Shown piece after piece: positions 1 through 37,558 of a stretch of DNA of 37,558 nucleotides. The notes under the pieces are model-generated. The model did not search any database, was not told the origin of the DNA, and saw only the letters and a program-made list of their open reading frames with translations. The number at the start of each line of letters is the position of its first letter. Within the stretch, counting starts at the first letter, position 1. A program made the translations under genes and the position numbers. This DNA comes from Fidelibacterota bacterium (lineage in GTDB: Bacteria; Fidelibacterota; UBA8477; JABMPR01): NCBI GenBank assembly GCA_013202385.1, contig JABMOT010000118.1, forward strand, positions 1-37,558, written 5' to 3'.

Positions 1-78
1 GAATTAGAACGGCTTCTGGATGTGTTCCCTGACAGTTCCTATCGGGAAAAAGTAAAACAAATCCTCGCCTCAAGATAA
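1..78 (+). CDS. C-terminal fragment of an unidentified protein
   Basis: The window opens inside a reading frame on the plus strand that runs 25 codons to a TAA at 76-78. The visible tail reads ELERLLDVFPDSSYREKVKQ and ends ILASR. A leucine-rich amphipathic helix followed by 'FPDSSYREKVKQIL' resembles the last helix pair of tetratricopeptide or BamD-like lipoproteins, where a stretch such as 'YPxSxYxxxA' recurs, but the fragment is too short to assign. It lies 24 bases upstream of the next gene on the same strand, so it may be the preceding gene of the same operon. Confidence 0.55.
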   Translation, partial: ELERLLDVFPDSSYREKVKQILASR

Positions 79-102
79 TAGGTTATAGAAAAAAAGAAAA
101 AT

Positions 103-936
103 ATGTCCACAAAAATTTATTTTCTGTCCTCAGAAGTGGCTCCCTTTTCTGAGGCAACTGATCTTGCAAAAATATCTAATAAGGTTCCAACCCATTTCCA
201 GGAGAAAAAGCAAGATTTACGCATTTTTACACCTCGCTATGGCTTCGTAAGCGAACGCAAATTCGTTGTCCGAGAGGTCATTCGACTTAAGGAAATTGAA
301 GTAGAATTCAAAGGTGAAAGCAACCCAGGCGCTGCAAAATCGGCCTTTGTACCTTCAACCCGAGTGCAGGTCTATTTCATGGAGTATCAACCTTACTTTG
401 GTGGAAAAAACAAAACACTCTACAAAGTAGCGGATGGTCGCTTTAACCAACGAAACGCAGAAAAATATTTTTACTTCTCAAAGATTGCCATTGAAAATCT
501 TACCTATCTTTATTGGCAACCAGATTATGTCCTGTGCAACGATTGGACCACAGCCATGGTACCAATTCTCTTTAAAACCGTTTATGCCGAGGAAGAATTT
601 TTCACTGACATGAAAACAGTTTTGAACCTGGTAAATATTGAAGAGATGGGTAAAGTTGGGAAAAAACAATATGAAATGGCAGGTCTGTCTCCAGAAGATT
701 ATGCCGGCTATGAAGATGATCTATTAGGACTTGCTATAAAGCATGCCGATGAAATTATTAGTATTTCCATTAATGGAAAAAGTAATCAAACTGATATAGA
801 GAAACATAAGAATATCCAAAAAGCATTGAAAGCCTCTGGAAAAATAGTGAAATACTTCACTATATCCGATGAAAATGATGAAGAATGGCAACAGCTCAAC
901 ATGGATTTGGAAACATTCTTCGGAGTTGAGAATTAA
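103..936 (+). CDS. Half-length, probably inactive glycogen/starch synthase-like protein (GT5 N-terminal domain only)
   Basis: This 277-residue protein matches only the N-terminal Rossmann half of family GT5 glycogen synthases. Recognisable parts are the opening 'FLSSEVAPFSEA' (residues about 7-18), 'RIFTPRYG' (about 40-47) and 'CNDWTTAMVP' (about 144-153), which align with 'AAEVAPYSKAGGL', 'VFTPLYG' and 'CNDHHTGLLP' of the full-length GlgA encoded at 31171-32586. The ADP-glucose-binding K-x-G-G-L loop has become S-E-A-T-D-L, the active-site region 'TIHN' is 'NLVN', and the whole C-terminal nucleotide-sugar domain is absent, so glycogen synthesis is unlikely. The reading frame is intact, and no C-terminal half follows in any frame, so this is a stable short form rather than a fresh truncation. 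From memory, similar roughly 270-residue proteins occur in Bacteroidota near pantothenate genes and a DUF4270 lipoprotein; the next gene here is also a lipoprotein. A regulatory or binding role is inference. Confidence 0.75.
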   Translation: MSTKIYFLSSEVAPFSEATDLAKISNKVPTHFQEKKQDLRIFTPRYGFVSERKFVVREVIRLKEIEVEFKGESNPGAAKSAFVPSTRVQVYFMEYQPYFGGKNKTLYKVADGRFNQRNAEKYFYFSKIAIENLTYLYWQPDYVLCNDWTTAMVPILFKTVYAEEEFFTDMKTVLNLVNIEEMGKVGKKQYEMAGLSPEDYAGYEDDLLGLAIKHADEIISISINGKSNQTDIEKHKNIQKALKASGKIVKYFTISDENDEEWQQLNMDLETFFGVEN

Positions 937-956
937 AACTCTGAATAATGACAGTG

Positions 957-1004
957 TTGACTCTAAACCATCCGAGTCAAGTGTTTGAACACTTGACTCT
1001 TTTT
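957..1004 (+). terminator. Intrinsic terminator with overlapping alternative hairpin (attenuator-like)
   Basis: A near-perfect hairpin spans 974-999: arm 974-985 (GAGTCAAGTGTT) pairs with 988-999 (AACACTTGACTC) and runs straight into five T at 1000-1004, the form of an intrinsic terminator. The bases at 957-963 (TTGACTC) repeat the 3' end of the second arm, so they can pair instead with 974-980 (GAGTCAA) across a 10-base loop and break the terminator. The T tract ends 13 bases before the next start codon, leaving no room for a promoter between them, so read-through appears to be required for expression of the lipoprotein gene downstream. The hairpins are read directly from the sequence; conditional control is inference. 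Confidence 0.75.
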
Positions 1005-1016
1005 ACAAAGGGGCTT

Positions 1017-2135
1017 ATGAAACTTCCAAAATATTTTGCAATTGTTGCTCTCATGCTTGGGTTTTGGTCGTGCGATGAGCCAGTTGCCTATGAAAATTCA
1101 ACCTTTATCTATAACCCATTCTCATTACAACAAGATACGTTGAACAACATTGAATCAATCGAATTCGGCGCTGCCAATATCGATTGGGGATCAAATTTTC
1201 GCGCCTGGGTGGGTGAAACGCAAAACTACAAAGCTGGAATCTCAATAGATTTTTTGTTTGCAGATACTTCACTGGATATTGCAAGTGTTGATAGTATCCA
1301 ATTTCGGTTACGACACCAACAATCATTCCCGGAAAATGGCAATGATACTTTGACCACTGACTATTTGAGTTATGGATTTTATGAAACTACTGGCCAGCTC
1401 ATCAGTATCGAAAATGCAAGCTATGGTATTTATCTGGGTTCGGATACAGGCAATGTAAGTGGTCGTGATAATTATTGGAATTATACCCTTCCTTCTGACA
1501 TCATTGTTCCAGGCGATTCCACGGTCTCGCTTGGAATATTCCCTGAAAGCGCTGATGTGCTATCTGCTATTTATGGAGGGGGGTCCTCATCAAGACCACT
1601 TTTGCTATTTTTCTTTCACGAAGCTGACACGGCCGGTGGAGACAGTGCAACATATGTATCTTTTCTAGCCGATAGCCTATACATGCATCTGACAGAGCAA
1701 GCAGGCATGTTTGACAGAACCCAATACCATTACATTACACAGCTCTCCAAAGATTCATTAATATTTAATATTAATCTGGCTTCCATTATCAGCGATGGTG
1801 ACACAATTCAGCATGTAATCTCATCCAGTTTACTGCCATTTATAGATCATGCTAAATCATCGATGTACAAGCCAGACTCGGTGCTGAAATTTGCCATGCG
1901 TTTGACAGAACCTTTATCAAATCGAACTGTTGACCTAGAGCTCGCTGCAGACTTTTCATATAAGTTTAATGAAATCAAGTATCTTATTCAATCCGCCATT
2001 GATGATCACCAGAATCAAATTGAACTGATACTCAGACCTAATCATGTTGGTTACGATCCTGGATTTATAGCAATTTCAAAGGATGCAACTCAATCTGCTC
2101 TTTTTGTAAGTAGCTCATTGGCGGTGCAACCATGA
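1017..2135 (+). CDS. Lipoprotein of unknown function (possibly DUF4270-like)
   Basis: The start at 1017 is chosen because AAAGGGG lies 3-9 bases upstream and because it gives a normal lipoprotein signal: MKLPK, a hydrophobic stretch, then WSC with Cys at residue 19 followed by Asp-Glu. An in-frame ATG at 948 would add 23 residues and place the terminator hairpin inside the gene. The mature protein is acidic, rich in Ser, Asp and beta-strand-like sequence, and has no motif I can name. Its position beside a short GlgA-like gene mirrors, from memory, Bacteroidota loci carrying DUF4270 lipoproteins, so that family is a candidate, but no diagnostic residue was seen. It overlaps the next gene by four bases (ATGA), suggesting coupled translation with the beta-barrel protein that follows. 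A surface or periplasmic role is likely; an outer-membrane partner of the next protein is inference. Confidence 0.7.
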   Translation: MKLPKYFAIVALMLGFWSCDEPVAYENSTFIYNPFSLQQDTLNNIESIEFGAANIDWGSNFRAWVGETQNYKAGISIDFLFADTSLDIASVDSIQFRLRHQQSFPENGNDTLTTDYLSYGFYETTGQLISIENASYGIYLGSDTGNVSGRDNYWNYTLPSDIIVPGDSTVSLGIFPESADVLSAIYGGGSSSRPLLLFFFHEADTAGGDSATYVSFLADSLYMHLTEQAGMFDRTQYHYITQLSKDSLIFNINLASIISDGDTIQHVISSSLLPFIDHAKSSMYKPDSVLKFAMRLTEPLSNRTVDLELAADFSYKFNEIKYLIQSAIDDHQNQIELILRPNHVGYDPGFIAISKDATQSALFVSSSLAVQP

Positions 2136-3310
2136 AAAAACTGATTTGTATCTTTATATTCCTGAGTGTTACTCTCATGGGGCAGTCAGCCTATTATCGT
2201 TTAGGATATGGAGACCTATTTCCAGCAACGGACCCTTTGGGAAATAGCTTAGGTAGCGGAGTTGTAGCATTACAAGATTCTGCACGAATAACGCTCCATA
2301 ACCCGGCTGCGTTGCAGGGAATAAATCTGGTTCATTTTGGCGTCGGACTGGGATCAGAATTTCGATCAACGGACGCCGCTTTAACAAATAATACACGGCT
2401 TGAACAATTCTTTCTCGCTTTTCCCGTGGGCAGCGATGTTGGCGTAAGTTTTGGTGCAAACGCCGTAGCAGATTTCGAAACACGATACCAATCTACCAAT
2501 GCTAGCACTTCGCTTGCAGAGAAAACCGATGGTGGTATCTGGGACTATAATCTGGGAATAGGATATGATCTCTCATCAACTCTGAAGCTGGGGTTGAAAT
2601 TTCACACCTACCAAGGATTGTTAAGACGAGAATATGCTTTGGTTGTCGATGATGCGACAGAGCTATATGTAATCAAAGGCAACATCTCTGGCAAAGCATT
2701 AGAGTTTGCCATGCTCACGAATTTTGGAGCCAAGGTATCTTTAGGGCTTACTGCCAATATACCGTATGATCGCCCAAATATGACAGGACAGGATAGTTTG
2801 GGTGGATCCACGGCCTTCACCGAGTTCGATGAAGAGCTAGCAGCCTGGCCAACGACCATTAATCTGGGTGTTGTCTACCATTACTCTAAATTCACAAATA
2901 TAATGGCTGGAATAGGTCAGGAAGTCTTTCCTGAAAACGGCTTTGATAATTCAAGAGTTTTTGCTTTGCCAGATGGATGGCATACTGTTCCAGTCGCATC
3001 CTTTCAGATTGCTGTACAACGAAAACCTCTTGATAGAACTTCCCGGAGCTTAAGCAAAAGAATCGGATTCCAATCTGGAGTCTCAATTAGAAATTATTAT
3101 CTTGTTCCCAGCAGTGATAATATGATGTTTGAATATGCTTTGCTCACTGGGCTTAATGTTGGGCTGAGAAACGGAAAAAGTATATTTGACATTTCAGGCG
3201 AACTTGGATCTAGAGGGGGAGAAGAAAGCCTACCTGAGGAACTATATGCTCGTGTCAAGTTAGGGATTCAAATCAATGACACCTGGTTTAGAAAAGTTAA
3301 AAGAAGATGA
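2132..3310 (+). CDS. Outer-membrane beta-barrel protein (PorV/FadL-like fold)
   Basis: The 392-residue product starts with a clear signal peptide (MKKLICIFIFLSVTLMGQS, cleavage probably near residue 18). It continues with 'DPLGNSLGSGVVALQDSARITLHNPAALQG', where the 'NPAAL' turn after a small-residue segment is typical of the first strands of PorV, PorQ and FadL-type barrels. The rest alternates polar and hydrophobic residues in short strands ('NLGIGYDLSSTLKLGLKFH', 'TTINLGVVYHYSKFTNIMAG'), as expected for a transmembrane barrel. The substrate is unknown. It lacks features that would make it the canonical PorV, which is encoded separately at 8048-9313. It starts inside the stop of the lipoprotein gene (ATGA), so the two are probably made together and may form one outer-membrane complex. 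Confidence 0.7.
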   Translation: MKKLICIFIFLSVTLMGQSAYYRLGYGDLFPATDPLGNSLGSGVVALQDSARITLHNPAALQGINLVHFGVGLGSEFRSTDAALTNNTRLEQFFLAFPVGSDVGVSFGANAVADFETRYQSTNASTSLAEKTDGGIWDYNLGIGYDLSSTLKLGLKFHTYQGLLRREYALVVDDATELYVIKGNISGKALEFAMLTNFGAKVSLGLTANIPYDRPNMTGQDSLGGSTAFTEFDEELAAWPTTINLGVVYHYSKFTNIMAGIGQEVFPENGFDNSRVFALPDGWHTVPVASFQIAVQRKPLDRTSRSLSKRIGFQSGVSIRNYYLVPSSDNMMFEYALLTGLNVGLRNGKSIFDISGELGSRGGEESLPEELYARVKLGIQINDTWFRKVKRR

Positions 3311-3320
3311 GGATTAACTC

Positions 3321-4595
3321 ATGAAGTTAAAAGCTGTTTCATTTATTGTAATGGGTATAATGTTGTTCACTATGGTAATATCCGCCTGCATGCCGCCTCA
3401 GGCAACGGCCGAAGAGTTAGCCGCAATGGAAAAAGCACGGAAAGATTCAGTTCGAAAGGCAAATGCACGTTATTGTATGAAACATTTAAGCTTTGCTACA
3501 GAATACTATAAAAATAAAGCCTATTTAGATGCCATTTTTAATTATAATAAATTGTTTGAATATGAGTGTGTGGATGAACAAATGGCTGAAAATGTCTATG
3601 TTTATATCGCCAATTCATATCGCGAACTTAACCGACTTGACACAGCCCTAATGTATTATAACGAAGGTCTGGCCATTATTCCTGACAACGAATATTTATG
3701 GGACAACAAAATATTTTTACTAAAAATGTTGGGTGATAATGAAGCTGTTCTGGGAACAAAGGTCGCAAAGTACGAACAATTTCCCGCTGATTCGGTATTA
3801 GCCTTAGAAATTACTGAAAATTATCTGGCGAAGGGAATGTATGACGAAGCCAGAGTTTTAGCTGAGAAACTTCAATTGACTGATCCTCAGAATAAAGATC
3901 TGGCGAATATTATTTACCTATGCGTTGAATCTACTGGTGGTGATGTCCTCGGCCTGCTAAAATCAAAATATGAAGAAAATCCATCTGATATCTCGAATGC
4001 GAAGTTATATGCAAACGAACTAAGCAATGCCGGTGAGACTGCCCTTGCCATAAGCATTTACGAAGGTATCCTAAAAGTCTCGCCTGAATTAACAGATGTC
4101 ATGAACTGGTTAGTTGACGCCTTTGGAAAAATTGGTGACACGAAAAAACTCATAAGTATTTTAAGGATGCTAAACACGGCTCAACCTGACGACATCAAAG
4201 TCTATTTCCAAATGACCGAAGCCCACATTTCTGATGGTCAGTTAAAATCAGCCATGACATGGGCTGGAAAAGCTTTAACTCTTGATAAAAACAACGGACA
4301 AGCCTTCGCAAATCGAGGTGCAGTTTACGAAGCTGCTGCAATCCAATGCACTGGCACTGTTCCCGATTTTGATGACAAACTCGTATTTATGATGGCTTAT
4401 GAAGATTACATAACTGCGAAAGACAATGGCTATTATAAAGTTAGCAACAAAATTGACTTTTTAAAGGAAGCTCGAATTCCACAAAGTGGCGACTGGTTTT
4501 TTAACAGGGATGATTATGTTAAAGCTGGAAAAGCTACACCAAAAAAAGAATGTTACGCCTGGCTGAACCGTAGTGTAACCGCACCAAAGAAGTAA
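3321..4595 (+). CDS. TPR-repeat lipoprotein
   Basis: A lipoprotein signal (hydrophobic segment ending VISAC, Cys at residue 23, then Met-Pro-Pro) is followed by a basic/acidic linker and tandem tetratricopeptide-like helix pairs from about residue 48 to 360. Examples are 'AYLDAIFNYNKLFEYE', 'ENVYVYIANSYRELNRLDTA', 'ALMYYNEGLAIIPDN' and 'AMTWAGKALTLDKNNGQAFA', each ending in the usual Asp/Pro turn. Such proteins scaffold envelope complexes; no enzyme motif is present. It begins 10 bases after the beta-barrel gene on the same strand, so lipoprotein, barrel and TPR lipoprotein form a likely operon with one envelope function. Its partner is unknown. The C-terminus (DWFFNRDDY and a Lys-rich end) is outside the repeats. 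Confidence 0.75.
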   Translation: MKLKAVSFIVMGIMLFTMVISACMPPQATAEELAAMEKARKDSVRKANARYCMKHLSFATEYYKNKAYLDAIFNYNKLFEYECVDEQMAENVYVYIANSYRELNRLDTALMYYNEGLAIIPDNEYLWDNKIFLLKMLGDNEAVLGTKVAKYEQFPADSVLALEITENYLAKGMYDEARVLAEKLQLTDPQNKDLANIIYLCVESTGGDVLGLLKSKYEENPSDISNAKLYANELSNAGETALAISIYEGILKVSPELTDVMNWLVDAFGKIGDTKKLISILRMLNTAQPDDIKVYFQMTEAHISDGQLKSAMTWAGKALTLDKNNGQAFANRGAVYEAAAIQCTGTVPDFDDKLVFMMAYEDYITAKDNGYYKVSNKIDFLKEARIPQSGDWFFNRDDYVKAGKATPKKECYAWLNRSVTAPKK

Positions 4596-4615
4596 AGCGA
4601 ATAGAGGACAGGTCA

Positions 4616-5068
4616 ATGAATATTTCGATTGGCTCTGATCACGCGGCACTCGAAGCAAAAACTGAGTTAATCACTTTTCTGGAGTCGAAGGGGCATGTAC
4701 TCACTGATGCCGGGACTCACGATCTGAAATCCAGTGATTATGCCGATTATGCCGCAATTGTATGCAAATCAGTCAAATTGGGCTCAGAAGAGCGAGGAAT
4801 CCTGATCTGCGGAACCGGTATCGGGATGTCTATTGCTGCGAATCGATATGCAGGTATTAGAGCTGCCTTATGTTGTACTGAGGAATTGGCAATCCTCAGC
4901 CGTCTGCACAATGACGCCAATATCATATGTTTTGGTGCCCGAACGCAAACCATAGCATCCATGAAATCGATCATTGTACCCTGGCTGGAAACCGAATACG
5001 AAGGTGGACGGCATGACCGGCGGCTAAAAAAAATTGAATCAAATTCTAGAGGTAATCATGCTGAATGA
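4616..5068 (+). CDS. rpiB: Ribose-5-phosphate isomerase B
   Basis: RpiB interconverts ribulose 5-phosphate and ribose 5-phosphate in the non-oxidative pentose phosphate pathway in the cytoplasm. The 150-residue protein has the family hallmarks: '[11 protein letters not shown]' at the N-terminus, the catalytic-cysteine loop '[13 protein letters not shown]' (about residues 65-77), and '[13 protein letters not shown]' (about 99-111). Length is normal for the family. An AGAGGACAGG Shine-Dalgarno region precedes the ATG. Its end overlaps the start of glyA by 11 bases, a pairing of rpiB and glyA that is widespread in bacteria. LacB-type isomerases are related, but no lactose genes are nearby. Confidence 0.93.
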
Positions 5069-6356
5069 TATCAAGACCACGGATCCGCAGATATATGCTG
5101 CCATCATGGCCGAGCGTGATCGCGAGAATGCAACGCTGGAGCTGATTGCTTCTGAAAATTTTGTAAGCAAATCTGTCCTTCAAGCTGCTGGCAGTGTCAT
5201 GACTAACAAATATGCAGAAGGATATCCTGGAAAACGATACTATGGAGGCTGTGAGGCCGTAGACACGGCTGAAAATTTAGCGCGTGATCGTGTTAAGGAA
5301 CTGTTTGGTGCTGACTATGCCAATGTTCAACCACACTCAGGTAGTCAGGCAAATATGGCTGTCTATTTTACTCTGGTAAAACCTGGAGATACAGTACTAG
5401 GCATGGATTTATCCCATGGTGGTCATTTAACGCATGGTTCACAGGTAAATTTTTCAGGAAAGCTGTATAATATTGTAGCCTATGGCGTGGATGCACAATC
5501 AGGTCGAATTGATTATGATATGGTCAGGGATCAGGCCAAAAAGTACAAACCCAAAATGATCATTGCAGGCGGTAGTGCCTATCCAAGACATTACGATTTT
5601 AAACTATTCAGGGAAATCGCCGATGAATTTGGTGCTTTTCTTATGGCTGATGTTGCCCATCCAGCAGGATTAATCGCGGCAGGTGAACATCCCAATCCAT
5701 TACCCTATTGTCATGTCGTGACCTCGACTACCCATAAAACCCTTCGCGGTCCCCGCGGTGGTCTCGTATTGATGGGTAAAGACTTCGAGAATACCTTTGG
5801 TCTTATAGCAGCAAAAAGCAGTCGCGTTAAAATGATGAGTGAACTCCTTGACAGCACAGTGATGCCCGGTATTCAGGGGGGACCCTTGATGCATGTAATC
5901 GCAGCCAAAGCTGTCGCCTTCGGTGAGGCTTTACAGCCCTCATTTAAGATTTATGCTAAACAGGTTATTTCAAATGCCAAGACCCTTGGATCTGGTTTGA
6001 AAGCCCATGGTTTTAAGCTGATCTCTGGTGGTACTGACAATCATCTGCTTCTCATAGATTTAACGGATATGAATATAAGTGGGAAAAAAGCAGAGCGTAC
6101 TCTGGAAGAAGCCGGGATGACGACAAATAAGAATATGGTACCATTTGACTCAAGAAGTCCTCTGATCACCAGTGGGATAAGAATTGGGACGGCTGCACTG
6201 ACTACCCGAGGTTTTAAAGAGGACGAAATGACACTCATTGCTGATTTTATTCATGAAGTCATTTCAAACCCTGACAGCGAACAGACGCTAACAAGTGTTC
6301 GTAATAAGGTAGCAGATCTGGTAAAGAAATTTCCTCTTTATCAGGATGTCGAGTAG
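5058..6356 (+). CDS. glyA: Serine hydroxymethyltransferase
   Basis: GlyA is a pyridoxal-phosphate enzyme that converts serine and tetrahydrofolate to glycine and 5,10-methylene-tetrahydrofolate, feeding one-carbon metabolism. Family motifs run through all 432 residues: 'LIASENFVS', '[15 protein letters not shown]', '[14 protein letters not shown]', '[10 protein letters not shown]', and the PLP-lysine loop '[14 protein letters not shown]'. After this loop there is an added segment ([20 protein letters not shown]) before 'VMPGIQGGP'; a comparable insertion is common in Bacteroidota-like GlyA. The start at 5058 is preferred over an in-frame TTG at 5034 because AGAGGT sits 5-10 bases upstream of 5058 and the TTG has no such site. 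Five bases separate its stop from nrdR. Confidence 0.95.
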
Positions 6357-6361
6357 GGATT

Positions 6362-6805
6362 ATGAATTGCCCCCAATGCCATCAGGGTGATACACGAGTC
6401 ATTGATTCCAGACATACCCAAGATGGTCGTGCCATCAGACGTAGGCGTGAGTGCGGCAGCTGTACCTATCGATTTACAACATATGAATACGTAGAAACTC
6501 AACCACTACTGGTTATTAAAAGTAATCAAAGACGCGAACCTTTCGATCGCGAAAAGATTCTAAAAAGTATTGCCATTGCCTGCAGTAAACGTCCCATCAA
6601 CAGCGCCCAGATGAATCAGACCGTTGACCAAATTATCCAGGATGTCAACACCTTTGGATCATCGGAAGTTCATGCAAAAGATGTGGGCGAATTGGTCATG
6701 AAACATCTCAAAGGTTTGGATGAGATTGCATATGTTCGCTTTGCCAGCGTCTATCGAAAATTTGAGGATGTTAAAGAATTTAGAGCTGAACTGGATGATA
6801 TTTAG
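6362..6805 (+). CDS. nrdR: Transcriptional repressor NrdR
   Basis: NrdR senses ATP and dATP and represses ribonucleotide reductase genes by binding paired NrdR boxes. The 147-residue protein has the N-terminal zinc ribbon with cysteines at residues 3, 6, 31 and 34 in the expected spacing (CPQC ... CGSC) plus the 'RRRREC' basic patch, followed by an ATP-cone domain from about residue 49 ('VIKSNQRREPFDREKI' to 'FASVYRKFEDVKEF'). Length and order match the family. It lies five bases after glyA, a common neighbourhood. No ribonucleotide reductase gene is in the window, and I saw no pair of NrdR boxes upstream. Confidence 0.95.
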   Translation: MNCPQCHQGDTRVIDSRHTQDGRAIRRRRECGSCTYRFTTYEYVETQPLLVIKSNQRREPFDREKILKSIAIACSKRPINSAQMNQTVDQIIQDVNTFGSSEVHAKDVGELVMKHLKGLDEIAYVRFASVYRKFEDVKEFRAELDDI

Positions 6806-6842
6806 TTTAGCTCCTTCAATCTGATTAAGATTACTATCCAGT

Positions 6843-7592
6843 ATGATCCAAATTAAAAATTTACATAAAGCCTTTAACGACCTTGTTGTTCTCAATGGTA
6901 TCAATATTGACATTGAAGATGGACGAAGTACTGTTATCCTGGGAAAAAGTGGCCAGGGGAAAAGTGTACTGTTGAAACTCATTACCCGGCTTCTGTATCC
7001 TGATTCAGGAAACATTTACATTGATGGGGAAGATCTAGGATTATTAACTGGCAAGTATTTGGATTCCTGCCGCCTTAAGTTTGGCATGTTATTTCAGTCT
7101 GCCGCTCTTTTTGACAGTTTAAATGTTTTTGACAATATTGGGATCGGGCTTAAAGCCCACAACCTGTTTTCGGAATCGGAAATAAATTCAATCACCTCAG
7201 AAAGTTTGGATAGAGTCGGATTATCTGAAGTCGGCGAGAAGTTCCCCGCACAACTAAGCGGCGGAATGCGAAAAAGAGTGGGTCTTGCCCGTGTGTTTGC
7301 AATGAAGCCTCAATACATTTTATATGATGAGCCCACGACCGGGCTCGACCCTGTAACCAGTGCTCAGATTGCAAAAATGATCAAGGAAATGCAGGAAGAT
7401 CTAAAAGTCACCAGCGTTATTGTAACTCATGATATACCTACAGGGTTCTTCCTTGCGGATCAAATTGTTTTACTCGATCAAGGGAACTTTTCCTTTAGCG
7501 GTAGCGTGAAAGACATGAGAAATTCGCCATTGGATTCGGTACAGGAATTTATCAGTGGCTATAAAGAGGAAGCAGATTTAAAGTATAGGTAA
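6843..7592 (+). CDS. mlaF: ABC transporter ATPase, MlaF/Mkl family
   Basis: This is the cytoplasmic ATP-hydrolysing subunit of an Mla-type (lipid or organic-solvent) ABC transporter. Seen: Walker A 'GKSGQGKS' (residues about 34-41), Q-loop 'MLFQSAALFDSL', ABC signature 'LSGGMRKRVGLAR' and Walker B 'YILYDEPTTGLDP'. The signature with MRKR, the Q-loop followed by 'AALFDSL' and the ending 'VQEFISGYKEE' are characteristic of MlaF rather than amino-acid or lipoprotein exporters. The usual partners, the permease MlaE and the substrate-binding MlaD, are not adjacent: upstream is nrdR and downstream is an unrelated small protein. They may be encoded elsewhere. It is separated from nrdR by 37 bases with no obvious promoter. 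Confidence 0.75.
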   Translation: MIQIKNLHKAFNDLVVLNGINIDIEDGRSTVILGKSGQGKSVLLKLITRLLYPDSGNIYIDGEDLGLLTGKYLDSCRLKFGMLFQSAALFDSLNVFDNIGIGLKAHNLFSESEINSITSESLDRVGLSEVGEKFPAQLSGGMRKRVGLARVFAMKPQYILYDEPTTGLDPVTSAQIAKMIKEMQEDLKVTSVIVTHDIPTGFFLADQIVLLDQGNFSFSGSVKDMRNSPLDSVQEFISGYKEEADLKYR

Positions 7593-7596
7593 ATAT

Positions 7597-7860
7597 TTGG
7601 TCAATTATTCCCTATTGTGTCCCATCACCAAGAAGGTATTAACCCTGGCAAGTGACAGCATGGTGAATGCGTTCAACGCTCGGCTCGAAATTGAAAAAGT
7701 TGAATTCCAAAGTGGTGATATAGTGAGAGAACCATTCCAGGGTATGCTCGTGGAAAAAACCATGAATATTGCTTATTCAATCAAAAGTGGAATTCCACAA
7801 CTAATCCCACTGTTATCTGTATCACTAGCAGGGCTAAATCGAGGAATATCCTTTGATTAG
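7597..7860 (+). CDS. Small Trm112/UPF0434-like protein
   Basis: The 87-residue product has the two ends of the Trm112/YcaR family: 'LLCPITKKVL' near the start and 'NIAYSIKSGIPQLIP' near the end, matching 'LVCPVTKxxL' and 'AYPIRDGIPxML' of the family. Members are small helper or zinc-ribbon-like proteins, some of which stabilise methyltransferases. About 25 residues separate the two motifs beyond the usual spacing ('FNARLEIEKVEFQSGDIVRE'), and the second Cys-Pro pair of zinc-binding members is absent. The start is a TTG at 7597, five bases after the mlaF stop, with AGGT 5-8 bases upstream; no ATG or GTG is available in a better position. Its target is unknown, and the family assignment rests on two short motifs. 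Confidence 0.55.
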   Translation: MVNYSLLCPITKKVLTLASDSMVNAFNARLEIEKVEFQSGDIVREPFQGMLVEKTMNIAYSIKSGIPQLIPLLSVSLAGLNRGISFD

Positions 7861-7887
7861 GGAAGTCTCGAATCCTATATTCGCCCG

Positions 7888-7914
7888 CTTTAAGAGAGGA
7901 GTACTTTAAGAGAG
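7888..7914 (+). repeat. Direct repeat CTTTAAGAGAG, two copies 16 bases apart
   Basis: CTTTAAGAGAG occurs at 7888-7898 and again at 7904-7914, separated by five bases, giving a 16-base period. Tandem half-sites at this spacing are typical of operators bound by response regulators or other tandem-binding activators. The location, 130-160 bases before porV and after the last gene of the upstream operon, fits control of porV. No binding protein can be named. Confidence 0.45.
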
Positions 7915-7993
7915 AAAACGTTACTGGGATTATTCTGAGAGTCCTGCAGCAAAAACAAATATGGAACTGGCGTTAATATTTTTTAAAGTTGAT

Positions 7994-8025
7994 ACCGAAT
8001 GTTATTTATATCATTCGGTTTTTTT
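7994..8025 (+). terminator. Intrinsic terminator or attenuator just before porV
   Basis: ACCGAATG at 7994-8001 pairs perfectly with CATTCGGT at 8012-8019, enclosing an A/T-only 10-base loop and followed by an unbroken T run 8019-8025. It would end transcription of the rpiB to Trm112-like unit. Since it lies only 22 bases before the porV start, with the Shine-Dalgarno site in between, a transcript for porV must read through it, so an attenuation role is possible. Confidence 0.75.
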
Positions 8026-8047
8026 ATGAATTGAGGAGTTTGTTAAG

Positions 8048-9313
8048 ATGGAATCGCATAAATTATTAAAAATAGTTATTAGTGGCATGCTGCTGATGTC
8101 AGCTGCATTTAGCCAGTCTGCGCTGTTTCTCCTGATTGCACCTGGTGCTCGTGCAGGTGGTATGGGGGAAGCTCAGGTTGCCCTGGCTGACGATTCGTAT
8201 GCAACTTATTGGAATCCAGCGGGATTGGGATTTCAAGAAGGCTACGAAGTATCAGGTATGCATGTGAATTGGCTGCCCGGCCTCGTTGACGATATGTACT
8301 ATGATTTTATAGGTGGGCGCGTACCTGTCCAGGGATTGGGCGTATTTGGGGGGCACCTGATATATTTAAATGCCGGGGAACAACAGTACACAGACGCCAA
8401 CGCGGTTGATTTGGGTACTTTTCTTACATACTTCACTTCTGGTGCCTTGAGTTACTCGACTATGATTTCAGAAAATTCAAGTGTCGGTTTTAATTTTAAA
8501 ATTCTTTATCAACACCTGACTGACAAAAAAGTCGGAAGTGAGGACACCAAGGGTACGGCAACAAATTTTGGATTTGATGCGGGCTATCTGAGTAAAGGAT
8601 ATTTTGGTGGTAAACTTGATCTGGGTGCCATGATTGCCAACCTTGGACCAAAAGTAATCTTTAATGACGAAGAGCAGGCCGATCCAATGCCTACGAATCT
8701 GAAGTTAGGATTTAACATGCGAGTGTATGAATCAAAATTCAATCGGCTAAACCTCGTATATGACGTCAATAAACTTCTGGTTGGTGAATTTGCCAGCATG
8801 GATTGGGATGATGATAAGATCATCGGTGGTTATGATGACAAGGGTGTAGCAAATGAATCAGGTTATTATAATAGCGATGGCCAAAATGAAGCTGCCCATA
8901 CTGATTCATGGTGGGGTGGAATATTTACTTCTTTTTTGGATGATTGGTATCTCGGTGGCGACCGAAATATGGATGATGATACAATGATCGGTGGTTACGG
9001 TCCCGATTCCATCGCTGTTGCAGGCGGATTGTATGGTAACAACGGTTTATTGGAAGTCGGTAACAGTGATGATCGTAGTTTTACTGACGAATTCAGATCT
9101 CTCATACATAGTTTTGGTGCGGAATATTGGTACAATGAAATGTTCGCTATTCGTGCTGGTTATTATTACGATTCTGAAGGAAAAATCACAACACCAACTG
9201 TAGGTGCAGGACTTCGTTATGGGAATTATGGATTTGATTTTGGCTATACTATTGCGGAAGAAACCCATCCTTTGAATAATACCATGCGATTTTCGCTAAT
9301 GTTGAAGTTCTAA
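8048..9313 (+). CDS. porV: PorV-type outer-membrane protein of the type IX secretion system
   Basis: PorV is an outer-membrane barrel that takes T9SS cargo from the translocon and delivers it to the surface attachment complex. The 421-residue protein has a signal peptide (to about residue 22), then the family opening 'APGARAGGMGEAQVALADDSYATYWNPAGL' (residues 31-60) and a series of barrel strands ending in the aromatic 'MRFSLMLKF'. Two loops carry a near-duplicate motif D-D-D-x-x-I-G-G-Y at residues 254-262 and 309-317, within a long Asp/Gly-rich insert that may be surface exposed. The next gene encodes a protein with a T9SS sorting domain, which strengthens the assignment. PorQ-like and other PorV-family paralogues cannot be fully excluded. 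The other T9SS core genes are not in the window. Confidence 0.8.
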   Translation: MESHKLLKIVISGMLLMSAAFSQSALFLLIAPGARAGGMGEAQVALADDSYATYWNPAGLGFQEGYEVSGMHVNWLPGLVDDMYYDFIGGRVPVQGLGVFGGHLIYLNAGEQQYTDANAVDLGTFLTYFTSGALSYSTMISENSSVGFNFKILYQHLTDKKVGSEDTKGTATNFGFDAGYLSKGYFGGKLDLGAMIANLGPKVIFNDEEQADPMPTNLKLGFNMRVYESKFNRLNLVYDVNKLLVGEFASMDWDDDKIIGGYDDKGVANESGYYNSDGQNEAAHTDSWWGGIFTSFLDDWYLGGDRNMDDDTMIGGYGPDSIAVAGGLYGNNGLLEVGNSDDRSFTDEFRSLIHSFGAEYWYNEMFAIRAGYYYDSEGKITTPTVGAGLRYGNYGFDFGYTIAEETHPLNNTMRFSLMLKF

Positions 9314-9334
9314 GGTCGATTAGCTTGTTGCTGA

Positions 9335-12214
9335 TTGTCGATCGCCAAGTTTAAATCCTTAAACGCAAACGGGGAAGCCATCAACCGGATTATATTCATA
9401 TTCTTGCTGGCTATTGTATCAGTGGCATCTCTAACCGCTGAGACACTTAAAGTAGCCATAATTCGTGTTTCATTTATATCTGATTTATCTCCAGCTACTA
9501 CTGGGGATGGTACTTTTGTGCTTGACGATACTCTAGACCTTGAGTGTACGGACTGGACCTTGGATCCACCACCCCACGGGAAAACCTATTTTTCCGATCA
9601 CCTGATCGCCATGGACAACTACTGGCAACGGGTCACAAATGGAGCCGTAAGTGTTGATCTGGTGAATTCAGCTGTTTTCCCTGACACTGAAAACGGAGCA
9701 TATCAACTACAAAACGATATGCTCTACTATCACCCATATCTTGAAGATTTTGACGAGACTGCTAAACTTTTCGAACTGAGTCGCCATGCCCTTGAACTTG
9801 CGGATCCAGATGTAAACTTTAATAACTACTCTACAGTGATTTTAGTTCATGCAGGAATGGGCGGCGATTTTGCGTTCGCTCTTGATCCAACTCCCGGCAA
9901 TATTCCTTCCGCCTATTTATCATTATCAGATTTCAATCAGTTTGGGCTTTTAGAAACAGATGAAGGAGCTTTAACGGATCTCATAATTGTACCGGAATCT
10001 CAGAACTTTTTACAATATAAAGAAACTCGCGAACTGTTTGCCGAATCAGATGATCCCTGCTTTTATCAGGTTGCCCTGAACGGCACTCTTGCCCTCATGC
10101 TAGGATTTCATTTAGGGTTGCCACCATTATACAATACTGAGACAGGGCGATCCCTGGCAGGTGGTTTTGCACTGATGGATCAAGGTTCAAATAATTTTCA
10201 TGGCATTGTACCCGCTTTTCCTGATCCTTATTCCAGAATTGAGGCAGGCTGGGTTGGATATGCTGAAAAAGGTATTGGTGACTCTGTGAATCTGGGAATT
10301 GGTGATCCACCCATTCGCATTTCCATCACAGATACTGAATACTATCTCATCGAAAACCGACAACGCAACCTACTCCACCCGAGCAGCTTGCCACTCTGGA
10401 TTGATTCACCTGGTTTTGATACCGTATCCGTCGTATTGAGTCCAGGGGGCGTCGTACTCTCTGTCGATGAGCAAGATTCAGGACTTCCCGGAAACGGCCT
10501 CCATATCTGGCATATCGATGAATCGGCCTGGAATAATGTGGAAAATCCCAACGGTGGTCCAATTCAAATGGTTGATTTCGTCGAAGCCGACGGCGCGCAA
10601 GACATGGGTTACACAACCCAGCTACTGTTTGCAGATTATCTTGAGACTGGCTGGTGGTTTGACACCTGGTTCGCAGGCAATCAGGGCTGGTTTCATCTTA
10701 ACCAAAATGCCGCAGTAATAGGGGATAGCTTGCTCTCCTTTAGTTCAAACAGCCACCCGTCAACACGTTCAAATTCTGGAACACCCAGTCATCTCAGACT
10801 CGAGAATATTTCTAAGAATGGTGCTGTAATGACCTTTAATATCAACTCTGATCGATGGCTTGATAGGGATAAGATTTCAAGCATTATAGGCTGGGGAAGC
10901 GGACAAAATTATCTATGGGCATTCAGTCCAGATTCGTCTCAAATATTAAGTTGCACCCTAGTCTCAGGTCAATTGTCATGTGTTGTTAATCCCATCGTTT
11001 CTCCTGCTTTGATCTTTCAAAATAGCGTTGATAGCTTGATAAACTTTAGGCATCCATGGCTGATCACAAAAGTTCCTACTGCCATTCGATTCTTAAATAT
11101 TGAAACTGGAGCTGTTCACTTCGATAATCTTAATCGGGATCCTTACGAAATTTCAGTGAATAATGATCAGGTCACCTACTTCTCGAAAAGGTATTTGCCA
11201 ACAGATACGCTAACCTATATCACATACTGGAATAGCAGTACAAACACAAGTACCAATGTACCCCTTCTGGGTGACCCACTTGCTCGATTCACAAGCACCA
11301 GCGGAACCAGTCTATTCTATGGCGCTGAGGATAAATCATCTCCCACGCCAGTTGGGGTCGCGGCCCAGGCTAATTATCCGGCCAATACCAGCGCTCCCGA
11401 AAAACTGGATGTTATCTCCTGGTCCTCATCCGAGAACAAGTTGATGATCAGTCATTTGCCTGGCGATGAACATTATTTTCTCGATGTGAACAAACCAAGT
11501 CACATAGTTGCACTGGATGCAGATTTGGACGGTTCATATGAAATTGCATTATTTTATTCGGATCATGTAAATATAATGAATCAGGCTGGAATAGTTTGGA
11601 ATGGGAATCCCTTCACCATTGAACCGTTTTTTGGAAATCCAATTCTAGCCCCACTCAGCAACGCGGGATTGGGTATTTTCCTTCGCCACAATGAAAAATA
11701 TGCAGTGTATTCCCTCACTGGTCAGTTAATGGATAGCGGTGTCCTTTCCACCCCTCATGTTGATATTGTGAACACACTGGGTTTCTTCTCTGAGAATTAT
11801 GTTCTCCAGAGTGGTGACGTTTTACTTAACTTTTCAAAATTAGCGAATAGTCAAAACCAGAGTTCCTGGTCCGATCCTCAGGGACGCGCAGAAGGGGATC
11901 GAATGGTTGTGCTCGTTGGTGATCCGATTGTTGATTCACCAAAAATAAAACCAGGTTCAGCCTATAACTATCCAAACCCTGTTAAAGGATCCACCACCAC
12001 TATCAGAACCTGGCTCGGTGATGTTGATACATGGACTATCGAGATATTTTCATTGAGCGGTGCTCAGGTCACATTTTCCGAACAAGTCGTTTCTCAGCAA
12101 AACGCCTACAATGAATGGATTTGGGATGCTTCATCGTTTTCTAATGGTGTGTATCTGGCGCAATTGAGTGCCGGCAACGCAACTGAGATCATTAAAATAG
12201 CCATCATTCGATGA
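9335..12214 (+). CDS. T9SS-secreted M6-metalloprotease-like protein, active site lost
   Basis: The 959-residue protein has a signal peptide (hydrophobic run at about 18-35 ending TAE), an M6/immune-inhibitor-A-like domain (about 38-510), a propeller-like middle, and a T9SS type A sorting domain at 870-959: 'YNYPNPVKGSTTTIR', 'IEIFSLSGAQV', 'WDASSFSNGVYLAQL' and a final 'EIIKIAIIR'. In active M6 enzymes the zinc site reads H-E-F-G-H-x-L-G-L-P-x-L-Y; here residues 254-266 read L-M-L-G-F-H-L-G-L-P-P-L-Y, so both histidines and the glutamate are replaced while the surrounding scaffold, including 'GGFALMDQGS', is kept. It is therefore probably a non-catalytic surface or binding protein. The start is TTG at 9335, directly after an in-frame TGA, with no clear ribosome-binding site. 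It lies 21 bases after porV, whose product would be expected to help export it. It overlaps the next gene by four bases. Confidence 0.75.
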   Translation: MSIAKFKSLNANGEAINRIIFIFLLAIVSVASLTAETLKVAIIRVSFISDLSPATTGDGTFVLDDTLDLECTDWTLDPPPHGKTYFSDHLIAMDNYWQRVTNGAVSVDLVNSAVFPDTENGAYQLQNDMLYYHPYLEDFDETAKLFELSRHALELADPDVNFNNYSTVILVHAGMGGDFAFALDPTPGNIPSAYLSLSDFNQFGLLETDEGALTDLIIVPESQNFLQYKETRELFAESDDPCFYQVALNGTLALMLGFHLGLPPLYNTETGRSLAGGFALMDQGSNNFHGIVPAFPDPYSRIEAGWVGYAEKGIGDSVNLGIGDPPIRISITDTEYYLIENRQRNLLHPSSLPLWIDSPGFDTVSVVLSPGGVVLSVDEQDSGLPGNGLHIWHIDESAWNNVENPNGGPIQMVDFVEADGAQDMGYTTQLLFADYLETGWWFDTWFAGNQGWFHLNQNAAVIGDSLLSFSSNSHPSTRSNSGTPSHLRLENISKNGAVMTFNINSDRWLDRDKISSIIGWGSGQNYLWAFSPDSSQILSCTLVSGQLSCVVNPIVSPALIFQNSVDSLINFRHPWLITKVPTAIRFLNIETGAVHFDNLNRDPYEISVNNDQVTYFSKRYLPTDTLTYITYWNSSTNTSTNVPLLGDPLARFTSTSGTSLFYGAEDKSSPTPVGVAAQANYPANTSAPEKLDVISWSSSENKLMISHLPGDEHYFLDVNKPSHIVALDADLDGSYEIALFYSDHVNIMNQAGIVWNGNPFTIEPFFGNPILAPLSNAGLGIFLRHNEKYAVYSLTGQLMDSGVLSTPHVDIVNTLGFFSENYVLQSGDVLLNFSKLANSQNQSSWSDPQGRAEGDRMVVLVGDPIVDSPKIKPGSAYNYPNPVKGSTTTIRTWLGDVDTWTIEIFSLSGAQVTFSEQVVSQQNAYNEWIWDASSFSNGVYLAQLSAGNATEIIKIAIIR

Positions 12215-15200
12215 CATCCATGCGTTACATTATCCTTCCTTTCGTGCTACTCAGCCTCGTTTCGGGTCAAGGATTTAATCACCCAGAACTGGAATGGAAA
12301 ACTATTGAGGGCGAACACTTTATTGTTCATTATCACCAGAATACTGAATGGACAGCCAACGAAGCACTGCACGTAGCTGATGATATCTATCCGGGAATCA
12401 CTTCTCTGTATCGTTATGCGCCAGAGGATAAAACACATCTGATTATTCGTGATACAGATGATTATGCCAATGGCGGCGCCTACTATTTTGACAATAAGAT
12501 AGAGATCTGGGCAATGCCCCTGGATTACGAGTTGCGCGGTTCCCATTACTGGTTGCGCGATGTCATTACCCATGAATTTACCCATATCGTAAGCCTGAGG
12601 GCAGCCCGGAAGATGCCCGGAAATGTACCGGCGGCGTACCTGCAGGTTATTTCCTATGAACCTGAACGGCGCGAGGATGTTCTCTATGGATATCCCAATG
12701 GAATTGCTTCATATCCATTGCCTTCTGTGTCTGTACCCATGTGGTGGGCCGAAGGGATTGCCCAATTTCAGAATGATACCACCCGCTGGGATTGGTGGGA
12801 TAGCATTCGAGACATGATTTTGCGAGATAGAATAAAATATGGTAAGGTCTTGACTCTCAATGAGATGGATGGATTTGGTAAAGCGGGAATTGGCAATGAA
12901 AGCGTGTATGATCATGGTTTCAGCTTTGTAAGGTATTTGGCTCGAGAATATGGTCAGGATGTGCTGCAGCGAATTACTGATCGAATAACCAGTCCCTTGA
13001 AATATGGATTCTATAATGCTCTTGAGGCAGAGGTCGGCGTGACAACACAGCGCTTATGGGAGGACTGGATAGCTGAGCTCGGACAGCGACAATCCCTTTC
13101 CTTCAAGGAAAACGAGCCGCTTTCACCAATGAGATTCATTCAACGTGAGGGTGCTGCCAATCATTATCCAAGATTTAATGCTGCTGGTAGTTCGCTGGGG
13201 TTTATCTCCAGTGCTGGAGAGACTTATCTGTCAAGAACTGCCTTATTTATCAAGGATTCTACTGCAGATGCTGAGAAAATTATCCCTGGAGCTGAAGGCT
13301 TTGACTGGAGCCCTGACGATCAGCACCTGGTCTATGCTCGGAAAGAGTTTTCGAATAACGGCATTCCAGACCCGCGGACAGCTCACCATCTTAATCACGA
13401 ATTTAGCAAGTTAACAACTTCTGAACAGATCTCGACCTGTGAGCGCTGTAAATTCTTGATCAGTGGCTCAAGATTCTCGGATTTGTTTATTGTTCACCGA
13501 GACAGTCTAAAAGAAGAGCGGCAAATTACTTTTGGAGAGCGCGTAAAAAATCCAGCGTGGTCTCCTGATGGAGAAACGATTGTATTCGTAAATTTAAGAG
13601 ATGGCACCAATAATTTATGTCTGGCCTATCCCGCTATCCCAGATAGTGTTAAGCAACTGACTTATTTTAAGCCGGGAGTACAGGTTTACGTGCCACAATG
13701 GTCTCTTGATGGCTCCCATATCATCTTCGATTATACGATTGGCAGTAACCGGGACATTGCCATATATGCTGTTGATGATGGTACAATTACCCCAGTGGTG
13801 TCAAATGTATGGGATGAGCGCAACCCAATTTATAAAACCGATTCAACAATTCTATATAGTGATGACCGAAACGGAATCTTCAACATTTACAGCCTTGATA
13901 TCCACAGCGGAGAAACGAAGCGTCTAACCAATGTTGTCGGTGGTGCCTTTCAGGCTGAGTGGTTTGGGGACAAATTATATTATTCGCTCTATGATAGTTT
14001 GGGATTCAATATTGCGGTTCTAGATGAGTCCGAATTGCTGGATGCTGTTACAGAGCCCCTAGCGCTTTCAGTCGATCGAATTATTGCGCCCACATGGAAA
14101 CGACATACCAACGCCAAAGATGCAACGGATTACACCCTGCAATATGGTCCAATGTTCATCTTACCGCGTCTTCAGATTGAGATCGATCAATCCAAGAATG
14201 ATATTTTATTCAAACCGGGTTTCTATTTTTTCTCCGATGAAATCCTCACCAATTATTCCTTGATTGGTGGATTTGGTTTGGCACCCAATCTGGATATGGA
14301 TTTATTCTTATCTGCGCAATACCGCAGTTTTTTACCCACTTTAACTCTAGAATTTTACCAAATGATCAGACATACCCGGGAAGATTTATGGTATTACGAT
14401 CATGTCTGGCCAGCACAGAGCAATCTCACTTTCAGTCTGACCCAGGGTGTTTTGTCCGCAGATATCAGTGTGCCCCCGACTCACTCATTAACATTGGATA
14501 TTTCGGCATCAAATTATCGGACTGCCATAGGTCTTCACACAGTAGGAAACAACTTGCCAGCAGGCGGGATTAGCTACGATTATTTTAAGGGCTGGGATTG
14601 GGGATTGAGTTGGAGGATGTCCCACATTAATCTGCGACAAGAACGGGGTATCAATCCTTCAGGCTATAAAGCCAGCGCATCAATCAGAGACAACCATCAT
14701 CATTTTCTCGATGGTTACGGTTATGACGAATCAACTGATCGCTGGGGAAATATTTTTAGTAACAATCGCTATGCAAAATTGAGCGCCTCTGGTTTCTATG
14801 GTTATTTGCTGCCAATTCCAGGTCAGATTGTTGTCTCAAATACAACAGAATTGAATATTATTGATAATAATGCCATTGATGATTTCTTCTACGAATTTGG
14901 AGGTGGATTGCCTGGGCTTAGAGGGTATCCCTACTACAGCATGAAAGGCAGTCGACGTTTCGTTTCCACCACAACGCTTAGATTTCCCATATTTAGGGAT
15001 AATTATAGTCGGGTAGCTCATCTTACTATACGCGATCTCTATATGGGATTTCATGCCCAGATCGGCGCTGCGTGGTCAGCAGATCCGAACCAGGTCACTG
15101 TCAATGAATTTTCTGCCTGGATGTCTCATGAAAAATCGAGAATTGAACTTGTACGAGACCTGGGCGTTGATTTAAGGTTAGCCTTAAATTCCTATTATGC

Positions 15201-15333
15201 TTTTCCGACGGCATTTGAATTTGGGGCCTACTATGGTTTGGATGAGGTTGTCGTGACCACCAATGCCGATGATATACTGAATTATGGTGGTGAATGGCGT
15301 TATTATTGGAAGGTATTATTTGGTTTTGACTAA
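12211..15333 (+). CDS. Surface zinc-protease / TolB-like propeller / beta-barrel fusion protein
   Basis: The 1040-residue protein begins with a signal peptide (to about residue 20; a second ATG at 12220 is equally possible). Residues about 28-290 form a gluzincin-type peptidase (peptidase MA-like): zinc motif H-E-F-T-H at 121-125 and the downstream glutamate in 'WWAEGIAQF' (E181), so the catalytic set is complete. Residues about 315-640 contain PD40/TolB-like propeller repeats ('FDWSPDDQHLVYA', 'PAWSPDGETIVFVN', 'PQWSLDGSHIIFD'). From about 670 to the end, alternating strands ('GFYFFSDEILTNYSLIGGFG', 'LPGLRGYPYYS') finish with 'YYWKVLFGFD', typical of an outer-membrane barrel with an aromatic end. 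I infer a barrel-anchored protease with a periplasmic or surface propeller. It starts within the stop of the preceding gene (ATGA). Substrate unknown. Confidence 0.75.
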   Translation: MTSMRYIILPFVLLSLVSGQGFNHPELEWKTIEGEHFIVHYHQNTEWTANEALHVADDIYPGITSLYRYAPEDKTHLIIRDTDDYANGGAYYFDNKIEIWAMPLDYELRGSHYWLRDVITHEFTHIVSLRAARKMPGNVPAAYLQVISYEPERREDVLYGYPNGIASYPLPSVSVPMWWAEGIAQFQNDTTRWDWWDSIRDMILRDRIKYGKVLTLNEMDGFGKAGIGNESVYDHGFSFVRYLAREYGQDVLQRITDRITSPLKYGFYNALEAEVGVTTQRLWEDWIAELGQRQSLSFKENEPLSPMRFIQREGAANHYPRFNAAGSSLGFISSAGETYLSRTALFIKDSTADAEKIIPGAEGFDWSPDDQHLVYARKEFSNNGIPDPRTAHHLNHEFSKLTTSEQISTCERCKFLISGSRFSDLFIVHRDSLKEERQITFGERVKNPAWSPDGETIVFVNLRDGTNNLCLAYPAIPDSVKQLTYFKPGVQVYVPQWSLDGSHIIFDYTIGSNRDIAIYAVDDGTITPVVSNVWDERNPIYKTDSTILYSDDRNGIFNIYSLDIHSGETKRLTNVVGGAFQAEWFGDKLYYSLYDSLGFNIAVLDESELLDAVTEPLALSVDRIIAPTWKRHTNAKDATDYTLQYGPMFILPRLQIEIDQSKNDILFKPGFYFFSDEILTNYSLIGGFGLAPNLDMDLFLSAQYRSFLPTLTLEFYQMIRHTREDLWYYDHVWPAQSNLTFSLTQGVLSADISVPPTHSLTLDISASNYRTAIGLHTVGNNLPAGGISYDYFKGWDWGLSWRMSHINLRQERGINPSGYKASASIRDNHHHFLDGYGYDESTDRWGNIFSNNRYAKLSASGFYGYLLPIPGQIVVSNTTELNIIDNNAIDDFFYEFGGGLPGLRGYPYYSMKGSRRFVSTTTLRFPIFRDNYSRVAHLTIRDLYMGFHAQIGAAWSADPNQVTVNEFSAWMSHEKSRIELVRDLGVDLRLALNSYYAFPTAFEFGAYYGLDEVVVTTNADDILNYGGEWRYYWKVLFGFD

Positions 15334-15337
15334 ATTA

Positions 15338-16072
15338 ATGAGAATCTCGAGAGGATTGCTTTTATCCTTCATGCTTGTTTCTGCTATTTATGGCAATGAA
15401 ACCGATAGCACACCTGCAAAATTGCAGGTTAATCGTCAAATGATGAAGAATTTTGTTAAATCCTTGATCGTGCCAGGGTGGGGTCAATGGGAGAATGGCA
15501 ATAATATTCGTGCTGTGGCCTATCTTACAGCTGAAGTTGCCGGGATTTATGGCTACAATTATAAATATTCTGCCGGGGTAGATAAAGAAGTCGAATTCAA
15601 GATCTATGGTGACCAACATTGGTATTTTGGCGATTGGTCTCCTACGAATGAGCCGGTTGGACAATGTGGTTCAAATTTGCATACCCATAATATGCCCTTA
15701 CTTCAAAGCCATACTGGAGAATTTCTGTTAGACGAAAATGGATATTATATGCCAGCAAAGGATCATCACTTCTATGAGAATATTGGGAAATATCCTGAAT
15801 TTAGCTGTGGGTGGGATGATTTTGAGACCGGATATGATGATGACCCTACAACCCATAAAGCCTATTACATATCCATGCGAACGCTATCCAACAAACTTTA
15901 TCGGGATGCCCAAATAACGGGAACGCTGATCATGTTAAATCATTTGGTGAGTGCTTTTGACGCTGCATTAGGTACAGACATGACAACATTTGAGACAAGT
16001 AGTTTCACCGGAAAACTCTATATTAATCCGCTGAATGCATTGAACAGCATCAGCATGGAGGTAAGATTTTGA
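15338..16072 (+). CDS. DUF5683-like membrane protein
   Basis: The start at 15338 is chosen because it gives a clean signal peptide (MRISRGLLLSFMLVSAIYG) just after the stop of the preceding gene; an upstream in-frame start would lie inside that gene. Two landmarks match DUF5683-type envelope proteins: 'SLIVPGWGQWENGNNIRA' near the start of the mature part, followed by a hydrophobic segment, and 'LNHLVSAFDAALGT' near the C-terminus. Between them is a hydrophilic, aromatic-rich insert with several His and Cys residues ('EPVGQCGSNLHTHNM', 'PEFSCGWDDFETGYDDD') that is larger than I would expect. Function is unknown; the placement between a surface protein and BamD points to the envelope. It overlaps the next gene by four bases (TTGA). 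Confidence 0.6.
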   Translation: MRISRGLLLSFMLVSAIYGNETDSTPAKLQVNRQMMKNFVKSLIVPGWGQWENGNNIRAVAYLTAEVAGIYGYNYKYSAGVDKEVEFKIYGDQHWYFGDWSPTNEPVGQCGSNLHTHNMPLLQSHTGEFLLDENGYYMPAKDHHFYENIGKYPEFSCGWDDFETGYDDDPTTHKAYYISMRTLSNKLYRDAQITGTLIMLNHLVSAFDAALGTDMTTFETSSFTGKLYINPLNALNSISMEVRF

Positions 16073-16866
16073 TCAAAAGCTCTACGCGTACACTGACATA
16101 TCTCACGCTAATGATTAGCCTCACAGTTAGCCTGCAGTTTTGCTCCTCGCAGAAAGAAGCCCTTCAAGCTACAGACATCGCCATAACTTACGAGCGGGGT
16201 ATGGAATATTTAGAGAAGGGAAATTATATCAAAGCTGAGGAGTTGTTTACCTTTATTATTTATAACGATCCCGGTGGCGCCTATGCAGATGATGCACAAT
16301 TTTATCTGGCTGAAACATATTTCGAGCGGGAAGAATACCTGCTCGCCATAAGCGAATATGACCGACTTATCCGTCGAATGAAAAATTCCACCTATGTGGA
16401 GCATGCATTCTGGAGAAAAACAGAATCTTATTGCGAACTTTCACCTGACTATCGTTTAGATCGCGATATGACAGACAAAGCCTTAAAATATCTATACGAG
16501 TTTGTAGAATTTTACCCGAACAGCAAATATACCGAGGATGCCAAAGTTCGCATACTGGAAATGCGAGAGAAACTAGCCAAGAAATTGCTTCAGAGCGCCT
16601 CTCTCTATGACACTTTGCGTGAATATGAGTCTGCTATTTTTTACTATGATACCGTTATTAAAGAATATCAGGATACCCGGCTTTATGCAGCGGCACGCCT
16701 CGGCAAAGCAGGTGATATGGCCGCACTTGGGCGTTGGTCCGAAGCCAGAGAGCTGATGAATTCAATTGCAGTGGATGGTCGCTCTGATCTCACTCCAAAG
16801 GAAATCGTAAAAATGCGTATCCTGGGTGAAACCATCATTAAAGAAACGCAGTCATCAGGAAATTGA
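16069..16866 (+). CDS. bamD: Outer-membrane assembly lipoprotein BamD-like
   Basis: BamD is a TPR lipoprotein of the BAM complex that inserts beta-barrels into the outer membrane. The 265-residue protein has a signal ending 'SLQFC' (Cys 25, a slightly poor lipobox because of the Phe), then TPR pairs in the BamD pattern: 'YERGMEYLEKGNYIKAEELF', 'ADDAQFYLAETYFEREEYLLAISEYDRLI', 'NSTYVEHAFWRKTESYCEL', 'YEFVEFYPNSKYTEDAKVRI' and 'ESAIFYYDTVIKEYQDT'. Length and repeat order fit BamD/YfiO. The start is TTG at 16069, inside the stop of the previous gene. Many barrel proteins are encoded nearby, which suits this role. A CpoB/YbgF-like TPR protein is the main alternative. Confidence 0.8.
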   Translation: MIKSSTRTLTYLTLMISLTVSLQFCSSQKEALQATDIAITYERGMEYLEKGNYIKAEELFTFIIYNDPGGAYADDAQFYLAETYFEREEYLLAISEYDRLIRRMKNSTYVEHAFWRKTESYCELSPDYRLDRDMTDKALKYLYEFVEFYPNSKYTEDAKVRILEMREKLAKKLLQSASLYDTLREYESAIFYYDTVIKEYQDTRLYAAARLGKAGDMAALGRWSEARELMNSIAVDGRSDLTPKEIVKMRILGETIIKETQSSGN

Positions 16867-16876
16867 GCTCTAAAAA

Positions 16877-17470
16877 GTGAAGGTATGTTTATTTGGAGGG
16901 ACTTTTGATCCACCCCATAACGCTCACTTTATCATCGCTGAAGCCATTCGTGAGATCCTGAATCTCAATAAAATTGTCTTCATTCCGGCCTATCGGCCAC
17001 CTCATAAATTTGAAGTCACTCCTGTCACTCCCGTAGAACATCGCATTGCAATGTTAAAGCTTTGCATCGATGATATTCCCCAATTTGAATTTTCGGATAT
17101 TGAAATAAAACGTGGAGGCGTTTCCTACACCATAGATACCATTCTCGAGATGAAGAAATTGCATGGACTGAAATCCGAAGAATTATTCCTCCTTATGGGT
17201 AGCGATAGTCTGGCACAATTTAAATCCTGGCATCGCTGGGAAGATGTTCTTGAAGAAAGCAATGTTATTGTTGCACGTAGACCACGATTTGAGAAAACAG
17301 AAATTGATCCCAGTTTGATTGAACGGGTGACTTTCTTAAATTTACCAAGAATGGAAATATCCAGTTCTGAAATTCGTGATAGATTTCACGCCGATAGGAT
17401 GACACGTTTTTATGTTCCTCCCGAAGTATCAGACTATATTAAAAAAAATAAATTTTACGGAACTAAATGA
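16877..17470 (+). CDS. nadD: Nicotinate-nucleotide adenylyltransferase
   Basis: NadD transfers AMP from ATP to nicotinate mononucleotide, giving deamido-NAD in NAD biosynthesis. The 197-residue protein has the nucleotidyltransferase motif 'GGTFDPPHNAHF' (residues 7-18, the T/H-x-G-H-type site), 'PPHK', 'LMGSDSLAQFKSWHRWEDVL' and the C-terminal 'ISSSEIRDRF', all normal for NadD. The start is GTG at 16877, 10 bases after bamD. It ends in an ATGA overlap with the exchanger gene. It shares a fold with CoaD at 29094-29579 but has the NadD-specific middle motifs. Confidence 0.93.
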   Translation: MKVCLFGGTFDPPHNAHFIIAEAIREILNLNKIVFIPAYRPPHKFEVTPVTPVEHRIAMLKLCIDDIPQFEFSDIEIKRGGVSYTIDTILEMKKLHGLKSEELFLLMGSDSLAQFKSWHRWEDVLEESNVIVARRPRFEKTEIDPSLIERVTFLNLPRMEISSSEIRDRFHADRMTRFYVPPEVSDYIKKNKFYGTK

Positions 17471-18459
17471 TGGATAATCTGATCAATTCTCTCGGTATGG
17501 CTGGCAACAGCATGATCATCGCTGCTAGCGCCGCATTACTCTTTTTTGGTGCTGAATGGTTGGTCAGAGGTGGAAGTCGTTTAGCTCAACAATTTGGTGT
17601 TAAGCCTATGATCGTGGGTTTATCAATAGTGGCTTTTGGAACCTCAATGCCGGAATTTGTGGTGAGTCTTATCGCAAATGTCTGGCAGGATTCTTCAACG
17701 ATTGCCATGGGGAATATTATTGGAAGCAATATTACAAATATCGGGCTCATACTCGGTTTAAGTGGCTTAATATTTCCAATCACCTTGCATTTTCGTCAAA
17801 TTTATAAAGGGTTGATTTTTCTATTTGTCATCAGTGTTCTACTGTATTTATTGTCCCTGGATGGTGTCGTTTCTCGCGGTGAAGGTCTCCTCATGGTCAT
17901 TCTCCTGATTGGATATGTGATCTATCTGTATAGCCATCCTCAGGAAATTCCGGTTGAAGATGTGGACAATAATTTAGGTACGTTTTCGCAAAATCTTTTA
18001 CTGGTGCTCTTAGGTAGTTTAGCACTCTCATTTGGCGCCTGGTTATTCGTAAAAAGTGCAGTCTGGATCGCAGATGAATTTCAGATTCCCAAAATGGTCA
18101 TCGGTCTCACCATTATTGCCGTGGGTACAAGCTTACCTGAATTGGCCACCTCGCTGGTAGCAGCCTTCCGTAAACATGGTGAAATATCTGTCGGTAATAT
18201 TATTGGCAGCAATATCTTCAATATCCTGTTCATCATGGGCGGGGTAGGCCTGATCAAACCGTTAGATGTTCTCGAAACGCGTTCAATTGATGGAGAACTG
18301 GTTAAAATATTTCCCCATGTGCAATACCTCATTATGATGTCATTCGGTTTGGTGTTGATTCCACTGGGCTTGAGAAATAAAATTGGACGCCTGACAGGAA
18401 TCATACTTGTCTCTGGCTATATAGCTTTTTATGTATATTTATTCTATGGTCGCTCCTGA
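17467..18459 (+). CDS. Calcium/sodium antiporter (CaCA family, YrbG-like)
   Basis: This 330-residue inner-membrane protein has the two inverted Na_Ca_ex repeats of the CaCA family. Alpha-1 is 'GTSMPEFVVSLIAN' followed by 'GNIIGSNITNIGLILG'; alpha-2 is 'GTSLPELATSLVAAF' followed by 'GNIIGSNIFNILFIMG'. The glutamates in the two 'GTSxPE' motifs and the 'GSN' turns are the ion-binding residues. About ten hydrophobic helices are visible, as usual. It would exchange Na+ or H+ for Ca2+. The two adjacent ATGs at 17467 and 17470 cannot be told apart; the first overlaps the nadD stop. Its 3' end overlaps the methyltransferase gene slightly. Confidence 0.88.
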   Translation: MMDNLINSLGMAGNSMIIAASAALLFFGAEWLVRGGSRLAQQFGVKPMIVGLSIVAFGTSMPEFVVSLIANVWQDSSTIAMGNIIGSNITNIGLILGLSGLIFPITLHFRQIYKGLIFLFVISVLLYLLSLDGVVSRGEGLLMVILLIGYVIYLYSHPQEIPVEDVDNNLGTFSQNLLLVLLGSLALSFGAWLFVKSAVWIADEFQIPKMVIGLTIIAVGTSLPELATSLVAAFRKHGEISVGNIIGSNIFNILFIMGGVGLIKPLDVLETRSIDGELVKIFPHVQYLIMMSFGLVLIPLGLRNKIGRLTGIILVSGYIAFYVYLFYGRS

Positions 18460-19237
18460 AAATTCTAAAGCAATGGTTCACAAAATAAATATTCACAAGA
18501 TTCAACCATATCAGCGACTGGCTTCCTATTACGATCGCTTAATGGACTACATTGACTATGATATCTGGGTAGAAGATATAGAGCTTCTGGTCCAGCCATT
18601 TAATCCAGCAAAACATTGGTTGGATATCTCATGCGGAACAGGGTCAATGGCTATTAAATTGGCCAAACGTGGCTTGCATATGACTGCGGTTGATATAAGC
18701 TCCGATATGGTAGACATAGCCAGAGAAAAGGCCAACCTCGACCAGGTTCACATAGATTTTGCAGTCGGGGATATGATCAATTATCAATCCCAGCAAGCAT
18801 ACGATGTCATTATAAATCTTCATGATGGCTTGAATTATCTGCTGGATGTCACTGATATACAATTGTTTATGGCAAATGCTTATTCCCTGTTAAATCCTGG
18901 CGGTATTCTTTTATTCGATGTGGTGACACCCCTTTTATGCCAGACTCATTTTCGCGGATATCGTGAAATATTCCATGATGAAAACGGTGGCTATGAACGG
19001 ATTACCAATTATGATCCGATCTCCAGACTGGCAGAATCGGTTTTCACCCTTGATACAGGTGAAGTGGACACAGTCGATGTTGAAACACACATTCAAAAAG
19101 CCTACGAAATCGAAGAGGTTGAGAATTTCTGTGCCTCATCAGATTTTGAATGGTGGCAAATTTTAGATGACGAATCACTTGAGACAGGAACGAGTGAATC
19201 AGAACGATTCATGGTCTTGCTGAGGAAAAATCCATGA
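18446..19237 (+). CDS. Class I SAM-dependent methyltransferase
   Basis: A Rossmann-fold methyltransferase of about 263 residues with motif I 'WLDISCGTGSMAIKLAKRG' and an acidic end of strand 2 in 'TAVDISSDMV'. The region 'YDVIINLHDGLNYLLD' corresponds to motif IV and 'SLLNPGGILLFDV' to motif V/VI. The opening 'YQRLASYYDRLMDYIDYDIWVEDI' is typical of a conserved group of unassigned small-molecule methyltransferases in FCB-group and Gram-positive bacteria. The substrate cannot be read from the sequence. ATGs at 18431, 18446 and 18473 are all possible and none has a strong ribosome-binding site; the 18446 choice gives a 14-base overlap with the exchanger. It overlaps ftsE by four bases. Confidence 0.8.
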   Translation: MVAPENSKAMVHKINIHKIQPYQRLASYYDRLMDYIDYDIWVEDIELLVQPFNPAKHWLDISCGTGSMAIKLAKRGLHMTAVDISSDMVDIAREKANLDQVHIDFAVGDMINYQSQQAYDVIINLHDGLNYLLDVTDIQLFMANAYSLLNPGGILLFDVVTPLLCQTHFRGYREIFHDENGGYERITNYDPISRLAESVFTLDTGEVDTVDVETHIQKAYEIEEVENFCASSDFEWWQILDDESLETGTSESERFMVLLRKNP

Positions 19238-19893
19238 TTCAATTTAAAAATGTCCACTTAAGGTTTGATTCGGGTATATCCCTACGAGATCTGAATTTTG
19301 ATATCAAAAGCGATGAGTTCGTTTATTTATTTGGAGATTCCGGAAGTGGTAAATCGTCAATATTGAAGATGATCTACATGGATTTTTTCCCTAATTCTGG
19401 TTCTGTTAGTGTCTTCGATCAGGATTCGTCATACACCAACAGGGGCACCATAGCAAAAATTCGGCAGCGGATTGGTATGGTTTTCCAGGATTTTAAGTTG
19501 TTGGCTGATCGGGATATATATAGCAACATTGCACTAGCCCTGGAAATCCAGGGGATGAAGACCGATGAAGCCCGTCGAAAAGTTTTTGCTACGGCCGATG
19601 ATTTGGGGTTAAGAACCAAATTGCCCCTTTATCCGCATGAACTTTCGGGAGGAGAACAGCAACGCGTTGCTCTGGCAAGAGCGTTGGTTATTTCTCCAGA
19701 TATTTTGCTTGTTGATGAACCTACAGCACATTTAGATGAGACTGCCAGCGCAGTTGTCACCGAATGGATATGGAAAGCACATAATCGGGGTGCCTCCGTC
19801 GTATTCGCTACCCATAATGAACAACTTATCAAGCGAGATCCAGCCCGTACAATAACAATGGAGACGGGTCAGATTATATTGGACAGGGAATAG
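19234..19893 (+). CDS. ftsE: Cell division ATP-binding protein FtsE
   Basis: FtsE is the ATPase that, with FtsX, controls peptidoglycan hydrolases at the division site. The 219-residue protein has Walker A 'GDSGSGKSS', Q-loop 'MVFQDFKLL' (the QDFKLL wording is typical of FtsE), signature 'LSGGEQQRVALARAL' and Walker B 'ILLVDEPTAHLD', with the switch His in 'FATHNE'. The pairing with an FtsX gene that begins one base before this gene ends confirms the identity. Start ATG lies in the overlap with the methyltransferase stop. Confidence 0.93.
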   Translation: MIQFKNVHLRFDSGISLRDLNFDIKSDEFVYLFGDSGSGKSSILKMIYMDFFPNSGSVSVFDQDSSYTNRGTIAKIRQRIGMVFQDFKLLADRDIYSNIALALEIQGMKTDEARRKVFATADDLGLRTKLPLYPHELSGGEQQRVALARALVISPDILLVDEPTAHLDETASAVVTEWIWKAHNRGASVVFATHNEQLIKRDPARTITMETGQIILDRE

Positions 19894-20765
19894 TGAAGCT
19901 GAGCTATATCATGAGAGAGGGTATTGTCGGCATTAGACGTTCGAGAATGCCCTTTATGATTTCAGTGTTTTCCGTAGCAATAGCCTTGCTTGTTGTTGGT
20001 GTTGGAGTTCTGTCAGTTGATAACGGACTTCAATATATAGGTGATATGCAGGCGAATTATGATCTGGAAATATTTCTTAAAAATGATATTTCCACCATAG
20101 ATTCCAGAGAACTGGCAGACATCATCAATGAATATCCCGGAATTTTGCGAATGGAATATTTATCCAAGGAAGATGCGGCAGCACTTTATAACGCTGAATT
20201 TGGGGAAGATGTGCTTTCTCTTTTGGACGACAACCCGCTCCCCAGCTCATTTCGCATAACCTTTGAAGAGGATTATCGATCTGCAGGGTATATTCATTCA
20301 TTTATCCAATCTGTGAATATTCTTAATGGCGTGGATGAAGTGATCTTCAAAAAAGACCTGTTTGAAAAAGTTCAAGGTATCATGAAGTTAATTTACACGC
20401 TTGCCACAGCTGGATTATTCATGATTATTCTGTCCACAGTATTTCTCACGGCAAATAATCTCAGATTAATGATATTGGCTCGCTACGAATTCATAGAAAC
20501 GATTCGGCTTCTGGGGGCCAGCGATTTTATGATTAAATCTCCATTCTTCCTGGAGGGCGGAATTCTTGGTTTTTTGGGCGCTAGCATTGCAGTTTTGGCA
20601 ATCATACTGATGGAAATATCGCTGGCTTATTACCACATAATTGATCTTCCAGTCCGCATTATGAACCATCCTGAGCTTATCCTGGGATTGCTTGTGTTTG
20701 GTGTGAGCCTATCATCACTGGGTGTGTTGAAGGCTGTCAGACGTATGCTTCGCTTTGTAGCATAA
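19893..20765 (+). CDS. ftsX: Cell division protein FtsX
   Basis: FtsX is the membrane partner of FtsE. The 290-residue protein has a first transmembrane helix at about 18-40 ('FMISVFSVAIALLVVGVGVLS'), then an extracytoplasmic domain of about 115 residues with the family wording 'LEIFLKNDIS' and 'YLSKEDAAALYNAEFGEDVLSLLDDNPLPSSF'. Three further helices follow at about 165-190, 215-240 and 255-280. The start is GTG at 19893, overlapping the ftsE stop by one base. The following gap of 201 bases suggests the end of this transcription unit. Confidence 0.92.
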   Translation: MKLSYIMREGIVGIRRSRMPFMISVFSVAIALLVVGVGVLSVDNGLQYIGDMQANYDLEIFLKNDISTIDSRELADIINEYPGILRMEYLSKEDAAALYNAEFGEDVLSLLDDNPLPSSFRITFEEDYRSAGYIHSFIQSVNILNGVDEVIFKKDLFEKVQGIMKLIYTLATAGLFMIILSTVFLTANNLRLMILARYEFIETIRLLGASDFMIKSPFFLEGGILGFLGASIAVLAIILMEISLAYYHIIDLPVRIMNHPELILGLLVFGVSLSSLGVLKAVRRMLRFVA

Positions 20766-20966
20766 TTTTCTCCACAATATTTCACTGCCAAATTCAATTC
20801 AGAGATTATAGTTGTCTCGTGCAAAATCATCCAATTTGACGAGATATCCCAATTGTTCAGCAGACGTTTATTTTGGCTGGTCCTCCAGCCTGAATCCCTT
20901 ATATAGCAACTCTTGGGGTATTTAAAACCTTGTATTAAATGGGGTCTAAAATTATTATGTTTGGAT
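20766..20966 (+). promoter_or_regulatory. Region before hrcA with two hairpins and a possible promoter
   Basis: This 201-base gap holds two inverted repeats. The first is TCTCGT at 20815-20820 with ACGAGA at 20839-20844, extended inward by CAAA/TTTG. The second is ATTTTGGCTGG at 20870-20880 with CCAGCCTGAAT at 20885-20895, closed by a TCCT loop. Neither is followed by a T run, so they are not clear terminators. TATGTTTG at 20956-20963 matches the Bacteroidota -7 element (TAnnTTTG), and a TTG at 20930 lies 26 bases upstream, as the -33 element should. No CIRCE repeat (TTAGCACTC...GAGTGCTAA) was found. No Shine-Dalgarno site precedes the hrcA ATG. Promoter calls are inference. Confidence 0.4.
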
Positions 20967-22022
20967 ATGTATCGAGCGAATATACAAAGTCCACAAGAAC
21001 TGAAAGATCGTGAGGAAAACGTCCTCAAGTGGTTGGTAAGAGACTATGCTATTAGCGGAAATCCTGTAGGCTCATCCCGTTTGGTAGCGATGGACTATTT
21101 CAAGGTTGGATCTGCCAGTTTACGACATGTTTTAAGTGATCTTGAAATGGGTGGATATTTATTGCAACCACATACATCAGCTGGCAGAATTCCGACAGAA
21201 AAGGGCTATCGCTATTTTGTTGATAGACTCATGGAGTCAGAATTGCCTAAGGAAGACGTCCGTAGAGATTACGAATCGGGATTGGATGAGCTTAGCCGTG
21301 ATCTAGATCGCCTGATAAAGAACACAACGCAATTTTTAGGGGACATGTCTCACGCTCTGGTTTTGATGTCTCGTCCTCAGGAACATGCTACTCGGATTCG
21401 ATCTATTGCGCTGCATGAGTTGGACAAAGATTCTATCCTTTTAATTGTACAAATGTCGCTGGATCAGATAAAAACAATTGCTTTCGAGCTGGAGACCAAT
21501 CTTTCGAGGACCATGCTTAGAGATGCAGAGAACATACTGAATGATTTATTTGCGAACAGAGAAATAGAGGATGTTCAGCATGTTGTCAAGCAGGGATCAG
21601 TAGAAGTCACACGAAAAAACCCTATCATCGATCAAATTCTTAAACAGTTTCAGGCAGTACTCAATTCCAACTCACTTACGGATTACCGTACTTATGGTAC
21701 GCACCAGTTATTGCAATACCCAGAGATGGCTCAACCTGGGAATCTCGAATTTCTTTTAGAAGCCATCGACAATGGAAACTTACCTAATTATTTGCCCAAG
21801 CCGCTCCACAGTGGCAAGCCCAGCATTTTTATTGGGGGTGAGTTGGGCCAGGCATTCTTCAAAGATATGTCCCTAATATCAATCGCCTATACCGGTAACA
21901 AGTGTAACGGTGAAATCCATATCCTCGGTCCAACTCGCATGGAATATGAGAGAATCATTGGTCTTGCTGAGTTTACCGTAAATAAAATTGAATCATTAAT
22001 TAACACAAAATACTCAAAGTGA
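20967..22022 (+). CDS. hrcA: Heat-inducible transcription repressor HrcA
   Basis: HrcA represses class I heat-shock genes by binding CIRCE operators and is helped to fold by GroEL. The roughly 351-residue protein has the N-terminal winged-helix region ('ENVLKWLVRDYAISGNPVGSSRLV', 'GSASLRHVLSDLEMGGYLLQPHTSAGRIPTEKGYRYFVDRLM'), the latter being the family signature, and the C-terminal GAF-like part with 'IFIGGE' and 'LISIAYTGNKCNGEIHILGPTRMEYERIIGLAEF'. The ATG at 20967 fits the family start; an in-frame TTG at 20913 would add 18 unrelated residues. It is followed by grpE after one base, so the unit hrcA-grpE-dnaJ is clear. Confidence 0.94.
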   Translation: MYRANIQSPQELKDREENVLKWLVRDYAISGNPVGSSRLVAMDYFKVGSASLRHVLSDLEMGGYLLQPHTSAGRIPTEKGYRYFVDRLMESELPKEDVRRDYESGLDELSRDLDRLIKNTTQFLGDMSHALVLMSRPQEHATRIRSIALHELDKDSILLIVQMSLDQIKTIAFELETNLSRTMLRDAENILNDLFANREIEDVQHVVKQGSVEVTRKNPIIDQILKQFQAVLNSNSLTDYRTYGTHQLLQYPEMAQPGNLEFLLEAIDNGNLPNYLPKPLHSGKPSIFIGGELGQAFFKDMSLISIAYTGNKCNGEIHILGPTRMEYERIIGLAEFTVNKIESLINTKYSK

Positions 22023-22023
22023 T

Positions 22024-22611
22024 ATGACCGAAAAAATAAAAAAAACGACATCCAAAAAAGACGCGACTGTAAAGTCAGCGACCAAAGTTAAATTGACAGC
22101 TAAAGAAAAATCACTCACAAAAATAATAGCGAAATTAGAAGAACAAAATGAACTGCTAACTGATGAGCTCGTGGATCAACAGCTCAGGGTTTTGGCGGCT
22201 GAAGAAAAGATGCTTCGTGTGGTTGCCGAGTATGAAAACGGAAAGCGGCGGGTTGAAAGGGAAAAAGAACGATCCCTTACTTTCGCGAAGGACCGAATTC
22301 TCATCGGATTGTTTCCCATCATTGACAACCTGGAGCGTTCAGCACTTTACGAGGAAGAGCATGAAAATTCTGAAACCAAATTACACGGTATTAGCCTGGT
22401 CCTTGATCAAATTAAAAAATATTTAAAAGACACAGATGATGTAGAAGCTTTTGATCCCAGTGGTGAATTGTTTGATCCAGAATTGCATGAAGCCATGGCA
22501 ATGCAACCTGCAGATGATCACAAGCCCGGTGTTGTCATTCAAGTTTATGAAAAAGGTTACAGATCTGGAGATCGTATCCTGCGTGCAGCCAAAGTCGTTG
22601 TGAGTCAATAA
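22024..22611 (+). CDS. grpE: Nucleotide exchange factor GrpE
   Basis: GrpE releases ADP from DnaK during the chaperone cycle. The 195-residue protein has a Lys/Thr-rich N-terminal tail (residues 1-30), a long coiled coil ('IAKLEEQNELLTDELVDQQLRVLAAEEK'), the conserved 'ENGKRRVEREKERSLTFAKDRILIGLFPIIDNLERSA' segment in the helix bundle, and the C-terminal beta wing 'FDPELHEAMAM' with 'GYRSGDRILRAAKVVV'. Length is typical. It is only one base after hrcA and two before dnaJ. Confidence 0.94.
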   Translation: MTEKIKKTTSKKDATVKSATKVKLTAKEKSLTKIIAKLEEQNELLTDELVDQQLRVLAAEEKMLRVVAEYENGKRRVEREKERSLTFAKDRILIGLFPIIDNLERSALYEEEHENSETKLHGISLVLDQIKKYLKDTDDVEAFDPSGELFDPELHEAMAMQPADDHKPGVVIQVYEKGYRSGDRILRAAKVVVSQ

Positions 22612-22613
22612 AT

Positions 22614-23768
22614 ATGGCTAAACGTGATTATTATGAAATATTAGGTCTCTCTAAAGGGGCGGAAAAAGCTGAGATCAAAAAGGCTTATCGTAAAATAGCC
22701 ATGCAATACCACCCTGATAAAAATCCTGGTGATGCGAGCGCTGAGGCCAAGTTCAAAGAAGCTGCAGAAGCCTATTCTGTTCTTAATGACGACCAGAAGA
22801 AAGCCCACTACGATCAATATGGACATGCACCTGAAGGTGGCGGTGGTGGCAATCCTTTTGACGGTTTTGGTGGCGGTGGTTTCGGAGTTGATTTATCAGA
22901 TGCACTTAGAATATTTATGGAGGGTTTTGGTGGCGGTGGCGGTGGATTGGGAGATATCTTTGGTGGTGGCGGATCTCGGGGTCGTGGCCGTGCCAAAGGA
23001 TCCGACTTGAAGATCAAATTGCCATTGACTCTTGAAGAAATAGCCACAGGCATTACAAAAAAAATGAAAGTGAAACGCTACGAGATTTGCAATGATTGTA
23101 GCGGGAGTGGCGCCAAGGATAAATCAGATAAAACAAATTGCTCAGTTTGTCATGGTCGCGGTGAAGTTCAACAAGTTTCAAGATCCATGTTTGGACAGTT
23201 TGTAAATATTCAACCTTGCACCAATTGTGATGGAACTGGCGAGGTGATCGCACACCCCTGTAAAAGTTGTCATGGGGATGGCCGTATCAGGCAGGAATCC
23301 ATAGTTTCTGCCAAAATACCTGCCGGCGTGCATGCTGGAAATTATATGACCCTCCGGGGCGAGGGTAATGCTGCTCGCAGGGGAGGTCAACAAGGTGATC
23401 TAATTGTCTTGATTGATGAAAAAGAACATGATCTGTTTATTCGCGATGAAGATAATATTTATCTTGAGCTTGTAATTAATATGGCGGAGGCCGTATTGGG
23501 TGCCGATTTGGAAATTCCTACCTTGACTGGCAAGGTCAATTTGAAAATTCCAGCTGGCTCACAATCTGGCAAATTATTGAGATTGCGAGGCAAGGGTATC
23601 CCACGGATAAATAGTCACTTGGTCGGTGATCAGATGGTTAAAATTCAAATAGATACCCCCACAAAACCAAGCAAGCAGGAGCGCGAAGTATATCAGCGCT
23701 TGTCTGACTACTACATTGGACGGGGAAAGAGTGAGAGTATCTTTAGAAAAATTAAATCCCTACTATGA
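22614..23768 (+). CDS. dnaJ: Chaperone protein DnaJ
   Basis: DnaJ delivers substrates to DnaK and stimulates its ATPase. The 384-residue protein shows the J domain with H-P-D at residues 33-35, a Gly/Phe-rich region (about 74-120, including runs of four and five glycines), four zinc-binding C-x-x-C-x-G-x-G repeats (from Cys 159, 176, 202 and 216), and the C-terminal substrate domain ('VPRINS'-like 'GIPRINSHLVGDQMVKI'). All functional elements are intact. Normally dnaK lies between grpE and dnaJ or next to them; it is missing here. The gene end overlaps the next gene by 38 bases in another frame. Confidence 0.95.
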   Translation: MAKRDYYEILGLSKGAEKAEIKKAYRKIAMQYHPDKNPGDASAEAKFKEAAEAYSVLNDDQKKAHYDQYGHAPEGGGGGNPFDGFGGGGFGVDLSDALRIFMEGFGGGGGGLGDIFGGGGSRGRGRAKGSDLKIKLPLTLEEIATGITKKMKVKRYEICNDCSGSGAKDKSDKTNCSVCHGRGEVQQVSRSMFGQFVNIQPCTNCDGTGEVIAHPCKSCHGDGRIRQESIVSAKIPAGVHAGNYMTLRGEGNAARRGGQQGDLIVLIDEKEHDLFIRDEDNIYLELVINMAEAVLGADLEIPTLTGKVNLKIPAGSQSGKLLRLRGKGIPRINSHLVGDQMVKIQIDTPTKPSKQEREVYQRLSDYYIGRGKSESIFRKIKSLL

Positions 23769-24237
23769 TGAGGCAGGAAACTTGCTAAATTTTACACGCC
23801 AAGAACGGGTTGTAATTTATTTTTTGATTGCCACCCTCGGTATTGGTTTCATACTGAAAATGGTTAGAAATCAACGTCTTGACGAACAATTGGTACCCAG
23901 TCGGTTTTATGAAGAAGAGCAACAGTTCAAGGAGATCGCTGCAAAGATCAATTCTGGAGTGTTGCCGCTACTTGACAGTATGAAGATAAGTGATCATATC
24001 TCAACAGGGGATTCTAAGCTAGATGATAGCAATGCCTTTATTGAAAAGATCAATCTTAATTCTGCTGATGTGAGTGAACTATCAAAGTTGCCTGGTGTTG
24101 GACCAGCAATTGCGAATAGAATCCGAGCTTATACGGATCAAAATGGTCCATTTAAGAATAAAGAAGATATAATCCTCGTGAAGGGGATTGGAAAAATAAT
24201 GTATGCCCGCATTCAGGGTTTAGTTACAATAGAGTAA
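23731..24237 (+). CDS. Membrane-anchored helix-hairpin-helix protein (ComEA-like)
   Basis: The roughly 168-residue protein has one N-terminal transmembrane helix ('VVIYFLIATLGIGFILKMV', about residues 25-43), a charged linker, and a C-terminal double helix-hairpin-helix: 'INLNSADVSELSKLPGVGPAIANRIRAY' then 'FKNKEDIILVKGIGKIMYARIQGLVTIE'. The 'LPGVGPAIA' and 'VKGIGKIM' hairpins are the DNA-contacting turns of ComEA, which holds incoming DNA at the membrane in natural transformation. GTG at 23731 is preferred because GGGGAAA lies just upstream; a TTG at 23716 is in the same frame. The long overlap with dnaJ is unusual. Neighbours are PilM/PilN-like proteins, which suits a DNA-uptake role, but HHH proteins also occur in other settings. 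Confidence 0.75.
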   Translation: MRVSLEKLNPYYDEAGNLLNFTRQERVVIYFLIATLGIGFILKMVRNQRLDEQLVPSRFYEEEQQFKEIAAKINSGVLPLLDSMKISDHISTGDSKLDDSNAFIEKINLNSADVSELSKLPGVGPAIANRIRAYTDQNGPFKNKEDIILVKGIGKIMYARIQGLVTIE

Positions 24238-24250
24238 TCGAGGAGGACTC

Positions 24251-26482
24251 GTGAGTAAAGACGTTTTTGCCAATCACAGAACCAATACGGTGATAATAAT
24301 AGTTCTGATTACGTTATTTATAAGCGTAATCTATATACCGAAAACAATCTGGGATTATGAGGCTAAACTTCGTGACGAATCTCGCTTTCGGATGAATACA
24401 ATGAGTTTGGCAGAAAGACTACACTATCAGCTGGTTAAATCTTATACCACGGATAGCGAACAATTAGTTAGAGTGGTTAATAGCGTCAGGGATAGCTTAC
24501 TCGTCGCAAAAAATGATAGCAGTTACAGCTATTATGGCATGCACAAAATCCCGCTTGCCGGAAAATCCATCCCGGTGAATTACTCAGATGAATATCTGGA
24601 TTTATATCGAAAACTTCATCTTGATCTATTCAAAATACTTGAACCTAGCCATCATACGAATCCTCAATCTGTCTATCAGATTTTAGATACAATTAAAACG
24701 AGATTTGAGGAGGGAAATTTTGTTGGCGAGCAAACTCTTGAGGTCGATAGTATTCCGCTCAGCTTTATCGTTTCTGATAAATTTGATATTCTTTATCAAA
24801 ACATCACAACTGCCATGTTTAATTATTTAACAACCAGTTATACAAAATATCCCGAATTCTCAAACCCTCTTGTACATGCTGTCATGGATAGTATTGCGAA
24901 AAATCCAAATCTATCTGGGAGAACCGATTTTGCTGGAATCTATGATGGACCAGTAAGAATTGATTTTATCATACCGTCCAATTTTAAAGAGAATCTTGGT
25001 ACAACACTTGAAGCTTACAAGAAATTATTTGTCATGGATGCCTATGATTCAGCCACCTATGGCGACACACTTTATGATATGGCATTGGCAGAATTTTTAA
25101 CCCTGTCTGACACTTTAGATTATGTTCCTGAGAAACTCAATCTCATCTATACCGACACGAGTAACATAAAGGTTAAAGTACCAGTAGATGTAAAAGTCCA
25201 GGATATGGAAGCGGCTATTTCCAAGCGACGCAATAAACTTTACACTTTGCTAACTGGATATAGTGAACCCAGTGCCTATATTGCCAATTATATTATTAAT
25301 GTGGCCAAAGATTCTTTGGCTTCACCCAATGCGGGCATGGATTCAATACATATAGACGTTGATCTAACCAACGCCATTTTCAATATAAACATTCACAAGA
25401 ATATTGCAGAATTGTTCTACAAAGTCAACCTTGAGCAAGCCTATTACAAAACCCAGGTAAACTTGCGCGATCTGGATTGGGAGCAGGCCGCAATGGATGT
25501 CGTTGAATCTGTGGCCAGCTCACTTCAGAGAAAATCTGATTTTAAAAACTGGCAGACGGTTGAAGCTGAGTCAGATACATTTTATGTAAATATTCCTGAC
25601 AAGTTTCTGAGAATGTATGACAACATGAATATGGCGCTCTTCGAGAAACTGAGTGGCGTGCCCAACAACATTCATGACTTTACATACAAAGTGGTGAGTG
25701 AAGCCCAGCGGCTAGCCAATGTTGATACTCTGGATTGGCGCGGAGCTCAAGTTATCGAATTTGAACCTGACACTATTTTAGTCGATGTCTTTCCAACCTT
25801 TTTATCAGAGTATGACACCACTTTTACAATCGCTCGTGATACAGTAGTTCAAATTGGTGATAGCTCTTTTACTGGCGTTTGGTTCCGCAATAAAGTGGGT
25901 GTTATTCATGAGATGGCTTATGATTCACTCATATTTCTTACATCCACACTTAATTCTAGGTACAAATATAATTTTCATGGTACCGATAGTGTCGCGTCAA
26001 TAAATATTATTGAGAAGAGTGACACTTCTAGAGTTGAAAAAGTATTCTATGGGATGGAAACCTATATCATGACATTTGGTGAGGACAGTCTTTTAGAGAA
26101 CCTCTATCGTATTACTGATATGTATGCAGACTATGATTCTATTCAAATAGACAGTCTCAGCGTGGTTTCTGATGAATTTATTTCCGGTTCTTTGGAAAAA
26201 GACTTATTTACGGTCAAAGACTCATTTGGCGGTTGGCAGGATACGACCATTGATAAAAAGTACGTAAAAAGACAACTCTACCGTCATTATAATCTCGTAG
26301 AAGAGCATAGCCGTTGCGCGGTTACAAATATTCCGTTCAGAATCACGGTTAGAAATAATGTAAATTTGACCATAGAATCCCCGATTACAGCGCCAATCGA
26401 GAAAAGTCGCTATCTATTCTTTTCCCAGGTGGATTCCAGTCACGGACGTATCGCAGATGGGGAAGAGAGCTGGTTAAAATAA
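24251..26482 (+). CDS. Single-pass periplasmic protein with about seven internal repeats, function unknown
   Basis: I do not recognise this 743-residue protein. It starts at GTG 24251 after a strong GAGGAGG site. Residues 1-12 are cytoplasmic, 13-33 form one transmembrane helix, and the rest is expected in the periplasm. A unit of about 60-75 residues recurs: a helix, a short strand, then a strand of alternating hydrophobics followed by an amphipathic helix ending in Leu-Phe-x-x-Leu. Cores begin near residues 107 (SIPVNYSDEYLDLYRK), 167, 234 (PVRIDFIIPSNFKENL), 306, 365, 443 (TFYVNIPDKFLRMYDN) and 508 (TILVDVFPTFLSEYDT). After about 530 the repeat fades and a separate C-terminal part has 'CAVTNIPFRITVRNNVNLTIESPI'. 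It lies 13 bases after the ComEA-like gene and 14 before the PilM-like gene, so it is probably a structural part of the same machine. Confidence 0.8.
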   Translation: MSKDVFANHRTNTVIIIVLITLFISVIYIPKTIWDYEAKLRDESRFRMNTMSLAERLHYQLVKSYTTDSEQLVRVVNSVRDSLLVAKNDSSYSYYGMHKIPLAGKSIPVNYSDEYLDLYRKLHLDLFKILEPSHHTNPQSVYQILDTIKTRFEEGNFVGEQTLEVDSIPLSFIVSDKFDILYQNITTAMFNYLTTSYTKYPEFSNPLVHAVMDSIAKNPNLSGRTDFAGIYDGPVRIDFIIPSNFKENLGTTLEAYKKLFVMDAYDSATYGDTLYDMALAEFLTLSDTLDYVPEKLNLIYTDTSNIKVKVPVDVKVQDMEAAISKRRNKLYTLLTGYSEPSAYIANYIINVAKDSLASPNAGMDSIHIDVDLTNAIFNINIHKNIAELFYKVNLEQAYYKTQVNLRDLDWEQAAMDVVESVASSLQRKSDFKNWQTVEAESDTFYVNIPDKFLRMYDNMNMALFEKLSGVPNNIHDFTYKVVSEAQRLANVDTLDWRGAQVIEFEPDTILVDVFPTFLSEYDTTFTIARDTVVQIGDSSFTGVWFRNKVGVIHEMAYDSLIFLTSTLNSRYKYNFHGTDSVASINIIEKSDTSRVEKVFYGMETYIMTFGEDSLLENLYRITDMYADYDSIQIDSLSVVSDEFISGSLEKDLFTVKDSFGGWQDTTIDKKYVKRQLYRHYNLVEEHSRCAVTNIPFRITVRNNVNLTIESPITAPIEKSRYLFFSQVDSSHGRIADGEESWLK

Positions 26483-26496
26483 CAGACTGAGGCAAT

Positions 26497-27438
26497 ATGC
26501 TGGCGATTCACATTACGCATAACTCTATAAAATATGCCCAACTGGTAAATTTTAAAGGGACACCTTTCATTGAGAGTCTTGGGAAAGTAAGCATTAAAGA
26601 AGGCTTACTGATGCCGGATATGAGCAATGGAGAGGTAATGGTTTCTCTGGCTAGCCAAATAGCTAAAATAAGAAATTCAGCAGAATTTCCTGATAACTCA
26701 ACCCATATCGTCATCGATAGCGATTGGTTCCCACTTGGTATTCACCAGGTTGATGCGACCCTATCGGGGCCAGATCTCAATAAATTTCTAAAGTGGCGGA
26801 TGGATGAGATGCTTGAAAGTGCAGCTTCCCAATTCTCGCTTGTTCATCAGGAGCTGAGTCGATCTCCTGAAAAAGGCGTCGACTATCTTACCATAGGTAT
26901 CCCCATAACCTTTGATGCCTGGCTGCAAAAAATATTCGCATCGTCTGAATTAGAAGTTAAAAAGGTGATTACTGAAATACAGGCGCTGGGAGATATTCTT
27001 GCAGCAAGTGGTCTATTGGATACTGAGGGTGGAATTCAAGTCGTTATGGATAATCGAGAGAATTGCATCTCTTGCCATCTGTATCAAAAGGGAGATTTCA
27101 TCGGTCTGTTTCAAGCCTCTCTAAATTGGGATTACAAGATTACAATTGACCACTCCCGTGGAGATTATGAATTAATCACTCAGGTAAAAGACTCAATTGA
27201 GAAGGCAATCAAGGGAAAACGAGATCCACAAAATGTGATCACCAACCTCTTTTACTTCACCTCTGCCGGCGATGACACTGTATTGAATAATTTAAAACAG
27301 TATCCAGATTCCTGCAAAATTCTCAATCTGGTACAACACTTTAATTTTCGTGATCCAGAATATCATAATATTGACGAGTATGCTGTCGTTTTGGGAGCCT
27401 TAAGTATGGAGATACAGGAGCGTTTCCATGAAGATTGA
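26497..27438 (+). CDS. PilM-like actin-fold protein
   Basis: The 313-residue protein is soluble. Its opening 'MLAIHITHNSIKYAQLVNFKGTPFIESLGKV' follows the first beta-hairpin of actin-like proteins in the PilM/GspL family, which typically read 'iGIDIGsssIKvvel'. A segment 'LKWRMDEMLESAASQFSLVHQEL' corresponds to the PilM stretch with two helices before 'D...l', and the end 'DEYAVVLGALSME' resembles the 'a.alGLAlr' helix of PilM. The nucleotide-binding residues are not well conserved, so it may be a degenerate scaffold. PilM sits under the inner membrane and binds the N-terminal tail of PilN; here the next gene, overlapping by 11 bases, has that arrangement. The call rests on pattern and context and should be treated as probable only. 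Confidence 0.6.
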   Translation: MLAIHITHNSIKYAQLVNFKGTPFIESLGKVSIKEGLLMPDMSNGEVMVSLASQIAKIRNSAEFPDNSTHIVIDSDWFPLGIHQVDATLSGPDLNKFLKWRMDEMLESAASQFSLVHQELSRSPEKGVDYLTIGIPITFDAWLQKIFASSELEVKKVITEIQALGDILAASGLLDTEGGIQVVMDNRENCISCHLYQKGDFIGLFQASLNWDYKITIDHSRGDYELITQVKDSIEKAIKGKRDPQNVITNLFYFTSAGDDTVLNNLKQYPDSCKILNLVQHFNFRDPEYHNIDEYAVVLGALSMEIQERFHED

Positions 27439-28564
27439 TCTGAGAAAAGACAGAGGTCTTCTTGGGTCGGTCAAGTTCCAGGCCACAAGTTTGCGCAATG
27501 AGGAACTCTCGGAAGATGAGCAAATAGCTGAAACCATGCGTCGACGACGCAGTGGAAAACAATCCAAGGATACGGATGAACCATCAGATCCAGGATTTTC
27601 TAACGAGCCAACCAGTACAGAGAGTACTCCCAAATCCAAAAAGAATGTGAAGCGTATTTCCTTAAGGGAGTTGTTGATATTTATTATGATGCTGGCCAGC
27701 TTTGCCTATTACTTGTATGATAAAGGGGAGCTCTTTTCCTCCATCGATAAGGCAAAAAGTTATGTCATGAATTTGGTTGGGATGCCCATTATAGAATCAA
27801 ACGATTTAGATATGGCTGAGGACACTCTGGACGGGGATGGCATTCTACCTGAATCTCTTTTCAATGCACTAATGCCGGTCACATCACATATTGCAGCCTT
27901 AGCTGATTCAATAGCTAAGCTAAATGATGAATCACTTTTTATCGATTCAAAAGACAGCAGTGATTCAAGCGAGTATGATTATGTTTATATTCCCGTTATC
28001 GAAAAACAAGTCATATTGTCTGACGATGACTTAAGTATTATCAATAACAGGTCTTTATTATTGTTGGTCACCGAATTAATAGATGTTTATCCAGCAGAGT
28101 CTGGTGCCGGGCATCTATTCTTAAAACGAGATGCACTAAAGCTAACAGCACCTCGGCGTGGCGAATGGGTTGGTCAGGTAAAATCAACCCTGGATAAATT
28201 TGTCTCAGGAAGTTTCATCGAGGATTACAGTTCTGGAAAAGCGGTACTCACCAGTAAGTTTGAACTCATATTATATACTGAACAGGATTTTCAGCCGCAG
28301 ATTCTGAGCGCACTCAAACTTCTTGATGTTCTCGCTCATCCTTTTAATGATTATCTTAAGCAGATCATTATTGATCTTGCTAGAGGCGTCGATGAAAACC
28401 CAGCTAAATTCACCTTTGCTGGCAGCATACAAGAAATTCAATATATTTTATCATCCTGGGCAGAATCTCGAAATAATATTCGGCTGACTTCAATTGATAT
28501 TGATTTCCAGGGTGATGAACTTACTCTTACCATTGGCGCAATCTTCTTCACATATAAACCATGA
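27428..28564 (+). CDS. PilN/PilO-like bitopic membrane protein
   Basis: The 378-residue protein has a cytoplasmic tail of about 78 residues that begins 'MKIDLRKDRG' and contains a charged, Ser/Pro-rich low-complexity stretch, one transmembrane helix at about 80-97 ('ELLIFIMMLASFAYYLYDKG'), and a periplasmic part with two likely ferredoxin-like halves: about 205-290 ('LLLLVTELIDVYPAESGAGHLFLK') and about 330-378 ('FTFAGSIQEIQYILSSWAES', 'LTSIDIDFQGDELTLTIGAIFFT'). The last phrase resembles the closing strands of PilO and GspM. PilN and PilO are each about 200 residues, so this may combine both roles or be a distant analogue. It overlaps the PilM-like gene by 11 bases and rsmD by four. No secretin, pilin or motor gene follows. 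Confidence 0.6.
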   Translation: MKIDLRKDRGLLGSVKFQATSLRNEELSEDEQIAETMRRRRSGKQSKDTDEPSDPGFSNEPTSTESTPKSKKNVKRISLRELLIFIMMLASFAYYLYDKGELFSSIDKAKSYVMNLVGMPIIESNDLDMAEDTLDGDGILPESLFNALMPVTSHIAALADSIAKLNDESLFIDSKDSSDSSEYDYVYIPVIEKQVILSDDDLSIINNRSLLLLVTELIDVYPAESGAGHLFLKRDALKLTAPRRGEWVGQVKSTLDKFVSGSFIEDYSSGKAVLTSKFELILYTEQDFQPQILSALKLLDVLAHPFNDYLKQIIIDLARGVDENPAKFTFAGSIQEIQYILSSWAESRNNIRLTSIDIDFQGDELTLTIGAIFFTYKP

Positions 28565-29097
28565 CTCGAATAATAGCAGGGGAATGGAGGGGACATTCTC
28601 TTCCCAAGCTTAAGACCGGAACTGTACGACCCACAACCGATCGTGCGCGAACTGTATTGTTTGATACCCTACGCAATGTACAGGATCTTAATGTGTTAGA
28701 TTTATATAGTGGAACGGGAGCTTTAGGTTTTGAAGCATTGAGCCGAGGTGCTGCATCGTTAGTATCCATCGACAAAGATCCGAACTATATACACATGCAG
28801 AAAACCTGGATTAAAGATCGGGGAAAACAATTTAAGGCGTATGTGGGAGACGTTGGTTCTATTCTTAAAAGACTTGGTCAGAAATATGATTTAATCCTCG
28901 CTGATCCACCCTATGATCAAGGTATTTCTAACGATATCCTTGGACTCATCGAAGCTCATATATCTGCCCAAGGTGTATTCGTTTTTGAGAAATCAAAACG
29001 AGATGAATCCACGTTAAATTCAAAGCTATTTGTCCTTGAGAAGGAAAAAGTGGTTGCAGAAACAAAAATTCAAATATATAAGGCGTGCGGAATATGA
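28561..29097 (+). CDS. rsmD: 16S rRNA (guanine-966-N2)-methyltransferase RsmD
   Basis: RsmD methylates G966 of 16S rRNA during 30S assembly. The 178-residue protein has the family start 'RIIAGEWRGHSLP', 'RPTTDRARTVLFDTL', the SAM motif 'LDLYSGTGALGFEALSRGA' and the catalytic 'LADPPYDQG' (the D-P-P-Y motif of N-methyltransferases). All are in normal order. Start ATG overlaps the previous stop (ATGA); the end overlaps coaD by four bases. The rsmD-coaD pair is widely conserved. Confidence 0.93.
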   Translation: MTRIIAGEWRGHSLPKLKTGTVRPTTDRARTVLFDTLRNVQDLNVLDLYSGTGALGFEALSRGAASLVSIDKDPNYIHMQKTWIKDRGKQFKAYVGDVGSILKRLGQKYDLILADPPYDQGISNDILGLIEAHISAQGVFVFEKSKRDESTLNSKLFVLEKEKVVAETKIQIYKACGI

Positions 29098-29579
29098 AAA
29101 AACGTTTAGCCATTTATCCAGGTACATTTGATCCCATCACGTTGGGACACCTGGACATTATTGAACGATCTGTATCTATTTTCGATGAAGTCCTGGTATC
29201 AGTGGGTCGCAATATAGGCAAACAACCACTTTTCTCCGTCGAAGAGCGCATTGACATGATTGAGCGGACCACCGCACATCTTGACAACGTTAGAGTCTCA
29301 TATTTTGATGGGCTTATTGTTGAGTACGCCCGAAAACTAGATGCAGTCGCTATGATCAGGGGACTCAGAGCCATGTCTGATTTTGAATTTGAGTTCCAGA
29401 TGGCACTGGTTAATCGTACTCTCGACCCAGATTTAGTTCAGGTATTTTTAATGCCACATGAGGCTTATACTCATCTTAATTCAACCATCGTTAGGGAAGT
29501 ATCAAGTTTTGGCGGTGATATAAGTTCATTTGTTACACCCTACGTAGCTGAAGTGCTGCATAAGAAGTTTCACAGATAA
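29094..29579 (+). CDS. coaD: Phosphopantetheine adenylyltransferase
   Basis: CoaD makes dephospho-CoA from 4'-phosphopantetheine and ATP, the fourth step of coenzyme A synthesis. Of its 161 residues, 'AIYPGTFDPITLGHLDIIERS' holds the T-x-G-H nucleotidyltransferase site, 'AMIRGLRAMSDFEFEFQMALVNR' is the phosphopantetheine pocket, and 'NSTIVREVSSFGGDISSFV' carries the closing 'SSxxVRExxxxGGD' motif. The ATG at 29094 overlaps the rsmD stop; an in-frame GTG at 29085 is less likely because the protein normally starts two or three residues before the 'AIYPG' strand. Confidence 0.94.
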   Translation: MKKRLAIYPGTFDPITLGHLDIIERSVSIFDEVLVSVGRNIGKQPLFSVEERIDMIERTTAHLDNVRVSYFDGLIVEYARKLDAVAMIRGLRAMSDFEFEFQMALVNRTLDPDLVQVFLMPHEAYTHLNSTIVREVSSFGGDISSFVTPYVAEVLHKKFHR

Positions 29580-29604
29580 AACGAAGTTGAAAGTGTAAAT
29601 TACT

Positions 29605-29883
29605 ATGCCTACCTATGAATATGAATGCCTTAATTGCGGCACTCACTTTGACTTATTTCAAAAGATGTCTGATTTGCCTCTGGACAATTGTATCAATTGT
29701 AAGGGCAGCGTCAGACGTGTGGTTAGTGGTGGCAGCGGATTGATCTTTAAGGGATCAGGGTTCTATATTACGGATTATGCAAAAGGGAAGAGTAGTTCCT
29801 CCAGGGCATCAACTGAGGGGAGTGATAAACCCAAACCAGATACAAAGTCAGAAAAAAGCGAAACCCCTAAATCAACCTCCTAA
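29605..29883 (+). CDS. FmdB-family zinc ribbon protein
   Basis: The 92-residue protein has the putative regulatory FmdB zinc ribbon: 'MPTYEYECLNCGTHFDLFQ' with Cys 8 and 11, then 'CINC' with Cys 29 and 32, followed by 'RRVVSGGSGLIFKGSGFYITDY', which is the family's standard continuation. The last 30 residues are a Lys/Ser/Pro-rich tail of low complexity. The family is widespread and poorly characterised; members have been linked with regulation and with small-molecule metabolism but not with a single function. It is the last plus-strand gene before the convergent glgC. Confidence 0.88.
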   Translation: MPTYEYECLNCGTHFDLFQKMSDLPLDNCINCKGSVRRVVSGGSGLIFKGSGFYITDYAKGKSSSSRASTEGSDKPKPDTKSEKSETPKSTS

Positions 29884-29915
29884 TTACGACACATTTAATT
29901 TTTTAAAAGCCAGGC

Positions 29916-31157
29916 TTATATCTCAAAATTATCTGGAATGGTTGCATTCTTAGGAATGATGATGATTCCATCTTTTATCACCACCGTATCACTTTGATAT
30001 TCACTAACATTGTTCTTGTTGATTAACTTCACATTCTTCCCTATCCGAACATTCTTGTCAACAATTACATTTTTCAATACAGAATTTTGACCCACTCCCA
30101 TTGGTATTGAATTGTTTGAGGCATTTTCATAATAATCTGCTCCCATAAAATAGGTGCGCTCTATGGTCACGTCATCGCAAATAATACTTCGAATTCCTAT
30201 GATCGAATCAACAAGTTGTGCGTTCCCAATTTTACAGCCTTCACAGATGATGGAGTGTTCTATTTGGGCGCCACGAATTTCACTTCCTGGTAAAAATCGT
30301 TGCCGTGTATAAATTGGATTATCCTCAGCGTAGAAGGTAAAGTGAGGGTTCTCTTTTGTCAGATTGATATTTGCTTCAAAGAATGTTCTAATAGTTCCAA
30401 TGTCTTCCCAATATCCCTGAAATCTAAAAGCAGTTGTTTTTAGAGTCTCAATGGAGTGTGGAATGATATTTTTACCAAAATCGTCACCCTGGATTTTCAA
30501 AACCTCATTCAAAGTGGATTTGTTGAATATGTAGATTCCCATTGATGCGAGAACTTTATTCTCTCCCTCGATCATTTCTGAAAGCTCATTAATGAGCGCT
30601 TCGTTTTGCGGTTTTTCAACAAAACGAGTGATGCTCCCATCCTTGTTTGCTTTTAAAACACCAAGTTCTGGGGCACTCGCCGATGGCATGGGTTTTACTC
30701 CAACAGAAACATCTGCACCTGAATTTAAATGATGTTCAAAAAATTCAGAATAATCCATTTTGTAAAGGTGGTCACCGGCGAGAATGAGATAATGAGAGAC
30801 ATTCATGTGCTCGAATCGATCCCAATAGGATCTTACTGCGTCGGCTGTACCTTGAAACCAGTCTTTGTTTTTGACCGTCTGCTGTGCCGCTAATATTTCA
30901 ATATCCCCTCCCGAATAAAGATCAAATTTGTATGTCCGTGAGATATGTCGATGAAGCGACGTGGTGTTAAATTGGGTCAGCACATGAATTAGATTGATCC
31001 CTGAATTGATGCAATTACTGATGGGGATATCAATTAAACGGTACTTTCCACCAATGTGAACAGCAGGTTTGGATCGATAGGAGGTGAGCGGGGACAGGCG
31101 TTCTCCACGGCCACCACCCAAAATTATTGCGCCTAATCTTACCTTCGATTCTTTCAC
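29916..31157 (-). CDS. glgC: Glucose-1-phosphate adenylyltransferase
   Basis: GlgC makes ADP-glucose from glucose 1-phosphate and ATP, the committed step of bacterial glycogen synthesis. The 413-residue protein has 'IILGGGRGERLSPLTSYRSKPAVHIGGKYRLIDIPISNC', the catalytic 'LILAGDHLYKMDY', and 'RFVEKPQ', with a C-terminal left-handed beta-helix (hexapeptide-like 'CEGCKIGNAQLVDSIIGIRS', 'VIVDKNVRIGKNVKLINKNNV'). The start is GTG at 31157 with GCGAGG 6-11 bases upstream on this strand. It directly follows glgA (13-base gap), so both are probably one operon. Regulation by fructose bisphosphate or AMP is known for some members but cannot be judged here. Confidence 0.93.
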   Translation of the reverse strand: MKESKVRLGAIILGGGRGERLSPLTSYRSKPAVHIGGKYRLIDIPISNCINSGINLIHVLTQFNTTSLHRHISRTYKFDLYSGGDIEILAAQQTVKNKDWFQGTADAVRSYWDRFEHMNVSHYLILAGDHLYKMDYSEFFEHHLNSGADVSVGVKPMPSASAPELGVLKANKDGSITRFVEKPQNEALINELSEMIEGENKVLASMGIYIFNKSTLNEVLKIQGDDFGKNIIPHSIETLKTTAFRFQGYWEDIGTIRTFFEANINLTKENPHFTFYAEDNPIYTRQRFLPGSEIRGAQIEHSIICEGCKIGNAQLVDSIIGIRSIICDDVTIERTYFMGADYYENASNNSIPMGVGQNSVLKNVIVDKNVRIGKNVKLINKNNVSEYQSDTVVIKDGIIIIPKNATIPDNFEI

Positions 31158-31170
31158 ATAAACCTCGCTT

Positions 31171-32586
31171 TCATGACTGATATAACTCTATATATTTTTT
31201 AGCAGATTGATCCCACGAATAATTTTGAAGCATAGCGCTTCTTACAAGTGTAGCCCACTCTTTTTTGTTTTTAAAAGTTGTTAATGCTCTAGCCAATGCG
31301 TCTCTCAGCATTTCTGCAGAGTAAGGTTCAAAAACGAATCCAGTTCCACTATTTAGCTTCCAATTTTGAACAGTATCACCAAGTCCACCTGTTTTATTGA
31401 CGATGGGAATAGTTCCATATCGTAAACTGTAGAGTTGATTGAGTCCACAAGGCTCAAAGCGGCTGGGCATGAGGAACATATCACAACCAGATTCAATTAA
31501 ATGGGCGAGTGGCTCATTATATCCATTATCAAAAGCGATGCGGCCAGGATGCTTTTGGCTGGCACTTTGCAATTGTTTTGCGATACCTGGGTCACCAGAT
31601 CCAAGAAAGATGAATTTTGCTCCCTGTGCAACAAATTCATCCAATACCTCGAGAATAAGTAAAAACCCTTTATTTTCCACAAGTCGAGAAATCGACCCGA
31701 GGACAGGCGCATTTATATCGGAATCGAGACCTGTCATTTTCAATAATGCTTGTTTGTTTTCAGCTTTTCCAGCTAAGGAATCTATGGAAAAATGAAAGGG
31801 TGTGTATGAATCACTACTTGGGTTCCAGGTCTCCATATCAATACCGTTAATAATACCGCTAAATCGTTTGCTGGCTGAACGTATGCGGGAGAGGCTATGC
31901 TCATCGAGATCGTTTCCATCAAGCAATTCCTGGGCATAGCCAGGACTGACAGTATTAACGATATCGGCATGGTCAACGCCCTCTAAAAGGGCGCTATAGT
32001 TGTCCCACTGTGTTTTTGTGAGGAAGGGATAAAGACCCTCTGGCAAGAGCTGACGGTCAACATTGGAAAAATGACCTTGATATAAAAAATTATGTATGGT
32101 AAATACGGTTCTAATTTTGAGACCAACAGCTTTTATGAGACTGGGTAATAGTCCTGTATGATGATCGTTACAGTGCAAAACATTAATCTTGAACTTCTCA
32201 CGTATCAACAGATCTAACATGACGAGTTGGAAGAAAATGAAACGTTGATTATTGTCTTCATATCCTTCGCCATTTGCTTCAGTATATATCCCATTTCTAG
32301 AAAAATATTTCTCAGACTTGATAAACCAGATTTTCACACCATTCTTACTGGCATTAATCTGATCGACTGAATAGGGCACATCAAACTCACCAAGACGGAC
32401 GGTACCTACAATTCCACTCATCACGATATTATGTTTTTGTGCGTCAATCACACCATATAGCGGCGTGAAAACATGCACTTCAGAAACATAGGCCGAAATT
32501 GCCTGAGGTAAACTTCCAGCTACATCGGCCAAGCCCCCTGCTTTTGAATAAGGGGCGACCTCAGCAGCTACGAATCCAATATTCAT
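31171..32586 (-). CDS. glgA: Glycogen synthase (GT5)
   Basis: GlgA extends alpha-1,4-glucan chains from ADP-glucose. The 471-residue enzyme is full length: N-terminal 'VAAEVAPYSKAGGLADVAGSLP' with the intact K-x-G-G-L ADP-glucose loop (residues about 15-19), 'CNDHHTGLLPSLI', 'TVFTIHNFLYQG' with the active-site His, and C-terminal 'FLMPSRFEPCGLNQLYSLRYGTIPIVNKTGGLGDTV' containing the E-x-x-x-x-x-x-E-type nucleotide-sugar site. It contrasts with the half-length, degenerate relative at 103-936. The gene overlaps the downstream end of the endonuclease/phosphatase-fold gene by four bases. Confidence 0.94.
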   Translation of the reverse strand: MNIGFVAAEVAPYSKAGGLADVAGSLPQAISAYVSEVHVFTPLYGVIDAQKHNIVMSGIVGTVRLGEFDVPYSVDQINASKNGVKIWFIKSEKYFSRNGIYTEANGEGYEDNNQRFIFFQLVMLDLLIREKFKINVLHCNDHHTGLLPSLIKAVGLKIRTVFTIHNFLYQGHFSNVDRQLLPEGLYPFLTKTQWDNYSALLEGVDHADIVNTVSPGYAQELLDGNDLDEHSLSRIRSASKRFSGIINGIDMETWNPSSDSYTPFHFSIDSLAGKAENKQALLKMTGLDSDINAPVLGSISRLVENKGFLLILEVLDEFVAQGAKFIFLGSGDPGIAKQLQSASQKHPGRIAFDNGYNEPLAHLIESGCDMFLMPSRFEPCGLNQLYSLRYGTIPIVNKTGGLGDTVQNWKLNSGTGFVFEPYSAEMLRDALARALTTFKNKKEWATLVRSAMLQNYSWDQSAKKYIELYQS

Positions 32587-33617
32587 ATTTTCTTGATATT
32601 TGAAAAATTTACAGTGCAGACTATGGGAAGGTGATCAGAAAAACCCCCAGAGTATTGGGTACCGCGAAATGAGCGCAAAGGCCAGCCGGAGTAATCACCA
32701 TCTTTTTCAAAAATGTAGTCTGGTGTAAATGGATGAGTAGATTCGAAACCCCAGCTATAGGATTGTTTATCGGTCATTCCCTGAGAAATGATGATCTGAT
32801 CCAGCACAGTCCATTTCCCTCGATACATAACAGTGCCCGTATTTGGGTCTTCATCGAGTTTCCATGTTGTATTAATAAGATCACTTGGATAAGCATTTGG
32901 ACTCATTTTATGGGCTCTCAGCACTTCGTTTAGAGATGGATCGTCAGGATAATCATTGAAATCGCCTAAAATGATGATATCTGCCTGTGAATCCTTAACT
33001 AATAGTTGATCCACACGGGTACGCAGGGTGGAGGCAGCAACTCTACGTAGGGGTTCCGTAACAGCCTGTCCGCCCCATCGGGACGGCCAATGGTTAACAA
33101 AGACATAGATAGAATGTTTGCTTGGATCGTCTGCTAGTCTGAATTCTGCTTCAATGATATCTCTTGTCTTTTCATCACCAGCGAGATAAATGGTTAAAAA
33201 CTGCTTGTTAACGAGTCTGAGAAGCTTCGGATTATAGAGCAGTCCGCAATCAATGCCACGCTCATCGGGGGATTCCTTGTGGACGGCGGACCAACCGAGT
33301 TTTATAAACTGCTGGTTCAGTCTATTCAATACTTCGAAGTTTTCTATTTCAGCCAGACCGAGAATAGCCAGGTCATTCTGGGCATTCATGTCGTGAATAA
33401 CCTGGGTAAGGTTCTGACATTTTTTTGTGAGGCGCCCTTCAGTCCACTCATACTTGCCAGCAGGTGTGAAATCCTCGTCTGATGTGGCAGAATTATCTAG
33501 AGTGTCAAAGAGATTTTCCACATTCCAAAAGGCGACCTGGAATTGAGTCTGACCAGATAATCCGTTAGGCTGACAGATCATTAGCGCGAAAATAGGGAGG
33601 AGCTGGAATGCTTTCAT
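32583..33617 (-). CDS. Secreted endonuclease/exonuclease/phosphatase-fold protein
   Basis: The 344-residue protein has a signal peptide (hydrophobic stretch to about residue 21, ending near 'GLSGQ'), so it is exported. The EEP (DNase I-like) fold motifs are complete: Asn in 'FWNVENLFD', Glu in 'LGLAEIEN', His in 'VNHWPSRWGG', Asp/Asn in 'ILGDFNDYPDD' and the closing 'GGFSDHLPI'. These coordinate Mg2+ and hydrolyse phosphodiesters; the substrate (DNA, RNA or phospholipid) cannot be told. The 'WNVENLFD' and 'HWPSR' wording is that of a common extracellular group in FCB bacteria. It starts one base inside the symporter stop (TAATG) and is followed by glgA. Confidence 0.85.
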   Translation of the reverse strand: MKAFQLLPIFALMICQPNGLSGQTQFQVAFWNVENLFDTLDNSATSDEDFTPAGKYEWTEGRLTKKCQNLTQVIHDMNAQNDLAILGLAEIENFEVLNRLNQQFIKLGWSAVHKESPDERGIDCGLLYNPKLLRLVNKQFLTIYLAGDEKTRDIIEAEFRLADDPSKHSIYVFVNHWPSRWGGQAVTEPLRRVAASTLRTRVDQLLVKDSQADIIILGDFNDYPDDPSLNEVLRAHKMSPNAYPSDLINTTWKLDEDPNTGTVMYRGKWTVLDQIIISQGMTDKQSYSWGFESTHPFTPDYIFEKDGDYSGWPLRSFRGTQYSGGFSDHLPIVCTVNFSNIKKI

Positions 33618-35623
33618 TACATTTCTTTTTCAGCACGTAGTGCTCTACCCTCTACCAATAGCCCCGCGTCAATTAAATCGGGTGTCATATAAACGACACC
33701 GTCTTCATCATGCGGTTCGGCATATACTGAGTGAACCGATTTTAAGCCGCCTAACCAGCGACGTTTATCACTGAGATAAACGAGATCTCCAACGTTGGCA
33801 GCCATTTCTTTCATCTGCATATGAGAGAATCGAACATATGAATCACTGGACGCTTCAATTTTCCAATGGACAACGGGTTCTTCACCGGGAACATCGTTTG
33901 GTTTCGAGCCCTTGAACATCTCTCGAGCCTTGTCCAGCGTCCAAACTGTAATTCCATCAAGTTTCTCGTCACTTGCAGCGTTTAGCACAAAAGAGTTGAT
34001 CATATTTGCGAAGCCCCAGATCAGGGTGTAATATACTTTTCCGAAAGCAGAAACGGGGCTGTCAGTACTGTGGAGATGAGCTTTGGCATTGGATACAACT
34101 TTTGCAGTAAATATTTCGATTTTCACCTCGACCTTACGCGTAAAGATGAAGGAAAATACGACGCCAGATACAAGACAGACCAGCGTATTATAAAGTGCAC
34201 GGATATAAGTATAGGGATGGGTAACATCCATCTCAATACCGTGGTCAAATGGACCGATCAGACCTGCAGGGTATTTATTGCCCAGCCACATGAGGACGGC
34301 GCCGACCAGGAATGTCGCGACCGCAGCAAGGGTTGTATATCTTTTCCAGAATATTCCCAGAAAAATGGCGATCACCAGGGGTGGGGTCATCGTGCTATGG
34401 AAAAATCCATGGGCTTCATATAAAGTTGGAAAATTATCAAAAAATGTTACAGCAACAACGCCCAGTAACGTGGCTCCAGCAGAAATAACCATAGCAGCAT
34501 GAAGGTAGTGTTTATCATCCCTGTCTTTTACGATGGGTCTGTAAATATCATTAATCACGACAGCGGCCACAGCATTTATCAAGGTATCCACGGTTGACAT
34601 GAGGGCCGCCACAACAGCGGCAATAATAAACGCAAAGACCACCTCTGAGGTTGTCACCAGCGAAGCTACCTGGGTGAAGACATGGTCAAGTTTGATAGCT
34701 GTATCCCATTTTTCCGGGGTAACAATGCTAATGGCCTTGCCAATCCAGCCTGCATTGCTTACAACTACAGTCGAGATGGGTAGCAGGAATAGAATATTGA
34801 ATGCTGCAGCTTTCCGCCCCTCATTCACAGATTTTGTGGCCATAAATCGCATGATCAAGCCCTGATTCATGAAAAGAAAGCCCACTGATCCTGCCACGCC
34901 ATCCTGCCAGAATATCCCAACAAAATTGAAATTGCTCGGTTTATTAAAATGAGCCAAAGGCAGTTTGAAATCTGCCGGCAGGGCATTCCAGAAAATATCA
35001 AAACCGCCGAGATAGTTGATACCCAAAATAAAGACCAGAAGTCCAGCAAAGATGAGCACGAAGCCTTGTGCAAGATCGGTGAATATCACCGCTGTTTGGC
35101 CCCCAAAGGTGATATAAATACCTGCGACTATTGCTACTACCCACACAATTGTATACAGGTCCCAGCCCAAAAGGGGCTCGAGGGTCTTACCCATGGTCAG
35201 AAAACCAATGGCAATATATCCGATCATGTAACCTAGAATGGCAATGGTTGCCAGAATTCGAACATTACGGTTAAAACGTCTTTCAAAATAATCAGGAATT
35301 GATCGAATTCTGGTATAGTAGACAATCGGTAGCCACCCAAAGAGGAAAAAGGGTAAAAAGAACCAATCGTTCATGTAGGTCATGGTAGATGAAAATCCAT
35401 GCTCGAAGGCTTTGGCAGAATATTTCAAAAAGGAGTGGGAACCCACGCCCGTAGCCACAATGGACATGGTGATCAGCCACCAGGAAAATCTTCGGCCACT
35501 AAAAAAGAAGTCATTTGTGTTTTTATTATATTTGGCGAAATAGGAACCGAAACCCAGAATCAATACAAAATATCCGGCTATGATAATCCAGAAGATCGGT
35601 GTGGTATGTATAGCTTGTTCCAT
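33617..35623 (-). CDS. Sodium:solute symporter family protein
   Basis: The 668-residue inner-membrane protein belongs to the SSS family. It has about 13 hydrophobic helices up to residue 500, with the family patterns 'NDFFFSGRRFSWWLITMSIVATGVGSHSFL', 'RSIPDYFERRFNRNVR' and 'SVDTL'-like 'ALMSTVDTLINAVAAVVINDIYRP' where Na+ is bound. After the last helix a cytoplasmic C-terminal region of roughly 150 residues follows, including 'DKLDGITVWTLDKAREMFKGS' and a final 'RALRAEKEM'; this tail is longer than in simple solute carriers. The solute cannot be assigned; sugars, amino acids or organic acids are all possible. AGGAGA precedes the ATG. A small two-helix protein lies 9 bases upstream. Confidence 0.88.
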   Translation of the reverse strand: MEQAIHTTPIFWIIIAGYFVLILGFGSYFAKYNKNTNDFFFSGRRFSWWLITMSIVATGVGSHSFLKYSAKAFEHGFSSTMTYMNDWFFLPFFLFGWLPIVYYTRIRSIPDYFERRFNRNVRILATIAILGYMIGYIAIGFLTMGKTLEPLLGWDLYTIVWVVAIVAGIYITFGGQTAVIFTDLAQGFVLIFAGLLVFILGINYLGGFDIFWNALPADFKLPLAHFNKPSNFNFVGIFWQDGVAGSVGFLFMNQGLIMRFMATKSVNEGRKAAAFNILFLLPISTVVVSNAGWIGKAISIVTPEKWDTAIKLDHVFTQVASLVTTSEVVFAFIIAAVVAALMSTVDTLINAVAAVVINDIYRPIVKDRDDKHYLHAAMVISAGATLLGVVAVTFFDNFPTLYEAHGFFHSTMTPPLVIAIFLGIFWKRYTTLAAVATFLVGAVLMWLGNKYPAGLIGPFDHGIEMDVTHPYTYIRALYNTLVCLVSGVVFSFIFTRKVEVKIEIFTAKVVSNAKAHLHSTDSPVSAFGKVYYTLIWGFANMINSFVLNAASDEKLDGITVWTLDKAREMFKGSKPNDVPGEEPVVHWKIEASSDSYVRFSHMQMKEMAANVGDLVYLSDKRRWLGGLKSVHSVYAEPHDEDGVVYMTPDLIDAGLLVEGRALRAEKEM

Positions 35624-35632
35624 GATTCTCTC

Positions 35633-35851
35633 CTAGAAATTCAGCGCAGCGTAAGTTAAAAAAGTATGAATCCCCAGATAATAAAAGTACCCGAAAAGGA
35701 GTACATAGAACCAACGTTTGTGCATGGGTCGGTCAAGTTTGAGTGATTTTGATTTAACAATAATAGTCATTCCAGCCAAAAAAATAATTCCACCAGCTAC
35801 ATACAGATAGATAACAGGTAGCCAGGTCCTGAAGAAAGTGAGCTCATGCAT
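35633..35851 (-). CDS. Small two-helix membrane protein, likely symporter partner
   Basis: This 72-residue protein is real by context: AGGAGA lies about 10 bases before its ATG, and the symporter gene follows after nine bases. It has two transmembrane helices ('WLPVIYLYVAGGIIFLAGMTIIV' at about 10-32 and 'WFYVLLFGYFYYLGIHTFLTYAALNF' at about 47-72) joined by a basic loop 'KSKSLKLDRPMHKR', so both ends probably face the periplasm. I do not recognise a family. Small subunits paired with SSS transporters are known (for example the YhdT-type partner of PanF), so a helper or stability role is likely. Confidence 0.7.
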   Translation of the reverse strand: MHELTFFRTWLPVIYLYVAGGIIFLAGMTIIVKSKSLKLDRPMHKRWFYVLLFGYFYYLGIHTFLTYAALNF

Positions 35852-36044
35852 GAATTATTGATCTCCTAATTTCATTGAGATTGCAAATTAATTTCAGCGG
35901 AAAAAAATCAAACTGAATTCGGGTCGGTTTTGGGTATGAATCTAATATATATCTGATGATAACATTAACATTATCCAGACACCATAACTAAATCATGGTA
36001 TAAAATCGACTTTCTCCTCATGAAATGTCGACTATAATAGATCG
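35852..36044. promoter_or_regulatory. Divergent promoter region between the symporter unit and mtaB
   Basis: This 193-base gap separates divergent genes. For mtaB, a perfect TATAAT at 36033-36038 ends six bases before the ATG at 36045, with no clear -35 hexamer. An imperfect palindrome, TCGAC at 36006-36010 with GTCGA at 36028-36032 (and TTTC/GAAA inside), brackets the -35 to -10 spacer and could be an operator. For the minus strand, TATATT (35949 to 35944) is a possible -10 with a weak -35. The interrupted palindrome GATAACATTAACATTATC at 35958-35975 lies at that -35 position. The minus-strand gene has a normal ribosome-binding site. Confidence 0.5.
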
Positions 36045-37349
36045 ATGCAAAACAGAATAAAAAAGGTCGCATTTCATACACTGGGCTGTAAGCTTAATTA
36101 TGCAGAGACGTCAACAATTGCCCGGAAATTCGAAGCTGCTGGCTACATCAAGAAGGAATTCAACGAAGCAGCAGATTTATATGTAATCAATACATGTTCT
36201 GTCACTGAAAATGCAGATCGGGAGTTTCGAAAAATAGTTCATCGCGCAAAACGAATCTCTCCTGACTCCAAGATCGCGGTAATCGGTTGTTATGCTCAAC
36301 TCAGACCGGATGCCATCATTGAATCCGCTGCTGTTGATCTGGTATTGGGTGCCAAGGAAAAATTTAATATTCTCCAGCACATTGATTTTGAAACGAGTCA
36401 TTCAGAACCGCTAATTATCCAGGATAGCCAGATTGATGACATTCATGGATGTACGCCTTCATATTCAGTGGGAGACCGAACCCGATCCTTCCTTAAAATT
36501 CAGGATGGGTGTGACTATCCATGTACCTATTGTACCATACCAATGGCTCGCGGAAAAAGCCGCAGTATTGCACCAGATATTCTCATGGAGCAGGTACACG
36601 AGATCGCAGCACTGGGTGTCAAAGAAATTGTTCTTACGGGTGTCAATGTGGGGGACTATCGCTTTGGGAATGACTTTAAGCTCATCGACCTTTTGCAGCA
36701 ATTAGATGAAGTTCAGGGTATCGAGCGCTACCGCATTTCATCCATTGAACCCAATTTACTGACAGATGAAATCATAGATTTTGTCGCTAGATCCAGAACT
36801 ATTCTGCCACATTTTCACATTCCGCTCCAAGCTGGATCTGATACGGTGCTTGGACTCATGAAAAGGCGTTATGGTGTTGAGCTTTATAAGGATAGAATAC
36901 AAGCCGTGCGTTCAAAAATGCCAGATGCTGGGATCGGGGTTGACGTGATTGTAGGTTTTCCTGGCGAAGATGAATTTGAATTTGAGCAAACGTATTCTCT
37001 TATTGAGAGTCTCGATATTAGTTATCTCCACGTGTTTACGTATTCGGAACGACCGAATACTGAGGCAATACAATTGCCGGGGAAAGTTGGACTAAGAGAG
37101 CGAAAAGCACGCAACAAGCGCTTAACTGATCTTTCGCAAAGAAAGAATATGGCCTTTGCTTTGCGACAGATTAATAAACCCCAAAAAGTCCTCTTTGAAA
37201 GCCGTCACAATGGCCAAATATCTGGTATGACAGAAAATTATCTCAAAATCCATGTTGCAAGTCATGAAATTGGGCTGGAAAACCAAATTATTGATGTTGA
37301 GCTCACAGCTGTGGTTGATTCCATGTATATGGCCAGAATACTCACCTGA
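36045..37349 (+). CDS. mtaB: tRNA t6A37 methylthiotransferase MtaB
   Basis: MtaB adds a methylthio group to N6-threonylcarbamoyladenosine at tRNA position 37, a radical-SAM reaction using two iron-sulfur clusters. The 434-residue protein has the N-terminal cluster cysteines at 15 ('TLGCKLNYAE'), 51 ('NTCSVT') and 82 ('IGCYAQ'), and the radical-SAM C-x3-C-x2-C at 156, 160 and 163 ('CDYPCTYC'). A C-terminal TRAM domain follows ('VLFESRHNGQISGMTENYLKIHV'). The 'TLGCKLNYAET' opening separates MtaB from MiaB and RimO. No Shine-Dalgarno site is seen, and a perfect -10 ends six bases upstream of the ATG. A strong terminator follows at 37378. Confidence 0.93.
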   Translation: MQNRIKKVAFHTLGCKLNYAETSTIARKFEAAGYIKKEFNEAADLYVINTCSVTENADREFRKIVHRAKRISPDSKIAVIGCYAQLRPDAIIESAAVDLVLGAKEKFNILQHIDFETSHSEPLIIQDSQIDDIHGCTPSYSVGDRTRSFLKIQDGCDYPCTYCTIPMARGKSRSIAPDILMEQVHEIAALGVKEIVLTGVNVGDYRFGNDFKLIDLLQQLDEVQGIERYRISSIEPNLLTDEIIDFVARSRTILPHFHIPLQAGSDTVLGLMKRRYGVELYKDRIQAVRSKMPDAGIGVDVIVGFPGEDEFEFEQTYSLIESLDISYLHVFTYSERPNTEAIQLPGKVGLRERKARNKRLTDLSQRKNMAFALRQINKPQKVLFESRHNGQISGMTENYLKIHVASHEIGLENQIIDVELTAVVDSMYMARILT

Positions 37350-37377
37350 TTCAAACTACTCAGTTCAGAATAATGCA

Positions 37378-37416
37378 AAAAAGAGGCTGTCTCAGAACAT
37401 GAGACGGCCTCTTTTT
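37378..37416 (+). terminator. Strong intrinsic terminator after mtaB
   Basis: A 16-pair hairpin joins 37378-37393 to 37401-37416 with one G-U wobble and a 7-base loop. The G/C core (GAGGC, GTCTC) is flanked by A's on the left and T's on the right, so it can act in both directions. It lies 29 bases after the mtaB stop and closes this transcription unit. Confidence 0.9.
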
Positions 37417-37558
37417 AGTTAAGCCACGGATCCATACAGATTTTCACGGATTGATGTAAAATCAGTTCAAAAACTTATCCTTGGGCCTAGCGAGCTAAAA
37501 TTAGGTCACCAGAGTCTGATACATCACCGAACTTTCCCACAGATGACCCCTGCATACA
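37417..37558. other. Intergenic tail with degenerate 10-base repeats
   Basis: The last 142 bases show no convincing reading frame. At 37425-37454 three 10-base units occur in tandem, sharing the pattern A-C-x-G-A-T (CACGGATCCA, TACAGATTTT, CACGGATTGA). From memory, tandem CACGGATTxx repeats occur in intergenic DNA of many environmental bacteria; this may be a short, decayed copy. The rest shows nothing I can name, and the next gene lies outside the window. Confidence 0.4.

Follow-up and report, generated by a model that had tools for sequence, protein, structure and literature searches.

The 743-residue protein encoded at 24251-26482 of the DNA described here (forward strand, an open frame with a GTG start), which we call REP, contains seven tandem homologous modules of ~65 residues behind a membrane anchor, and its gene stands in a conserved operon with homologues of PilM and of PilN/PilO that is retained in genomes without a detectable pilus motor, secretin or prepilin peptidase. 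The pilin-like character of the anchor, the PilM- and PilN/O-like neighbours and the apparent origin of the array as an expansion of a phylum-wide one-module protein go beyond an earlier sequence-only reading of this DNA, which had described about seven degenerate repeats in an unrecognised periplasmic protein.

The REP gene and its neighbourhood

The window, that is, the whole stretch of 37,558 nucleotides analysed, is a contig of a metagenome-assembled genome (MAG) of Marinimicrobia (Neomarinimicrobiota), a genome only 72% complete. The REP frame is a real gene: it is present as a single copy without internal stops in 20/20 genomes of its family, with 39-69% identity between REP and its relatives there. 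It belongs to a same-strand run comprising ftsE, ftsX, hrcA, grpE, dnaJ, a gene for a helix-hairpin-helix (HHH) protein, REP, genes for proteins of 313 and 378 residues, rsmD, coaD and a gene for a zinc-ribbon protein, and across the phylum the order reads ftsE-ftsX-(hrcA)-grpE-dnaJ-HHH-REP-PilM-(PilN/O)-rsmD-coaD-Zn ribbon. REP has no match in Pfam or among PDB sequences, in keeping with the earlier statement that no named family with this layout was known. A literature search found no experiment on any protein of the operon, and nothing on the operon in work on Marinimicrobia pili or type IX secretion. Elsewhere in the window, at 12211-15333, lies a gene for a 1040-residue protein combining a weak peptidase-MA match with beta-propeller repeats (PD40), adjoined by a gene for a DUF5683-like protein.

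Seven tandem modules

Identity between the units of REP is low (15% in the main alignment described below), and the single sequence compared with itself scores only 24.5; since repeat detection from one sequence fails for REP, a family profile is essential. When a profile of 22 long homologues was aligned against itself with hhalign, the main off-diagonal match, with a score of 75.7 and E 2.1e-8, spanned 384 columns and paired REP residues 55-459 with 120-524; it was accompanied by the pairs 73-187/415-526 (E 3.9e-6) and 56-120/462-522 (E 6e-4). The best scores obtained from shuffled profiles were 25.0 in 30 column shuffles and 29.0 in 30 shuffles of six-column blocks; self-comparison scores lay between 6.9 and 26.0 for the PilM-like, PilN/O-like, HrcA, FtsX, GlgC and HHH families and reached 51.0 for DnaJ, a positive control chosen for the known duplication in its C-terminal domain. 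The repeats claimed by the sequence-only reading are thus borne out by the self-alignment it had called for, the score of 75.7 standing far above the shuffle maximum of 29.0.

Chaining the self-alignment from residue 107 leads to 170, 237, 308, 375, 442 and 507, and these positions define seven units of 63-74 residues spanning 55-523. Six of the cores named earlier (107, 167, 234, 306, 443 and 508) agree with the chain, and the remaining one, 365, is about ten residues away from the position found here. On the forward strand, module 1 (residues 55-119) occupies 24413-24607, module 2 (120-182) 24608-24796, module 3 (183-249) 24797-24997, module 4 (250-323) 24998-25219, module 5 (324-390) 25220-25420, module 6 (391-457) 25421-25621 and module 7 (458-523) 25622-25819; module 1 is delimited by the chained profile self-alignment, modules 2-5 also by the helix-helix-strand-strand order seen in the structural model, module 6 also by the full-length model, and module 7 by its match to the single module of short homologues. 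The C-terminal region (residues 524-743, 25820-26479) follows, of which the last ~98 residues (646-743) are conserved in the short homologues and carry the motifs Cys..P(Y/F)xI and SW.

An AlphaFold2 model built with 18 homologues shows the order helix-helix-strand-strand seven times in the same frame as the units found by sequence. Only 265 residues of the full-length model reach pLDDT 70, and it is unreliable at residues 508-743 (524-743 below pLDDT 50) and in the anchor region. A second run on residues 113-400, covering units 2-5, gave four regular units with pLDDT 77.6 and pTM 0.72, so that equivalent modules are predicted throughout the array and with good confidence for these four. Self-alignment and modelling both support the seven equal helix-and-strand modules that the sequence-only reading envisaged behind a membrane anchor, and the array may plausibly form a long periplasmic rod.

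The suggestion that the modules are POTRA-like or resemble the ring-building domains of type III secretion and sporulation systems found no support. POTRA domains have the order beta-alpha-alpha-beta-beta; the REP module is predicted as alpha-alpha-beta-beta, Foldseek against the PDB returned no match at E <= 0.001 for either the full model or the four-unit fragment, and no POTRA or ring-building entry appears among the 50 best PDB matches of that fragment. Wzz chain-length regulators were the top Foldseek matches of the full model and were set aside because of their E value of 0.035 and probability of 0.13.

A one-module protein found across the phylum

A REP homologue is present in 218/245 genomes of the phylum. 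Outside the taxonomic order to which the window belongs, matches to REP cover its two ends only (residues ~3-121 and 646-741), and the 32 loci read out establish the one-module form as the common architecture of the family, most homologues having 246-301 residues (~250) and a single module. A profile of 22 short forms matches the long family with an overall E of 2.3e-30; its positions 59-123 align with REP 464-529 (E 1.5e-8), and it also matches REP 188-224 (1.8e-5), 413-457 (5e-5) and 331-384 (0.003). The short-form profile thus aligns with several internal stretches of REP, and the unit repeated there is the one that short forms carry once. Short homologues also gave sub-threshold matches to MazE/PemI, GajA and other proteins, but these fell on different members and different regions and were attributed to chance.

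The members from family f6 (L049, L057) are 329-331 residues long and contain two modules, and seven modules are found in the window's order. A 709-residue member from family f3 (L065:3441-5570), known from one genome only, carries an array whose self-similarity is detectable from its single sequence (E 8e-17), with units far more alike than those of REP. This difference from the window's array points to a separate, younger expansion in f3, and the simplest reading of the sequences would be a one-module ancestor with expansion in at least two lineages. The search for homologues outside the phylum was a single scan with a pattern derived from long forms, and for this reason we do not claim that the family is restricted to the phylum. 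In family f27 (L072:5873-6994, L071:6083-7039), the C-terminal region of the short homologue contains an insertion that looks like a response-regulator receiver domain in degenerate form (in L072, Pfam Response_reg reaches only E 0.041), which is odd for a protein expected in the periplasm.

A pilin-like anchor

Hydropathy indicates one N-terminal membrane helix in REP, running into a long helix (residues 12-54, 24284-24412, forward strand); the model places a helix at 6-63, with low confidence there. The best PDB sequence matches of the short-form profile include the pilins PilA, geopilin and GspG, weak (E 0.03-0.95) and mixed with unrelated proteins, with PilA and GspG aligning to the short form in one register in which E5 and P22 are matched. 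As an independent comparison, eleven pilins from Marinimicrobia type IV pilus (T4P) or type II secretion system (T2SS) loci were aligned with the short-form profile, giving ungapped alignments of 58-61 columns with scores of 29.6 (N-terminal profile) and 36.2 (full profile); six other families scored 9.2-18.0, a reversed profile 16.5 and 40 region-preserving shuffles at most 21.7. The match is moderate, with E of ~1e-4 to 4e-5 for a single comparison, and concerns the N-terminal ~60 residues only. The long form by itself has T at +5 and does not match pilins, and similarity to pilins over the whole protein was accordingly rejected.

The residue at +5 was compared in 32 members: 14 have Glu, 8 Asp, 5 Asn, 4 (the long forms) Thr and 1 Lys, which makes it acidic in 22/32; the spacing to P22 is fixed at 21 residues, and the continuation is amphipathic. 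In the aligned register Gly stands at -1 in 0/32 members, from which we judge the anchor to be probably uncleaved. On this moderate evidence from sequence comparison, the anchor is probably a pilin-derived helix whose peptidase site has been lost.

Operon partners

Downstream of REP, the gene at 26497-27438 (forward strand) encodes a 313-residue actin-fold protein resembling PilM. The profile of its family matches PDB chains of PilM (3jc8_Ma, E 2.4e-9; 5eox/5eou, E 2e-6), and Pfam PilM_2 is found in 3/19 members (best 7.3e-11). The following gene (27428-28564, forward strand) encodes a 378-residue PilN/PilO-like single-pass protein whose orthologues have an INLL-type N-terminus. Similarity in this second family is weak (Pfam PilO in one orthologue, E 6.4e-5; PDB PilO 3jc8_Oa, E 0.0099); its members have one membrane segment and are fused to a PilM part in several families. 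A PilM-like gene was found in 29/32 REP loci; of the three remaining loci, L052 is truncated where its contig ends. In family f18 (L060:5854-6710, L064:5812-6622) REP is directly followed by rsmD, both PilM and PilN/O having gone from the operon; REP thus does not everywhere have a PilM gene beside it.

Upstream, at 23716-24237 on the forward strand, lies the gene for the membrane-anchored, ComEA-like HHH protein (Pfam HHH_3, E 1.6e-18), with its true start probably downstream of the listed TTG, which overlaps dnaJ. An HHH gene precedes REP in most syntenic loci. Two such genes stand in tandem upstream of the short homologue in L076:1-12001, and in L053:4623-8436, from the streamlined group f14, there is no HHH gene, and a single fused, highly diverged protein of 463 residues stands for both PilM and PilN/O.

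Retention without pilus machinery

The T2SSE motor ATPase was scored at E <= 1e-20, and the absences reported here hold for the profiles and thresholds named, as applied to MAGs. T2SSE was found in 154/245 genomes and together with REP in 140, leaving 78 of the 218 REP-bearing genomes with REP only; some of these are incomplete MAGs, yet whole groups behave alike. In f14 (genomes of ~0.9 Mb, up to 98% complete), T2SSE exceeded the cut-off in 0/24 genomes and REP was present in 22/24, and in f5-g7 the corresponding counts were 0/10 and 10/10. The 13 genomes tested from f5-g7 and f14 (87-98% complete) yielded neither a secretin nor the prepilin peptidase PF01478.

These distributions bear directly on the notion that REP has an accessory role in a type IV pilus or T2SS, perhaps within an additional alignment complex that includes a pilin-like subunit. 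The homologies to PilM, PilN/O and pilins would suit such a role, as would the presence of T4F motors and secretins in the window genome. We nevertheless regard it as unlikely, considering that the operon is kept in whole lineages in which none of the three hallmarks above was detected and that no member has the Gly expected before a processed pilin helix. The window genome, moreover, carries a separate T4P cluster (L089) with its own PilM (2.4e-44), PilN, PilO and secretin, which makes the PilM and PilN/O of the REP operon a second, divergent set; another locus (L088) has PilO and secretin.

A different client might be the type IX translocon, REP linking it to the inner membrane and so taking the part that the motor and shaft formed by GldL and GldM play in Bacteroidota. 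The translocon protein SprA was found in 15/15 genomes tested, including streamlined ones that have REP and PilM without T4P machinery, and as a large envelope machine common to all tested genomes it is an attractive partner. A PorV-like gene (8048-9313) and a gene for a 959-residue protein with a type IX sorting tail (Por_Secre_tail, 9335-12214) lie within the window, and a GldM model matched none of 18 genomes. That same model, however, matched no control genome, so that absence of GldM is not established; SprA being universal in the tested set, its co-occurrence with the near-universal REP says little; and no linkage between REP and SprA genes was seen. We therefore doubt this link, although it has some appeal. 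As an observation in its own right, the window organism has a type IX secretion system, though several papers call type IX Bacteroidota-specific.

The HHH protein suggests DNA uptake, in which this membrane-anchored protein would bind DNA and REP, PilM and PilN/O would carry it to ComEC. Its gene lies directly upstream of REP with synteny in most loci, and ComEC was found in 4/5 tested f5-g7 genomes, which lack the pilus motor. But ComEC was found in 0/8 tested f14 genomes, where REP is nearly always kept, the f14 locus examined has REP and PilM without an HHH gene, and ComEC was not found in the window genome (a MAG, 72% complete); we consider this scenario very unlikely. The operon could also be the decaying, functionless remnant of a former pilus system, as the local losses and fusions (PilM missing in f18, HHH in f14) might hint, but this is most improbable in view of its near-universal conservation and synteny across the phylum, its intact frames and strongly conserved columns, and its survival in ~0.9 Mb streamlined genomes.

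Discussion

The reading that we favour, with modest confidence, is that REP is an uncleaved, pilin-derived periplasmic strut that forms a T4P-independent scaffold with the PilM-like and PilN/O-like proteins. The ancestral form would have had one helix-helix-strand-strand module of ~65 residues between the anchor and the conserved C-terminal domain. Tandem duplication may then have raised the number of modules to seven in the window's order, placing the C-terminal domain further out into the periplasm; if extra modules push this domain outward, then module number would set its reach. Not being cleaved, REP would presumably stay in the inner membrane, its modules carrying the C-terminal domain outward. 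By analogy with type IV pili, where PilM and its partner are arranged in this way, the PilM-like protein would sit on the cytoplasmic face and bind the N-terminus of the PilN/O-like protein, and we infer that REP would join these two in a complex, with the array as an extended rod whose length sets the reach. Taken together, the conservation of the operon and its persistence where no pilus machinery was detected point to an undescribed envelope structure.

A more ambitious version, in which a pilus-independent, phylum-wide machine with reach tuned by module number provides type IX secretion with its inner-membrane component in the absence of GldLM, appears to us quite unlikely; if the type IX translocon were the client, the system would bear on how type IX secretion is powered outside Bacteroidota. 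If pilus independence itself is correct, the use of pilus-platform proteins without a pilus, seen in the flagellar cage of Campylobacterota, would have a second example here, in a globally distributed marine phylum of which many lineages have no pilus to explain why platform proteins are kept. Since forms with one, two, several and seven modules occur naturally, the family offers a direct test of periplasmic reach against module number.

Among known systems, the FcpMNO flagellar cage proteins of Campylobacterota are similar in that a PilMNO set, encoded in its own operon, serves the flagellar motor independently of type IV pili, in Campylobacter jejuni without other T4P components (PMC11870540); they differ in that they are not known to include a tandem-module pilin-like protein. 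The PilM-PilN-PilO platform of type IVa pili, with its T2SS counterpart PulL/PulM, is alike in having a PilM-like protein followed in one operon by an INLL-type, PilO-like single-pass protein, and the PilM/PilO-like fusions in some REP operons resemble PulL, in which PilM and PilN are fused (PMC10191384). Compared with the type IVa platform, the REP operon has no secretin, motor ATPase or peptidase and is kept in genomes without them, and it includes a pilin-like protein that is probably not cleaved. The periplasmic shaft GldM/PorM shares with REP an inner-membrane anchor followed by serial periplasmic domains, here in a phylum with SprA; on the other side, the GldM model matched nothing in the 18 genomes, a search without a positive control, and GldM domains have a fold different from that of the REP module. 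Type IV pilins and pseudopilins (PilA, GspG, ComGC) resemble the N-terminal ~60 residues of the short form, with its mostly acidic +5 position and P22. Unlike them, the REP family lacks Gly at -1, and its alignment with them stops at residue ~60; the remainder consists of between one and seven helix-helix-strand-strand modules followed by an unrelated C-terminal domain.
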